Of a DNA stretch of 49,808 bases, positions 1 through 49,808 are shown one piece after another (positions within the stretch are counted from its first letter, which is position 1; every line of letters starts with the position of its first letter). The notes under the pieces were generated by a model. The model was given only the letters and a program-made list of their open reading frames with translations. It searched no databases and was not told the origin of the DNA. Source of the DNA: an uncultured Fimbriimonadaceae bacterium (GTDB taxonomy: Bacteria > Armatimonadota > Fimbriimonadia > Fimbriimonadales > Fimbriimonadaceae); contig CALGMO010000102.1 of NCBI GenBank assembly GCA_937961665.1, positions 1-49,808 on the forward strand, written 5' to 3'. The translations under genes and the position numbers were made by a program.

Positions 1-1
1 G

Positions 2-1150
2 CGCGACCAGTTCCCGGTGGACGTGTTCCACATGGGCGCCGGAACCAGCTTCAACATGAACTGCAACGAGGTGCTCGCCAACCGCGCGGAGGAGATCCTG
101 GGCGGACGCAAGGGCGAGTACAAGATCGTCAACCCGAACGATCACCCCAACTACGGCCAGTCGACGAACGACACCTTCCCTTCCGCGATGCGCATCATGG
201 CGCGCCTGATGCTGGAGGACCTCTTCCCGGCCGTGGACAAGCTCGCCGACGCCTTGGAGGCGAAGGCCCGCGAGTTCGACCCGATCCTCAAGTCCGGGCG
301 CACGCACCTGCAGGATGCCGTTCCGATCCGCCTCGGCCAGGAGTTCGCGGCCTACGCCAAGGCGGTGCGCAAGGCCCGGCGGTGGCTGGAGCACGCGGCG
401 TTCGAGCTGGAGGAGCTTGGCATCGGCGGCAGCGCGGCCGGCACCGGTCTGAACACGCACCCGCAGTACCGCTTCCTCGTCGTCCGCAACCTCAACGAGT
501 ACACCGGCCTGAGCTTCCGGAACGCGGAGGACCTGCGCGAGGCGATGCAGTCGCAGATGCCGATGGCCGCGCTGGCCTCCGGCCTCCGCATCCTCGCCTT
601 GGAGCTCACCCGGATCGCGAACGACCTTCGCCTGCTCTGCTCCGGTCCTCTGACGGGCCTGGCCGAGATCGTCCTCCCGCCGGTGCAGCCAGGGTCCAGC
701 ATCATGCCCGGCAAGGTGAACCCCAGCATGGCGGAGAACCTGAACATGGTCCTGTTCCAAGTGCTGGGACAGTGCCAGGCGATTGACTACGCCGTGCAGG
801 CCGGCCAGCTCGAGCTGAACGTGATGATGCCCGGAATGGCCTTCTCCGCCCAGTTCGCGCTGCAGATCCTGACGAACACGCTGCACACGTTCACCGACAA
901 CTGCGTGGTCGGCATCCGGGCCGACGCCGAGCGCTGCCGGCACTACGCCGAGACCTCGCCCTCCCTGGCGACGGCGCTGAACACCTACGTCGGCTACAAG
1001 AAGGCGGCCGAGGTCGTGAAGAAGGCGCTCCAGGAGAAGCGGACGATCCCGGACGTGGTCCGCGAGATGGGTCTTTTGGACGAGGCCACGCTCGCCAAGG
1101 CGCTCGACCCCGCCAAGCTGACGGAGCCCGGCATCCCCGGCCGAGACTGA
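2..1150 (+). CDS. aspA: Aspartate ammonia-lyase (class II fumarase/aspartase family), 5' truncated by the window edge
   Basis: The visible 382 residues lack roughly the first 85 of a usual ~470-residue enzyme; the frame is open from base 2. The three conserved blocks are seen: GQSTNDTFPSA, SGRTHLQDA and the signature loop GSSIMPGKVNPS. After the signature the text reads QAGQLELNVM, closer to aspartases (AGQLQLNVM) than to fumarase C (GNFELNVF), so deamination of L-aspartate to fumarate and ammonia is the better call; fumarase is the alternative. A 13-bp hairpin follows the stop codon. Cytosolic homotetramer in the family. Confidence 0.8.
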   Translation, partial: RDQFPVDVFHMGAGTSFNMNCNEVLANRAEEILGGRKGEYKIVNPNDHPNYGQSTNDTFPSAMRIMARLMLEDLFPAVDKLADALEAKAREFDPILKSGRTHLQDAVPIRLGQEFAAYAKAVRKARRWLEHAAFELEELGIGGSAAGTGLNTHPQYRFLVVRNLNEYTGLSFRNAEDLREAMQSQMPMAALASGLRILALELTRIANDLRLLCSGPLTGLAEIVLPPVQPGSSIMPGKVNPSMAENLNMVLFQVLGQCQAIDYAVQAGQLELNVMMPGMAFSAQFALQILTNTLHTFTDNCVVGIRADAERCRHYAETSPSLATALNTYVGYKKAAEVVKKALQEKRTIPDVVREMGLLDEATLAKALDPAKLTEPGIPGRD

Positions 1151-1156
1151 ACCTTG

Positions 1157-1189
1157 GCTCGGAGCCGCGCGCCCGACGCGGCTCCGAGC
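1157..1189 (+). terminator. Perfect 13-bp hairpin after aspA, no U-tract
   Basis: GCTCGGAGCCGCG (1157-1169) is exactly complementary to 1177-1189 with a 7-base loop, 6 bases after the aspA stop codon. The position suggests a terminator, but no T-run follows on either strand, so it may instead be a 3'-end stabiliser or a Rho-assisted stop. Confidence 0.55.
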
Positions 1190-1225
1190 ATCCAAACGGC
1201 CGACTCATCCGTCCCTATCCCATAG

Positions 1226-1993
1226 ATGGCCCCTCGTCGCGAACTGGCGACCGCGGAGGAGCGCGTCACCGCGCTCGGCGTCGTCGCGCCTCCACCGATC
1301 CAGGTGGAGTCGCCGCGCTTCAGCGGGTCGCTCGCCACGCTCTTCCTCTGCGTCCGAGAGCGCCGGATCGACCTTCGAGACGTTCCCCTCACGCCCATCT
1401 GCGAGGCGTACCTCCGGTATCTGATCGAGTCGCCCAAGACCGACTTCGACGAGGCCGCGGCGGCGCTCCTGGCGCTGGCGTACCTGCTGGAGCGGAAGGC
1501 TTGGATCCTGCTTCCCACCGAGGAGCCCGAGCCGGAGCTGGAGGACCCCTCGGAGCTGGTCGAACCGACGACGCACCTCTACCAGGGAGCCATCGAGAGC
1601 CTCCGCAGGCGGGAGGAGGAGCGGGCGAAGCTCTTCTTCCGCCCGGCCGACGCCGGGCCCGACCCGTACGAGGTGCCGTTCGTCCTCGGAAGCGCGTCGG
1701 TCCACGACCTCGCTCGGACCCTTCAGCGGCTTCTGGCGAGGGCCAATCCGGAGCCGATGGCCCCGCCCGCCCGACCGCGCCGCTCCCTCGCGGAACAGAT
1801 GAAGGCGATCCTCCGCGTACTCGACGACCAGTGGAGGAGCCTGGGGGACCTGTTGCCCCAGCCGTTCTCCAGGATGGACGCCGTGTTCGCCTTCCTCGCC
1901 GTGCTGGAGCTGCTCCGTCTGGGCCAAGCGGCCGTGCGGGTGACGGACCGCGAGGCGCTCTTCGCCCGGCCCGAGGCCGACCCGACGCCATGA
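1226..1993 (+). CDS. scpA: Segregation and condensation protein A (kleisin)
   Basis: 255 residues. ScpA is the kleisin that bridges the SMC heads and binds ScpB to form bacterial condensin. The N-terminal region (about 27-110: FSGSLATLFLCVRERRIDL, then AAAALLALAYLLERKAWILLP) matches the ScpA helical domain that contacts the SMC neck. The C-terminal end (about 185-245: DDQWRSLGDLLPQPFSRMDAVFAFLAVLELLRLGQ) matches the winged-helix part. The ATG of scpB overlaps the scpA stop (ATGA), so the two are translationally coupled, as expected for a complex. The start was taken as the first ATG; an obvious Shine-Dalgarno is absent. Confidence 0.85.
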   Translation: MAPRRELATAEERVTALGVVAPPPIQVESPRFSGSLATLFLCVRERRIDLRDVPLTPICEAYLRYLIESPKTDFDEAAAALLALAYLLERKAWILLPTEEPEPELEDPSELVEPTTHLYQGAIESLRRREEERAKLFFRPADAGPDPYEVPFVLGSASVHDLARTLQRLLARANPEPMAPPARPRRSLAEQMKAILRVLDDQWRSLGDLLPQPFSRMDAVFAFLAVLELLRLGQAAVRVTDREALFARPEADPTP

Positions 1994-2541
1994 GCCCGAG
2001 CGCCGTCGACCTCTTGGAGGCGCTGCTGTTCGTCTCCGACGCGCCGGCCAAGCTGGAGCAGCTCGCACGGGCGGCCGGCCTGACCTTGGGTCAGACGGAA
2101 CAGGCCTTGGAGCTGCTCGCCCAGAGACTCGAGCGGCAGGGCGGCCTGAGGCTCGTGCGCATCGCCGAGGGCTACCAGCTCTGCACCAAGCCCGAGTTCG
2201 CCGAGCGCATCGCCGACTTCCTCAAGCCCCAGCGCCAGAGGCTGAGCCGAAGCCTGATGGAGGTTCTGGCGATCGTCGCCTACCGGCAGCCCGTCACGGC
2301 GGCGGAGATCGAGGAGATCCGGGGCGTCCAGAGCGACTACGGCATCCACAGCCTGTTGGAGCGGCGTCTCATCCAGGAGGTCGGCCGCAAGGCGGCGCCC
2401 GGACGCCCGGTTCTGTACGGCACCACGCAGCAGTTCCTCCATCAGTTCGGACTCAAGGACCTCAGCGAGCTTCCGAGCCTCTCCGACGGCTCCGGCCCGC
2501 CGGGCGGCACGCTCCTGCCGACGCTGTTCGACGCCGATTGA
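1990..2541 (+). CDS. scpB: Segregation and condensation protein B
   Basis: 183 residues, the usual length. Two winged-helix domains are seen: residues about 5-75 (LLEALLFVSDAPAKLEQLA) and about 85-155 (LSRSLMEVLAIVAYRQPVTAAEIEEIRG). The latter is a highly conserved ScpB stretch ending in ERRLIQEVGRKAAPGRPVLYGTT. The start ATG at 1990 overlaps the scpA stop by four bases. The protein dimerises and binds the ScpA linker in the SMC complex. The C-terminal tail (about 160-183) is Gly/Pro-rich and not conserved. The predicted gcvT promoter begins inside its last codons. Confidence 0.88.
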   Translation: MSPSAVDLLEALLFVSDAPAKLEQLARAAGLTLGQTEQALELLAQRLERQGGLRLVRIAEGYQLCTKPEFAERIADFLKPQRQRLSRSLMEVLAIVAYRQPVTAAEIEEIRGVQSDYGIHSLLERRLIQEVGRKAAPGRPVLYGTTQQFLHQFGLKDLSELPSLSDGSGPPGGTLLPTLFDAD

Positions 2542-2566
2542 GCCCGTCGAACCCAGCGTCTATACT
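2538..2566 (+). promoter_or_regulatory. Sigma-70 type promoter for gcvT, probably leaderless
   Basis: TTGAGC (2538-2543) and TATACT (2561-2566) are separated by 17 bases. The last base of the -10 box is 7 bases before the A of the gcvT ATG at 2573, so the predicted transcription start coincides with the start codon. No Shine-Dalgarno is seen before the ATG. Confidence 0.6.
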
Positions 2567-2572
2567 GGCGGT

Positions 2573-3661
2573 ATGAGCAACGCTCCCCTGCGAACCCCGC
2601 TGTACGATCGCCATGTCGCGCTGGGAGCGCGGATGGTCCCCTTCGCGGGCTACGACATGCCCGTCCAGTACGACAGCGTGATCGCCGAGTCGAAGGCCGT
2701 GCGCGAGTCGGTCGGGATGTTCGACGTCTCGCACATGGCCCGGCTATGGCTCCGCGGACCTCGGACCCTCGAGTTCCTCGAGTGGGTGACCGCGAACGAC
2801 GTCTCCAAGCTGGGGGACGGCAAGGGGCAGTACTCGCTGCTGCCCAACGAGAGGGGCGGCACCGTAGACGACATCATCGCCTACCGCATCTCCGAGGACG
2901 CGTTCCGGATGGTCGTGAACGCAGCCAACCACGAGAAGGACCTGCGTTGGCTGCGCGAGCACAACGATCACGGAGTCGAGCTGGAGGACGAGACGGAGCG
3001 AACGGCGATGATCGCCGTCCAGGGTCCGAAGGCTCTGCAGACTCTGGCGGGGCTGTCGAACCGCCCCGAGCTGTTCGAGGGCTCGGCTCTGTTCGACGTG
3101 CTCGAGGCCGAGATCGCCGGGGTGCGCTGCTTCGCCCCGCGGTCCGGCTACACGGGCGAGGACGGTTGCGAGCTGGTCTGCCGCGCCGAGGACGCCGGCC
3201 GGCTGTGGGACGCCCTGCTCGAGGCGGGCGTCAAGCCGTGCGGCCTGGGAGCGCGGGACGTGCTCCGCGTGGAGGCCGGGCTGCCCCTCTACGGCCACGA
3301 GCTCACGGACGACCTGAGCCCGATCGCCGCCGGACTGGGCTGGGTGATCTCCAAGACGAAGTCCTTCATCGGGGCGGAGCCGATCCGCATCGCGAGGGAG
3401 CAGGGAACGCCGACGAAGCTGCAGGGAATCCAGATGGCCGGCAAGAGGCTTCCCCTTCCGGGGACCAAGGTGTACGTCGACGGCCGCGAGGTCGGCGAGG
3501 TCTCCAGCGGAGTGTTCTCTCCGATGCTGGACTGCGGCATCGCCTTCGCGTTCGTGGATCCGTCGATCGCTCTCGGCACGCCCTGCACCGTGGAGCTGAG
3601 GGGCAGGCACGAGCCGGCCACCATCGTGTCCAAGAGATTCCTAAAGAAGGCGAAGGGCTGA
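2573..3661 (+). CDS. gcvT: Aminomethyltransferase (glycine cleavage T protein)
   Basis: 362 residues, the standard length. GcvT takes the aminomethyl group from lipoylated H protein and passes the carbon to tetrahydrofolate, giving methylene-THF and ammonia. Family motifs: TPLYDRHVALGARMVPFAGYDMPVQY at the N-terminus (written here only to position it, residues 8-33), FDVSHMARLWLRGP, the catalytic-Asp block GTVDDIIAYR, SGYTGEDGCEL and GLGARDVLRVEAGLPLYGHEL. The other glycine cleavage genes are not in this window. The gene appears to have its own promoter inside the end of scpB and no leader. Confidence 0.93.
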   Translation: MSNAPLRTPLYDRHVALGARMVPFAGYDMPVQYDSVIAESKAVRESVGMFDVSHMARLWLRGPRTLEFLEWVTANDVSKLGDGKGQYSLLPNERGGTVDDIIAYRISEDAFRMVVNAANHEKDLRWLREHNDHGVELEDETERTAMIAVQGPKALQTLAGLSNRPELFEGSALFDVLEAEIAGVRCFAPRSGYTGEDGCELVCRAEDAGRLWDALLEAGVKPCGLGARDVLRVEAGLPLYGHELTDDLSPIAAGLGWVISKTKSFIGAEPIRIAREQGTPTKLQGIQMAGKRLPLPGTKVYVDGREVGEVSSGVFSPMLDCGIAFAFVDPSIALGTPCTVELRGRHEPATIVSKRFLKKAKG

Positions 3662-3669
3662 GAGGAGTC

Positions 3670-3744
3670 TGGAGCCCCCGGGTGGAATCGAACCTCCGAC
3701 CTTCCCCTTACCAAGGGGATGCTCTGCCGCTGAGCTACGAGGGC
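3670..3744 (-). tRNA. tRNA-Thr (anticodon GGT), CCA encoded
   Basis: Read on the minus strand: acceptor GCCCTCG pairs with CGGGGGC (one T-G pair), D-arm GCTC...GAGC, anticodon arm TCCCC-TTGGTAA-GGGGA with anticodon GGT at 3712-3710, T-loop TTCGATT, discriminator T, and an encoded CCA at 3672-3670. The T-stem GGAGG/CCACC has an A-A mismatch in the middle. Convergent with gcvT, 8 bases from its stop. Confidence 0.93.
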
Positions 3745-3757
3745 TCGCCGGATTAGT

Positions 3758-3786
3758 ATTATACCCATCGGACGGGGCGGTGTCAC
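3758..3786 (-). promoter_or_regulatory. Sigma-70 promoter of tRNA-Thr
   Basis: On the minus strand GTGACA (3786-3781) and a perfect TATAAT (3763-3758) lie 17 bases apart, 13 bases before the mature tRNA end. The -35 box overlaps the last codons of the upstream epimerase gene. Confidence 0.75.
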
Positions 3787-4733
3787 GCCCCAGGGACGTT
3801 GTCGCGAAACCAGTCGATCGCCTCTCGGAGGCCCTCGGCGAGAGGCACCGTCGCGCGGAAGCCGATCGTGCGCTCCGCGAGGCTCGGATCGCTCCTGGAA
3901 TGGAGGATGTCGCCGGCGCGCGGCGGCCCGAACACGATCTCGGAGGCTGAGCCGGACTCCCCGCGGATGGCCTGCGCCAGCTCCAGCACGCTCGTGGAGC
4001 GGCCCGTGCCGACGTTGACGACCAGCCCGGGGGCCTCGGCGGCGTCCATGGCGAGCAGGTTGGCGGCCACCACGTCGCGCACGTACACGAAGTCCCTCGT
4101 CTGGCTGCCGTCGCCGAAGATCGTCAGCGGCTCGCCTCGGAGCGCCTTGAGGGTGAGCAGCGTGATCACGCCCGAGTACATGCTTCTCGGGTTCTGCCGA
4201 GGGCCGAACACGTTGAAGTAACGCAGGGCCACGCCCTCGACGCCATGCAGGCGGTTGTAGGCGAACAGGTACTTCTCGCCCGCGAGCTTCTGCACTCCAT
4301 ACGGCGAGATCGGCTCGGTGCGAGAGCGCTCGGTCTTGGGCAGCTCCGGGTCGTCGCCGTACACCGCGGCCGAGGAACTGAAGACTACCCGGGCTCCCGC
4401 CCGTCGGGCGGCCTCCAGCACGCAAAGCGTCCCGTGCGTGTTGACCCGATCCACGGGCAAAGGCTCCTCGACCGACTGCGGGACGCTGACCACAGCCGCC
4501 AGGTGGAAGATGCCTCGGCAGCCCTCCGCCAGGCGCGCCACCAGATCGGCGTCGGCGATCGAACCCCGCACGAACTCGATGCGGTCCCGGCAGTGCGCCA
4601 GGTTGTCCATCGAGCCAGACGACAGGTCGTCCAGCACGGCGACCCGGCAGCCGCGCGCCAGAAGGGCGTCGACGATGTGGCTGCCGATGAAGCCGGCTCC
4701 GCCCGTGACGAGGAAACGGTCGTTGGGAGACAT
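3783..4733 (-). CDS. NAD-dependent nucleotide-sugar epimerase/dehydratase (GalE-like, extended SDR)
   Basis: 316 residues from the ATG at 4733; 20 in-frame residues upstream do not look conserved. The N-terminus FLVTGGAGFIGSHIVDALL is the extended-SDR NAD-binding TGxxGxxG motif. The catalytic triad is seen as SSSAAVYG (Ser) and YGVQKLAGEKY (Tyr-x3-Lys). FNVFGPRQNP and DFVYVRDVV are typical of UDP-glucose 4-epimerase-like proteins. The exact sugar cannot be read from sequence: UDP-glucose/UDP-N-acetylglucosamine epimerase or a dTDP-sugar enzyme are both possible. Divergent from the sigma-factor gene; a TACGAT box lies 11 bases before the start. Confidence 0.85.
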   Translation of the reverse strand: MSPNDRFLVTGGAGFIGSHIVDALLARGCRVAVLDDLSSGSMDNLAHCRDRIEFVRGSIADADLVARLAEGCRGIFHLAAVVSVPQSVEEPLPVDRVNTHGTLCVLEAARRAGARVVFSSSAAVYGDDPELPKTERSRTEPISPYGVQKLAGEKYLFAYNRLHGVEGVALRYFNVFGPRQNPRSMYSGVITLLTLKALRGEPLTIFGDGSQTRDFVYVRDVVAANLLAMDAAEAPGLVVNVGTGRSTSVLELAQAIRGESGSASEIVFGPPRAGDILHSRSDPSLAERTIGFRATVPLAEGLREAIDWFRDNVPGA

Positions 4734-4804
4734 CGGTCGGAGCCATCGTACCGCAAGGTTCGAATCGGAGCCTGCGGGGAGCGACGGGTACACTCGCGGG
4801 GTCC

Positions 4805-5368
4805 ATGTGGCTTGGCCGGCGTTCCGCCAGGGAGAGGTTCGAGAAGGAGGCCGAAAGGGTCTTTCCCTCGGTTCTGGGGACCGCCCTGCGCCTCACCCGC
4901 TCCCGGGAGGAGGCGGAGGATCTCGCCCAAGAGGCCATCGTGCGGGCCTTCGAGGCCTACGACCGGTTCGACGGCACCAACTTCAAGGCGTGGATCCTGC
5001 GGATCCTCACGAACCTGTTCATCAACAAGTACCGGCGTCGAACGCGCGGCCCGCAGATCGCGTCGCTCGAGGACGAGAACGTGTACGAACCGGTGGCCGA
5101 GGAGGGCAACGAGCCCGATGCCCAGCTGTTCGACGGCCTGCTCAGCCAAGAGGTCGAGGAGGCATTGGGAAAGGTGCCCGAAGACTTCCGCACCGCGGTC
5201 ATCCTCAGCGACATCGAGGGTCTGAGCTACCAGGAGATCGCAGACGCCACGAACGTGCCCGTGGGAACGGTGCGGTCCCGGTTGGCCCGCGGACGGGCCA
5301 TTCTCCGGCGGGAGCTGGAACAATTCGCCCGCCGCGAGGGTTATCTCAAACAAGGTACGCAGGAATGA
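4805..5368 (+). CDS. ECF-family RNA polymerase sigma factor
   Basis: 187 residues. Region 2 is seen at about 15-70 (EEAEDLAQEAIVRAFEAYDRF, then FKAWILRILTNLFINKYRR). Region 4 is at about 120-180 (LGKVPEDFRTAVILSDIEGLSYQEIADATNVPVGTVRSRLARGR), a classic SigW/RpoE-like helix-turn-helix. Regions 1 and 3 are absent, as in ECF factors. The stop overlaps the ATG of the next gene, a membrane anti-sigma factor, so the pair forms a trans-membrane signalling unit. TACACT (4789-4794) lies 10 bases before the ATG and could be its -10 box. Confidence 0.92.
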   Translation: MWLGRRSARERFEKEAERVFPSVLGTALRLTRSREEAEDLAQEAIVRAFEAYDRFDGTNFKAWILRILTNLFINKYRRRTRGPQIASLEDENVYEPVAEEGNEPDAQLFDGLLSQEVEEALGKVPEDFRTAVILSDIEGLSYQEIADATNVPVGTVRSRLARGRAILRRELEQFARREGYLKQGTQE

Positions 5369-6108
5369 TCGACCGACTGGACATCCATGCCTGGGTCGAC
5401 GGGGAGCTCGACTCGGACCGTCAGAAGATCGTCAGCCAAGCCGTCGAGGCGGACCCTGCCCTGACGGCGGAGTACCACGCGATCGTCCTCACCAAGACGA
5501 TCGTGAAAAGCAAGTGCGCCACCGAGCAGTCGCCGGAGGCTTGGAACGCCTGCAAGGAGCGGCTGCGGGCGCTCGATCGGGACATCCGCATCCAGCAGTT
5601 CGTCGGCCGCTACGCATGGGGCATCTGCGGCGTGTTCCTAGCCATCCTTCTGGTGGGGGCCTATGTGAACCGGACCGCCGGCAGCGGGATGATCCGTCCC
5701 GGCGAGGTCGCCTCCATGGCGTCCACGCTGATGCCCGTGGCCCAGCCACGCACAACGGAGCCGGACAAGATGCACCAGTGGGCGATCGGCACCATCGGCG
5801 ACGCTCCGATGAACCTCAACCCCGGGGTCTGTCAGGTCCGCTCCATCGCCACCGGCTATTGCGACGGCCGCAGGATCATCCGGGTCGACCTGCGCGACGC
5901 CAAGGGCGACGTGTCCGTCTTGGTCGTTTCGGGCGCATCGACGATCGACGGCTTCCGACCGCTGCCCACCGGCGGTGAGTTCCTTTACGGCCGAATGAAC
6001 GGCCTGCCGAGCCTCGCGTGGACGGACAACGGCTACGCGCTGTTCGTGGCCGGCGACCGAGACTTCGACAGCCTTCGCGCCATCGCCTTGGCCACCAAGG
6101 TGCGCTAG
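5365..6108 (+). CDS. Probable membrane anti-sigma factor paired with the upstream ECF sigma factor
   Basis: 247 residues, start ATG overlapping the sigma stop codon (ATGA). Residues 1-75 are cytosolic and begin IDRLDIHAWVDGELDSD, the usual start of anti-sigma domains (HxxxDGEL). One membrane span follows at about 83-101 (YAWGICGVFLAILLVGAYV). Residues about 105-247 would lie outside the cytoplasmic membrane and match nothing I recognise. The HxxxCxxC zinc motif of ZAS anti-sigma factors is absent. The role rests on context plus the N-terminal motif. The 3' end overlaps the convergent glycosyltransferase gene by four bases. Confidence 0.75.
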   Translation: MIDRLDIHAWVDGELDSDRQKIVSQAVEADPALTAEYHAIVLTKTIVKSKCATEQSPEAWNACKERLRALDRDIRIQQFVGRYAWGICGVFLAILLVGAYVNRTAGSGMIRPGEVASMASTLMPVAQPRTTEPDKMHQWAIGTIGDAPMNLNPGVCQVRSIATGYCDGRRIIRVDLRDAKGDVSVLVVSGASTIDGFRPLPTGGEFLYGRMNGLPSLAWTDNGYALFVAGDRDFDSLRAIALATKVR

Positions 6109-7196
6109 AATCCCGCGGCCTTCTGATACACCATCAGCGTCCGCTCGACCATGTGGTCGAGAGTGAACTTCTCCCGGACCAGCTGCCGGCCGCGCCTTCC
6201 CATCTCCCGGCACTCCTGGGGGTGGTCCAGCATGAACAGCATCGCCTCGGCGATCTCCTCCGGCCGCAGATCCACCAAGAGGCCCGTCGTGCCGTGCCGC
6301 ACGACCTCCGGAAGGCCGCCGATGCGGGTCGCCACCACGGCCCGACTGCGAGCCATGGCCTCGATCGCCGCGATTCCGAACGCTTCCTTGTGCGACGGCA
6401 TCGTGCTGAACTCCACCGAATCCAGCACCCGGGCCACGTCCGACCGCTCGCCCAGCAGGTGCACGTTCTCGCGCAGGCCCTTCGACTCCAGCTCCGATCC
6501 CAGCTCCTCGCGGATCTCCTCCGAGACCCGGCCGACGAAAAGGATGTGCGCCTCGGGATGGGCCTTCCGCACCTCGTCCATGGCTCGAACCATCTCCAGA
6601 TGGCCCTTCTCCCGACACACCCGCCCGATCAGACCGACCAGGCGCGAGCGAGGCTCGAAGCCGAGCTCCGCCTTCAGCTCGGAGGGATCGTGGTCCTCGA
6701 TCTGGTCGAAGTCCGTACCGTTGTAGACGGTGTCGATGTACCGGTCCGGCACGCCCTGACCGAAGAGGTTCCCTCGGACGTAGTTGCTGACGGCGATCAG
6801 GCGGTTCGTCCCGCGGGCCACGCGGCGGTAGATCTGGTCTCGGTTGGCGATGTGCGCCGAGGCGACGACCGGAACGCCCCTGAGCAGGCCGGCCAAGTAC
6901 CCGAAGTAGGTGCCGCGCGTGAGGTGCGTGTGGACCAGATCCACGCGGTCCCTGCGTACGGTCTTCAGCGTGTAGGCCAGCGTCCGGAACCAGCCCGCCT
7001 TGCGCATCGACTGCTCGTGGACCCGAACGCCGTGGCTCCGCAGAACGCCGGGAAGCCACTCGCCCTCGGGGCAGAGCACCTCCACCTCATGGCCGCGCCT
7101 TCGAAGGAGGTCGGTGAGATTGAGGACGTGCCGCTCGGCGCCAGACGTCCTGGAGCTCGAGATGATCTGCAACACCCGGTACGGCCTATCCGACAA
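6105..7196 (-). CDS. Glycosyltransferase family 4 (GT-B fold)
   Basis: 363 residues. The N-terminus YRVLQIISSSRTSGAERHV is typical of GT4 enzymes that build polysaccharide or LPS. The C-terminal nucleotide-sugar site is seen as VGLIGRVCREKGHLEMVRA and the EX7E motif in PSHKEAFGIAAIEAMA, followed by GLPEVVRHGTTGLLVD. The first codon is TTG; a GTG seven codons later is an alternative start. Donor and acceptor cannot be told. It shares a 98-bp upstream region with the divergent MFS gene. A link with the surface-sugar genes elsewhere in the window (epimerase, HAD phosphatase) is inference. Confidence 0.88.
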   Translation of the reverse strand: MSDRPYRVLQIISSSRTSGAERHVLNLTDLLRRRGHEVEVLCPEGEWLPGVLRSHGVRVHEQSMRKAGWFRTLAYTLKTVRRDRVDLVHTHLTRGTYFGYLAGLLRGVPVVASAHIANRDQIYRRVARGTNRLIAVSNYVRGNLFGQGVPDRYIDTVYNGTDFDQIEDHDPSELKAELGFEPRSRLVGLIGRVCREKGHLEMVRAMDEVRKAHPEAHILFVGRVSEEIREELGSELESKGLRENVHLLGERSDVARVLDSVEFSTMPSHKEAFGIAAIEAMARSRAVVATRIGGLPEVVRHGTTGLLVDLRPEEIAEAMLFMLDHPQECREMGRRGRQLVREKFTLDHMVERTLMVYQKAAGF

Positions 7197-7281
7197 CTCT
7201 CAACCCTCGGTGGCCGCCGCCCGAGGCATGGACGCAGCCAGCCTTCAGTTTACCTGTGCGCAACAGAGCGCGCGGAGGGTT

Positions 7282-7287
7282 CATACT
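7282..7287 (+). promoter_or_regulatory. Candidate -10 box of the MFS gene (near-leaderless)
   Basis: CATACT lies 7 bases before the ATG at 7295; no ribosome binding site is seen between them and no convincing -35 box upstream. Confidence 0.35.
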
Positions 7288-7294
7288 GGGGACG

Positions 7295-8623
7295 ATGCGG
7301 GCCTTTCGGCACCGGGATTTCCTGTTGCTCTGGCTCGGCGCGCTCGTTTCGTTCACCGGCTCGTGGATTCAGAACGTCGGCCACGGGTGGCTGGTCTTCG
7401 AGCTCACCCGGGACGAGGCGAAGCTGGCGTTCATCACGTTCTGCTCGTCGCTGCCGGTGTCGATCGTAGGACCGTTCGGGGGATTCCTCGCCGACGCCTT
7501 CGACAAGCGCTGGGTGCTGATCTTCTGCCAGGCGGTCTTCGCCGCCGGGGCGCTCTTCCTCGCCGCCGCCACCGCCTTTGGCTTCGTCCAGTACTGGCAC
7601 TTCGTCGCGGTGGCCCTCGTGCTGGGTCTGGTCTCGACGGTGGAGATGCCCACGCGCCAAACGGTGGTCAGCAGGGTGGTGCCGCCCGAGGAGCTGGCCG
7701 CCGCGGTCCCGCTGAACGCCATGACCTTCAACCTGGCGCGCATCGTGGGCCCCGCGATCGGCGGCGTGCTTCTCGCGAGCTTCGGCGCCCAGGCGTGCTT
7801 CCTGGCCAACGGCTTCAGCTACGCCGCGCTCATCGCGTCGATGGCCCTCATCCGTGCGGATCTCCGTTCGCTGACTCGAGCCGTGGAGCCGGTCAAGGAT
7901 CGCCTGCTCGCCGGGTTCCGCTATGCCTGGAGCCACCGGAACCTTCGGACGCTGCTGCTCTTGGAGGCGATCGTCTCGGTGTTCGCGATGCACTACCTGG
8001 CCCTGATGCCGGCGATCGCCGTCAAGATGCTGGGCTTGGACAAGCAGGGTCTGGGCATGGCGATGTCGGCGATCGGCGTGGGGGCCATCGCGGGCCTCGT
8101 CACCCTGACCCTGACCGCCCAAAGGAGACTGAGGTCGCTCACCATCCGGCTCTCCATGACGATCGTCGGAGTCGGCTTGGTCCTGCTCAGCTACGCGCGC
8201 AGCGGCGGCTGGGCCTACCCGTTGCTGATGGCGATGGGGTTCGGCACCGTGTCGCAGTTCAACACGACCAACGCCCTGTGCCAGCTCCTCTCGCCGGACG
8301 AATTCCGGGGCAGGGTGCTCTCGATCCACATCTGGGCGCTGTCCGGACTCGGTCCAATCGGCCTTCTGCTGTTCGGGTGGATCGCCCGATGGATCCCCCC
8401 GAGCCTGCCGGAGACGCTGGCCCCGGTCGCGCTCGCCGCCCAGGCGGTTCCGGGCGTTCCCGACTTCGGGCTGCTGGGTCCGGGGCTGCTGGTGTCGGAC
8501 ACCGGCCTGCCGCTCGCCCTCCGTTGGGGCGGCCTGATCGTGGTCTTGGGGGCGATCTGGGCGTGGGCCGATCGAAAGGGGTTCCAAGGCCTCGACGGGC
8601 CGACAGAAGGCTCGATCGGGTAA
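7295..8623 (+). CDS. Major facilitator superfamily transporter (MFS_3/enterobactin-exporter type)
   Basis: 442 residues with about 12 membrane spans. It opens MRAFRHRDFLLLWLGALVSFTGSWIQNVGHGWLV (residues 1-34 in outline), typical for the EntS/MFS_3 group of exporters. The loop 2-3 motif is seen as GGFLADAFDKRW (GxxaDrxdrr). A second conserved patch EMPTRQTVVSRVVPPEELAAAVPLN and NLARIVGPAIGG are family hallmarks. The start at 7295 was chosen over an upstream in-frame GTG because the protein family begins at this FRHRDF block. Substrate unknown; siderophore or drug export are family precedents only. Confidence 0.85.
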   Translation: MRAFRHRDFLLLWLGALVSFTGSWIQNVGHGWLVFELTRDEAKLAFITFCSSLPVSIVGPFGGFLADAFDKRWVLIFCQAVFAAGALFLAAATAFGFVQYWHFVAVALVLGLVSTVEMPTRQTVVSRVVPPEELAAAVPLNAMTFNLARIVGPAIGGVLLASFGAQACFLANGFSYAALIASMALIRADLRSLTRAVEPVKDRLLAGFRYAWSHRNLRTLLLLEAIVSVFAMHYLALMPAIAVKMLGLDKQGLGMAMSAIGVGAIAGLVTLTLTAQRRLRSLTIRLSMTIVGVGLVLLSYARSGGWAYPLLMAMGFGTVSQFNTTNALCQLLSPDEFRGRVLSIHIWALSGLGPIGLLLFGWIARWIPPSLPETLAPVALAAQAVPGVPDFGLLGPGLLVSDTGLPLALRWGGLIVVLGAIWAWADRKGFQGLDGPTEGSIG

Positions 8624-8634
8624 GAATCGGACCC

Positions 8635-9189
8635 GTGACCCGCAGGCCCATCTTCCTCGACCGAGACGGCGTGATCAACGTCGACCTGGACCCGTACGTC
8701 ACCTCGGCGGATGACTTCCGGCTGTTTCCGTGGACCGTCGACGCACTGGAGACCCTCGACCGTGCGGGATACGACATCTACGTGGTCAGCAACCAACAGG
8801 GAGTCGCTCTGGGGCTCTACACGGAGGAGACCCTGCGGGAGATCGACGCCAAGCTGCAGGCCGCGGTCGCTCCGCGGGGCTTTCAGATCCGCCGCATCTA
8901 CTACTGCACCCGGCTGCGCTCCGAGGCGGGAGACTATCGGAAGCCCGGCCCCGGCATGGTGTTCCAGGCGCGCGACGAGTTCGGCCTCGACCTGAGCGGC
9001 GCGTTCCTCATCGGCGACCAGCCGACGGACATCGAGTGTGCGCACCGTGCAGGTCTCAGGCCGATTCTTGTACTGAGCGGAGTCGCCAGGGCGGGCGATT
9101 GGCACCAGTGGCCTTACCAGCCGGAGCAGGTGTTCCCCAGCCTGCTGGAGGCCGCCGAGTGGATCGTCCGAGGACAGGTAACCTCCTAG
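8635..9189 (+). CDS. gmhB: HAD-IIIA phosphatase, D-glycero-manno-heptose-1,7-bisphosphate 7-phosphatase-like
   Basis: 184 residues with a GTG start. HAD motif I is FLDRDGVINVD, motif II is VVSNQQGVALG, the lysine is in DYRKPGPGM, and motif III is FLIGDQPTDIECA. In GmhB this enzyme removes the 7-phosphate in ADP-heptose synthesis for lipopolysaccharide. The four-cysteine zinc loop of E. coli GmhB is not complete here (only YYCTRL is seen), so histidinol-phosphatase-like or other HAD-IIIA activity remains possible. gltX starts two bases after its stop. Confidence 0.7.
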   Translation: MTRRPIFLDRDGVINVDLDPYVTSADDFRLFPWTVDALETLDRAGYDIYVVSNQQGVALGLYTEETLREIDAKLQAAVAPRGFQIRRIYYCTRLRSEAGDYRKPGPGMVFQARDEFGLDLSGAFLIGDQPTDIECAHRAGLRPILVLSGVARAGDWHQWPYQPEQVFPSLLEAAEWIVRGQVTS

Positions 9190-9191
9190 CC

Positions 9192-10730
9192 ATGTCCGTT
9201 CGAGTCCGGTTCGCCCCCAGTCCCACGGGTCTTCTCCACGTGGGCGCCCTGCGCGACGCGCTCTTCAAGTACCTGTTCGCTCGGCACTGCGGAGGGCAGA
9301 ACATCCTGCGGATCGAGGACACGGACCGGTCTCGCTACAACCCGGACAGCGAGCGGGAGTTCATCGAGACGCTCCGCTGGGTCGGCATCGATTTCGACGA
9401 GGGTCCTCATGTCGGCGGTCCTTGCGCGCCCTATCGGCAGAGCGAGAGGAAGGAGGCCGGCATCTACGAGCCCTACGTCCGGCGATTGCTCGACGAGGGG
9501 CACGCCTACAAGGCGTTCGACACTCCCGAGGAGCTCGCCGCGATGCGGGAGCATCAGATCGCCCACAAGCTGCCCGTGGGCTACTTCGGCGGCGAGTGGC
9601 GCGACGCGCCGCCGTCCAAGGTGGAGGCCGCGGAGAGGGAGGGCCGGCCGTACGTCATCCGCCAGCGGATCCCGCGGGGCCAACGCATCGTGGTGGACGA
9701 CGTGATCCGCGGCCGCATCGAGTGGGACAGCGATCAGATCGACGATCCCGTGCTGATCAAGGCCGACGGGATGCCGACCTACCACTTCGCCGCGATGGTC
9801 GACGACCACCTGATGGGAATCACGCACATCATGCGCGGCGAGGAGTGGATCTCCTCGGCGCCCAAGCACGCGCTCCTGTTCGACATGTTCGGCTGGGAGA
9901 GGCCGGTCTTCGTCCATTGCCCGGTGATCGTCGGGAACGACGGCAAGAAGCTGAGCAAGCGCCACGGCGCGACGCGGGTGCTGGACTACATGGCGCAGGG
10001 GTTCCTGCCCTCCGCCCTGAAGAACTTCATCGCCCTGATCGGATGGTCGCCCGGCGACGACCGGGAGGGGATGACCGAACGCGAGCTGATCGAAGCGTTC
10101 AGCCTGGAGGGCCTGCAGCCGTCGCCCGGTCGGTTCGACATCGAGAAGCTCCGATGGCTCAACGGCTGGCACATCCGCAGGCTCTCCGTCGCGGAGTTCG
10201 TCGACGCCTTCCAGGGCTACGCCCGCGAGCCGTACGTGGCCGAGTACTGGACCCAGGTCGCCGAGCCCCAGCCGGAGGCGGCGCGCAAGGCCGGCGAGAT
10301 CGCGCGGATGGCGGAGGCCGTCGCCCGGGACCGGGGCTACGCCGAGAGGTTCTTCGCCCTGGCCCAGGAGCGCACGACCGTGCTCGCCGACCTTCCGGAC
10401 GTGTGCGGCTTCTTCCTGGAGGACGAACCCCCCATGGACCCCAAGGCCGTCGCGAAATGGCTCACGCAGCCGCATGCGCCGGATCTGTTCCAGTTTTTGG
10501 TTCAGAACCTGTTCAGAATGAACTCGGAGGCGCAGTGCGAGGCCGTGCTCCGCGAGTACGCCGAGCGGGCAGGCTTCGAGAAGCTGGGACCCGTCGTGCA
10601 TCCCACTCGGGTGGCCCTCACCGGAAAGACCGCCGGACCGGGGCTGTTCGAGCTGATGGCCGTGCTGGGCCCCGCCCGCATGGAGCCCAGACTGAGGCGC
10701 GCGCTGGAGATCGCCCGCTCAGGCTCCTAA
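9192..10730 (+). CDS. gltX: Glutamyl-tRNA synthetase
   Basis: 512 residues, class I synthetase. The HIGH-type motif is PSPTGLLHVGALRDALF near residue 8-24, followed by ILRIEDTDRSRYNP. The KMSKS-type motif is GKKLSKRHGATRV near residue 255. GEEWISSAPKHALLF is a further family block. The C-terminal part (about 330-500) is the helical anticodon-binding domain. It charges tRNA-Glu and, in bacteria without GlnRS, tRNA-Gln. The 3' end overlaps the convergent alcohol dehydrogenase stop by four bases; no terminator hairpin is visible. Confidence 0.95.
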   Translation: MSVRVRFAPSPTGLLHVGALRDALFKYLFARHCGGQNILRIEDTDRSRYNPDSEREFIETLRWVGIDFDEGPHVGGPCAPYRQSERKEAGIYEPYVRRLLDEGHAYKAFDTPEELAAMREHQIAHKLPVGYFGGEWRDAPPSKVEAAEREGRPYVIRQRIPRGQRIVVDDVIRGRIEWDSDQIDDPVLIKADGMPTYHFAAMVDDHLMGITHIMRGEEWISSAPKHALLFDMFGWERPVFVHCPVIVGNDGKKLSKRHGATRVLDYMAQGFLPSALKNFIALIGWSPGDDREGMTERELIEAFSLEGLQPSPGRFDIEKLRWLNGWHIRRLSVAEFVDAFQGYAREPYVAEYWTQVAEPQPEAARKAGEIARMAEAVARDRGYAERFFALAQERTTVLADLPDVCGFFLEDEPPMDPKAVAKWLTQPHAPDLFQFLVQNLFRMNSEAQCEAVLREYAERAGFEKLGPVVHPTRVALTGKTAGPGLFELMAVLGPARMEPRLRRALEIARSGS

Positions 10731-11734
10731 TCCAGCCGGATCGCCGCCTTCAGCACGCCGTCGCGGTACTCCGCAGCCAGCTCGAACGCCTCCTGCGCCC
10801 TCTCCAGCGGGTAGCGGTGCGTCACCATGGCCGACGGCTCGATCTCGCCCTCGACCACCATGCGCAGCGCCGGCTCGACGCACTCGTTCTGGCGACGGAC
10901 CGCGAGGATGTCGATCTCCTTTCGGCGCACCTCGTGCGCGTGGAACGACGCCCGGTCTTCAGCCGGAATTCCGACCACCGCCAGCCTCCCTCCCGGTCCC
11001 AGAACGCGCACCGCCTGGTCGAGGGCCTCCTGCTCTCCGCAGCACTCGATCGCCACATCGAACGGGCCGGCCTCCGCAAGCTGCTCCGGCGTGCCCGCCT
11101 CGTCCGCGCCGAGCGCCTTGGCGATCCGAACCCGCTCCGGCACCTTGTCCGACACCCACACCTCAGCGTCGGCCCTCTTGGCCATCAGCAGCACGCTGCA
11201 ACCGATCGGCCCTGCGCCCAGCGCGGCGACGCGCGCTCCGGCGGGGAAATCGGCCCTCCGCACGGCGTACAGGCCGATCGACAGCGGCTCGACGAGCATC
11301 GCCAAATCCGGGCTGAAGCCCTCGGGCACCGGGAAGCAACACTTCGCGGGCATGGCGATGAAGTCGGACAGACATCCTTCGACCTGCCCGGGGCACCCCA
11401 GGAACCTCAGCCTGCGGCACGTGTGGGCGCGACCCTTGAGGCACTGGTCACACTCCCCGCAGCTGATCGCAGGTTCGACGGCCACCCGCTGTCCGACGAG
11501 CGGGCGCTCCACGCCCTCGCCCTGCGCGACGACGGTGCCAGCCATCTCGTGCCCGACCGCGAACGGGTACCGCACCACTTGGTCGCCGATCCGACCGTGC
11601 TTCCAGTAATGCACGTCGGATCCGCACACCCCGACGGACTCCACGCGCAGCAGCACCTCGCCCGGCCCGGGGGTCGGTTGCGGGGCGTCCACAACCTCCA
11701 TCTGCCGTATCCCAGTCAGAACCAGCTTCCTCAT
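10727..11734 (-). CDS. Zinc-dependent medium-chain alcohol/polyol dehydrogenase (sorbitol or threonine dehydrogenase-like)
   Basis: 335 residues. Catalytic zinc ligands are in VGVCGSDVHYWKHG (Cys), GHEMAG (His-Glu) and VEPLSIG. The structural zinc lobe is CGECDQCLKGRAHTC with four cysteines. The NAD-binding Rossmann motif is AALGAGPIGCSVLLMAK. CGSDVHYWKHG is the typical sorbitol/xylitol dehydrogenase block. The start ATG overlaps the ABC-F stop (ATGA), giving a coupled pair whose functional link is not obvious. The substrate is most likely a polyol, which could relate to the araB gene elsewhere in the window (inference). Confidence 0.85.
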   Translation of the reverse strand: MRKLVLTGIRQMEVVDAPQPTPGPGEVLLRVESVGVCGSDVHYWKHGRIGDQVVRYPFAVGHEMAGTVVAQGEGVERPLVGQRVAVEPAISCGECDQCLKGRAHTCRRLRFLGCPGQVEGCLSDFIAMPAKCCFPVPEGFSPDLAMLVEPLSIGLYAVRRADFPAGARVAALGAGPIGCSVLLMAKRADAEVWVSDKVPERVRIAKALGADEAGTPEQLAEAGPFDVAIECCGEQEALDQAVRVLGPGGRLAVVGIPAEDRASFHAHEVRRKEIDILAVRRQNECVEPALRMVVEGEIEPSAMVTHRYPLERAQEAFELAAEYRDGVLKAAIRLD

Positions 11735-13641
11735 CGCGCACCGCCTCGCATCGCCCGCAGCCTCTCCAGCTCGGAGCCGATCTGCTCCCAGTATGCCAAA
11801 GCGCGCGCGATCTCTTCCTGCAAGGCCCCATGCCGCGAGGTCAGCTGGAGAAGGTCCGCGTCCGCGGGAGGGTCCGCCAGCGTGCGCTCGAGCGCGGCCA
11901 GCTCCCCCTCCAGCTGCGCCACGCGGTCCTCGGCGGCCGCCAGCTCCTTCTCGAGTCGCGACACCTCCTTGCTGAGCGCGCGAGGGTTCCACGGCGGATC
12001 GTCCTCCGCAGGCTTGGGGTCTTGGCGCGCCGGGCGTTGCGCCGCTTCCTGGGTGCGGGCACGCGCGAGGCGGTACTCCGCGTAGCGCCCCGGATAGAGC
12101 GTGTGCCCATCCACCCGCAGGTCGAGCGTGTGGTCGGTGACGGAATCGAGCAGGTGCCGGTCGTGGGAAACCAAGATCAGCGTCCCGGTGTATTCGGCCA
12201 AGGCCTTGGCGAGCGCCTCCCGAGAGTCGAAGTCCAGGTGGTTGGTCGGCTCGTCCAAAATCAGGAGGTTGGGGCTCTCGGCGGTGAGTCGCGCCAAGGC
12301 CAGCTTGTTCTTCTCGCCTCCGCTGAGCGAACGGATCTTGCGCAGCGCGTCGTCGCCGGAGAACAGGAACCTGCCGAGCAGTCCGCGCGCCTGCTCGACG
12401 GGGAGGCCGCACGCGTCCACGAGGTACTCGATCGGCGTCATGTCCGGATCGAGGTCGGTGGCCTCCTGCGCGAACCAGCCGGGTTCGACGTTCGTTCCCA
12501 GGCGCACCCAGCCTGCGTCCGGACTCTCCTGACCCAGCAGGATCCTCGCGAGGGTGGACTTCCCGGCTCCGTTCTGGCCGATGACTCCCCAGCGGTCGCC
12601 GCGCCGCACCACCCAGTCCAGGCCTTGGAAGAGCCTCTGCTCGCCGAACGACTTGGCCAGCCCCTTGGCCTCCACCACCACGTCGGCGGAGCGCCTGGCG
12701 GCCTTCAGGCTCGCCTTCATCCCCCGCTCGGCTCGCGGCGCCTGCACGGCCTGCGCCTTCAGCCTCTCGAGCATCTTGAGGCGGCCCCGGGCTTGGGCCG
12801 TGCGCTCGCTGCCCATGAACCGACGGACGTATTCGTCCAACCGCGCGATCTCCTCCGCCTGCTTCTTGGCGAGGCGGGCCAGGCGTTCGGCCTCCTCCTC
12901 GCGCAGGCGCAGAAACTTGTCCAGAGGCCCGGGATAGGTCTTCGCCCGGCCGTCCTCCAGCAGGACGAACTGCTGAGCGACCTCGCTGAGGAACGCCCGA
13001 TCGTGCGAAACCACCAGCACCGCGCCCGGATACCCCCGGATCCAACTCTCCAGCCACTCGGTCGCCTGAAGGTCGAGGTGGTTGGTGGGCTCGTCCAGGA
13101 TCAGGAGGTCGGGCTCCTCCAGCAACAGCCGCGCCAGCGCCAACCGCGTCTTCTCGCCTCCACTCAGCGCGGACGTCGGCTTGCCGTGCTCGCTCTCGTC
13201 GAACCCCATGCGCGACAGGACGAGCCGGACGTCGTTCTCCGCGGCGTATCCTTGGGCCTCGAGAAACCGCTCGTGGAGCGTCGCGTACTCCTCCAAGTCG
13301 TCCGGGCTGGGGTCGTCGGCCAATCGGGCCTCCAGCACCTTCAGGCGCTCCGCCATGGCCAAGGCCTCGGCACGCCCGGCCTGAGCCTCCTCCAACACCG
13401 TCAGCCCATGATCGACGGGCAGCTCCTGCCGCAGGTAACCGACCCGGGCGCCGCGGGCGAAGCGCACGGAGCCGCCGTCCGGCTCCAGCTCGCCGGCCAG
13501 GATCCTCAGGAGCGTCGTCTTCCCCGTGCCGTTCCGGCCCACGAGAGCGACCTTCTCCCGCGGGCCGATGCGGAAGGAGACGTCCTCCAGAACGGTCTCG
13601 TCCCCGAACTGCTTTCGAAGGGACGCGACCGACAGAACCAT
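11731..13641 (-). CDS. ABC-F family ATPase (Uup/YheS-like ribosome-associated)
   Basis: 636 residues with two ABC cassettes and no membrane spans. Cassette 1: Walker A GRNGTGKTT, signature LSGGEKTRLALARLL, Walker B LLILDEPTNHLD. Cassette 2: Walker A GQNGAGKST, signature LSGGEKNKLALARL, Walker B LLILDEPTNHLD. The linker at about 245-300 (Arg/Lys-rich, RLREEEAERLARLAKKQAEE in part) is the P-site tRNA interaction motif. The C-terminus (about 545-636) is a predicted coiled coil as in Uup and YheS. ABC-F proteins act on stalled ribosomes; antibiotic resistance members exist but nothing here shows that role. Confidence 0.92.
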   Translation of the reverse strand: MVLSVASLRKQFGDETVLEDVSFRIGPREKVALVGRNGTGKTTLLRILAGELEPDGGSVRFARGARVGYLRQELPVDHGLTVLEEAQAGRAEALAMAERLKVLEARLADDPSPDDLEEYATLHERFLEAQGYAAENDVRLVLSRMGFDESEHGKPTSALSGGEKTRLALARLLLEEPDLLILDEPTNHLDLQATEWLESWIRGYPGAVLVVSHDRAFLSEVAQQFVLLEDGRAKTYPGPLDKFLRLREEEAERLARLAKKQAEEIARLDEYVRRFMGSERTAQARGRLKMLERLKAQAVQAPRAERGMKASLKAARRSADVVVEAKGLAKSFGEQRLFQGLDWVVRRGDRWGVIGQNGAGKSTLARILLGQESPDAGWVRLGTNVEPGWFAQEATDLDPDMTPIEYLVDACGLPVEQARGLLGRFLFSGDDALRKIRSLSGGEKNKLALARLTAESPNLLILDEPTNHLDFDSREALAKALAEYTGTLILVSHDRHLLDSVTDHTLDLRVDGHTLYPGRYAEYRLARARTQEAAQRPARQDPKPAEDDPPWNPRALSKEVSRLEKELAAAEDRVAQLEGELAALERTLADPPADADLLQLTSRHGALQEEIARALAYWEQIGSELERLRAMRGGAR

Positions 13642-13664
13642 GCTCTTCCGCTAGGGAGCGCGCC

Positions 13665-14228
13665 TCAACGCTGCTCGCCGAGCAAGCGCCAGGCCAAAGG
13701 CAGCGAGGTCGCCGCGGCCACGGCCTTCAGGGCGTCGGCGACCAGGAACGGAACGACCCCCTGCATCCAGGCGCCGCTCCATCCGACGTAGAGGCTCAAC
13801 ACCGAGGCACCGAGAAGGTAGATGGCAGAGGATCCGAGCAGGCAGGCGGCCAAGGCTCGGCCGAACGTTCGGTCCCAGCCGCGGTCGGCCAGGCTGCCGA
13901 CGATCCAAGCCGCCGCCAGGAAGCCGAGAAGATAGCCGCCCGTTGGCCCGGCCAGCCGCGCAACCCCGCCCGAGAAGCCGGCGAACACTGGCAACCCGGC
14001 CGCTCCGGCAAGCAGATACGTCGCCTGCGCGGCCACCGCCAGCCGCGAGCCCAGGGCCAGCGACACGGCGAGCACCGCCAGCGTCTGCAGCGTGAACGGC
14101 ACCGGGTAGAAGGGGATCTGAACCTGCGCGCCCAGCGCGGTCAGCGCCGCCCCCCCGAGCAGGGCGGCGACGCTCTTGGCACCGAGCTTGTCGGTGCGCA
14201 GGACCGTGGTTGCCAACGTCGTGTTCAT
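13665..14228 (-). CDS. bioY: Biotin transporter substrate-binding component BioY
   Basis: 187 residues, about six membrane spans. GAQVQIPFYPVPFTLQTLAVL is the BioY hallmark (a/v-P-x-PVPxTxQ), and GPTGGYLLGF is a second one. BioY is the S component of the energy-coupling-factor biotin carrier; EcfA/T genes are not in the window. The start at 14228 was chosen because AGGAGG lies 9 bases upstream; an in-frame ATG three codons earlier sits directly on that site. The gene follows the peptidase with a 13-base gap, suggesting co-transcription. No biotin operator (BirA box) was recognised. Confidence 0.9.
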   Translation of the reverse strand: MNTTLATTVLRTDKLGAKSVAALLGGAALTALGAQVQIPFYPVPFTLQTLAVLAVSLALGSRLAVAAQATYLLAGAAGLPVFAGFSGGVARLAGPTGGYLLGFLAAAWIVGSLADRGWDRTFGRALAACLLGSSAIYLLGASVLSLYVGWSGAWMQGVVPFLVADALKAVAAATSLPLAWRLLGEQR

Positions 14229-14241
14229 CGGTTGCATCCTC

Positions 14242-15375
14242 CTAGGCGCCACCCGCGAGGCTCTCTGGGTTCAGACCCTCCAGTTCCGGCAGAACGAAGC
14301 GCCCGTCCTTGCGCACCAGCACGCCGTCGAACCAGATCTCTCCCCCGCCGTACTCCGGCCGCTGGATCATCACCGTGTCCCAATGGATCGCCGAGACGTT
14401 GCCGTTTCCACCGGGGGGCGCGTAGCTGTTTCCGGGGGTGAGATGGAAGGAACCCGCGATCTTCTCGTCGAAGAGCGTGTCCTTCATCGGGTGGAGCACG
14501 TGGGGATTATAGCCCAGGGACCACTCTCCGAACCTGCGGGCTCCCTCGTCCGTGTCGAGGATCTGGTTCAGCTTGTCGGTCATCGAGCCGGCCGAGGCGT
14601 CGACGATCCGGCCCTTGCGGACGACGTAGCGGATGTCGGCGAACTCCATTCCCTGATACAGCGAGACCGTGTTGAACCGGATCGTTCCCTCCACGCTGTC
14701 CGGAACGGGCGCCGTGAAGCACTCGCCGTCGGGGATGTTCCTCTCGCCGCTGCAGGCCTTCGCACCGATGCCCCGGATCGAGAATCGCAAGTCCGTCTCG
14801 CCCGGCCCCACGATGCGCACCTCGTCGGTCCGAGCCATCAGATCCTGCAGGGGTTCCGCCGCCTTCCGCATCCGCGCGTAGTCCAGCGTGCAGACGCGGA
14901 AGTAGAAGTCCTCGAAGGCGACGGTGGACAGGCCGGCCTGCTGCGCCATGCCCGGGGATGGCCAGCGGAGCGCCACCCACTTGGTCTTCGGCACCCTCGT
15001 CTCGAAGACGACCGGCTGGGTGTAGACCCGGTTCCACATCGTCATCGTCTCAGGCGCCACATCTGAGAACTCGAACACGTTGGAGCCGCCCCGCAGCGCG
15101 ATGTACGCGGTCATGCGCTCCATCTCGTAGCGCTCGATCTCGGCGATGGCGGCGGCGTTCTCCTCCGTCATGCCGAGCATCAGCTGGCGCCGCACGGCGT
15201 TGCTCTCCAGCCGCACGACCACCTGCGCGCCGCGGCTGCGGGCGACGCGCACCACCTCCGCGACCGCCTCCGAGGGCACGTCGAAGGCATGGATGAGGAC
15301 TCTGTCGTTGGGCTGCAGGCGGGTGGAGTGGTCGCAGAGCAGCTCGGCGAGGCGCGTGACGCGTGGGTCCAACAT
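14242..15375 (-). CDS. Aminopeptidase, M29 family (AmpS/PepS/AmpT type)
   Basis: 377 residues. The M29 fold removes N-terminal residues using two metal ions. Motifs seen: SGERNIPDGECFTAPVPDS (metal-binding Glu residues), FGEWSLGYNP, HPMKDTLFDEKIAGSFHLT (His and Glu ligands) and SAIHWDTVMI (His, Asp). These follow the family order EG-E-H-H-D near the C-terminus. No signal peptide, so cytosolic. A TAACCT box lies 7 bases before the ATG. bioY follows directly. Confidence 0.9.
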   Translation of the reverse strand: MLDPRVTRLAELLCDHSTRLQPNDRVLIHAFDVPSEAVAEVVRVARSRGAQVVVRLESNAVRRQLMLGMTEENAAAIAEIERYEMERMTAYIALRGGSNVFEFSDVAPETMTMWNRVYTQPVVFETRVPKTKWVALRWPSPGMAQQAGLSTVAFEDFYFRVCTLDYARMRKAAEPLQDLMARTDEVRIVGPGETDLRFSIRGIGAKACSGERNIPDGECFTAPVPDSVEGTIRFNTVSLYQGMEFADIRYVVRKGRIVDASAGSMTDKLNQILDTDEGARRFGEWSLGYNPHVLHPMKDTLFDEKIAGSFHLTPGNSYAPPGGNGNVSAIHWDTVMIQRPEYGGGEIWFDGVLVRKDGRFVLPELEGLNPESLAGGA

Positions 15376-15382
15376 CGATCCG

Positions 15383-15388
15383 AGGTTA
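15383..15388 (-). promoter_or_regulatory. Candidate -10 box of the M29 peptidase gene (leaderless)
   Basis: On the minus strand TAACCT ends 7 bases before the ATG at 15375, with no ribosome binding site in between; no clear -35 box. Confidence 0.35.
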
Positions 15389-15409
15389 CCCCTCGGCCGA
15401 CAAAACAGC

Positions 15410-15432
15410 GCGGCCCCGCCATGCGGGGCCGC
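15410..15432 (-). terminator. Intrinsic terminator after the small lipoprotein gene
   Basis: GCGGCCCCGC (15410-15419) pairs perfectly with 15423-15432 around a 3-base loop. On the minus strand the stem is followed within a few bases by TTTT, and it lies about 30 bases after the lipoprotein stop codon. Confidence 0.75.
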
Positions 15433-15462
15433 ACCGTGCTCTTGTTTGGACTCTGTCTGAGG

Positions 15463-15741
15463 TTACTTCGTCTCGCCTTCCGCGGGAGCGGACTCGCCGC
15501 CGGTCTTCTCGCCCTCGGTGCCGGTGGCCGGGGCGGCCTGCTCGCCGGTCTTCTCACCCTCGGTGCCGGGCGCGGCCTGCTCGCCGGTCTGAGCACCCTC
15601 GGTGCCGGTGGCGGCGGCGTCGGTCGGAGCCGTGGTGGTCGTCGTCGATTCGGGGTTCGCAGCCTGGTCCTGAGATCCGCTGCAACCCACGATGGCGAAC
15701 GCCAGAGCGGCGATGGCGAACAAGCTGATGAGCTTCTTCAT
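15463..15741 (-). CDS. Small repeat-containing lipoprotein, function unknown
   Basis: 92 residues. MKKLISLFAIAALAFAIVGC is a lipoprotein signal with the acceptor Cys at 20. The mature part is built only of T, A, G, E, Q, P, K, D, S and N and contains imperfect repeats of the type GTEGEKTGEQAAP. At the DNA level three repeat copies begin near 15499, 15544 and 15583. It should be unstructured and acidic, lying on an outer or inner membrane. AGGAG lies about 10 bases before the ATG, so this start is well supported. No homologue is recognised. Confidence 0.8.
   Translation of the reverse strand: MKKLISLFAIAALAFAIVGCSGSQDQAANPESTTTTTAPTDAAATGTEGAQTGEQAAPGTEGEKTGEQAAPATGTEGEKTGGESAPAEGETK
15499..15610 (-). 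repeat. Tandem imperfect coding repeats in the lipoprotein gene
   Basis: The core GCCGGTCTTCTCGCCCTCGG recurs with small changes starting at 15499, 15544 and 15583 (plus-strand reading), giving units of 45 and 39 bases, all multiples of three. This allows repeat-number change without frameshift. Confidence 0.7.
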
Positions 15742-15787
15742 AGGTCGTTTCTCCTGTTGGCGGTGACCTCAAGGCCCCGCATTTTGC

Positions 15788-15816
15788 AGTGTACCTGCAA
15801 GACGGTGCCGACGCAA
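15788..15816 (-). promoter_or_regulatory. Promoter of the small lipoprotein gene
   Basis: On the minus strand TTGCGT (15816-15811) and TACACT (15793-15788) are 17 bases apart. The -10 box lies inside a small inverted repeat TTGCAG/CTGCAA (15784-15789, 15795-15800), which could be an operator. The predicted leader is about 40 bases and contains AGGAG. Confidence 0.5.
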
Positions 15817-15820
15817 CTCG

Positions 15821-16306
15821 CTAGAGCTCGGACACGTTCGCGTTCGGCGCGACGACCCGATACAGCCTCCACTTGGAGTCGGGCAGGATCAGGAGCCGCG
15901 TGCCGGGCTCCTTGCGGAACAGAAGCTGCACGTCGTCGAACGTGCGGTCCAAGTTGATGCCCAGCGGCGTGGCCAGACGAACCGTGACGTTCGCCACCAT
16001 CAGCGCGTTCTCGCCCCGAACCTCCAGGCTCTTCTCGCTCACCGAGACGTCGGGACGAGAGTCCCGAACGAATTGCGCGATCTGCCGCTTGTTCGCCACC
16101 AGCTCGTTGTTGAACTCCAACTGGTCGCTCAGAAGCTCCACCACGCCGCCGGGGCGTCCTTCTCTGCTCGCGAGAAGGCTCTCCCGCAACGCCTCGCGGA
16201 TGAGCCTCTCGTCGCTCGGTCCCGAGGCCAGCACCGCCTGCAGGATCCCGGCGATCAACAGCAGGACCAGCGAAGTGCCAATGACCCAACCGCGAGCCGA
16301 ACCCAT
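15821..16306 (-). CDS. Membrane-anchored protein of unknown function, coupled to ribF
   Basis: 161 residues. The ATG shares its A with the ribF stop (TGATG), so translation is coupled. One N-terminal membrane span at about 6-27 (GWVIGTSLVLLLIAGILQAVLA). The rest is a soluble alpha/beta domain (DERLIREALRESLLASREG, then VRLATPLGINLDRTFDDVQLLFRKE and SKWRLYRVV). This pattern recalls NTF2/SnoaL-like domains, but that is a guess. No function can be assigned. Confidence 0.75.
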   Translation of the reverse strand: MGSARGWVIGTSLVLLLIAGILQAVLASGPSDERLIREALRESLLASREGRPGGVVELLSDQLEFNNELVANKRQIAQFVRDSRPDVSVSEKSLEVRGENALMVANVTVRLATPLGINLDRTFDDVQLLFRKEPGTRLLILPDSKWRLYRVVAPNANVSEL

Positions 16307-17217
16307 CAGCCGAGCATCCTCCGGACCTTCTGCACGTCCAAGGCCATCTGCCTCTTCAACGCCTCCACGCCATCGAAGGTTTCTTGGCCCCGGATCCTCG
16401 TCAGGAGGTCCAGCTCGATTGCCGCGCCGTACAGATCGTCGCCGGGGTAGTCCAGCAGGAAGGCCTCGATCGCCCTTCGGCGGCCGCCCACCGTGGGCCT
16501 GGTGCCGATGCTCACCGCCGCAGCGAACTCGCCGATGGGCGTGCGGCACCGTCCGGCGTACACGCCGTCGGCGGGCACCGCCTGGTCGCAGGCCAGACCG
16601 AGGTTCGCCGTGGGATAGCCGAGCTGTCGGCCCAGACGCTCGCCGGCCACGACCACACCCTCTAGGCAATACGGACGACCCAGAAGCTCCGAGGCCCGCT
16701 CCATCTGGCCCCCCGCGACCAGGCTTCGAATCGCCGAAGAGCTGACGCGGCACCCGTCTCTCTCGAACGGCGGCACCACGGTGGTGGCGATCCGCTCCGC
16801 AAGCCAAGACGGGGTTCCCTCGCGCCCCTTCCCGAAGGCGAAGTCGTGGCCGACCACCATCGCCTGCGCCCGCAGCGAGCCGACGATCAGCTCCCGGAAG
16901 AACTCCTCGGCGGTCCGCTCCGCGAGGCTGCGGTCGAAAGCGAGCACCACGGCCACCGACGCACCCAGCGCCCGGAGCCTCCGCAGGTTCGACCCGACGG
17001 TGCCCAGGCAGGGTGGGCAGCGTTCGGGAGCCAGCACCGAAGCGGGATGCCGATCGAACGTCACCACCACCGAGGGCAGCGACCTCCCGCGAGCCTCCTC
17101 CACGGCGGTCGAAACGACCTTCTGGTGCCCGAGGTGTACGCCGTCGAACGTCCCGATGCAAACGACGGACCCGTCCCACTGGGGGCGCAACCCCGCCGCA
17201 CCGAGGAACACCAGCAT
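16306..17217 (-). CDS. ribF: Bifunctional riboflavin kinase/FAD synthetase
   Basis: 303 residues, the standard length. The N-terminal FAD synthetase domain (about 15-170) shows CIGTFDGVHLGHQKVV (the nucleotidyl-transferase GxFDGxHxGH motif) and VTFDRHPASVL, and VVGHDFAFGKGREGT. The C-terminal riboflavin kinase domain (about 180-300) shows GRQLGYPTANL and the catalytic region SIGTRPTVGG ... IEAFLLDYPGDDLYG. It makes FMN and FAD. It follows csrA by 41 bases; no FMN riboswitch can fit there. Confidence 0.93.
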   Translation of the reverse strand: MLVFLGAAGLRPQWDGSVVCIGTFDGVHLGHQKVVSTAVEEARGRSLPSVVVTFDRHPASVLAPERCPPCLGTVGSNLRRLRALGASVAVVLAFDRSLAERTAEEFFRELIVGSLRAQAMVVGHDFAFGKGREGTPSWLAERIATTVVPPFERDGCRVSSSAIRSLVAGGQMERASELLGRPYCLEGVVVAGERLGRQLGYPTANLGLACDQAVPADGVYAGRCRTPIGEFAAAVSIGTRPTVGGRRRAIEAFLLDYPGDDLYGAAIELDLLTRIRGQETFDGVEALKRQMALDVQKVRRMLG

Positions 17218-17258
17218 CAGAGAGCGATTCTACCGTCCGACTCGCCCGCCGACCGGAC

Positions 17259-17465
17259 TCAGCCGGGCAGGTCCTCGGGGTTCACCCCGGCGGAGCGCCG
17301 GTTCTCCTCCTGGATCTGCTCGTACACCTCCTTGCGGTGCACGACCACATCCTTGGGCGCCCGGATGCCCAGACGCACCTGCTCGCCGCGGACGTCCAAG
17401 ACGACGATCTCGATGTCGTCCCCGACGATGATGCTCTGATGGACCTTCCTCGTTAAAACCAGCAT
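17259..17465 (-). CDS. csrA: Carbon storage regulator / translational repressor CsrA
   Basis: 68 residues. [20 protein letters not shown] and [23 protein letters not shown] are the conserved CsrA strands that bind GGA motifs in mRNA leaders; the RNA-contact residues L4, R6 and R44-equivalent are present. It sits next to fliW, its protein antagonist, as in many flagellated bacteria where CsrA represses flagellin translation. The C-terminus has a short unconserved tail ([14 protein letters not shown]). Confidence 0.95.
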
Positions 17466-17510
17466 CGACGCGCCCTCCCTGGCACTCCGCCATCCCGCCG
17501 AGACCGCGGC

Positions 17511-17969
17511 TCAGGCCGCCTTGGTCCCTGCCGGCTGCGGCGCCTGCTCGAACACCCGGTGCTTCATAGTATACGCCTCGTTCTCCAGGATCACCTGTGC
17601 GCCGACCTTCGTCTCGAGGTTGATCACCACCGGCGCGGCGAGATTGAGCGTCATGTCCTCCGGCCGGCCGCGCGGGATCGCCGCCGTGACCAGCAGGAGG
17701 CAGGGCGTCTCCTCCGTCAGCGCGAGCGCGCGGGCCGCGGCGTCCGGAATCTCGGGCGCGTAGTCCGGGCAGTAGGCGCTCGGATCGGCCAGCAGGAACG
17801 CCAGCGAGGGATCCTCGACCGACTGGAGCCAGCGGAACGGGCTTCCCTCGCGCGTCTGCACCAGGACGAACCGAGTCCACTGCGGAAAACCAACCATGCC
17901 TTCCGGTAGCGCCACCACGTCTCCGTCCTGGAATTCGATCGTGCCGAACCGAGTGTTGTCGAGCTGCAT
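17511..17969 (-). CDS. fliW: Flagellar assembly factor FliW (CsrA antagonist)
   Basis: 152 residues from the ATG at 17969. Conserved blocks: FGTIEFQDGDVVALPEGMVGFP, FRWLQSVEDPSLAFLLADPSAY and MTLNLAAPVVINLETKVGAQVILENEAYTMKH in the C-terminal half. FliW binds flagellin or CsrA; when flagellin is secreted, FliW is free to sequester CsrA and flagellin translation resumes. Its place between flgL and csrA is the usual one. The end of flgL is 5 bases upstream. Confidence 0.93.
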   Translation of the reverse strand: MQLDNTRFGTIEFQDGDVVALPEGMVGFPQWTRFVLVQTREGSPFRWLQSVEDPSLAFLLADPSAYCPDYAPEIPDAAARALALTEETPCLLLVTAAIPRGRPEDMTLNLAAPVVINLETKVGAQVILENEAYTMKHRVFEQAPQPAGTKAA

Positions 17970-17974
17970 GCGTC

Positions 17975-18904
17975 TTACCCTTGAATGAAGTCCATCAAGC
18001 TGAGCTTGAACCCCTGCGCCGCCACCGTCAGCGCAGCCTGGTAGGCCGTCTCGGCCACCTTGAATCTCTGGACCGCCTCGGTGAGGTCGACCTCCTCCAC
18101 GTCGGACAGGTCCTTGGTCAGGTCGTCGATGCGCCGCTGGAGCGTCGCGCGCCGCTCCTCCACCTGCTGCAGGCGCGAGCCGACCGAGGCGCGGGCGGTG
18201 TTCACCGCGTCCATCGAGGCCTGGATCTCCCGCAGGTCGTCGCCGCCCAGGCTCGCCAGGTCGCCGTTCTCCAGGTGGAGGCGGATCTGGTCGAGCCGGC
18301 GGTACGCCTCGCTGAACAGCGGCCCTGCGTCCACCGACACCGAGAGGGCCTCGCCGGGACCCGTCTCCACCAGCACCGGCAGAGAGTCCCCGGAGTACAC
18401 GATCGACCCGCCGGTGGGAAGCGCGGTTCCGCCCGGGGGCGTCGGCCCGTCGCTCGGGTCGAGAGAGAACGGCTTGGCCGCCGAGTTCTGCCCCGCGAAG
18501 AGGTAGTTCCCGGTCGGCGACTTGGTGTTGCCGAGCTCCAGCAGCCTCCGCTGGAGGTCGGCGATCTGGCGCGCCATGCTCTGGTGGGTGGGCTGGTCGG
18601 AAGTGCCGTTCGCACCTCGCAGCGCCACCTGGTAGGCGTCGCGGAGCACCCCGTACACGTCGGCCAGGGCGGAGTCGTTGGCGCCCAGAACGCTCTTGGC
18701 GGTGTCCAGGTTCTTCGAGTACTGCTCGGCGGCGGAGCGGAGCGACCTCATGGTGAGCGAGCGCGTGGTGCCGAACGGATCGTCGCGCAGCGAGTTCAGC
18801 CGTCTGCCGGTCACGACGGCCCGCTGCGCCTCGACGTAGCGCTGCTCGCTCTGCGCCACGTTGCGGGCGTAGGTGTCGAACTGGTATCCGCTGCTGATCC
18901 TCAT
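17975..18904 (-). CDS. flgL: Flagellar hook-associated protein 3 (FlgL)
   Basis: 309 residues. The N-terminus MRISSGYQFDTYARNVAQSE and RRLNSLRDDPFGTTRSL is the flagellin-type D0/D1 start (RLNsxsDDP). The C-terminal D1 helices are seen at about 240-305 (VNTARASVGSRLQQVEERRA ... FKVAETAYQAALTVAAQGFKLSLMDFI). It forms the junction between FlgK and the filament. Flagellin is excluded because of the location next to flgK, the family C-terminus and the presence of GNYLFAG. Confidence 0.92.
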   Translation of the reverse strand: MRISSGYQFDTYARNVAQSEQRYVEAQRAVVTGRRLNSLRDDPFGTTRSLTMRSLRSAAEQYSKNLDTAKSVLGANDSALADVYGVLRDAYQVALRGANGTSDQPTHQSMARQIADLQRRLLELGNTKSPTGNYLFAGQNSAAKPFSLDPSDGPTPPGGTALPTGGSIVYSGDSLPVLVETGPGEALSVSVDAGPLFSEAYRRLDQIRLHLENGDLASLGGDDLREIQASMDAVNTARASVGSRLQQVEERRATLQRRIDDLTKDLSDVEEVDLTEAVQRFKVAETAYQAALTVAAQGFKLSLMDFIQG

Positions 18905-18934
18905 CGGTAGCCCCGCTCAGACCCGGCAAATTCG

Positions 18935-20311
18935 CTAGCGGAACATGCTAATCAAATCTTCGGTCATTTGGTTGAAAACCGATAGCATCCTGGCCGCCGC
19001 CTGGTAGCTTCGCTGGAAGCGGAGCATGTTCGCCATCTCGTCGTCGAGCGACACGCCGCTGATGCTCTGCCGCTGCAGGTCGATCTGGTCCAGCACGGCA
19101 CGGAACGAGTAGGCCTCGTTGGACGCGTGGCGCACGTCGCGCCCGATCTCGGCCGCCAGATTCGCGTAGAACTCGGAGAACGTCCGGTCGCCGAGCGCCG
19201 CCAGCTGCCTGTCCCGCAGGCGGGAGAGCTCCAGAGCGATGCCGCCGTCGCCGGCCTTGCCGGTGGTTCCGGTCGCGATGGCCTCCTGGCTGGCCTGCAC
19301 CTCCGCCGAGAGGTCGAAGTCGATCGCCCCATTGGGCGTGTCGTTGAAGAACAGCAGGCCGGTCCGCGGGGGATTCTCCTGCGTCACTCCGGTCGCGTGG
19401 ATGGCGTTGACCTCGGCCCGCAGGGTGTCGGCCAGGGTGTCGAGTTGATCCTGATAGCCGGACAGCTTGTTGTAGCCGTCGAAGTAGCCCCGCAGGGCGC
19501 CGGTGCGCACGTCCACGACCTGCGTGGCGTTGCTGAGCTGGTTCGTTGACGGGTCGAACGTGCGCGGAATCGGGTGCGACTGCAGGTTGTCCACCAGCGT
19601 GAACTGCCCCGAGTAGACCTGCACCGTGCCGTCCTCGAAGCGGTAGGTCACGATGCCGATCTGTTCCGACAGCTTCTGGATCGCCAGGTCGCGCTGGTCC
19701 AGGAGGTCGTTGGGCGTGGCCCCCAAGGCCATCTGCGAGCGGATCTCCGCGTTGAGGCGGCTGATCTCGCTCGACAGCTGGTCGATGGTGCCGAACGTCT
19801 GCTGGATCTGGCCGGCGATCTCCTGCTTCTGCGACTGCACCGCGAGGTAGGCCGACCGGATCTGCAGCGCCAGCGAGCGGCCCGCCGTCTGCACCTGGAA
19901 CCGCATCGCCGTGTTCGAAGGGTTGGACGCCAGGCCGGACCAGGCATCGAAGAAGGCGTTCAGCGCCTGCGAGATGCCAGAGCCCTGCAGGTCCGTGAAC
20001 ACGCCCTCCACGCGCGAGAGCTGGCTGAACAGGGTGTCCATCCGCCCGAGATCGCCCATCACGGTGCTGCGGCGGCCCTCCAGAAACGCGTCGCGGATCC
20101 GGTTCACGCTGCCCACGGTCACGCCGGTTCCCAGGGCGTGGCTTCCCCCAAGGTAGAAGGTGAGCGGATCGGTCGGCTTGAAGTCGACCGTCTGCCGCGA
20201 GTAGCCCGGCGTGTTGACGTTCGCGATGTTGTGGCCCGTGACGTCCAGCCCCCTCTGGAAGGAGCGGAGAGCGCGCGCCGCGATGTCGATGCCGTGGAAT
20301 GCGGAAGGCAT
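18935..20311 (-). CDS. flgK: Flagellar hook-associated protein 1 (FlgK)
   Basis: 458 residues, on the short side for FlgK. The N-terminal rod/hook signature is ALRSFQRGLDVTGHNIANVNTPGYSRQ. The middle contains the FlgK block INRLNAEI-like text (ISRLNAEIRSQMALGATPNDLLDQRD). The C-terminus SGVSLDDEMANMLRFQRSYQAAARMLSVFNQMTEDLI is the rod/hook C-terminal signature. FlgK is the first hook-filament junction protein and needs the FlgN chaperone, encoded 1 base upstream. flgL follows after 30 bases. Confidence 0.95.
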   Translation of the reverse strand: MPSAFHGIDIAARALRSFQRGLDVTGHNIANVNTPGYSRQTVDFKPTDPLTFYLGGSHALGTGVTVGSVNRIRDAFLEGRRSTVMGDLGRMDTLFSQLSRVEGVFTDLQGSGISQALNAFFDAWSGLASNPSNTAMRFQVQTAGRSLALQIRSAYLAVQSQKQEIAGQIQQTFGTIDQLSSEISRLNAEIRSQMALGATPNDLLDQRDLAIQKLSEQIGIVTYRFEDGTVQVYSGQFTLVDNLQSHPIPRTFDPSTNQLSNATQVVDVRTGALRGYFDGYNKLSGYQDQLDTLADTLRAEVNAIHATGVTQENPPRTGLLFFNDTPNGAIDFDLSAEVQASQEAIATGTTGKAGDGGIALELSRLRDRQLAALGDRTFSEFYANLAAEIGRDVRHASNEAYSFRAVLDQIDLQRQSISGVSLDDEMANMLRFQRSYQAAARMLSVFNQMTEDLISMFR

Positions 20312-20312
20312 G

Positions 20313-20786
20313 TCAGGCCGCCTCGTCGATCAGCACGGCCGCCGTGCCCTTCTTGCGGGCGTAGGGCCCCTCGGCCTCGCTGGCCGCCTTGGCCACCAGG
20401 GTCAGCGTGCCGTGGATGTGGTGCATCTCGTTCTCGATCAGCTTCTGGTTCTTGGCGAGCACGGCCTCGACGTTCCGGGCCGCGATCGTCACGCGGTTGG
20501 CCATCGCCTGGACCTGCTGCGCTTCGGCCTTGTCCAGCACGCGCACCAGACCTCGAAGGGAGGGCTCCGCCCCCAGCTCTTCGGCCAGCCCCTTGGCGCA
20601 CGCCACAGCGCGGTCGTCGATCTCCCGCATCTTCGCCAGCAGCTTCTCGAGCTCCGGCTGGAGGCGCTCCACGCGCTGCACGTCCCTGAGCGTGAGCGCG
20701 GCGGTCTGTTCGTGGAGGGAATGGAGCAGCCTCTCCGAGGTGCTCAGCCAATCCCACCAGAGGATCTGCAGTTCCCGAGTTTTCAT
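20313..20786 (-). CDS. flgN: FlgN-type flagellar export chaperone
   Basis: 157 residues, nearly all helical: three predicted amphipathic helices (about 5-50, 52-100, 102-150) as in FlgN. The C-terminal helix with NVEAVLAKNQKLIENEMHHIHGTL resembles the FlgN stretch preceding its substrate-binding end. It directly precedes flgK with one base between stop and start, the usual place for the FlgK/FlgL chaperone. Sequence similarity alone is weak, so the call rests partly on context. SD-like CTAGGAGAGA precedes the ATG. Confidence 0.75.
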   Translation of the reverse strand: MKTRELQILWWDWLSTSERLLHSLHEQTAALTLRDVQRVERLQPELEKLLAKMREIDDRAVACAKGLAEELGAEPSLRGLVRVLDKAEAQQVQAMANRVTIAARNVEAVLAKNQKLIENEMHHIHGTLTLVAKAASEAEGPYARKKGTAAVLIDEAA

Positions 20787-20795
20787 GGTTCTCTC

Positions 20796-21137
20796 CTAGC
20801 TCTTCCCTTGGGCCGGGTCGTCGGCGGCCTCCCGCAGGGCGCGGGCCTTGGCCTGCGCCGCGACCGATCCGGCCAAACTGTCGTACACAACCTTCGCGAT
20901 GCCCAGCGAGCCGGACCGACCCAGCGCCTCGGAGACGGCCTGGTCGAACAGGTCGCGGTACACCTGGCCGCCGAAGGAGTTCTCCCCCTCGCTTTCCGGC
21001 ACGGAGCGCCGCATCGCCTGGAGAAGGTCACGGAAGAACATCGCCTCGATGCCCTCCGCCGCCTTCCGCAGCCTCCGCAGATCCGGCTCCACCCGCTCGG
21101 CGACCTTGGCGTCGTTCAGCAAACCGTCGATCCGCAT
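20796..21137 (-). CDS. flgJ: FlgJ-type rod-binding protein, rod-cap domain only
   Basis: 113 residues from the ATG at 21137, which shares its A with the flgI stop (TGATG). The rod-binding signature is seen as AAEGIEAMFFRDLLQAMRRSVPE, then FGGQVYRDLFDQAVSEALGRSGSLGIAKVVYDSL. The muramidase domain of enteric FlgJ is missing, as in many phyla, so a separate peptidoglycan hydrolase must open the wall for the rod. Periplasmic rod cap in the family. A long open frame upstream of this start is a shadow of flgI. Confidence 0.88.
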   Translation of the reverse strand: MRIDGLLNDAKVAERVEPDLRRLRKAAEGIEAMFFRDLLQAMRRSVPESEGENSFGGQVYRDLFDQAVSEALGRSGSLGIAKVVYDSLAGSVAAQAKARALREAADDPAQGKS

Positions 21138-22333
21138 CACTGCACCTTGATCCTCGCCTTTAACGCGCCCTGCGCCTTGAGGTCCTGCAGGATCGCGATG
21201 ACGTCCTGCGCGCTGAGCCTTAGCTCCTGGAAGATCCTCGCCAGGTCCGCGACGGTCGCGTTGGGGGCAACCACCGCCACCTGGGTCTTGTCCTCGTCGG
21301 CGCTCACGCTCGTCTGGGAGGTCACCACGGTGGTTCCTCCGGCCAGCGGGGTGTCGGGCTGGCTCACGATCGTCTGCTCTTGGATGCGCACCTGCAGGCT
21401 GCCCTTGGCCACGACCGCCGGGCCGACCCGGACGTTGCCGCCCACGACCACGGTCCCCGTGCGCTCGTTGATCACCACAACCGCGGGAATGTCCACCTTC
21501 ACCGTGAGGCCTTCGATCTCGGCGATCGCGTCCACCGGGTTCCTCCCCTCGGGCAGCCGCAGCTGCACGGTGCCTCCGGTCAGCGCGACCGGCTGGTACT
21601 CCGGCTTGGCCTCGGCGAGCCTCTCGGCGATCCGGCGCGCCGTGGTGAAGTCGGCGTCGTCGATCTCCAGGTACAACGAGCCGCCGAACACGAGCTGGGT
21701 CGGCACCGACGCCTCGACGATTCCGCCCCCGGGGATGCGGCCCACGTTCACGTGGTTCTTCTGCACCGAGTTGCCGCCCGCCGTGACGTTGAAGCCGCCG
21801 ATGCTGATCGGACCCTGGGCCACCACGTAGGCCCTGGTCTTGTCCGCCGCGCCGTACAGCGGCGTCTGCAACAGGTAGCCGCCCTGAAGGCTCTTGGCGT
21901 CGCCGATCGACTGCACCGTGACGTCCACGGTGTTCCCGGGCGAGGCGAACGGCGGAAGCTCGCACGTGACCGCCACCGCCGCGATGTTCTTCAGATTCAT
22001 CTGGGTCGGGTCGACGGCCGTGCCGAAGTCGCGGAGCGCGTTCGCGAGAAGCTGCTGGGTGAAGGGCGTCTTCTTCGTGTCGCCCGTGCCCTCCAGCCCG
22101 ATCACCAGGCCGAAGCCGCGCAGCTGGTTGGGCCGAACGCCCCGGAACCGCGCCACGTCCTTGATCCGGACCTCGATCCCCTCGCGCTCGGCCTCGGCGA
22201 TCCTCCGCGTGCGTTCGCGCTCCGTATCCTGGGTTGCCCGCGGGGCCGACGACCCCGCCGGGGTGGGATTCTGCGCCACGGAGAACGCCCCCGCAAGGAG
22301 CCCCACACCGATCATCCAGCGCCTCATCATCAC
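21137..22333 (-). CDS. flgI: Flagellar P-ring protein FlgI
   Basis: 398 residues. A signal peptide MMMRRWMIGVGLLAGAFSVAQ is followed by about 30 residues of low-complexity charged text (ERERTRRIAEAERE) not usual in FlgI. The mature domain starts VRIKDVARFRGVRPNQLRGFGLVIGLEGTGD and contains NLKNIAAVAVTCELPPFASPGNTVDV, both family hallmarks, plus VVINERTGTVVVGGNVR near the C-terminus. FlgI makes the periplasmic ring around the rod. CTAGGAGAAGT-like SD precedes the start. Confidence 0.95.
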   Translation of the reverse strand: MMMRRWMIGVGLLAGAFSVAQNPTPAGSSAPRATQDTERERTRRIAEAEREGIEVRIKDVARFRGVRPNQLRGFGLVIGLEGTGDTKKTPFTQQLLANALRDFGTAVDPTQMNLKNIAAVAVTCELPPFASPGNTVDVTVQSIGDAKSLQGGYLLQTPLYGAADKTRAYVVAQGPISIGGFNVTAGGNSVQKNHVNVGRIPGGGIVEASVPTQLVFGGSLYLEIDDADFTTARRIAERLAEAKPEYQPVALTGGTVQLRLPEGRNPVDAIAEIEGLTVKVDIPAVVVINERTGTVVVGGNVRVGPAVVAKGSLQVRIQEQTIVSQPDTPLAGGTTVVTSQTSVSADEDKTQVAVVAPNATVADLARIFQELRLSAQDVIAILQDLKAQGALKARIKVQ

Positions 22334-22338
22334 TTCTC

Positions 22339-22947
22339 CTAAAAGAGCCAGTCGAGGATGCGCGAGAGGATGCCCTTGCGCTGCTTCTCGCTGATCGCTC
22401 CCTTCCCGTCCACCCGCAGGTCGGCCTCGGCGATGCTCTCGCTCAGGACGGTGTTGTCGGGCCGGACGTCGTCGGGGCGCACGATGCCGGACAGCACGAA
22501 CGTCTGAAGATCCTTGTTCACTCGCACGTACCGCGTGCCCTCGATGACCAGGTTTCCGTTCGGCAGCACCTGCTTCACCACCGCCGACATCCGGGCTTGG
22601 AACTTGCCGACGCTCTGCGTGGTGCCGCTGCCCTTCGAACCGAGGTTGCCGTTGGTGGATCCGCTCAGGTTCGGCACCATCCAGGGCGCGATGGCGCTCA
22701 GGATCGGCACCACCGGCTTGGCGACGGAGTTGGCCTCGGTCCGCTGCGTCTCGGTGGTGGCCGAGAACGTTGCGGTCGAGGTCTCGCTAATGATGATCGT
22801 GACGATGTCGCCCTCCTTCCGCGCGGTGCGGTCCAGGAAGGGGTTCTTGGTCTCGTTCGACCAGAGGGACCCCGGGTTGTCGTTCGCCCCGGCCGAGGCG
22901 GCGCCGTCCTGGGTCCAGAGCAGGATGGCGAGGAGGAAGGGAATCAC
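22339..22947 (-). CDS. flgH: Flagellar L-ring protein FlgH, without lipobox
   Basis: 202 residues. Family blocks: GSLWSNETKNPFLDRTARKEGDIVTIIISETSTA near the N-terminus, FQARMSAVVKQVLPNGNLVIEGTR and VLSGIVRPDDVRPDNTVLSESIAEADL. The last is the strongest FlgH signature. FlgH forms the outer-membrane ring. Most FlgH proteins are lipoproteins, but this one contains no cysteine at all; its first residues MIPFLLAILLWTQDGAASA look like a short ordinary signal peptide. The ATG overlaps the flgA stop by four bases, and no upstream in-frame start is available. Confidence 0.93.
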   Translation of the reverse strand: MIPFLLAILLWTQDGAASAGANDNPGSLWSNETKNPFLDRTARKEGDIVTIIISETSTATFSATTETQRTEANSVAKPVVPILSAIAPWMVPNLSGSTNGNLGSKGSGTTQSVGKFQARMSAVVKQVLPNGNLVIEGTRYVRVNKDLQTFVLSGIVRPDDVRPDNTVLSESIAEADLRVDGKGAISEKQRKGILSRILDWLF

Positions 22948-24080
22948 AAGCGCACCTCCACGGTGTTGGCGTCCACAAGGACGCCGGTATGAACGGTTCG
23001 GGACTCCGTGATCACGCGGACGGACTGACCCACGCGGGCGGCCTCCTGCAGCCGGGCGGGCAGCTCGACGCAGGCGCCCCCGCTCCAGACGCGGAGCCTC
23101 ACCGGCGCCCCGGCCGCGACCCTCGCAAGGGGTCCGCCGTCGGCGGACGTGGCCACGAGACGGAGCGTGCGTCCGGCCTGACGGACCCCGTCGACGTACA
23201 CCCCAACGGTGGCCGAACCGCCCTCGACGTTCGGCGCGAAGCGCTCCACCCGCAACTCGAGGCGTCCGCTCGGAACCCGGCAGTCGGAGGGCCGATCGGG
23301 ACAGGAGAACGCGGCGCCACCTCCCACCGCCTTCGCGGCGTGTTCCACGGCCGCCTGGACGAGCTGCTCATGCCTCACGGTCTGGGCCGCCCGAACAACC
23401 TCGGCGCGAGCCGGAAGCTCGATCCGGCAATCGTCCGGGCTGAGGCCCGCGCCCTTCAGAGCGGAGAGCAGCTGGGCCCGCGTCAGCACCGCCGTGGCGC
23501 CGGCCACCGGCGATCGGCCCAGCTCCAAGGCGCGCAGCCCCTCCGCGCCTTCGCCCGAAACCTCGGCGATATCCCCCAGCCGGTACCGTTCGGCCGTCAC
23601 CTCCGTGCGGCTCCGCACCGAGATGGAGATCCGCCCTGCCGCCGGTGGCGGCGCCGTCGGCCTCGGGGCGGTGACCGGGGGCCGGTCCTCCGAAGCGCCC
23701 TCAACCGCCAGCGTGCCAGCTCCTTCGTCGCCGGGGAACCTGACGGTCGGCCGCTCGCCGCTCGCGAGGTACGGCCTCCCCGAGGGCTCCCGGCCGGATG
23801 GGAACACGGCCAGAGTCAATCGACCCACGCGCCGCTCGTTCTGAACGACCCAGCCGTCGGGCTGCACCTTCGTCGGCGCGCCGTCCTGAACGGCGATCCT
23901 CGGGAAGAACACCCCGCCCGCCTCGTCGGCGAGCCAGCCGCCCTTGGAGAGGAGCCGGGCCGACTTGGCGTACACGATCAGCCCGTTCGACACGAGCCTC
24001 AGATAGCCGGGCCCGTCCACGCGGACCGACACGGTCGCCGACCCGATCCCCAGAACGCAGCTCAGGAACAGCGCCACCAA
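22944..24080 (-). CDS. flgA: FlgA P-ring assembly chaperone with an N-terminal FlgF/FlgG-like domain
   Basis: 378 residues, much longer than a usual FlgA (about 220-240). A signal peptide covers about 1-16. Residues about 17-125 follow the order of the middle domain of FlgF/FlgG: VDGPGYLRLVSNG (compare GDGFFAVLLPDG in FlgG here), a long stretch ending VQPDG, then VGRLTLAVFPSGREPSG and PYLASG. A Pro/Ala linker (about 126-147) leads to the FlgA part. That part has the N-terminal block SVRSRTEVTAERYRLGDIAEVSG, the SAF-like core ELGRSPVAGATAVLTRAQLLSAL, and the C-terminal block RVGQSVRVITESRTVHTGVL. FlgA helps FlgI fold and polymerise around the FlgG rod. Confidence 0.8.
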   Translation of the reverse strand: MVALFLSCVLGIGSATVSVRVDGPGYLRLVSNGLIVYAKSARLLSKGGWLADEAGGVFFPRIAVQDGAPTKVQPDGWVVQNERRVGRLTLAVFPSGREPSGRPYLASGERPTVRFPGDEGAGTLAVEGASEDRPPVTAPRPTAPPPAAGRISISVRSRTEVTAERYRLGDIAEVSGEGAEGLRALELGRSPVAGATAVLTRAQLLSALKGAGLSPDDCRIELPARAEVVRAAQTVRHEQLVQAAVEHAAKAVGGGAAFSCPDRPSDCRVPSGRLELRVERFAPNVEGGSATVGVYVDGVRQAGRTLRLVATSADGGPLARVAAGAPVRLRVWSGGACVELPARLQEAARVGQSVRVITESRTVHTGVLVDANTVEVRL

Positions 24081-24086
24081 CGCCGA

Positions 24087-24869
24087 TCACCTCACGAGCT
24101 GGTTGACGACCTGCAGCATCTGGTCCGACGCCTGGATCGCCTTGGAGTTGATTTCGTACGCCCGCTGGGCGGTGATCATGCGCACCATCTCCTCGACGAC
24201 CTGCACGTTCGAGGCCTCGAGGAACCGCTGCTGCAGGGTGCCCGAGCCCTCGGTGCCGGGAGTGACGTCCTGCGGATCGCCGCTTCCTCCCGAGCGCAGG
24301 TACAGGTTCTGGCCCATGCGCAGCAGGCCGGCGGGGTTGGTGAACGTCACGATCGTGATCTGGCCGAGAACCTGCGGGTCGTCGTTGCCCGGCACCTTGG
24401 CCGTCACGGTGCCGTCGGCGGCGATGTTGAGCGCCGTGGCCCCGGCCGGGATGGTGATCGCGGGCTCGAGCGGGTAGCCGTCCGAGTTCACCACCTGGCC
24501 GTTGGCGTCCACGCGGAAGCTGCCGTCGCGGGTGAAAGCCCGGGTGCCGTCCGGCAGGAGCACCGCGAAGAACCCGTCGCCGTTGATCGCCAGGTCCAGC
24601 GGGTTGCCGGTGGACTGCAGCGCGCCCTGGGTGAACGACGCGGACGTCGAGTTGAACTTCGTTCCCAGACCGATCTGCGTCGTGGTCGGGCCGCTCTGGC
24701 CCGTTGCGGCGTCCGACGCCTCGAGCGTGTCGTACATCAGGTCTTGGAACTCCGCTCGCAGCTGCTTGAACGCCGTGGTGTTGACGTTCGCGAGGTTGTT
24801 CGCGATGGTGTCCAGGTTCTTCTGTTGTGCGACCATTCCGGTCGCGGCGGTCTCCAACGATCGCAGCAT
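24087..24869 (-). CDS. flgG: Flagellar distal rod protein FlgG
   Basis: 260 residues, exactly the usual length. MLRSLETAATGMVAQQKNLDTIANNLANVNTTAFK (residues 1-35 in outline) is the FlgG N-terminal rod signature. The middle shows LAINGDGFFAVLLPDGTRAFTRDGSFRVDANG, and the C-terminus LEASNVQVVEEMVRMITAQRAYEINSKAIQASDQML is the classic rod/hook ending. FlgG forms the distal rod that passes through the P and L rings encoded just downstream. A 115-base gap separates it from flgF. Confidence 0.96.
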   Translation of the reverse strand: MLRSLETAATGMVAQQKNLDTIANNLANVNTTAFKQLRAEFQDLMYDTLEASDAATGQSGPTTTQIGLGTKFNSTSASFTQGALQSTGNPLDLAINGDGFFAVLLPDGTRAFTRDGSFRVDANGQVVNSDGYPLEPAITIPAGATALNIAADGTVTAKVPGNDDPQVLGQITIVTFTNPAGLLRMGQNLYLRSGGSGDPQDVTPGTEGSGTLQQRFLEASNVQVVEEMVRMITAQRAYEINSKAIQASDQMLQVVNQLVR

Positions 24870-24956
24870 GGCGACTGGTTGCTCCTGGCGCTGTGCGCCG
24901 ACGTCGCCTTCCCTGAGCCGCTTGGCGGGCGCGGTCCGTCGCCCCCTGTCTCGCCT

Positions 24957-24974
24957 CCCGGGCGCTCACCCGGG
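24957..24974 (-). repeat. GC-rich hairpin between flgF and flgG
   Basis: CCCGGG (24957-24962) and CCCGGG (24969-24974) can form a 6-bp stem with a 6-base loop, 10 bases after the flgF stop. No T-run follows, so an attenuator or mRNA-processing role is as likely as termination. Confidence 0.35.
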
Positions 24975-24984
24975 TCCAGCGTCG

Positions 24985-25716
24985 CTAGCGGCCCTGAAGG
25001 CTCTGAATGAGTCTCTGCGTCAGCTCGTCCTGCTTGACGACGGAACGATGAGCGAGCTCGAACGACCGGTTGAGGCGGATCAGCTCCACCATCTCGCCGA
25101 TCGGGTTGACGTTCGATCCCTCGAGGGAGCCGGACTGGATCTTCGGCTCCTCGACGGGCTGCGGCCTTCCGGCCACGGCGAACAGGTTGCCGCCGACCTT
25201 GGTGAACTTGCCGGTGAAAACCCCGACGGTTCCCACCTCGCGGCCGCCGGAGCGGATCGTGCCGTCGGAAGCCACCTCCACCTGCCCCGGCGGAATCTCG
25301 ATCTCGGTGAGCCGGTCGTCCAGAACCAGCTCACCCCGCTGCGTGGCGAGCCTCCCCTCCGAGTCCACCCGGAAGGAGCCGTCCCTCGTGAAGCGGATGC
25401 GCCCCTTGGCGTCCTTGACCGCGAACGCCCCCTGCGGAGCGTCGATCGCGAGGTCCAGCGGATTGCCCGTCGGCTGGAGCGGACCGGGTTCGAAGATCGT
25501 CGCGCCGCCCTTCAGCACCGGCCCGACCCCGAGGCTGCCCAGCACAGGGCCCCGGCCGCCGTCGCCGAGCATCGTGCGCTCGAGCGCCTCGTTGAAGAAC
25601 ACCGCGTCCCGCTTGTAGCCGTGGGTGGACACGTTGGCCAAGTTGTTGGCCACGGCGTCCATCCACTGTTCGGTGGCGGCCATGCCGGCGGCGGTGGCGT
25701 AGATTCCGCGCAACAT
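24985..25716 (-). CDS. flgF: Flagellar proximal rod protein FlgF (FlgF/FlgG family)
   Basis: 243 residues from the ATG at 25716; the eight residues upstream (MLADTDGG) are not conserved. MLRGIYATAAGMAATEQWMDAVANNLANVSTHGYK is the family N-terminal rod signature (residues 1-35). The middle reads FAVKDAKGRIRFTRDGSFRVDSEG, and the C-terminus LEGSNVNPIGEMVELIRLNRSFELAHRSV is FlgF/FlgG-like. The FlgF assignment rests on its place before flgG and its shorter, more divergent middle. It is the first gene of the flagellar run. Confidence 0.9.
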   Translation of the reverse strand: MLRGIYATAAGMAATEQWMDAVANNLANVSTHGYKRDAVFFNEALERTMLGDGGRGPVLGSLGVGPVLKGGATIFEPGPLQPTGNPLDLAIDAPQGAFAVKDAKGRIRFTRDGSFRVDSEGRLATQRGELVLDDRLTEIEIPPGQVEVASDGTIRSGGREVGTVGVFTGKFTKVGGNLFAVAGRPQPVEEPKIQSGSLEGSNVNPIGEMVELIRLNRSFELAHRSVVKQDELTQRLIQSLQGR

Positions 25717-25758
25717 CCCACCATCAGTGTCGGCCAGCAATCTTGCCGGGCTCAGGGC

Positions 25759-25787
25759 CCAAACCTGACAATCTGCTTCAGGTTTGG
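25759..25787 (-). terminator. Hairpin between nfo and flgF (terminator or operator)
   Basis: CCAAACCTGA (25759-25768) pairs perfectly with 25778-25787 around a 9-base loop, 20 bases after the nfo stop and 42 bases before the flgF start. It is AT-richer than its surroundings. No T-run follows on the minus strand, so it could also be a binding site in the flagellar promoter region. Confidence 0.45.
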
Positions 25788-25807
25788 CCGCGGGGGGCTC
25801 GCGGAGC

Positions 25808-26659
25808 CTATCCGTCGGCCCGCAGATCCAAGAGAAACCGCACGTTGCGGGCGTGCATCGTCTCGGCCTCGGGCGTCTCCACCACGATGGGCACGCTCTC
25901 CAGCGCGGGGTGGTTGACCAGCGCGCGGAAGCACTCCTCGCCGATCAGTCCCTGGCCCAGATGCTCGTGGCGGTCGACGCGCGACCCAAGGGCCTTCTTG
26001 CTGTCGTTGCAGTGAACGGCCCGCAGCCGCTCCAGCCCGATCACCCGGTCGAACTCCTCGAGGACGGCCTCCAGCCCACCGGGTGTGGCCACGTCGTACC
26101 CGGCGGCGAAGACGTGGGCGGTGTCCAGGCAGACCCCGATCCGGCGATGGCCTCCGCAAAGCTCCAGCGTCTCCGCCAGGTGCTCGAACCTCCAATGCAG
26201 CGCCGAGCCTTGGCCCGCCGTGGTCTCCATCCACAGCATCGCGTCGTCCGGCGTCTCGCCAAGCACCCGCAGGATGTTCTCCGCCGCGAGCCGCCGCCCG
26301 GTGTCCTCGCCTTGGCCGAGGTGCGCGCCGACGTGCGACACCGCGCCGGCCAGCCCCAGCGCGCTGCAGCGGCGCAGCTCCCCGATCAGGCTGGCCACCG
26401 ACTTCTCCCGAACCTCCGCATCCGGTGCGCAAAGGTTCACCAGGTAGCTGTCGTGGCTGAACACCGGGCCGAGCTCGGTCTCCTCCCTCGCGGCTCGGAA
26501 CCGAGCGATCTGCTCGTCGCTCAGCTGCCGGGCTTTCCACTGCTGCGGGCTGGACGTGAAGACCTGCACGGCCGTGCAACCGATCTCACGCCCGGCGCGC
26601 AGGGCATGATCCAGCCCCTTGCCGGTGGGCATGTGCGCGCCGATGAAGCGGGCGGCCAT
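25808..26659 (-). CDS. nfo: Deoxyribonuclease IV (AP endonuclease, EndoIV)
   Basis: 283 residues, the standard length. The trinuclear zinc site is seen in order: FSHDSYLVNL, VSHVGAHLGQG, MLWMETTAGQGS, VCLDTAHVFAAGYD, AVHCNDSKKALGSRVDRHEHLGQG and PIVVETPE. MAARFIGAHMPTGKGLDHALR is the expected N-terminus. It cuts 5' to abasic sites in base-excision repair. The gene starts 6 bases after the serA-like stop, so the two are probably co-transcribed. Confidence 0.94.
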   Translation of the reverse strand: MAARFIGAHMPTGKGLDHALRAGREIGCTAVQVFTSSPQQWKARQLSDEQIARFRAAREETELGPVFSHDSYLVNLCAPDAEVREKSVASLIGELRRCSALGLAGAVSHVGAHLGQGEDTGRRLAAENILRVLGETPDDAMLWMETTAGQGSALHWRFEHLAETLELCGGHRRIGVCLDTAHVFAAGYDVATPGGLEAVLEEFDRVIGLERLRAVHCNDSKKALGSRVDRHEHLGQGLIGEECFRALVNHPALESVPIVVETPEAETMHARNVRFLLDLRADG

Positions 26660-26665
26660 CGGCTC

Positions 26666-27847
26666 TCAGCAGAGCGTCGCGTCGAACACGCCCTCGACCC
26701 GCCGGAGGGCCCTCAGCGCGCCCGCGTCGGGCACCCGATCCAGTGCGATCTTGGAGATCAGGCCCTGCGGAATCTTGACGTGCTCCGCCTCGCCGGCGTT
26801 GAACCCCATCTCGCTCAGCGCCTTCTGCGCCGCTCCAAGGGCCTTGCCGTCGTGCCGCACGGCCAGCACGGCGGCGATCGGCCCCGACTTGGCGGTGTTG
26901 ACCTCGTTGAGCACCGCCCCGGACTTGACGAACGCCTCGACGATGCGCACCGTCTCGATCGCAACCGCCTCCTGGGCCTGCTCGGTGCTGGCGCCGATGT
27001 GGTGCGTGCAGTACACGTGCGGGTGGTCCTTCATCGGCCCCTCGTAGGTGCCCTCGGCGGTCGCCGGCTCGTCCTCGAAAACGTCCAGCCCCGCGAAGAT
27101 CGGCTTGCTGTCCAGAGCCTCGAGCAGCGCGGCGGTGTCGACCACCTCGGCGCGGCTCGTGTTGATGAACACCGCCCCGGGCTTCATCGCGTCGAAGAAC
27201 GACTTCCCGATCATCCCCCTCGTTCCGGGGTTCAGGCTCACGTGCACCGAGACGAAGTCCGAGCGCTCGGCCACCTCGTCCACGGATTCGCACCGGCCGA
27301 TTCCCAGCGCCCCCGCTACGTCCGCCGAGAGCCACCGGCTGTAGGCGATCACCCGCATGCCGAACGCCTGCGCCCGCGGCACCATCTCCTGGGCGATGTT
27401 GCCCAGTCCGATGAGCCCCAGAGTGCGGCCGTAGAGTCCCCTTGCCTTGCTGAAGGCGGCCTTGTTCCAGTGCCCGCGCCGCAGCTCCCCGACGCACTCA
27501 GGGATGTGCCTGTCGATCGAGAGCATCAGGCCGAACGCCAGCTCCGCCACCGCGATCGCGTTCTTGCCGGGACAGTTCGCCACCGCGACGCCATTCTTTG
27601 TCGCCGCCTCCACGTCGATGGTGTTCACTCCCGCCCCGGCACGGATCACCAGCTTCAGCGAGGTGCCCGTGACCATCGGCGCCGTCACCTTGGTGGACCG
27701 CACCACAAGAATCTCCGGCTGATACTCGCGGATCTTCTCCTCGAGAGCCTGATCCTTCAGCGAGGGGTCGCTCAGCACCTCCACCCCGAGCGCCTTCAGG
27801 CCCTCCAAGCCCACCTTCTCGAACTTGTCGGCGACCAGAACCTTCAT
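26666..27847 (-). CDS. serA: D-3-phosphoglycerate dehydrogenase (D-2-hydroxyacid dehydrogenase family)
   Basis: 393 residues from the ATG at 27847 (MKVLVADKF). The NAD-binding motif is LGLIGLGNIAQEM, the catalytic Arg is in INTSRAEVVDTAALLEAL, the Glu in GLDVFEDEPA and the His in HHIGASTEQAQEAVA. GASTEQAQ is characteristic of SerA. The C-terminus (about 305-393) is short and ends HVKIPQGLISKIALDR...VEGVFDATLC, compatible with a single ACT-like domain. First step of serine synthesis, which would feed the glycine cleavage and one-carbon genes (gcvT, fhs). Another hydroxyacid substrate is possible. Confidence 0.82.
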   Translation of the reverse strand: MKVLVADKFEKVGLEGLKALGVEVLSDPSLKDQALEEKIREYQPEILVVRSTKVTAPMVTGTSLKLVIRAGAGVNTIDVEAATKNGVAVANCPGKNAIAVAELAFGLMLSIDRHIPECVGELRRGHWNKAAFSKARGLYGRTLGLIGLGNIAQEMVPRAQAFGMRVIAYSRWLSADVAGALGIGRCESVDEVAERSDFVSVHVSLNPGTRGMIGKSFFDAMKPGAVFINTSRAEVVDTAALLEALDSKPIFAGLDVFEDEPATAEGTYEGPMKDHPHVYCTHHIGASTEQAQEAVAIETVRIVEAFVKSGAVLNEVNTAKSGPIAAVLAVRHDGKALGAAQKALSEMGFNAGEAEHVKIPQGLISKIALDRVPDAGALRALRRVEGVFDATLC

Positions 27848-27854
27848 GGCAGCG

Positions 27855-27860
27855 AGTTTA
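27855..27860 (-). promoter_or_regulatory. Candidate -10 box of the serA-like gene (leaderless)
   Basis: On the minus strand TAAACT ends 7 bases before the ATG at 27847, with no ribosome binding site in between. A weak TTGGTC lies 19 bases further upstream. Confidence 0.4.
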
Positions 27861-27919
27861 CACAACGGCCGACGCCGCCGACCAACCGTTCGGGTATCCT
27901 AGCGGAGCTTCCCAGCCCC

Positions 27920-28005
27920 GCCGGGGTGGCGGAATGGTAGACGCGGCGGTCTCAAACACCGTTGGTGGCGACACCATGAGGGTTCGAGTCCCTCCCCCGG
28001 CACCA
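27920..28005 (+). tRNA. tRNA-Leu (anticodon CAA), CCA encoded
   Basis: Acceptor GCCGGGG pairs with CCCCGGC (27995-28001), discriminator A, encoded CCA at 28003-28005. Anticodon arm GCGGT-CTCAAAC-ACCGT gives CAA at 27953-27955. A long class II variable arm and a T-arm GAGGG-TTCGAGT-CCCTC are present. TATCCT at 27895-27900 may be the -10 box. The gene ends 2 bases before the convergent tyrS stop. Confidence 0.96.
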
Positions 28006-28007
28006 CC

Positions 28008-29219
28008 TCAGACCAGCCTGCGGAACTGGTGCTTGCCCACCCGCAGCACCCTGCCCCTCAGCTCCTCAGGACGGTAGGCGCGAACGGGATCGTCGGCCCT
28101 CTCGGCGTCCAGGCTCACTGCTCCCGCCTGCATCAGCCTCCGCGCCTCACTGTTGGTCTTCGCGAGCCCGAGGCCGGCGATGAGCGCGGGAAGCGAGACC
28201 GTGCCGTCCTCCCGAACGATCTCGGGAGGGATCGCGGCCTCCGGAGCGTCCACGGGCTGCCGCCGCTGGCTGAAGGTCGCGACGAAGTAGTCGTCGGCGG
28301 CCTGGGCGGCCTCCTGCCCGTGGTACAGGGCGACGATCTCCCGCGCCAGGCGCCGCTTGACGTCCCTCGGGTTCGTCCTGCCCTCGCGTGCGTCGGAGCA
28401 GAGCCGCCGCACCTCGTCCATCGGCACGTCGGTAGCCAGCTCGAAGTAGTTCTCCATGATCTCGTCGGGGATGGACATGGTCTTGCCGAACATGTCGTTG
28501 GGCTCGTCCACGATCGAGATGTAGTTGCCCAGGCTCTGGGACATCTTCTCCTTGCCGTCGGTCCCCACGAGCAGGGGGCAGAGCATCACGACCTGCGGCT
28601 CGAGGCCGTACTGCTCCATGAGCGTCCGACCGACCAGGCAGTTGAACTTCTGGTCGTTGCCGCCGATCTCCACGTCGGCCTTCATCGCCACGGAGTCCAT
28701 GCCCTGGCACAGCGGGTACAGGATCTCGTGCATCGCGATCGGGCGCTGCTCGGCCAGACGCTTCGCGAAGTCGTCCCGCTCCAGGATCCGCGCCACCGTG
28801 TACCGGGAGGCGAGGCGGATCACGTCCTCGAACGTCATCGGGCCCAGCCAGTCCTTGTTGAACAGGATCTCGGTTTTGGCCGGATCGAGGATCTTGCCGA
28901 TCTGCTGCATCACGGCGTCGACGTTCGCCTGGACCTCCTCCCGGCTCAGCTGCGGGCGGGTTTTGTTCTTCCCGCTGGGATCGCCGATCATCGACGTGAA
29001 GTCGCCGATGATCAGCACGGCCTGATGCCCGAGCCTCTGGAAGTCGCGGAGCTTCCGCAGCACCACCGCCCAGCCCAAGGTGACGTGCCTGGCCGTGGGA
29101 TCCACGCCGAGCTTGACCCGCAACGGCCGGCCCTGGGCCAGCTTGGCCCTCAGATCCTCCTCGGAGATGATCTCCGTGGTTCCCCTCCTCAGCAGCTCGA
29201 GCTGTTCGTCGACCGTCAT
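28008..29219 (-). CDS. tyrS: Tyrosyl-tRNA synthetase (TyrS, KMSKS-type subgroup)
   Basis: 403 residues. The HIGH-equivalent is DPTARHVTLGWAVVLRKL and the KMSKS-equivalent is KEKMSQSLGNYISI. DFTSMIGDPSGKNKTRP and VGGNDQKFNCLVGR-like text (EIGGNDQKFNCLVGRTLM) are the usual TyrRS blocks. The C-terminal S4 RNA-binding domain is at about 340-400 (SLPALIAGLGLAKTNSEARRLMQAGAVSL). It charges tRNA-Tyr. The leader is too short for a T-box riboswitch. TAAACT lies 9 bases before the ATG. Confidence 0.95.
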   Translation of the reverse strand: MTVDEQLELLRRGTTEIISEEDLRAKLAQGRPLRVKLGVDPTARHVTLGWAVVLRKLRDFQRLGHQAVLIIGDFTSMIGDPSGKNKTRPQLSREEVQANVDAVMQQIGKILDPAKTEILFNKDWLGPMTFEDVIRLASRYTVARILERDDFAKRLAEQRPIAMHEILYPLCQGMDSVAMKADVEIGGNDQKFNCLVGRTLMEQYGLEPQVVMLCPLLVGTDGKEKMSQSLGNYISIVDEPNDMFGKTMSIPDEIMENYFELATDVPMDEVRRLCSDAREGRTNPRDVKRRLAREIVALYHGQEAAQAADDYFVATFSQRRQPVDAPEAAIPPEIVREDGTVSLPALIAGLGLAKTNSEARRLMQAGAVSLDAERADDPVRAYRPEELRGRVLRVGKHQFRRLV

Positions 29220-29228
29220 GGCGGAGGG

Positions 29229-29234
29229 AGTTTA
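29229..29234 (-). promoter_or_regulatory. Candidate -10 box of tyrS (near-leaderless)
   Basis: On the minus strand TAAACT ends 9 bases before the tyrS ATG at 29219; a 14-bp inverted repeat begins 10 bases further upstream and would cover the -35 region. Confidence 0.35.
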
Positions 29235-29244
29235 CCGAGCGAGT

Positions 29245-29306
29245 CCCCGACCCGGCCCGACGCCGAAGACCCAAGTATTTCCGCCTGTTTTTGGGCCGGG
29301 TCGGGG
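29245..29306. repeat. Perfect 14-bp inverted repeat between tyrS and the PEP-CTERM gene
   Basis: CCCCGACCCGGCCC (29245-29258) is the exact reverse complement of 29293-29306, with 34 bases between. There is no T-run after either arm, so it is not a standard terminator. It sits in the only long gap between two divergent genes, upstream of both starts. Confidence 0.85.
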
Positions 29307-29384
29307 TACCAAGGACAGCTCATCGCGCACAATGGGACTGCAGCTCCCGCGATTGGTGCGGGTCTGTAAGGAGAGGATGCAACG

Positions 29385-30023
29385 ATGAAGTCATTCACTG
29401 CGGTTCTCGCCGTCCTTGGACTGAGCGCGGCCGCCCACTCGGCGCAGATCCTGTTCGCCACCGGGACCTTCACCGTGGACAACGGGAAGATCGCCTCGCA
29501 GCCGATGCAGTTCGCCACCTACGATCTGGGCGTGCTGAACCCCGCGCTGACGGGCCAGTCGTGGGCGGGCATCTTCGGCGACCAGGGCCAGTTCTTCTTC
29601 GTCTTCGATCTCGGCAACGTGACGGCCTACGACTCCGACGCCCCGAACAGCTACGGCACGCCCGTGTCCGGGACGTTCGATTGGGCCATCAACAACATCC
29701 AGGGCAACCAGGTGATGGACAGCCTGTTCCGCGGCACCGCCTCGGGGCTGACCGTGCCCGGCGACACCTCCCTGCTCACCGACGGCGGGATCCACTGGTA
29801 CTACGGAACCAACGTCACCCCGTTGAGCAGCTGGGGTCTGCAGGACACCATCACGTTGAAACTGAACCTGCCGAACCAGGTGGGCAGCGGCACGACGGTC
29901 CAGTACAACGGCGCGTTCTACTTCAACACCGTAGAGAACGGCGTGCCCGTGCCGGAGCCCGCGACGATCGCGCTCGCCGCTCTCGGGCTCGCGGCCGCCG
30001 CCCGCCGCCGCAAGCGCGCCTGA
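29385..30023 (+). CDS. Secreted protein with PEP-CTERM sorting signal
   Basis: 212 residues. A Sec signal peptide covers about 1-20 (MKSFTAVLAVLGLSAAAHSA, cleavage before Q). The C-terminus VPEPATIALAALGLAAAARR is a PEP-CTERM signal: PEP motif, hydrophobic helix, then a basic tail RRRKRA. Exosortase would recognise and remove this tail; no exosortase gene is in the window. The 160-residue mature part is Gly/Asn/Thr-rich beta-type and unrecognised. AAGGAGAGG lies about 8 bases before the ATG, and a small hairpin CCCGC/GCGGG (29346-29362) sits in the leader. A terminator follows. Confidence 0.87.
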   Translation: MKSFTAVLAVLGLSAAAHSAQILFATGTFTVDNGKIASQPMQFATYDLGVLNPALTGQSWAGIFGDQGQFFFVFDLGNVTAYDSDAPNSYGTPVSGTFDWAINNIQGNQVMDSLFRGTASGLTVPGDTSLLTDGGIHWYYGTNVTPLSSWGLQDTITLKLNLPNQVGSGTTVQYNGAFYFNTVENGVPVPEPATIALAALGLAAAARRRKRA

Positions 30024-30052
30024 GTCGGCACGGCCGGTCCGGCGAGAGCGGA

Positions 30053-30075
30053 GGGGTCGGTCTTGGACCGGCCCC
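30053..30075 (+). terminator. Intrinsic terminator after the PEP-CTERM gene
   Basis: GGGGTCGGTC (30053-30062) pairs with GACCGGCCCC (30066-30075), one G-T pair, 3-base loop, followed by TTCTCGTTT. It lies 30 bases after the stop codon. Confidence 0.75.
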
Positions 30076-30099
30076 TTCTCGTTTCGTGCCTGGCGCGCG

Positions 30100-30993
30100 T
30101 CACGGGGCGACGTAGGGCCGCACCTCTCCCGCCTCGATCCGGTCCAGCCAGTAGGCCAGCCCGAACTCTCCATCGATCGCCTGGATCCTGGGCAGACGGA
30201 ACGGATCGAGCTTGGGGTTCTCGGGGGAGGGTGCGGGGCCAGCCCCAACGAGCAGCGCGGCGCGAAAGCCGCATCTGCCCAGCAACTCGGGGTCCTTCGG
30301 CGCCAGCCCGTAGGGCAGGGCGACGGCTGTCGGCCGTTCACCGAACTCGCGGGCGATCCAGTCGGAAGACCTCCGCAGCTCGCTCTCGGCGTCCGCGGCC
30401 CGCAGCCTCCTCAGGTTCGCATGGCTGTACGTGTGACTGCCCACCTCGCAGCCCAGATCCCGCAACAGTCGGAACTTGGCCGCAACCTGCCGGGGCTGAC
30501 CCCAGGGCGTCGGCGGGAGGATGAAGAACGTGGCGCGCACCGGAAAGTCGGGATGTTCCTTCGCGAACTCCGACCAGATGCCGAGGGCGCATTCCGGGTC
30601 CAGCGTGCCGTCCGCGAGGAACCGAATCTGGGAAAGGTGGGAGTCGTCGAACGTGAAGACGACCGGCGAGGCGCCCGGCGGCAGGTCCATCCGGTTCTCC
30701 AGGTACTCTGACAGCGTCACGGGGCGGAAACCGAGCCGGTGCAGCCGCTCGAGATCCCGCCGGAAGGCCTCGATCGACCGGTCCCAGCGGGCCTCCTTCC
30801 TCGCGATGCGGTGATACTCCACGATCAGCACGCCGCCGGATCGGTTCGGTTGCCGGCTCGTCGCGCGAGGCGCCGGTTCGGAGACGCCTCGGATCGGACC
30901 CGGGGGCGCATCCTGGCGCGGTGTCCGGCCGCATCCCGCGGTCACGACGGCCGCGAGGATGCACAGGAGAAGGAGAGGATGAGGTTTTCCCAC
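30100..30993 (-). CDS. Polysaccharide deacetylase lipoprotein (NodB/CE4 domain)
   Basis: 297 residues from a GTG at 30993. The N-terminus VGKPHPLLLLCILAAVVTAGC is a lipoprotein signal with lipobox VTAGC. The CE4 domain covers about 60-230: VVFTFDDSHLS (metal-binding Asp pair), SHTYSHANLRRL (His-x3-His) and ALPYGLAP. Such enzymes remove N- or O-acetyl groups from peptidoglycan or exopolysaccharide. No ATG exists in the signal region, and the GTG has only a weak ribosome site. The start lies 15 bases inside the 5' end of the divergent gene at 30979. Confidence 0.85.
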   Translation of the reverse strand: MGKPHPLLLLCILAAVVTAGCGRTPRQDAPPGPIRGVSEPAPRATSRQPNRSGGVLIVEYHRIARKEARWDRSIEAFRRDLERLHRLGFRPVTLSEYLENRMDLPPGASPVVFTFDDSHLSQIRFLADGTLDPECALGIWSEFAKEHPDFPVRATFFILPPTPWGQPRQVAAKFRLLRDLGCEVGSHTYSHANLRRLRAADAESELRRSSDWIAREFGERPTAVALPYGLAPKDPELLGRCGFRAALLVGAGPAPSPENPKLDPFRLPRIQAIDGEFGLAYWLDRIEAGEVRPYVAP

Positions 30994-32118
30994 AGCCGGA
31001 GAAGTCCATTGTACGCGGTTCTGCTGGCCGCGCCGCTCCTCGGCGCGCCCCTCGGCTGCGGGCGAAGCGAGACGCCGCCCCAGACCGAGCAGGTGCCGCC
31101 TCCCGCTCGGGCGGCACGCCGCGCTCCGCAGCCATCGATCCAGAAGCCGGAGGTCGTGAAGGCCGTGTACCTGACGGCCTGGTCCGCGGGGTCGAGCCGC
31201 AAGATGGAGGCGGTCCGGGGCTTCCTGCGGCGCAACGGCATGAACGCTGTGGTGATCGACCTGCGCGACGCCGGCATCCTGTACGCCCCCATGGACCTCG
31301 AGCCAGCGAAGTCGGCCGGGGCGCAGCGGGTTGCCATTAGGAACCCTAAGGAACTCGTCGCCTCGCTCGGCCGAGAGGGGATCTACCCCATTGCCCGGAT
31401 CGCCTGCTTCCGCGACGACTTCGTCCCCAAGGCCCGCCCCGACCGGGCGGTGCAGGACCCCAGCGGACGCCCTTGGAAGGATCGCTCCGGCCACACGTGG
31501 CTCGATCCTTACAACCGCAGGAACTGGGAGTTCCTCGCGGAGGTGGTGCGCTTCGCGCTGGACGCCGGCTTCCCGGAGATCCAGCTCGATTACGTTCGGT
31601 TCCCTAGCGAAGGGAGGCGGTCCACGATGGTCTTCCCGGCGAAGAAGGAATACCCCAACCCTTCCGCCCAGCCGAGCGAGGTCGTGGCGGAGTTCGTGCG
31701 CTCGCTGCGGCCGCTGACCGAGGCCAGAGGGGCGCTCCTGGCAGGGGACATCTTCGGCATCGTCAGCTCGGGTGGAGGGGACCAAGGCATCGGGCAGGAG
31801 CTCCAGACCATCGCCGAGCCGTCCGACCTGATCTGCCCGATGGTCTATCCCTCGCACTTCGCCAAGGGCGAGTACGGTGTCCGGGACCCGAACTCGGATC
31901 CGTACGCCATCGTCGCGAAGAGCCTGCGGGACTTCGCAAGGAAGCTTCCGAACAAGAAGCTCAGGCCGTGGCTGCAGGACTTCTCCCTCGGCGTGCGCTA
32001 CGGCCCGGAGCAGGTGGAGGCCCAGATCCGCGCGGCCCGCGAGGTCGGCTACCGGGAGCACATGCTCTGGAACCCCCTGAACCGCTACACCGAGCGGCCC
32101 CTCCAGAAGGCACAATGA
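30979..32118 (+). CDS. Lipoprotein with putative glycoside hydrolase domain (DUF4015/COG1306)
   Basis: 379 residues. A lipoprotein signal ends APLGC at residue 27. From about residue 55 the text VVKAVYLTAWSAGSSRKME, GMNAVVIDLRDAGILYA, WLDPYNRRNWEFLAEVVRFAL and GFPEIQLDYVRFPSEG matches the DUF4015 TIM-barrel family, predicted glycosidases. DYVRFP and ICPMVYPSHF are its best conserved blocks. The ATG has a good ribosome site (GGAGAAGGAGAGG just upstream). It is divergent from, and overlaps, the deacetylase start. fhs begins 4 bases after its stop. Confidence 0.82.
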   Translation: MRFSHSRRSPLYAVLLAAPLLGAPLGCGRSETPPQTEQVPPPARAARRAPQPSIQKPEVVKAVYLTAWSAGSSRKMEAVRGFLRRNGMNAVVIDLRDAGILYAPMDLEPAKSAGAQRVAIRNPKELVASLGREGIYPIARIACFRDDFVPKARPDRAVQDPSGRPWKDRSGHTWLDPYNRRNWEFLAEVVRFALDAGFPEIQLDYVRFPSEGRRSTMVFPAKKEYPNPSAQPSEVVAEFVRSLRPLTEARGALLAGDIFGIVSSGGGDQGIGQELQTIAEPSDLICPMVYPSHFAKGEYGVRDPNSDPYAIVAKSLRDFARKLPNKKLRPWLQDFSLGVRYGPEQVEAQIRAAREVGYREHMLWNPLNRYTERPLQKAQ

Positions 32119-32122
32119 GCCG

Positions 32123-33769
32123 ATGAACAACCTCGAGATCGCGCAGAGCGCCAAGCTGAGGCCGATCGAGCAGATCGCCGAGGAGGCGGGCCTCTCCGCC
32201 CGGGACATCCTGCCGTACGGTCGCTCGATGGCCAAGCTGACCGACGAGGCGATCGAAGCCGCCCGCAGCCGTCCGCAAGGCAAGCTGATCCTGGTCACCG
32301 CCATCACGCCGACCCCCGCCGGCGAGGGCAAGACGACCACCACCATCGGTTTGGCCCAAGGCCTCCGGCGGCTCGGCCGCAGCGCCATCCCCGCCACGAG
32401 AGAACCCGCGCTCGGGCCGATCTTCGGCATCAAGGGCGGCGCCTGCGGCGGAGGCTACAGCCAAGTGCTGCCGATGGAGGAGATCAACCTCTTCTTCACC
32501 GGGGACTTCCCCGCCGTGGCGGCGGCCCACAACCTGCTGTCGGCGATGCTCGACGCGCACATCCACAACGGAAACTCGCTGGGGATCGACGTGCGCAGCG
32601 TCTTCTGGCCCCGGACGGTGGACATGAACGACCGTGCCCTCCGCCAGATCGTGGTCGGTCTCGGCGGCAGGGCCAACGGGTTCCCTCGGGAGGACGGGTT
32701 CGTCGTCACGCCGGCCAGCGAGGTGATGGCCACCCTGTGCCTGTCGCGTTCCCTGGACGAGCTGAAGCGCCGGCTCGGGTGCATCATCGTGGCCGAGCGG
32801 ACCGACCGCACGCCCGTCACGGCGCGCGACCTGCAGGCCAACGGCGCGATGGCCGCGCTGCTCCGCGACGCGATCAAGCCGAACCTGGTGCAGACCATCG
32901 AGGGCGGGCCGGCGTTCGTGCACGGAGGGCCGTTCGGCAACATCGCCCACGGCTGCTCGTCGATCGTCGCCACCGAATGCGGGCTCGGCTTGGCCGACTA
33001 CCTCGTCACCGAGGCCGGGTTCGGATCCGACCTGGGAGGCGAGAAGTTTCTGAACATCGTGTGTCGCCAGCTCGGGCGTGGGCCGGACGCCATCGTTCTG
33101 GTGGCCACCATCCGGGCCCTGAAGCACCACGGCGGTTCGGCCGACCTGCGCGGCCTCGAGACGGGGCTCGGCAACCTGTTCCGGCACATCGCCCATCTGC
33201 GCCACTACGGCCCGCCCATCGTGGTGGCAGTCAACCGATTCCCCAGCGACACGCCCGAGGAGTTCGAACTGGTCCGGGAAGCGTGCGCCTCGGTCGGGGT
33301 CGACGCGGTCTGGGCCGACCCGTTCGGTCGGGGCGGCGAAGGCTGCCTCGAACTCGCGGAGCGGGTTGTGGGTCTGGCGGCCCAGCCGTCCGAGTTCCGG
33401 CACCTCTACCCCACCGACATTCCGCTGGACCGGATGATCGAGACGATCGCCAAGAAGGTCTATGGAGCGGCCTCGGTCGCCATCGACCTGCCGGCCCAGC
33501 GCCGCCTGAAGTGGGCTCTGGAGCACCGGTGCAGCCTCGACATGGTGGTCTGCATCGCGAAGACGCAGTACAGCTTCTCGCAGGACCCCAAGCTGCTCAA
33601 CGCCCCCGAGGACTTCGAGATCGAGATCCGCGAGGCACGGCCCTCGGCGGGAGCCGGCTTCGTGGTGGCGCTCGCGGGCGACATCATGCTGATGCCGGGG
33701 CTGGGCAAGGAGCCGAACGCGGTTAAGATCGACGTGGACGAGCGGGGCCGCCTCACGGGCCTGTTCTGA
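32123..33769 (+). CDS. fhs: Formate--tetrahydrofolate ligase
   Basis: 548 residues, the standard length. TPTPAGEGKTTTTIGLAQGL is the ATP-binding P-loop block, TREPALGPIFGIKGGACGGGYSQVLPMEEINLFFTGD (about residues 92-128) is the fhs signature region, and EAGFGSDLGGEKFLNIVCR is another hallmark. It makes 10-formyl-THF from formate and THF, the donor used by PurN (also in this window). No Shine-Dalgarno is seen. CACAAT six bases before the ATG could be its own -10 box. Confidence 0.96.
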   Translation: MNNLEIAQSAKLRPIEQIAEEAGLSARDILPYGRSMAKLTDEAIEAARSRPQGKLILVTAITPTPAGEGKTTTTIGLAQGLRRLGRSAIPATREPALGPIFGIKGGACGGGYSQVLPMEEINLFFTGDFPAVAAAHNLLSAMLDAHIHNGNSLGIDVRSVFWPRTVDMNDRALRQIVVGLGGRANGFPREDGFVVTPASEVMATLCLSRSLDELKRRLGCIIVAERTDRTPVTARDLQANGAMAALLRDAIKPNLVQTIEGGPAFVHGGPFGNIAHGCSSIVATECGLGLADYLVTEAGFGSDLGGEKFLNIVCRQLGRGPDAIVLVATIRALKHHGGSADLRGLETGLGNLFRHIAHLRHYGPPIVVAVNRFPSDTPEEFELVREACASVGVDAVWADPFGRGGEGCLELAERVVGLAAQPSEFRHLYPTDIPLDRMIETIAKKVYGAASVAIDLPAQRRLKWALEHRCSLDMVVCIAKTQYSFSQDPKLLNAPEDFEIEIREARPSAGAGFVVALAGDIMLMPGLGKEPNAVKIDVDERGRLTGLF

Positions 33770-33815
33770 GACCGCCGACGAGCGGCCCGAGAAACCAGTA
33801 TCATCCAAGGCGGAA

Positions 33816-34700
33816 GTGTCCCTCGCCGCCCGCCCGCTGCACGCCCTGCTCGTGTTCCTCGAGATGGTGAAGATCGAGCACTCGATCTTCGCCCTCCCGT
33901 TCGCGATGCTGGGCATGATGTGGGCCGCGGACGGCTGGCCAGGGTGGGCCAAGTTCGGTTGGATCGTCGCGGCGATGGTCGGCGCGCGCAGCGCCGCCAT
34001 GGCCTACAACCGCATCGCCGACCGCGACATCGACGCGCTCAACCCACGCACGAGGGGCCGCGCCCTGCCGGCGGGTCTTCTTCGGCCGAGCGAGGCCTTC
34101 GCGTTCTTCTGGGCCAGCGTGGCGCTGTTCGTGCTCAGTGCGGCGATGCTCAACCGCCTGGCCCTCGCGCTGTGTCCTGTGGCTCTGATCGTCACGCTGG
34201 GCTACAGCCACACCAAGCGGTTCACGCCGCTGTCGCACTTCGTCCTCGGTCTGAGTCTGGGCATCGCGCCCGCCGCCGCGTGGATCGGCGTGCGAGGCGA
34301 CCTGGACCCCCGGATCGGCTGGCTGACGGCTGCGGTGCTGCTCTGGACCGCGGGCTTCGACATCATCTACTCTCTCCAAGACGACCGCTTCGACGCCGAA
34401 CACGGTCTGCGCTCGCTGCCCCAGACGCTCGGAAGGCGGCGGGCGCTGCTGGTTTCCCGCCTTTGTCACGCGGCCTCCGTGGTCTGCCTCGCCGCCGCGG
34501 GCTTCGCGCTGGGTGCCGGAGCCCTGTACTTCGTCGGCGTGGGCGCGGCGGCCCTGCTTCTGGCCTACGAGCAGAGCCTGGTCCGCCCGGACGATCTCAG
34601 TCGGGTCGACATGGCGTTCTTCACCCTCAACGGATACGTTTCCATCGGATTGTTCCTGTTCGCCTTGGCGGACCAGGTTCTTCGGAGGTCGGCGGCTTGA
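33816..34700 (+). CDS. UbiA-family prenyltransferase, probably menaquinone (MqnP-like)
   Basis: 294 residues, GTG start, about eight membrane spans. The two prenyl-diphosphate/Mg sites are AYNRIADRDIDALNPRTRGR (NxxxDxxxD) and DIIYSLQDDRFDAEHGLRS (YxxxDxxxD type). NPRTxGRxLPAG and YSLQDxxFD are closer to the UbiA branch used in the futalosine menaquinone pathway than to MenA or heme O synthase, but this is a judgement by eye. TATCAT (33799-33804) may be the -10 box. It heads a four-gene run with stop-start overlaps at every junction. Confidence 0.82.
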   Translation: MSLAARPLHALLVFLEMVKIEHSIFALPFAMLGMMWAADGWPGWAKFGWIVAAMVGARSAAMAYNRIADRDIDALNPRTRGRALPAGLLRPSEAFAFFWASVALFVLSAAMLNRLALALCPVALIVTLGYSHTKRFTPLSHFVLGLSLGIAPAAAWIGVRGDLDPRIGWLTAAVLLWTAGFDIIYSLQDDRFDAEHGLRSLPQTLGRRRALLVSRLCHAASVVCLAAAGFALGAGALYFVGVGAAALLLAYEQSLVRPDDLSRVDMAFFTLNGYVSIGLFLFALADQVLRRSAA

Positions 34701-35323
34701 GCAGGGTTCTGGGACGGACCAACGAGGCCTGGCCCGACACGTGGCTCCGGCCGGTTCCCTCGTCGGAGTGGAGCGAGACGCTCCGGACGCTGGCGGAGAC
34801 GGAGGCCACGTTGGACGTTTCGGCCTCCACGGGCCTGTGGTGCCACGGCCTGCTGGAGCACCGCGGACGGCTCGTCGTGGTCGGCGACACCGACCTGGGC
34901 TCACTGCGGGCCGAGGCCGTCGCCGACACCCTCACGGCGGACCTCATCCAGACCCTCAGCTGCATGGCGGGACGGCGACCGGACCTGTGGTTCCTGCGGG
35001 TGCGAACGCCGGTGAGCGCCGAGTCGGCCCGCCCGGCCTTCGAGGTTCTGGAGACGGCTCGACAGGACGGCGTCTTCCGGTTCCTCGGGCTGTTCGCCGA
35101 CGGCTCTGCGGACGCCGCCCTCTCCGTGTGGGCGCTCCACGACGCCTTCGACGTGCTCCTCCTTCCCGAGGGGCTGTCTGGCGAGGGAGAGCTTCGATCG
35201 CTGGCGGCGAGGCGCCGCGTCGGGGTGGTGCGCCTCGGAGAGCATGCCGAGCCGGGCGACTGCCGGATCGTTCCGGTCGCTTCGGCGGCCGAGGCCCGGA
35301 GATACGCGGGAGGTTCGATGTGA
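34697..35323 (+). CDS. Uncharacterised protein, weakly aldo/keto-reductase-like
   Basis: 208 residues. The best start is TTG at 34697, overlapping the ubiA stop (TTGA). Residues about 75-150 (PDLWFLRVRTPVSAESARPAF, EVLETARQDGVFRFLGLFADG, FDVLLLPEG) follow the order seen in aldo/keto reductases (DxxxLH ... L..l..eGKiRxiGvS ... fDvvq). The N-terminal half with the catalytic Tyr/Lys is not present. It may be a half-barrel remnant or a distant non-enzymatic relative. It is not UbiX. Function unknown; coupling to ubiA suggests a link with quinone synthesis. Confidence 0.65.
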   Translation: MSRVLGRTNEAWPDTWLRPVPSSEWSETLRTLAETEATLDVSASTGLWCHGLLEHRGRLVVVGDTDLGSLRAEAVADTLTADLIQTLSCMAGRRPDLWFLRVRTPVSAESARPAFEVLETARQDGVFRFLGLFADGSADAALSVWALHDAFDVLLLPEGLSGEGELRSLAARRRVGVVRLGEHAEPGDCRIVPVASAAEARRYAGGSM

Positions 35324-35568
35324 CCGAGCAGGAGTTCTTGGGCTTCACCGGCTACGTGCAGTGGCTCGTGTTGGCGCTGGTTGCCGTCAATCTGTTGCTG
35401 ATCCCCCGCCGCGGCGCCCAGGCGGTCTGGATGGCGTGCTCGGGAGCGTTCCTGTTCCTCGCCCTGTGGCTCCGAACGCAGCCGGTGCCGGCTCTCGCCA
35501 GCCAAGCCTGCTGGATCGGGGTGATCGTCTGCCTCATCGGCCACCGCCGGAGCGCCCGCAAGCAGTGA
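35320..35568 (+). CDS. Small membrane protein, function unknown
   Basis: 82 residues, GTG start overlapping the previous stop (GTGA). Three predicted membrane spans at about 11-28, 35-52 and 59-75, ending in a basic tail HRRSARKQ. Its own stop overlaps the GTG of the next gene. No family recognised. The overlaps at both ends and the clear hydrophobic pattern argue that it is a real gene. Confidence 0.7.
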   Translation: MTEQEFLGFTGYVQWLVLALVAVNLLLIPRRGAQAVWMACSGAFLFLALWLRTQPVPALASQACWIGVIVCLIGHRRSARKQ

Positions 35569-37082
35569 AGGAAGAGGCCGTCGTCTACCGCAACGCTCAC
35601 GACCCCCTGCGTGACGAAACGAGGGATGTGTGGGTCGTCCGGGGCCGGATCGCGGAGGGACCGGTGCCCGGAGCGCGGGCAGTGGACCTTCGCGGGGCGC
35701 CCCTGCGACCGAAGTTCGTAGACCCGCACGCGCACGTGCTGCCGATGGGGTTGGACCTCGTCCGACCTTCTGTCGCCGGGTGTGCCAGCCGCGAGGAGAT
35801 CCTCGACCGTCTTCGCGACGCACTGAATCTCGTCGCGCGCGGAGACTGGCTCGTCGCGGCGGGCTACGACCCGAATCGGCTGAGCGAGAGCGAGTCCCTC
35901 TCGCTGGACGACCTCGATCGGCTCTCGACCGACGTTCCGATCGTTCTCCGGCACGTCAGCGGGCACGGGAGTCTGGTCAATTCGGCCGTGCTGCGGATCG
36001 CCGGCATCGACGACCAGACTCCGGACCCGCCGGGCGGCAGGATCGGCCGAAGAGCGGACGGACGACCGAACGGCTGGCTGCTCGAGCGCGCGCAGGAGGC
36101 CCTCCGCAAGGTGGCTCCCAAAGAGGACGTCGAGACGATGGCGAGGGCGGTGCTGCGGGCCTGCCAGAAGCTCTCCGAGATGGGCATCGGCACGGTCGCC
36201 GACATGATGACCGGCTACTACGACCTGCGCCGCGAGCTCCGCGCCTACGCGCTGGCGGCCCGAAGGGGGTGCCCCGTGCGGCTTCGTCTCTACCTGCAAT
36301 GGTCCGCCGTGTTCGGACCCAAGGCCCGGCACGGGTGGGAGGAGGACTTGGTCGACGCCGACCCCTCGCGGTGCCGCGTGGCGGGCATCAAGGTGTTCGC
36401 GGACGGCGCACTGGGGGCGCGCACCGCCGCGATCCGGGGCGCTTACCTGGGAGACCCGACTCCGCCCAGCGGCTGGAGCGGGGTCCTCACCTACCGTCCC
36501 GCCCGCCTGCGCGAGATGGTTCGCCGCGCGCACGAGGCTGGATGGAGCGTCGCGATCCACGCCATCGGAGACCACGCCCTGGACTTGGCGATGCAGGCCC
36601 TGCGGGAGACCGGCGAGCCCTCGCGCCACCGCATCGAGCACGCGATGATCGCCGACGAGCGACAGATCGGGGAGCTGGCCCGACTCGGGTGCCGGGTCTG
36701 CGTCCAGCCCGAGTTCTTGGCCGATTTCGCAGAAGCGTACGCGCAGAGCCTGGGGCCGGAGCGGATGGCCCGCCTGAACCCGCTGGGCTCGATGCACCGC
36801 GCCGGCGTCCGCCTCTGCCTGGGCAGCGACCGGCCGATCTGCAAGGGTGACCCAGAGGATTACGTCCGACTGGCGACCCACCGACCGCCGGGCTTCGACC
36901 CAGAGGAGCGCCTCGACCCGCGCACCGCGTACGCCGCGGCGACGAAGGAGGCCGCCGCCGCGCTGGGCGACGCGGACCTCGGGTCGCTCGAACCCGGCTC
37001 CTGGGCCGACCTGCTCGCCGACCCGGCCTCCGGCCTCAACCCTTCCGAACGCGGTCCCGAATCGCGATCAGACGCTTCATGA
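35565..37082 (+). CDS. Amidohydrolase, YtcJ-like (Amidohydro_3)
   Basis: 505 residues, GTG start overlapping the upstream stop (GTGA). Metal-site motifs: FVDPHAHVLPMG (HxH), IKVFADGALGARTAAIRG (the YtcJ K..xDGslGsrtA block), SVAIHAIGDHALDLAMQAL (His), HRIEHAMIAD (His) and CLGSDRPI (Asp). The family hydrolyses N-formyl or amide substrates of varied kind; the substrate here is unknown. The last 47 bases overlap the convergent araB gene. The start is supported by the overlap pattern, since the N-terminus carries the small beta-sandwich strand before HxH. Confidence 0.85.
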   Translation: MKEEAVVYRNAHDPLRDETRDVWVVRGRIAEGPVPGARAVDLRGAPLRPKFVDPHAHVLPMGLDLVRPSVAGCASREEILDRLRDALNLVARGDWLVAAGYDPNRLSESESLSLDDLDRLSTDVPIVLRHVSGHGSLVNSAVLRIAGIDDQTPDPPGGRIGRRADGRPNGWLLERAQEALRKVAPKEDVETMARAVLRACQKLSEMGIGTVADMMTGYYDLRRELRAYALAARRGCPVRLRLYLQWSAVFGPKARHGWEEDLVDADPSRCRVAGIKVFADGALGARTAAIRGAYLGDPTPPSGWSGVLTYRPARLREMVRRAHEAGWSVAIHAIGDHALDLAMQALRETGEPSRHRIEHAMIADERQIGELARLGCRVCVQPEFLADFAEAYAQSLGPERMARLNPLGSMHRAGVRLCLGSDRPICKGDPEDYVRLATHRPPGFDPEERLDPRTAYAAATKEAAAALGDADLGSLEPGSWADLLADPASGLNPSERGPESRSDAS

Positions 37083-38721
37083 CGGGGTACAGCCCGCCGG
37101 AGTGCGTCTTCGTGCCGAAGGCGTCGTGCAGCTCCCGGTACAGGCCGTAAAGCTCGGCGTAGACCGCGGCGTTCTCCGGGACTGGCTCGTACACGGTGTC
37201 CTTCAGTCCCGTCATCCGGGCCTGCGCGGCCTCCGCGCTCGGATAGACGCCGGCCACGACCGCGCCGAAGATCGCCGCCCCCAGCGCGCACGTCTGCGAC
37301 GAGCGGCTGAGCCGGAAAGGACGGTTGCAGACGTCCGCGAAGACCTGCATGGCGAACGGGTTCTTCTCGGGGATCCCTCCGCCGGCGACGATCGACTCGA
37401 TTCCCACTCCGTACTCCTCGAAGCGCTCAATGATGCGGAGCGAGCCGAAGGCGGTGGCCTCGACGAGGGCCCGGTACACCTCCGGCGCCGACGTGTGGAG
37501 CGTCTGGCCGATCAGCAGGCCCGTGAGCAGCGGGTCGACGAGGATCGTGCGGTTGCCGTTGTTCCAGTCGAGGGCGAGCAGGCCGGATTCGCCGGGCTTC
37601 AGCCTCGCGGCGGCCTCGCTGAGCAGCCGGTGCGGATCCGCGGCGTATTCCTGCGGGCACAGCTCGCTGACGAACCAGTTGTACACGTCACCCATCGCCG
37701 ACTGGCCCGCCTCCAGGCCGAGCATCCCGGGCAGGATGGAGCCCGGCACGATGCCGCACAGGCCGGGAATGTCGGGCGCCCGTTCGGCGACGGTCATGTC
37801 GCAGGAGCTCGTGCCCATGATCTTGACCAGCACTCCCGGTCGGACCCCCGATCCGACGGCGCCCATGTGGGCGTCGAACGCCCCCACCGCCACGGGCGTT
37901 CCGTCCGCCAGACCGGTCTTCGCGGCCCACTCCGCCGAGAGCCTGCCCGCAGGCCGATCCGAGGGCACGGCCTGGTCGTACAGACGATCGCGAAGCTCCG
38001 CCAGCTCGGGAGCCAGCTTGGCCAGGAACTCCCTGCTGGGGAGGCCTCCCCACTCGGCGTGATACATGGCCTTGTGGCCGGCCGCGCACACGCCCCGCAC
38101 CACGCGCTCCGGCTTCGCGTTGCCCGTGACCCACGCCGGCACGAAGTCGGCGAACTCGACCCAGCTGTAGGCGGCATCGAACACCCTCGGCGACGTGCGG
38201 AGGCAGTGCAGAACCTTGGACCAGAACCACTCGGACGAGTAGGTTCCGCCGCACTTGGCTAGGTACGGGTAGCCGCCCTTCTCGGCCAGTTCGGTGATCT
38301 CCGCGGCCTCGGCGAACGAGGTGTGGTCCTTCCACAGCCACGCCATGGCCGCCAATTCGTTTCGGAACTCGTCGTGGAAGGAAAGCGGCACGCCGTCTCG
38401 GTCCACGGGAATGGGGGTGGAACCGGTGGTGTCCACGCCGATGCCGACGATCTGCGCGGGATCGAAGCCCGGCTCGGTCTGGCGGGCGATCGCCACCGCC
38501 TCGCGGACGGCCGTCTCGAAGCCCAGCAGGTAGTCGGCGGGGTTCTGACGGGCCAGGTTGGGGTCCTTCGGGTCGAGCAGAATGCCCTCCTCGCCCGAGG
38601 GGTAGGGGAAGACGAAGGTGGCGACCTCGCGTCCGTCCTCCACGTCGACGATCAGGGACCGCACGCTGTTCGTGCCGTAGTCGAGACCCAGGGCGTATCG
38701 CTTCGTTCCAGCCTCAGCCAT
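37036..38721 (-). CDS. araB: Ribulokinase
   Basis: 561 residues, the AraB length. FGGY-kinase motifs: ALGLDYGTNSVRSLIVDV (phosphate 1), GIGVDTTGSTPIPVD, KIMGTSSCDMTVAE, and the C-terminal VAGGGIPEKNPFAMQVFADV (adenosine site). The long N-terminal insert AWLWKDHT ... AEKGGYPYLAKCGGTYSSEW is specific to ribulokinases. It phosphorylates L-ribulose in arabinose use. araA and araD are not in the window. It converges on the amidohydrolase with a 47-base coding overlap. Confidence 0.92.
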   Translation of the reverse strand: MAEAGTKRYALGLDYGTNSVRSLIVDVEDGREVATFVFPYPSGEEGILLDPKDPNLARQNPADYLLGFETAVREAVAIARQTEPGFDPAQIVGIGVDTTGSTPIPVDRDGVPLSFHDEFRNELAAMAWLWKDHTSFAEAAEITELAEKGGYPYLAKCGGTYSSEWFWSKVLHCLRTSPRVFDAAYSWVEFADFVPAWVTGNAKPERVVRGVCAAGHKAMYHAEWGGLPSREFLAKLAPELAELRDRLYDQAVPSDRPAGRLSAEWAAKTGLADGTPVAVGAFDAHMGAVGSGVRPGVLVKIMGTSSCDMTVAERAPDIPGLCGIVPGSILPGMLGLEAGQSAMGDVYNWFVSELCPQEYAADPHRLLSEAAARLKPGESGLLALDWNNGNRTILVDPLLTGLLIGQTLHTSAPEVYRALVEATAFGSLRIIERFEEYGVGIESIVAGGGIPEKNPFAMQVFADVCNRPFRLSRSSQTCALGAAIFGAVVAGVYPSAEAAQARMTGLKDTVYEPVPENAAVYAELYGLYRELHDAFGTKTHSGGLYPVMKRLIAIRDRVRKG

Positions 38722-38841
38722 CGCAGATCACCGGGTCCATCTTGTTCCGAACCTCCGCCGCATTGCACGCGGATCGGCGTTGGTTTGCGGATTTCACGGC
38801 AGATTCCCAACTTCGATGGACGAAGTGCGAAAACCATGCCC

Positions 38842-38847
38842 TATAGT
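38842..38847 (+). promoter_or_regulatory. Candidate -10 box in the araB / HD-GYP intergenic region
   Basis: TATAGT lies 89 bases before the regulator ATG in a relatively AT-rich patch; no good -35 box is visible. The 214-base gap (38722-38935) holds no gene that I can support. Confidence 0.3.
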
Positions 38848-38935
38848 AGTTTTGCCAGGATGCGCGCTTCCCTGGGATCCCGGGGATCGTCGGCACGGAC
38901 GCCAAGCGAGGGATGCCCGCAACGGAGGAGGTCGC

Positions 38936-40876
38936 ATGGCGGTCGTACCGAAAGCAACCGAGGAGGGAGGATCCGAGGGCGAACCAGTCGCCCGGCGGCT
39001 GAAGGTGCTGCTGGTCGAGGACTCGGAGGACGACGCGTTCCTTCTCACGCGCGCGCTCCGGCAGGGCGGCTTCGAGCCGATCGTGATGAGGGTGCAGACG
39101 TTCGGCGCCCTCTCGGCGTCGCTTCGCCAGCAGGACTGGGACATCGTACTGTCCGATCACAACCTGCCCGGGTTCAGCGCGGAGCAGGCGCTGGAGCTGG
39201 TCCGGGCGCGATTCCCGGAGCTTCCGTTCGTGGTCGTTTCCGGCTGCATCGGCGAGGAGGCTGCCGTGGCGCTCATGCGCGCCGGCGCCCAAGACTACGT
39301 TCTGAAGAACAACCTGGCCAAGCTCGCGCCGGTGGTGGAACGGGAGATCGGCGAGTACCGCACGCGGGTCGAGCGGCAGAAGGTGGAGGCCGCCCGCCGC
39401 GAAGAGCAGGCGATCCATCAGGCGATCCTGGAGAACGCCGCCGAGGGGATCGTGACCTTTCGCGCCGACGGCTCCATCCGCTCCATGAACCGTTGCGCCC
39501 AGCAGATGTTCGGCTACTCCGAGGAGGAGGTGGTCGGCCGGTCCATCCTCGAGCTCATCGCTCCCGCGCAGCGATCCCTGTGCGAGGAGCTGCTGAGCAG
39601 GGTGCGCGATTGCAGGGAGGACCGAGTGGCCCTGTCAGGCTTGGAGGTGTCGGGTCTGCGGCGCGACGGGTCGACCTTCTGCGCCCAGATCAACGCGAGC
39701 GGCGTGCGCCTGCAGGCCGGCTGGTACCTCACGCTGTTCCTTCGCGACGTGTCCGAGCAGAAGCGGGCAGAGAGGCGGATCCGGGAGCAGGTGGACCGCC
39801 TCTCGGCGCTGCGCCGGATCGACCTTGCGATCCACTCGAGCCTGAACCTGAACCTGGTGCTGTCGGTGATCGTGGACCAGGTCGCTACGCAGCTCGGCGC
39901 CGACGCCACGAACGTCCTGCTTCTGGACCGGGCGTCGCACACGCTCACGCACGCCTCGGGTCGGGGGATCGCCTCTCCGGAGCTCCGGCGCGCCTCGTGC
40001 CGCCTCGGGGAGGGGGCGGCCGGGATCGCCGCGCTGCGCAACGACTTCGTCCGTTGGTCGGCCTCCGATCGGTCGATGCTCGGGGCGAGGGAGCGCCTGC
40101 TGGTCGGGGAGGGGCTGCACTTCGGATGGGCGGTCCCACTGGCCTCGAAGGGCGAGGTTCTCGGTGTGATCGAGGCGTTCTTCCGGCAAGAGCCCGAAGC
40201 CCCGGAAGACCGGATCGAGTTCTTCCAGGTCGTCGCCAGCCTGGCGACGATGGCCGTTCAGAGCGCGGAGATGTTCGAGCGGCTCGTGCGAACGAACACC
40301 GAGCTGCAGCTGGCTTACGACCAGACCCTGGTGGGGTGGGCCCAGGTCGTAGACCTCCGCGACCGCGAAACGAAGGGGCACTCCGAGCGGGTGTCCATGG
40401 CCGCCTCCCGACTCGCCCAGGCCTACGGCGTGAGCGACGAGGAGCTGGTTCCCCTGAGGCAGGGCGCGCTCCTGCACGACGTCGGCAAGCTGGCCATCCC
40501 GGACAGAATCCTCCTCAAGCCGGGCCCGCTCTCGGACGAAGAGTGGGTGGAGATGAAGAGGCACCCCGTCTATGCCCACGAATGGCTCTCGGCCATCGAG
40601 TTCCTGCAACCCGCGCTGGACATCCCTTACTGCCACCACGAGAAGTGGGACGGGTCAGGGTATCCGCGGGGCCTGGCGGGCGAGGAGATCCCGCTCTCCG
40701 CGCGGATCTTCGCGGTCGTGGACGTCTGGGACGCGCTGCTCTCGGACAGGCCGTACCGCAGGGCTTGGGAGCCCAAGACCGTGCGGGCCTACATCGCCGA
40801 TCAGTCCGGAAGGCACTTCGATCCGGACGTGGTCCGCTGCTTTCTGGAGATCGAGCCGTCCCTCCCGCGGACCTGA
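38936..40876 (+). CDS. Response regulator with REC, PAS, GAF and HD-GYP domains
   Basis: 646 residues. REC at about 22-140 (VLLVEDSEDDAFL, phospho-acceptor Asp74 in VLSDHNLPG, Lys in DYVLKNNL), of the Rcp1 type. PAS at about 160-270 (AIHQAILENAAEGIVTF, YSEEEVVGRSILELI). GAF at about 300-450. HD-GYP at about 465-640 with HDVGK at 514-518 and HHEKWDGSGYPRG near 567, both intact, so cyclic-di-GMP phosphodiesterase activity is expected. The start at 38936 is fixed by GGAGGAGG 5 bases upstream. The partner histidine kinase is not in the window. Confidence 0.92.
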   Translation: MAVVPKATEEGGSEGEPVARRLKVLLVEDSEDDAFLLTRALRQGGFEPIVMRVQTFGALSASLRQQDWDIVLSDHNLPGFSAEQALELVRARFPELPFVVVSGCIGEEAAVALMRAGAQDYVLKNNLAKLAPVVEREIGEYRTRVERQKVEAARREEQAIHQAILENAAEGIVTFRADGSIRSMNRCAQQMFGYSEEEVVGRSILELIAPAQRSLCEELLSRVRDCREDRVALSGLEVSGLRRDGSTFCAQINASGVRLQAGWYLTLFLRDVSEQKRAERRIREQVDRLSALRRIDLAIHSSLNLNLVLSVIVDQVATQLGADATNVLLLDRASHTLTHASGRGIASPELRRASCRLGEGAAGIAALRNDFVRWSASDRSMLGARERLLVGEGLHFGWAVPLASKGEVLGVIEAFFRQEPEAPEDRIEFFQVVASLATMAVQSAEMFERLVRTNTELQLAYDQTLVGWAQVVDLRDRETKGHSERVSMAASRLAQAYGVSDEELVPLRQGALLHDVGKLAIPDRILLKPGPLSDEEWVEMKRHPVYAHEWLSAIEFLQPALDIPYCHHEKWDGSGYPRGLAGEEIPLSARIFAVVDVWDALLSDRPYRRAWEPKTVRAYIADQSGRHFDPDVVRCFLEIEPSLPRT

Positions 40877-40884
40877 GCCGCTTC

Positions 40885-40913
40885 TAGACAACGGGCGGCG
40901 ATCGCCCTACAAT
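40885..40913 (+). promoter_or_regulatory. Sigma-70 promoter of the glycoside hydrolase gene
   Basis: TAGACA (40885-40890) and TACAAT (40908-40913) are 17 bases apart. The predicted start near 40920 leaves a leader of about 35 bases with a purine-rich ribosome site (AAAGGGGCGGGAT) before the ATG at 40955. Confidence 0.7.
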
Positions 40914-40954
40914 GGTCTGGGCAGCCCTCGCGCGATGCGAGAAAGGGGCGGGAT

Positions 40955-43321
40955 ATGTCTAAATCGTCTCAACAACCGTTGAACACGGAAGCCGATTCCA
41001 AAGATGCGAAGGGCGGGCTTCGGTTGCCGGCCTCGTTCCCCTTCCGGGATTACGTGCCCTTCGGCTATCTCGACAACCCGTGGCACAGCGCGGTTCGCAA
41101 CCGGAGCGGCGTGGTCCGCTGCGTCCCGCCGCTCGGGTTCGGCTTCTGGTGCCGCCGTCTGCCCTGGCCCTACGGCGAGGGACCGAAGAGAACCCTCAAC
41201 TACCTCTCGCTGGTTCACCCTGCGATCGTGATCGGAGACTCCGTGTTCTTCGAGCCGGAGGACTTCTCCACCCGCGGGATCAAGCTCTCCAGCCGCTACC
41301 ACACCAAGAACCTGACGACGTTCGACTTCTCGTTCTGCGGACTGTCGGTGTCGCTGCAATGGACCTTGGTCTCCGAGCACGCGCTGGTCTGCAGGGCCGT
41401 GTTCGAGAACGCCAACGACGAACCGATGCCCGTCGCCTTGCACGCGACCAACGTGTATGGATTCCCCGAGCAGGGGTGGTGGGGGTGCAACGGCGTGCTG
41501 GCGCGACCCTCGAGGGACTCGCTCGCGATGGTGTCCAAGATGTGGGCGTACGGCGACCACTTCGCGATCGGCTCCGACCGGCAGCCCGCGGCGCTCAAGG
41601 CCACCGAGAGGCCCGAGGTGTGGCGGTCCTGGATGCGCGCCAACAACCTCGAGTCGAACGCAGGCGCCGCCACAGGCACGCCCCACGCCGTGTACAGCGT
41701 CGCCTCCTACACCCTGGAGGTTCCGCCGAGGTCTTCCGAGGACTTGGTGCTCGCTCTCGTCCGCGGGGTGAACGAGAGGGATGCGCTGGGCAGGCTCCGC
41801 CACACGCTGACCGATTGGGAGCAGGCCGCCAGAGCGAAGCTGGAGGAGGACGACGCGTTCTACCGCTCGGCGCCGCTGCTGGAGGGAGACTGGTCGCCCC
41901 AGTGGAAGGAGGGGTGGATCTATGACCTCGAGACGCTGCGGATGACCATCCGACCGCCCGTTGGCATCTTCACGAGACCGTGGGACGGCATGCAGATCCA
42001 CACGCCCCGCCTCGTGCTGGGCGAGACGATGCTCGACAGCATGGCGCTGAGCTTCGCCGATCCCCAGCTCGCGAAGGACGTCATCCTGGGCACGTTCGAG
42101 GACGCCCCGGCGCCCAACATCCCGTGCTGCCGCGAGGACGGCAGCGTGAACATGGTTGGGCAGAGCGGCGAGGAGTGCGGCACGGCGCCGATCTGGGGCC
42201 TGCCGTTCCTGACCATCCGCCAGATCTACGCCCGGACCGGCGACCGCGAGTGGCTCGCCCGCCTCTACCCCAGGCTCGAGGAGTTCGTCGAGTGGTGGAT
42301 CGAGAACCGCAGCGACGAGACCGGGTACTTCTTCTGCGACAACAGCTGGGAGTCGGGCCAGGACGGCTCGAAGAGGTTCCTCATCCCGATGACGTCCGAG
42401 GCCGCGGAGGGCGCCCAGGCGCGCTTCGTGCGCACGGTGGACGTCGAGGCCGCCATGGCCTCCGCCATGCTCCGACTGGCCGAGTTCGCCTGCGAGGTGG
42501 GCCGCGAGGACCGCGCCAGCTTCTGGCGCAAGGAGGCCGAGGGCAGGGTCCAGGCCACGCGGAACATGTTCGTCGATGGATGGTTCCGGGACTTCGACGC
42601 GAGGACCGGCTCGCCGATCATCCTGGACGACTACTGGGACGTGATGATGCTGCTCCCCGTCGCAGTGGGCATCGCCACCGACGAGCAGATCCAGGAGGTC
42701 AAGCACCAGTTCCAGAGGTTCTTCGACAACCCGCGCCACTGGCTGGAGTGGCCGTCGTTCCTCTACCCGTTCTGCGAGGCCGGGTACCACTCCGGGCTGA
42801 GGAAGGAGATCTCCAACCTGCTGGCGCAGACCATGGACCGCGTCTATGGCCGCACGTGCGCGCGGTCGGTCCACTGGCTCCCCAAGAACAGCTTCGGCCT
42901 GCCCGACGAGTACAACTTCCGCATCCCGGGCGTCGCGTCCGAGTTCTGGCCGATCGAGCCGACGGGCCTGATGCACACGGGCTGCGAGGGCTACGGCTGG
43001 GGAGCCACCCTCCCCGCGCTGGTGATCCGCCACATCCTCGGCTTCCGGGAGGACGACGCCCTGGAAGGCTTCCTGCTCGCCCCGATGCTGCCCAGCACGC
43101 TGATGCGCCCCAAGCGGATCTACGGCGTGTCCAATCTGAGACACAGGGGCGCGCAGTTCGACCTGCGCATCGAGGTGCTCAACGGCGAGGAGCTGTCCGT
43201 CCGAGTCACGCCGAGGCCGGGTTCCGCGCCCATCCTGACCTCAGACGGGGCGCCCTTCGAGGAAGCCTCCATCCCCAACGGCGGCGAGATCCGCCTCCGG
43301 CCCGGGCCGTTGGCGCAATAA
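40955..43321 (+). CDS. Glycoside hydrolase of the GH63/trehalase-like (clan GH-G) type
   Basis: 788 residues, no signal peptide. Residues about 1-290 are a beta-rich N-terminal domain; the (alpha/alpha)6 barrel follows (about 310-720), with a beta-rich C-terminal end. Barrel motifs: RPPVGIFTRPWDGMQIHTP, YFFCDNSWESGQDGSKRF (the family W-E/D-S-G-x-D core), DDYWDVMMLLPV and WPIEPTGLMHTGCEGYGWGA. The set resembles mannosylglycerate/glucosylglycerate hydrolases and bacterial GH63. The substrate could be such a compatible solute or an alpha-glucan; sequence alone does not decide. It has its own strong promoter. Confidence 0.78.
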   Translation: MSKSSQQPLNTEADSKDAKGGLRLPASFPFRDYVPFGYLDNPWHSAVRNRSGVVRCVPPLGFGFWCRRLPWPYGEGPKRTLNYLSLVHPAIVIGDSVFFEPEDFSTRGIKLSSRYHTKNLTTFDFSFCGLSVSLQWTLVSEHALVCRAVFENANDEPMPVALHATNVYGFPEQGWWGCNGVLARPSRDSLAMVSKMWAYGDHFAIGSDRQPAALKATERPEVWRSWMRANNLESNAGAATGTPHAVYSVASYTLEVPPRSSEDLVLALVRGVNERDALGRLRHTLTDWEQAARAKLEEDDAFYRSAPLLEGDWSPQWKEGWIYDLETLRMTIRPPVGIFTRPWDGMQIHTPRLVLGETMLDSMALSFADPQLAKDVILGTFEDAPAPNIPCCREDGSVNMVGQSGEECGTAPIWGLPFLTIRQIYARTGDREWLARLYPRLEEFVEWWIENRSDETGYFFCDNSWESGQDGSKRFLIPMTSEAAEGAQARFVRTVDVEAAMASAMLRLAEFACEVGREDRASFWRKEAEGRVQATRNMFVDGWFRDFDARTGSPIILDDYWDVMMLLPVAVGIATDEQIQEVKHQFQRFFDNPRHWLEWPSFLYPFCEAGYHSGLRKEISNLLAQTMDRVYGRTCARSVHWLPKNSFGLPDEYNFRIPGVASEFWPIEPTGLMHTGCEGYGWGATLPALVIRHILGFREDDALEGFLLAPMLPSTLMRPKRIYGVSNLRHRGAQFDLRIEVLNGEELSVRVTPRPGSAPILTSDGAPFEEASIPNGGEIRLRPGPLAQ

Positions 43322-43322
43322 T
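43317..43322 (+). promoter_or_regulatory. Candidate -10 box of purN (leaderless)
   Basis: AATAAT lies 6 bases before the ATG at 43329, overlapping the stop codon of the hydrolase; no ribosome site is visible. Confidence 0.3.
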
Positions 43323-43328
43323 CGCCGC

Positions 43329-43928
43329 ATGGCAACGGGTTGCAGGCCTCGGCTCGGCATCCTGGTGGGCAGCCACGGACGCGGTTCGAACATGCGCGCG
43401 CTGGCGCGGGCGTGCGCCGAGGGCGCCGTCGAGGCCGAGGTGGGCCTCGTGGTCAGTCCGAGCGAGTCGTCGCCCGCTCTCGCGGCCGCGCGAGAGCTGG
43501 GCCTGCCCTCGGCCGTGGTCAACGTGGCCGGCCCCGATGCGGGCGCGCGCCTGACGGAGGCCTTCCTCGGGGCCGGCTGCACGCTGGTGTGCCTGGCCGG
43601 GTACATGAGGCTCCTCCCCAGGGAGGTGCTGGACGCTTTTCCGAACCGGGTCCTGAACATCCACCCCGCCCTTCTGCCGAAGTTCGGCGGCAAGGGGATG
43701 TACGGCATGAGGGTGCACGAGGCCGTGCTGCGCGCCGGGGAGGCCGAGAGCGGCTGCACGGTCCACTTGGTCAACGAGCGCTACGACGAAGGGCCGATCC
43801 TCGTGCAGCTTCGTTGCCCTGTGCTGCCGGACGACACGCCCGAGACTCTCGCTGCCAGGGTCCTCGAGCTCGAGCACAGGGCGTACCCGGAAGCCGTGCG
43901 CAGGGTCCTGGCCGGTCGGGTTCCATGA
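43329..43928 (+). CDS. purN: Phosphoribosylglycinamide formyltransferase
   Basis: 199 residues. Catalytic Asn-His-Asp: VLNIHPALLPKFGGKGMYG (Asn, His) and HLVNERYDEGPILVQ (Asp). The N-terminal phosphate loop is GILVGSHGRGSNMRAL, where SHGRGSN replaces the usual SGxGSN. It transfers the formyl group of 10-formyl-THF to GAR in purine synthesis; fhs at 32 kb makes this donor. The stop overlaps the plsC ATG (ATGA). Confidence 0.93.
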   Translation: MATGCRPRLGILVGSHGRGSNMRALARACAEGAVEAEVGLVVSPSESSPALAAARELGLPSAVVNVAGPDAGARLTEAFLGAGCTLVCLAGYMRLLPREVLDAFPNRVLNIHPALLPKFGGKGMYGMRVHEAVLRAGEAESGCTVHLVNERYDEGPILVQLRCPVLPDDTPETLAARVLELEHRAYPEAVRRVLAGRVP

Positions 43929-44563
43929 GCGACCCCTGGGAGTTCCGGCGCCAATCGCGGCTGTACCAGCGCGGGGTTCTGCCTTGCCTGAGGCTCTTCG
44001 GCCGCGCGCTGTTTCTGGCGCTGGGACCCATCCGCGTGGAAGGCGCCCGCCACGTGCCTCGATCGGGCCCGCTCCTGCTGGTGTCGAACCACCTGGCGGA
44101 CGTCGACCCGCCCGTGGTGCAGATCGCTTGCCCCCGGCCGATCCATTTCATGGCCAAGAGCGAGCTGTTCGAGATCCGGGTTCTCGGGCCTCTGATCCGC
44201 CGGCTCGGTGCCTTTCCCGTGCGCAGGGGCGAGCCGGACCGGACGTCGCTGCGGCACGCGCTCGGCCTTCTGCGCGACGGCGAGTGCGTCGGCCTGTTTC
44301 CAGAAGGAGAGCTGAGCCAGGACGGCTCTCTGCTCCCTCTCAAGCCGGGCCTCGCGCTCCTCGCCCGCCAGAGCGGGGCGCCGGTGCTCTGCGTTAGGAT
44401 CGACGGCACCCAGAGGGTCCTGCCTTACGGCGCCGTCGTGCCGCGACCGTCGTTCCGCGCGGTCCGCGTGCGCTTCCACGAGCCGAGGACGTTCGACCCC
44501 AGAACGCCGGCGGAGGAGATCCTCGAGTGGGCTCGCGAGCGGCTCTCCCCACACGGTTCCTGA
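43925..44563 (+). CDS. plsC: 1-acyl-sn-glycerol-3-phosphate acyltransferase (PlsC)
   Basis: 212 residues. The acyltransferase motifs are in order: [11 protein letters not shown] (HX4D), [33 protein letters not shown] (substrate-binding FPEG) and [10 protein letters not shown] (P motif). A membrane-contacting N-terminal helix is likely ([14 protein letters not shown]). It makes phosphatidic acid. The ATG overlaps the purN stop, so the two are translated together. Confidence 0.9.
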
Positions 44564-44597
44564 GCGGAAAGCCCGCTTGTGCCACACTCTAGGGACC

Positions 44598-46112
44598 GTG
44601 AGCAGCAAACAGGGCATCCCTTCGCGTTCGGAGAACTACAGCGAGTGGTACAACGAGCTGGTCGTTCGGGCCGGCATGGCGGAGCACTCCTCCGTGGCCG
44701 GGTGCATGGTGATCAAGCCCCACGGCTACGCTCTCTGGGAGAACATGCAACGGGCGCTGGACGACATGTTCAAGGCGACCGGGCACGTGAACGCCTACTT
44801 CCCGATGTTCGTGCCGAAGTCGTTCCTCGCGAAGGAGGCCGAGCACGTCGAGGGCTTCGCCAAGGAGTGCGCCGTCGTCACCCACTACCGGCTCAAGCTC
44901 GATCCGGCCGCGGGCGGGCTGATCGTGGACCCCGAGGCGAAGCTCGAGGAGGAGCTCATCCTCCGCCCGACGAGCGAAACCGTCATCTGGAACACGTACA
45001 GCCGCTGGATCCAGAGCTACCGGGACCTGCCCCTGCTGATCAACCAGTGGGCGAACATCGTCCGCTGGGAGATGAGGCCCAGGCTGTTCCTGCGCACCCG
45101 GGAGTTCCTGTGGCAGGAGGGGCACACGGCCCACGCCACCTACGAGGAAGCGGAGGAGGAGGCCGCGCGGATCCATGAGGTCTACCGCCGCTTCGCGGAG
45201 GACTGGATGGCCGTGCCGGTGGTCAAGGGCCGCAAGACGGAAGTCGAGAAGTTCGCTGGCGCGGACCACACCTACACGATCGAGGCGCTCACGCAGGACC
45301 TCCGCGCCATCCAGGCCGGCACGTCCCACCACCTCGGCCAGAACTTCGCCAAGGCGTTCGACGTGACGTTCCAGACGCAGGAGGGCCGCCTGGAGTACGT
45401 GTACGCGACGTCGTGGGGCGTCTCCACGAGGCTGATCGGGACGCTCGTGATGGCGCACAGCGACGACAAAGGCCTCGTGCTGCCTCCCCGGCTGGCTCCA
45501 ATCCAGATCGTGATCGTGCCGATCGGGCGGGACGACGCCTCCAAGCAGGCCACGCTGCAGGCCGCCGAGCGCCTCGCCGCCTCGCTCGGAGAAGCGCGGT
45601 ACGACGGCAGGCCGCTGCGCATCACCGTCGACAAGCGCACAAAAGAGAGCCCCGGGTTCAAGTTCAACGACTGGGAGCTCAAGGGCGCCTGCCTGCGCAT
45701 CGAGCTCGGCCCGCGCGATCTCGAGTCGGGATCGGTCGTCGTGGCGCGGCGGGACACCTTCGAGAAGGAGACGGTGCCGACGGAGGACCTCGCCGAGGCG
45801 CTCCCGGCTGAGCTGGCGGAGATGCAGTCCCGCCTGTTGCGCAAGGCGCTCGCGTTCCGGGAGGCGAACACGCACCGCGTGGACCGATGGGAGGAGTTCG
45901 CGGAGCGCTTCGCCGGAGAAGGGGGCGGCGGGTTCGTCCTGGCGCACTGGGACGGCACTCCCGAGACGGAGAAGGAGATCGCCGAGCGCACCAAGGCCAC
46001 CATCCGCTGCATCCCGCTGGAGCCGCTCCATCCGGACGACGAAAAGCCCGGAGCGTGCATCCTCACCGGACGACCCAGCCCTCGGAGGGTTTTGTTCGCG
46101 AAGGCCTATTGA
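44598..46112 (+). CDS. proS: Prolyl-tRNA synthetase, archaeal/eukaryote-like type
   Basis: 504 residues from a GTG at 44598 ([22 protein letters not shown]); a TTG seven codons earlier is the alternative. Class II motifs: [22 protein letters not shown] (motif 1/2 region), [20 protein letters not shown] and [33 protein letters not shown]. The editing insertion of bacterial ProRS is absent and the protein ends LFAKAY, with Cys in TIRCIPLE and GACILTG. These are marks of the archaeal-type enzyme found also in Deinococcus-Thermus and some other bacteria. Confidence 0.92.
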
Positions 46113-46164
46113 AAGTTGTTCCCAAGGGAACAGAATCCTTGCAGACTATTCCTAGAGAAGGGAG

Positions 46165-48087
46165 ATGGGTGGAGATTTGCAGCCCTCGCGAGGTGCCGGT
46201 CTGAGGAGGCAGCGTCGGTTCGCTTTGCTCGCGGCGCTTCTCGATGGGCTGATGGTGTCCGCTAGCCTCTTTCTGGCGTTCGGCCTGATGTCCGGTCAGT
46301 CCGGCCACTGGATCCGTACGCCTGTCGGGCTCCTCGTCGCCTTGGGGTTGTCCTCGGCGGTGGTGGGAATCCTCGCCTTGCGCGGCCTGTACCGAGTCGA
46401 CGTGCGGTACGTCAGCCTCACGGAGTTCCTCGAGATCATCGCCGCGTGCGTGCTGGCGAGCGTCGCCGTCGGCGTCTACGACTTCTTCGTGCGCCACGAC
46501 ATCGCCCTCAGTGCCTCTCTGGGGCCGGTGCTGTTCGCCTACTACACGATCAGCCTCCTCTGCGGCGTGCGGGTGGTTCACCGGTCCATCGCTTGGCGGT
46601 CCCGCACGGGAGTCTCTGCCACGCGCCACCCCAACCGGGCGCTCGTCGTGCGGTTCGGAGACCACGCCGAGCGGCTGATCCGGGAGCTCGACCGACAGCC
46701 GAACTCCCGGTTCGTGGTGGTCGGAATCGTCGACGACGACCCGGCGCACAAGCGGCTCCGCATCCGGGGCGTGCCCGTCGTCGGAACGATCGGCGATCTG
46801 CCGGACGCCATCGAAGGGTTGGACATCCACGACGTGATCGTCGCCAGCGCCGAGATTCCCGGCTCCGAGATCAAGAGGATCTTTCAGGTGGTTCGGAACA
46901 CCAGCGCGCGGGTGCGCATCGTTCCCACGATCGACAACCTGATCCGGGGCGCGGCGCTGACCCCGCAGATGCGGGAGATCGAGATCCAGGACCTGCTGCG
47001 GCGGCCGCCGGTGTCCGTCGATCTCGCCAAGATCGCCGGATACCTGACGGGAGAGCACGTGCTGATCACGGGCGGCGGCGGATCGATCGGGAGCGAGCTC
47101 GCCCGACAGGTCGCCAGGCTCAACCCCGCCAGCCTGATCCTGGTGGGCCGAGGCGAGAACAGCCTCTATGAAATCGAGCAGGAGCTGATCCAGACCACCC
47201 AGCTGCGCCCCACCGCCGTCGTGGCGGACATCCGCAACCGCGCGGCGATCGAGGAGGTCGTCGCCAAGTACCGGCCCACCGTCATCTTCCACGCCGCGGC
47301 GCACAAGCACGTGCCCCTGATGGAGAGCAACCCGATCGAGGCCATCGAGAACAACGCCCTCGCCACCCGGACCCTCGCCGAACTGGCGGTGAAGCACGGC
47401 GTGCGGAAGTTCATCATGCTCTCCACCGACAAGGCGGTGAACCCCAGGAGCGTGATGGGCGCGAGCAAGCGTGTCTGCGAGATGATCGTCTCGGCCTACG
47501 GCGCGACCTCGGAGACGGAGTTCGCGGCCGTCCGCTTCGGGAACGTTCTGGGCAGCCGGGGAAGCCTCGTGCCGCTGATCCAGGCGCAGATCCGTCGCGG
47601 AGGCCCGGTCCGAGTGACGCACCCGGAGATGACCCGGTTCTTCATGACCATTCCCGAGGCGGTGCAGCTCGTGCTGCAGGCCGGGGCCATGGGCACGCGG
47701 GGCGAGATCTTCATTCTGGACATGGGAGACCCGGTGCGCATCGACGACCTGGTGCGGGACATCGTCCGCCTCCACGGCCTGGTGCCCGACGAGGACATCC
47801 GCATCGAGTACACCGGCGCGAGGCCCGGGGAGAAGCTGCACGAGGCCCTTGCCAACGAACCCGAGGACCTCGTGCCGACCGCCCACGGCAAGATCAACGT
47901 CGTGCGGACGGGGACCGCCATCGATCGGAACTGGCTGCTCCGCGACTTGGACCGCCTGGCGGAGCTCTGCCGGATGCGCAAGGCCGACGAGGCCAAGCAG
48001 ATGCTGATGGACATCGCATGGGGTCGAACTCCGGCCGCTACGGAGTCCGAGATCCGTTCCTCCCGGCTCACACCGCGCGCCGAATAG
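46165..48087 (+). CDS. Membrane-bound nucleotide-sugar 4,6-dehydratase (CapD/PglF/WbpM/FlaA1-like)
   Basis: 640 residues. Four predicted membrane spans at about 18-40, 48-70, 85-105 and 118-135. A Rossmann-like regulatory domain follows (about 150-270), but its glycine-rich loop is degenerate (ALVVRFGDHAERLIREL). The catalytic extended-SDR domain is at about 290-600: HVLITGGGGSIGSELARQ (NAD), AAAHKHVPLMESNP, and STDKAVNPRSVMGASKR, where Asp-Lys replace the usual Tyr-Lys pair. It would make UDP-4-keto-6-deoxy sugars for surface glycans or flagellin glycosylation. The ATG is preceded by AGAAGGGAG. Confidence 0.9.
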   Translation: MGGDLQPSRGAGLRRQRRFALLAALLDGLMVSASLFLAFGLMSGQSGHWIRTPVGLLVALGLSSAVVGILALRGLYRVDVRYVSLTEFLEIIAACVLASVAVGVYDFFVRHDIALSASLGPVLFAYYTISLLCGVRVVHRSIAWRSRTGVSATRHPNRALVVRFGDHAERLIRELDRQPNSRFVVVGIVDDDPAHKRLRIRGVPVVGTIGDLPDAIEGLDIHDVIVASAEIPGSEIKRIFQVVRNTSARVRIVPTIDNLIRGAALTPQMREIEIQDLLRRPPVSVDLAKIAGYLTGEHVLITGGGGSIGSELARQVARLNPASLILVGRGENSLYEIEQELIQTTQLRPTAVVADIRNRAAIEEVVAKYRPTVIFHAAAHKHVPLMESNPIEAIENNALATRTLAELAVKHGVRKFIMLSTDKAVNPRSVMGASKRVCEMIVSAYGATSETEFAAVRFGNVLGSRGSLVPLIQAQIRRGGPVRVTHPEMTRFFMTIPEAVQLVLQAGAMGTRGEIFILDMGDPVRIDDLVRDIVRLHGLVPDEDIRIEYTGARPGEKLHEALANEPEDLVPTAHGKINVVRTGTAIDRNWLLRDLDRLAELCRMRKADEAKQMLMDIAWGRTPAATESEIRSSRLTPRAE

Positions 48088-48102
48088 CTCAGCGTGGGTC
48101 TG

Positions 48103-48132
48103 TTGACGCCAGCCCCGCCCCTGTGGTAGAGT
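48103..48132 (+). promoter_or_regulatory. Promoter of the rpsO-pnp operon
   Basis: TTGACG (48103-48108) and TAGAGT (48127-48132) are 18 bases apart. The predicted start at about 48139 is the first base of a large leader stem. Confidence 0.6.
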
Positions 48133-48139
48133 TCGTTGT

Positions 48140-48219
48140 CCCGCTTCGGACGGTCGTTGCCGTTGTATGGAGATTCCCACGGGCGTCTGCATAGAGCGGC
48201 AAAGCAACTCCGAAGCGGG
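48140..48219 (+). promoter_or_regulatory. Structured 5' leader of rpsO, candidate S15-responsive element
   Basis: CCCGCTTCGGA (48140-48150) pairs perfectly with 48209-48219, closing 58 bases. Inside, TTGCCG (48157-48162) can pair with CGGCAA (48197-48202), or GTTGC (48156-48160) with GCAAC (48204-48208). A small hairpin TGG/CCA (48168-48179) fits in the middle. The ribosome site GGAGG follows at about 48229. S15 represses its own mRNA through varied leader folds in several phyla. Confidence 0.6.
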
Positions 48220-48247
48220 GCGAACACTGGAGGCACTTGACTTAAGC

Positions 48248-48529
48248 ATGCCGCTGGAGAAGACTCTCAAAGCTTCGATCATCGCCGAGCACCGCGCCAG
48301 CGAGTCCGACACGGGCTCGACGGAGGTCCAGATCGCGATTCTTCACGCCCGGATCCAGCAGATCACGGAGCACCTGAAGAAGAACCGGAAGGACTTCCAC
48401 AGCCGGCGCGGTCTCATGATGCTCGTTGGAAAGCGCCGGCGGCTTGAGGCGTACCTGCGCTCTCGGGACATCGCTCGCTACCGCGAACTGATCCAGAAAC
48501 TCGGCATCCGCGAAGTCAAGCCTCGCTAA
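48248..48529 (+). CDS. rpsO: Ribosomal protein uS15
   Basis: 93 residues from the ATG at 48248; upstream in-frame residues are leader. S15 blocks are seen: [51 protein letters not shown] (residues 41-71 in outline) and [13 protein letters not shown]. It binds the 16S rRNA three-way junction early in 30S assembly. pnp follows after 11 bases, the widespread rpsO-pnp order. GGAGG is 14 bases upstream, rather far from the ATG. Confidence 0.96.
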
Positions 48530-48540
48530 GGAGGCTACGT

Positions 48541-49808
48541 ATGATTCAATCCCACGCTTTCGAGGTTGGGGGCAAGACCCTCAGCGTCGAAACCGGTCGT
48601 GTCGCTCGCCAAGCGGGCGGCGCCGTTCTCCTCGGTATGGGCGAGACCGTCGTGCTCGGCACTGCGACCATGTCCGCCGAACCTCGCCAGGGCATCGACT
48701 TCCTCCCGCTGGTCTGCGACTACGAGGAGCGCAAGTACTCCGTGGGCAAGATCCCCGGAGGATTCATCAAGCGCGGAGGGCGCCCCAGCGAGAAGGCGAT
48801 CCTCGTCAGCCGGCTGATCGACCGACCGATCCGCCCCCTCTTCCCCAAGGGCCTGCGCAACGACGTCCAGGTGATCGCCATGCCGTTCGCCGTGGATCCG
48901 GAGTGCCCGCCCGACGTCCTCGCCATCAACGCGGCGGGAGCCGCCCTCGCCGTCTCGGACGTCCCCTTCAACGGACCGATCGCGGGAGTCCGCGTCGGAC
49001 GCATCGACGGCCAGTTCGTTCTCTTCCCCTCGATGGAGGAGATCGAACGCTCCGACCTCGACCTGATCGTCGCCGGCCACAAGGGCGCGATCTCCATGGT
49101 GGAGGCGGGGGCCAACGAGGTGTCCGAGGAGGACATGCACGAGGCCCTGAAGATCGCGTTCGAGGCGATCCAGCTGATCTGCACCGAGTTCGAGAAGTTC
49201 GCCCAGATCGCCGGAAAGCAGAAGCGCGAGGGGCACATTTTCCGCGTCTCTCCCGAGCTGGCCGAGACGATCGACCGGGAGTGCCGCGAGGAGATCGAGG
49301 CCGCCATCTGCAACCCGGACAAGGCCGCCCGAGAGTCGGCCTTGGACGATCTCTCCAAGGAGCTGGTCGCCAAGTACGCCGAGCGCTTCGCCGACGATCC
49401 GGAGACCGTCGCCCAGCTGCCCGAGGCGGTGGACAAGGTCGTCAAGGGCACCGTCCGGCGGCTCATCCTGGAGCACGACCGGCGCCCGGACGGACGTGCC
49501 CTGGACGAGATCCGTCCGCTGGAGGCCTGCGCGGGCCTCTTGCCGAAGGTGCACGGGTCGGGCCTGTTCACCCGCGGCCAGACCCAGGTGATGACGATCT
49601 GCACGCTGGGTCTTCCCAACGAGGCCCAGATCATCGACGGCCTGGAGCTCGACACCGAGAAGCGCTTCATGCACTTCTACAACTTCCCGCCCTACAGCGT
49701 GGGAGAGGTGCGGCCCCTGCGCGGCCCCGGGCGCCGCGAGGTCGGTCACGGAGCCCTCGCCGAGCGCGCGCTCAAGCCCGTCGTGCCGATCGACGAGCCC
49801 GACTTCCC
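48541..49808 (+). CDS. pnp: Polynucleotide phosphorylase, 3' end outside the window
   Basis: 422 residues are visible of about 700; the frame is open to the window end. The first RNase PH domain is at about 10-145 (VLGTATMSAEPRQGIDFLPL, CDYEERKYSVGKIPGGFIKR, GRPSEKAILVSRLIDRPIRPLFPKG). The helical domain is at about 235-320. The second RNase PH domain begins RRPDGRALDEIRPLEACAG and includes GSGLFTRGQTQVM and RFMHFYNFPPYSVGE. It degrades RNA 3' to 5' by phosphorolysis. AAGGAGG lies about 6 bases before the ATG. Confidence 0.96.
   Translation, partial: MIQSHAFEVGGKTLSVETGRVARQAGGAVLLGMGETVVLGTATMSAEPRQGIDFLPLVCDYEERKYSVGKIPGGFIKRGGRPSEKAILVSRLIDRPIRPLFPKGLRNDVQVIAMPFAVDPECPPDVLAINAAGAALAVSDVPFNGPIAGVRVGRIDGQFVLFPSMEEIERSDLDLIVAGHKGAISMVEAGANEVSEEDMHEALKIAFEAIQLICTEFEKFAQIAGKQKREGHIFRVSPELAETIDRECREEIEAAICNPDKAARESALDDLSKELVAKYAERFADDPETVAQLPEAVDKVVKGTVRRLILEHDRRPDGRALDEIRPLEACAGLLPKVHGSGLFTRGQTQVMTICTLGLPNEAQIIDGLELDTEKRFMHFYNFPPYSVGEVRPLRGPGRREVGHGALAERALKPVVPIDEPDF

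Follow-up and report, generated by a model that had tools for sequence, protein, structure and literature searches.

The rpsO-pnp transcript of an uncultured Fimbriimonadaceae bacterium is predicted to start with a long hairpin. Comparative sequence evidence confirms this leader as a new, strongly conserved and covariation-supported RNA family of the order Fimbriimonadales. The RNA is linked to pnp, the gene of polyribonucleotide nucleotidyltransferase (PNPase), rather than to rpsO, the gene of ribosomal protein S15, and this link is well supported. In our best explanation, to which we give a probability of roughly 0.6, the leader is a cis-regulatory hairpin of pnp on which RNase III and PNPase act in a feedback loop. 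Such an RNA would probably let the cell control its own RNA-decay enzyme.

The leader hairpin and its surroundings

The window, the whole stretch of 49,808 nt that was analyzed, corresponds to contig 102 of a genome of 2.88 Mb and 95% completeness. The upstream neighbor of the leader is a nucleoside-sugar epimerase/dehydratase-like gene that ends at 48087. The features of the region are as follows.

48103-48132, plus strand: predicted promoter TTGACG-18-TAGAGT with TG extension (extended -10), the sole promoter-like site in 47900-48400 (0.0 expected in shuffles)
48136-48223, plus strand: whole 5'-terminal hairpin (pnp-operon leader RNA), from the fold (z = -4.9) and outer-stem coevolution (0 of 20,000 permutations)
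48136-48150, plus strand: outer stem, 5' strand, holding 48140-48150 of the reported pairing, from sequence and fold
48159-48200, plus strand: conserved core GCCG-UUG-N4-GAG-stem-loop-YUG-N4'-GAG-CGGC, from a covariance-model match at 48155-48203 (62.7 bits) and covariation
48163-48172, plus strand: pseudo-symmetric element, 5' strand UUG-UAUG-GAG; in the columns of alignment A3 (below), U9 and U10 81/81, G11 70/81, A17 78/81, G18 77/81
48187-48196, plus strand: pseudo-symmetric element, 3' strand CUG-CAUA-GAG (UUG in most relatives); A3 columns G40 80/81, A41 81/81, G42 80/81
48209-48223, plus strand: outer stem, 3' strand, holding 48209-48219 of the reported 11 bp, from sequence and fold
48229-48233, plus strand: Shine-Dalgarno (SD)-like GGAGG of rpsO, outside the hairpin and 14 nt before the ATG at 48248, from sequence
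48248-48529, plus strand: rpsO, ribosomal protein S15 (TIGR00952, 118.8 bits, above its cut-off)
48541-49808, plus strand: pnp, PNPase, cut by the window end (NF008805, 525.8 bits, above its cut-off)

The segment CCCGCTTCGGA at 48140-48150 is the exact reverse complement of TCCGAAGCGGG at 48209-48219, and the perfect 11-bp pairing reported in the initial annotation is borne out by the sequence. In the predicted fold, it is part of an outer stem of 15 bp (48136-48150 with 48209-48223), and the bases inside this stem pair in the minimum-energy structure into another long helix, broken by small interruptions. The short competing pairings that had been suspected inside the stem appear in the fold as pieces of this single hairpin. 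The predicted hairpin is a duplex of some 30 bp in ~88 nt, with the ribosome-binding site beyond it, just after the stem as had been proposed. The minimum free energy of the leader is -64.4 kcal/mol, compared with a shuffled mean of -44.2 (sd 4.1; z = -4.9), and none of 200 shuffles was as low. By these folding calculations, the hairpin is real and stable.

Since the promoter-like site ends at 48132, the predicted transcription start falls near 48138-48140, where the stem has its base. This start agrees with the original placement, and in both cases it is a prediction. A -10-like GGTA box is found in relatives at a similar short distance upstream of the hairpin. Upstream of its start codon, the rpsO frame stays open across half of the hairpin (48167-48529, with an in-frame ATG at 48167). 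This opening is probably due to chance because the frame is much shorter in many relatives.

Conservation and covariation of the RNA

The leaders of relatives share the core 5'-GCCG-UUG-N4-GAG-stem-loop-UUG-N4'-GAG-CGGC-3'. Each strand of the core reads approximately UUG-N4-GAG, which gives the element nearly two-fold symmetry around the N4 helix. Both sides had changed in 11 of 18 core pairs among 25 sequences (alignment A1) and in 12 of 18 among 79 distinct copies (A3). A3 was aligned to the covariance model and hence leans to the structure; A1 was made with MAFFT without a model and gives the same picture. In A3, 211 cells were changed on both sides against 67 in shuffles, the covariation score was 0.424 against 0.169 for shuffled data, and 89.7% of the cells were paired, compared with 35-54% when the columns were slid by 1-3. 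Antisense matches of the covariance model (R1) in relatives, which come from the palindromic nature of the hairpin, were excluded from A3.

Four inner pairs of the core are invariant (C-G, C-G, G-C, and U-A), and the adjoining U.G varies in one sequence only. On sequence grounds, this invariance points to direct recognition. G11 and G40 form a mismatch in most copies and a C-G pair in 11 of 81, indicating that the mismatch itself is not required. The sequence of the outer stem differs genus by genus. Its own 5' and 3' flanks pair at a mean of -19.5 kcal/mol versus -13.1 for cross-species combinations, and none of 20,000 permutations was as good. The covariation check that the initial annotation had proposed for the stem was therefore positive among relatives, for the core as well as for the outer stem.

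Rfam had no match to the leader, whether the whole window was scanned with gathering scores or 48000-48400 with a limit of E<=10, and a literature search found no work linking Armatimonadetes, structured RNA, and rpsO. Its early description as resembling no identifiable type is thus upheld, and a phylum for which we found no rpsO or pnp leader described in the literature gains a covariation-supported RNA family. Of 291 Armatimonadota genomes, 83 had an R1 match, and every one of the 83 belongs to the order of the window. The source genome holds one credible R1 copy (48155-48203) and no credible second one; the next matches are the same hairpin on the minus strand and another at E 2.7. An R2 search, run without a positive control, gave nothing at E<=0.01 in 301 genomes of a Chloroflexi-bearing phylum and 7 genomes of other phyla. 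Rfam found only tRNAs on 19 loci of other lineages.

Some leaders show looser likeness. In family f2 (L216-L219, L221-L225, L125, L127, L130, and L246), the long 5' hairpin upstream of rpsO-pnp is kept and the core has diverged; one of these leaders (L125, genome G049) has UGAUGA on both strands and is near two-fold symmetric too. Outside the order of the window, nine genomes of genus g92 in family f19 (L242, L243, L271, L274-L278, and L281) have a very long rpsO-pnp leader hairpin. Its inner helix, GCCGUU-G...G-AACGGC, recalls the core, and judged by this resemblance it is possibly a distant relative of the Fimbriimonadales RNA.

Placement of the RNA at pnp and rpsO

We inspected the surroundings of every R1 match. 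The RNA lies ~40-100 nt before the rpsO of an rpsO-pnp arrangement in 68 genomes, a count that includes G039, whose contig ends before pnp. In 14 of the 83 genomes, its position is immediately before pnp and not before rpsO. It stands between rpsO and pnp in G009, G011, G016, G046, G148, G154, and G157, and at a pnp without adjacent rpsO in G003, G015, G017, G026, G147, G149, and G166. The rpsO gene is on another contig in G003 and G015, ~170 kb away from pnp in G017, and ~9 kb away in G026. All R1 matches precede rpsO-pnp, pnp, or (in G131) rpsO, except for one weak match (G156:C37, E 0.006). The R1 search found no second copy in the 14 pnp-side genomes, and the rpsO leaders examined from these genomes had no R2 match; one chance-level match (E 0.74) lies elsewhere in L008.

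A -10-like GGTA box stands shortly before the hairpin in all 10 pnp-side loci displayed, so that the RNA appears to have its own promoter there. On the PNPase tree, the two placements require 6 changes, of which at least 3 are forced by well-supported branches. At one locus (L013), the pnp-side copy scores 48.5 bits and the rpsO-side copy is undetected at E<=1. From the pnp-side placements, the GGTA boxes, the PNPase tree, and this locus, we conclude that the RNA goes with pnp. The relocated copies provide a clean test of the identity of the regulator. They also illustrate that a leader may stand before the gene of a ribosomal protein and yet belong to that of the enzyme downstream, and that the first gene of an operon is an unsafe guide to the ligand.

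This placement bears directly on S15. The initial annotation had proposed a new S15 autoregulatory leader; a large, structured, conserved, and new leader it is, and S15 as the regulator is what the 14 genomes with the RNA at pnp only speak against. In S15 autoregulation, free S15 would bind the core as a mimic of helix 22 (h22) of 16S rRNA and repress rpsO (and pnp). The gene rpsO is the first gene in most genomes, and S15 leaders vary from phylum to phylum (PMC4137082). The invariant G-C beside U.G and the GAG//UUG of the core also resemble AGAG//UGG of the genome's own 16S h22. However, the geometry differs, since the two Gs of the core step (G8-C43 and U9.G42) are on opposite strands, whereas those of the genome's own 16S (G666.U740 and G667-C739) are on one strand. 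A three-way junction as in the 16S S15 site appears neither in the fold nor in the consensus, and the SD sequence is outside the hairpin. Mimicry of 16S h22 was rejected as a candidate because only a local GAG//UNG resemblance was found; missing mimicry alone is not decisive against S15, since known S15 leaders vary.

Described S15 leaders use a G-C/G-U step or a three-way junction (PMC4137082, PMC7247131). They include RF00114 of E. coli and the Geobacillus, Thermus, alphaproteobacterial, actinobacterial, chlamydial, and archaeal types (PMC4137082, PMC7247131). The Fimbriimonadales RNA is like them in being a structured leader before rpsO and in the invariant G-C/G-U step of its core. It differs in the geometry of this step, in the lack of a predicted pseudoknot or three-way junction and of any Rfam match, and in following pnp when the genes part. 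An S15 leader should stay with rpsO when rpsO and pnp separate; the RNA is found at pnp only in the 14 genomes, through at least 3 changes on the tree, and the sole opposite case is G131, which retains it at rpsO without pnp. S15 as the regulator is disfavored and, in our estimate, highly improbable; it is kept among the possibilities mainly because of G131.

In G131 (L012 and L151), a good copy of 62.9 bits precedes rpsO (L012:3001-3420), which is followed by a terminator-like hairpin. There is no pnp within 3 kb of this rpsO and no further RNA copy in the genome at E<=0.01, and pnp was not found by tblastn in the part of the genome searched. A recent separation of rpsO and pnp that left the promoter and leader at rpsO would explain these findings, as would a control role of S15.

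Several other loci deserve mention. The two copies at L013 are at 2914-2956 and 3468-3516, the decayed one before rpsO and the better one before pnp, which looks like duplication followed by loss. G030 and G159, reduced AT-rich genomes of genus g29, have no R1 match. G030 (L113 and L202; 1.5 Mb, same family as the window) keeps both RNase III and pnp, and its RNA was lost with genome reduction; the missing match despite RNase III counts against the RNase III/PNPase reading. At L173:1983-2247 (G135:C139), two near-identical RNA copies ~185 nt apart stand before one rpsO and pnp is split between frames; either a tandem duplication or a fault of the assembly may lie behind this. The record L005 (JADZEW010000001.1), titled Methanoregulaceae archaeon, holds a typical Fimbriimonadales rpsO-pnp locus with a leader identical to that of G012 and is probably misnamed or misbinned.

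A proposed feedback model for pnp and other readings

Taken with the covarying, conserved structure and the promoter-like -10 box just before it in relatives, the linkage makes the hairpin, which should begin at the mRNA's 5' end or close to it, very probably a pnp-linked cis-regulatory RNA. RNase III/PNPase feedback is the mechanism that we favor, at slightly better than even odds and by analogy with other bacteria. In E. coli, RNase III cuts the pnp leader hairpin and PNPase then degrades the freed strand or fragment (PMC3997798, citing Jarrige 2001 and Carzaniga 2009). Streptomyces controls pnp in like manner: a hairpin between rpsO and pnp is cut by RNase III, and the transcript is stabilized in an rnc mutant (PMC10126417). 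Two features expected of such autoregulatory leaders were found here, namely a long leader hairpin on a transcript that encodes pnp, and RNase III in the organism; RNase III (TIGR02191 over the cut-off) is present in 58 of 61 relatives, with the window's own genome among them.

In the proposed feedback, RNase III would cut within the long duplex, where the pseudo-two-fold UUG-N4-GAG core may guide it. The short 5' strand would stay paired to the start of the mRNA after the cut, and PNPase would degrade it from its new 3' end. Removal of this strand would expose the mRNA to decay or reduce its translation. A high level of PNPase would therefore lower PNPase synthesis and, in the arrangement of the window, S15 synthesis too. 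We infer cleavage, dependence on PNPase, and the direction of control from the known systems.

The near-symmetric core would suit a dimeric nuclease. However, RNase III usually needs little sequence, and the almost invariant core suggests a more specific recognition, which argues against the RNase III feedback. The pseudo-two-fold UUG-N4-GAG duplex may be a dedicated operator that a dimeric protein reads in a sequence-specific way, such as a PNPase operator or an RNase III site peculiar to the lineage. We consider this idea tentative. If true, this would be the first pnp leader with a recognition element coded in its sequence, and the element would move with pnp as a unit.

The nearly invariant nucleotides of the core, which suggest specific recognition, and the linkage to pnp are also consistent with direct binding, in which PNPase would bind the intact core as an operator via its KH and S1 domains and block translation or trigger decay without RNase III. 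PNPase acts as a trimer and favors single strands whose 3' end is free, and the hairpin leaves the SD sequence uncovered; both points make this reading unlikely. On the other side, the KH and S1 domains share in pnp autoregulation in other bacteria (PMC10126417). Another factor, either an RNA-binding protein or a small molecule, might target the hairpin and tune PNPase to the growth state. The almost invariant UUG/GAG and GCCG/CGGC in families f1 and f3-f5 and the long hairpin with a different core in family f2 would fit such a factor. No such factor is known, however, and the core is helical almost throughout and offers no obvious pocket, so we regard this as quite unlikely.

A simpler role would be protection, with the hairpin only shielding the long mRNA from 5'-end-dependent decay and no regulator involved. 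Hairpins at 5' ends are known to stabilize mRNA, this one is at the predicted 5' end, and some 5' hairpin occurs in many rpsO-pnp leaders of Armatimonadota. A plain stabilizer, however, requires no invariant core and need not follow pnp, making a pure shield very unlikely.

Returning to the RNase III/PNPase feedback, the known pnp leaders differ from the Fimbriimonadales RNA in sequence. The folded MG1655 region shows that the E. coli leader is likewise an interrupted long hairpin of ~90 nt in an rpsO-pnp operon. It has no recognizable sequence or core similarity, R2 has no match there, and it lies between rpsO and pnp, whereas the hairpin of the window lies before rpsO. Cleavage is proven for the E. 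coli hairpin and measured for the Streptomyces hairpin, and for the Fimbriimonadales hairpin it is proposed by analogy; the Streptomyces sequence is unrelated.

Actino-pnp (RF01688; PMC2864571) is likewise a conserved hairpin just upstream of pnp. Folded for comparison, its members show a similar build, in which the outer helix is followed by a small mismatch, ~5 bp of helix, further mismatches, and a variable apical stem. Its conserved sequence is different (CCGGUC-C-UCGGU...AUCGA-A-GACCGG), and it occurs in Actinomycetes only. The window did not match RF01688 even at E<=10, and none of 61 relatives was over the cut-off; in a control search, 19 of 296 genomes of an actinomycetes-bearing phylum were over it. 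R2 gave no credible match on RF01688 members. Membership in RF01688 was rejected, as the gathering cut-off was reached neither in the window nor in the 61 relatives. With pnp controlled in this way, 5' hairpins of unrelated sequence would serve pnp in the unrelated lineages of E. coli, actinomycetes, and Fimbriimonadales, suggesting convergent self-control of RNA decay. Of the RNAs described so far, Actino-pnp comes nearest in function and place.
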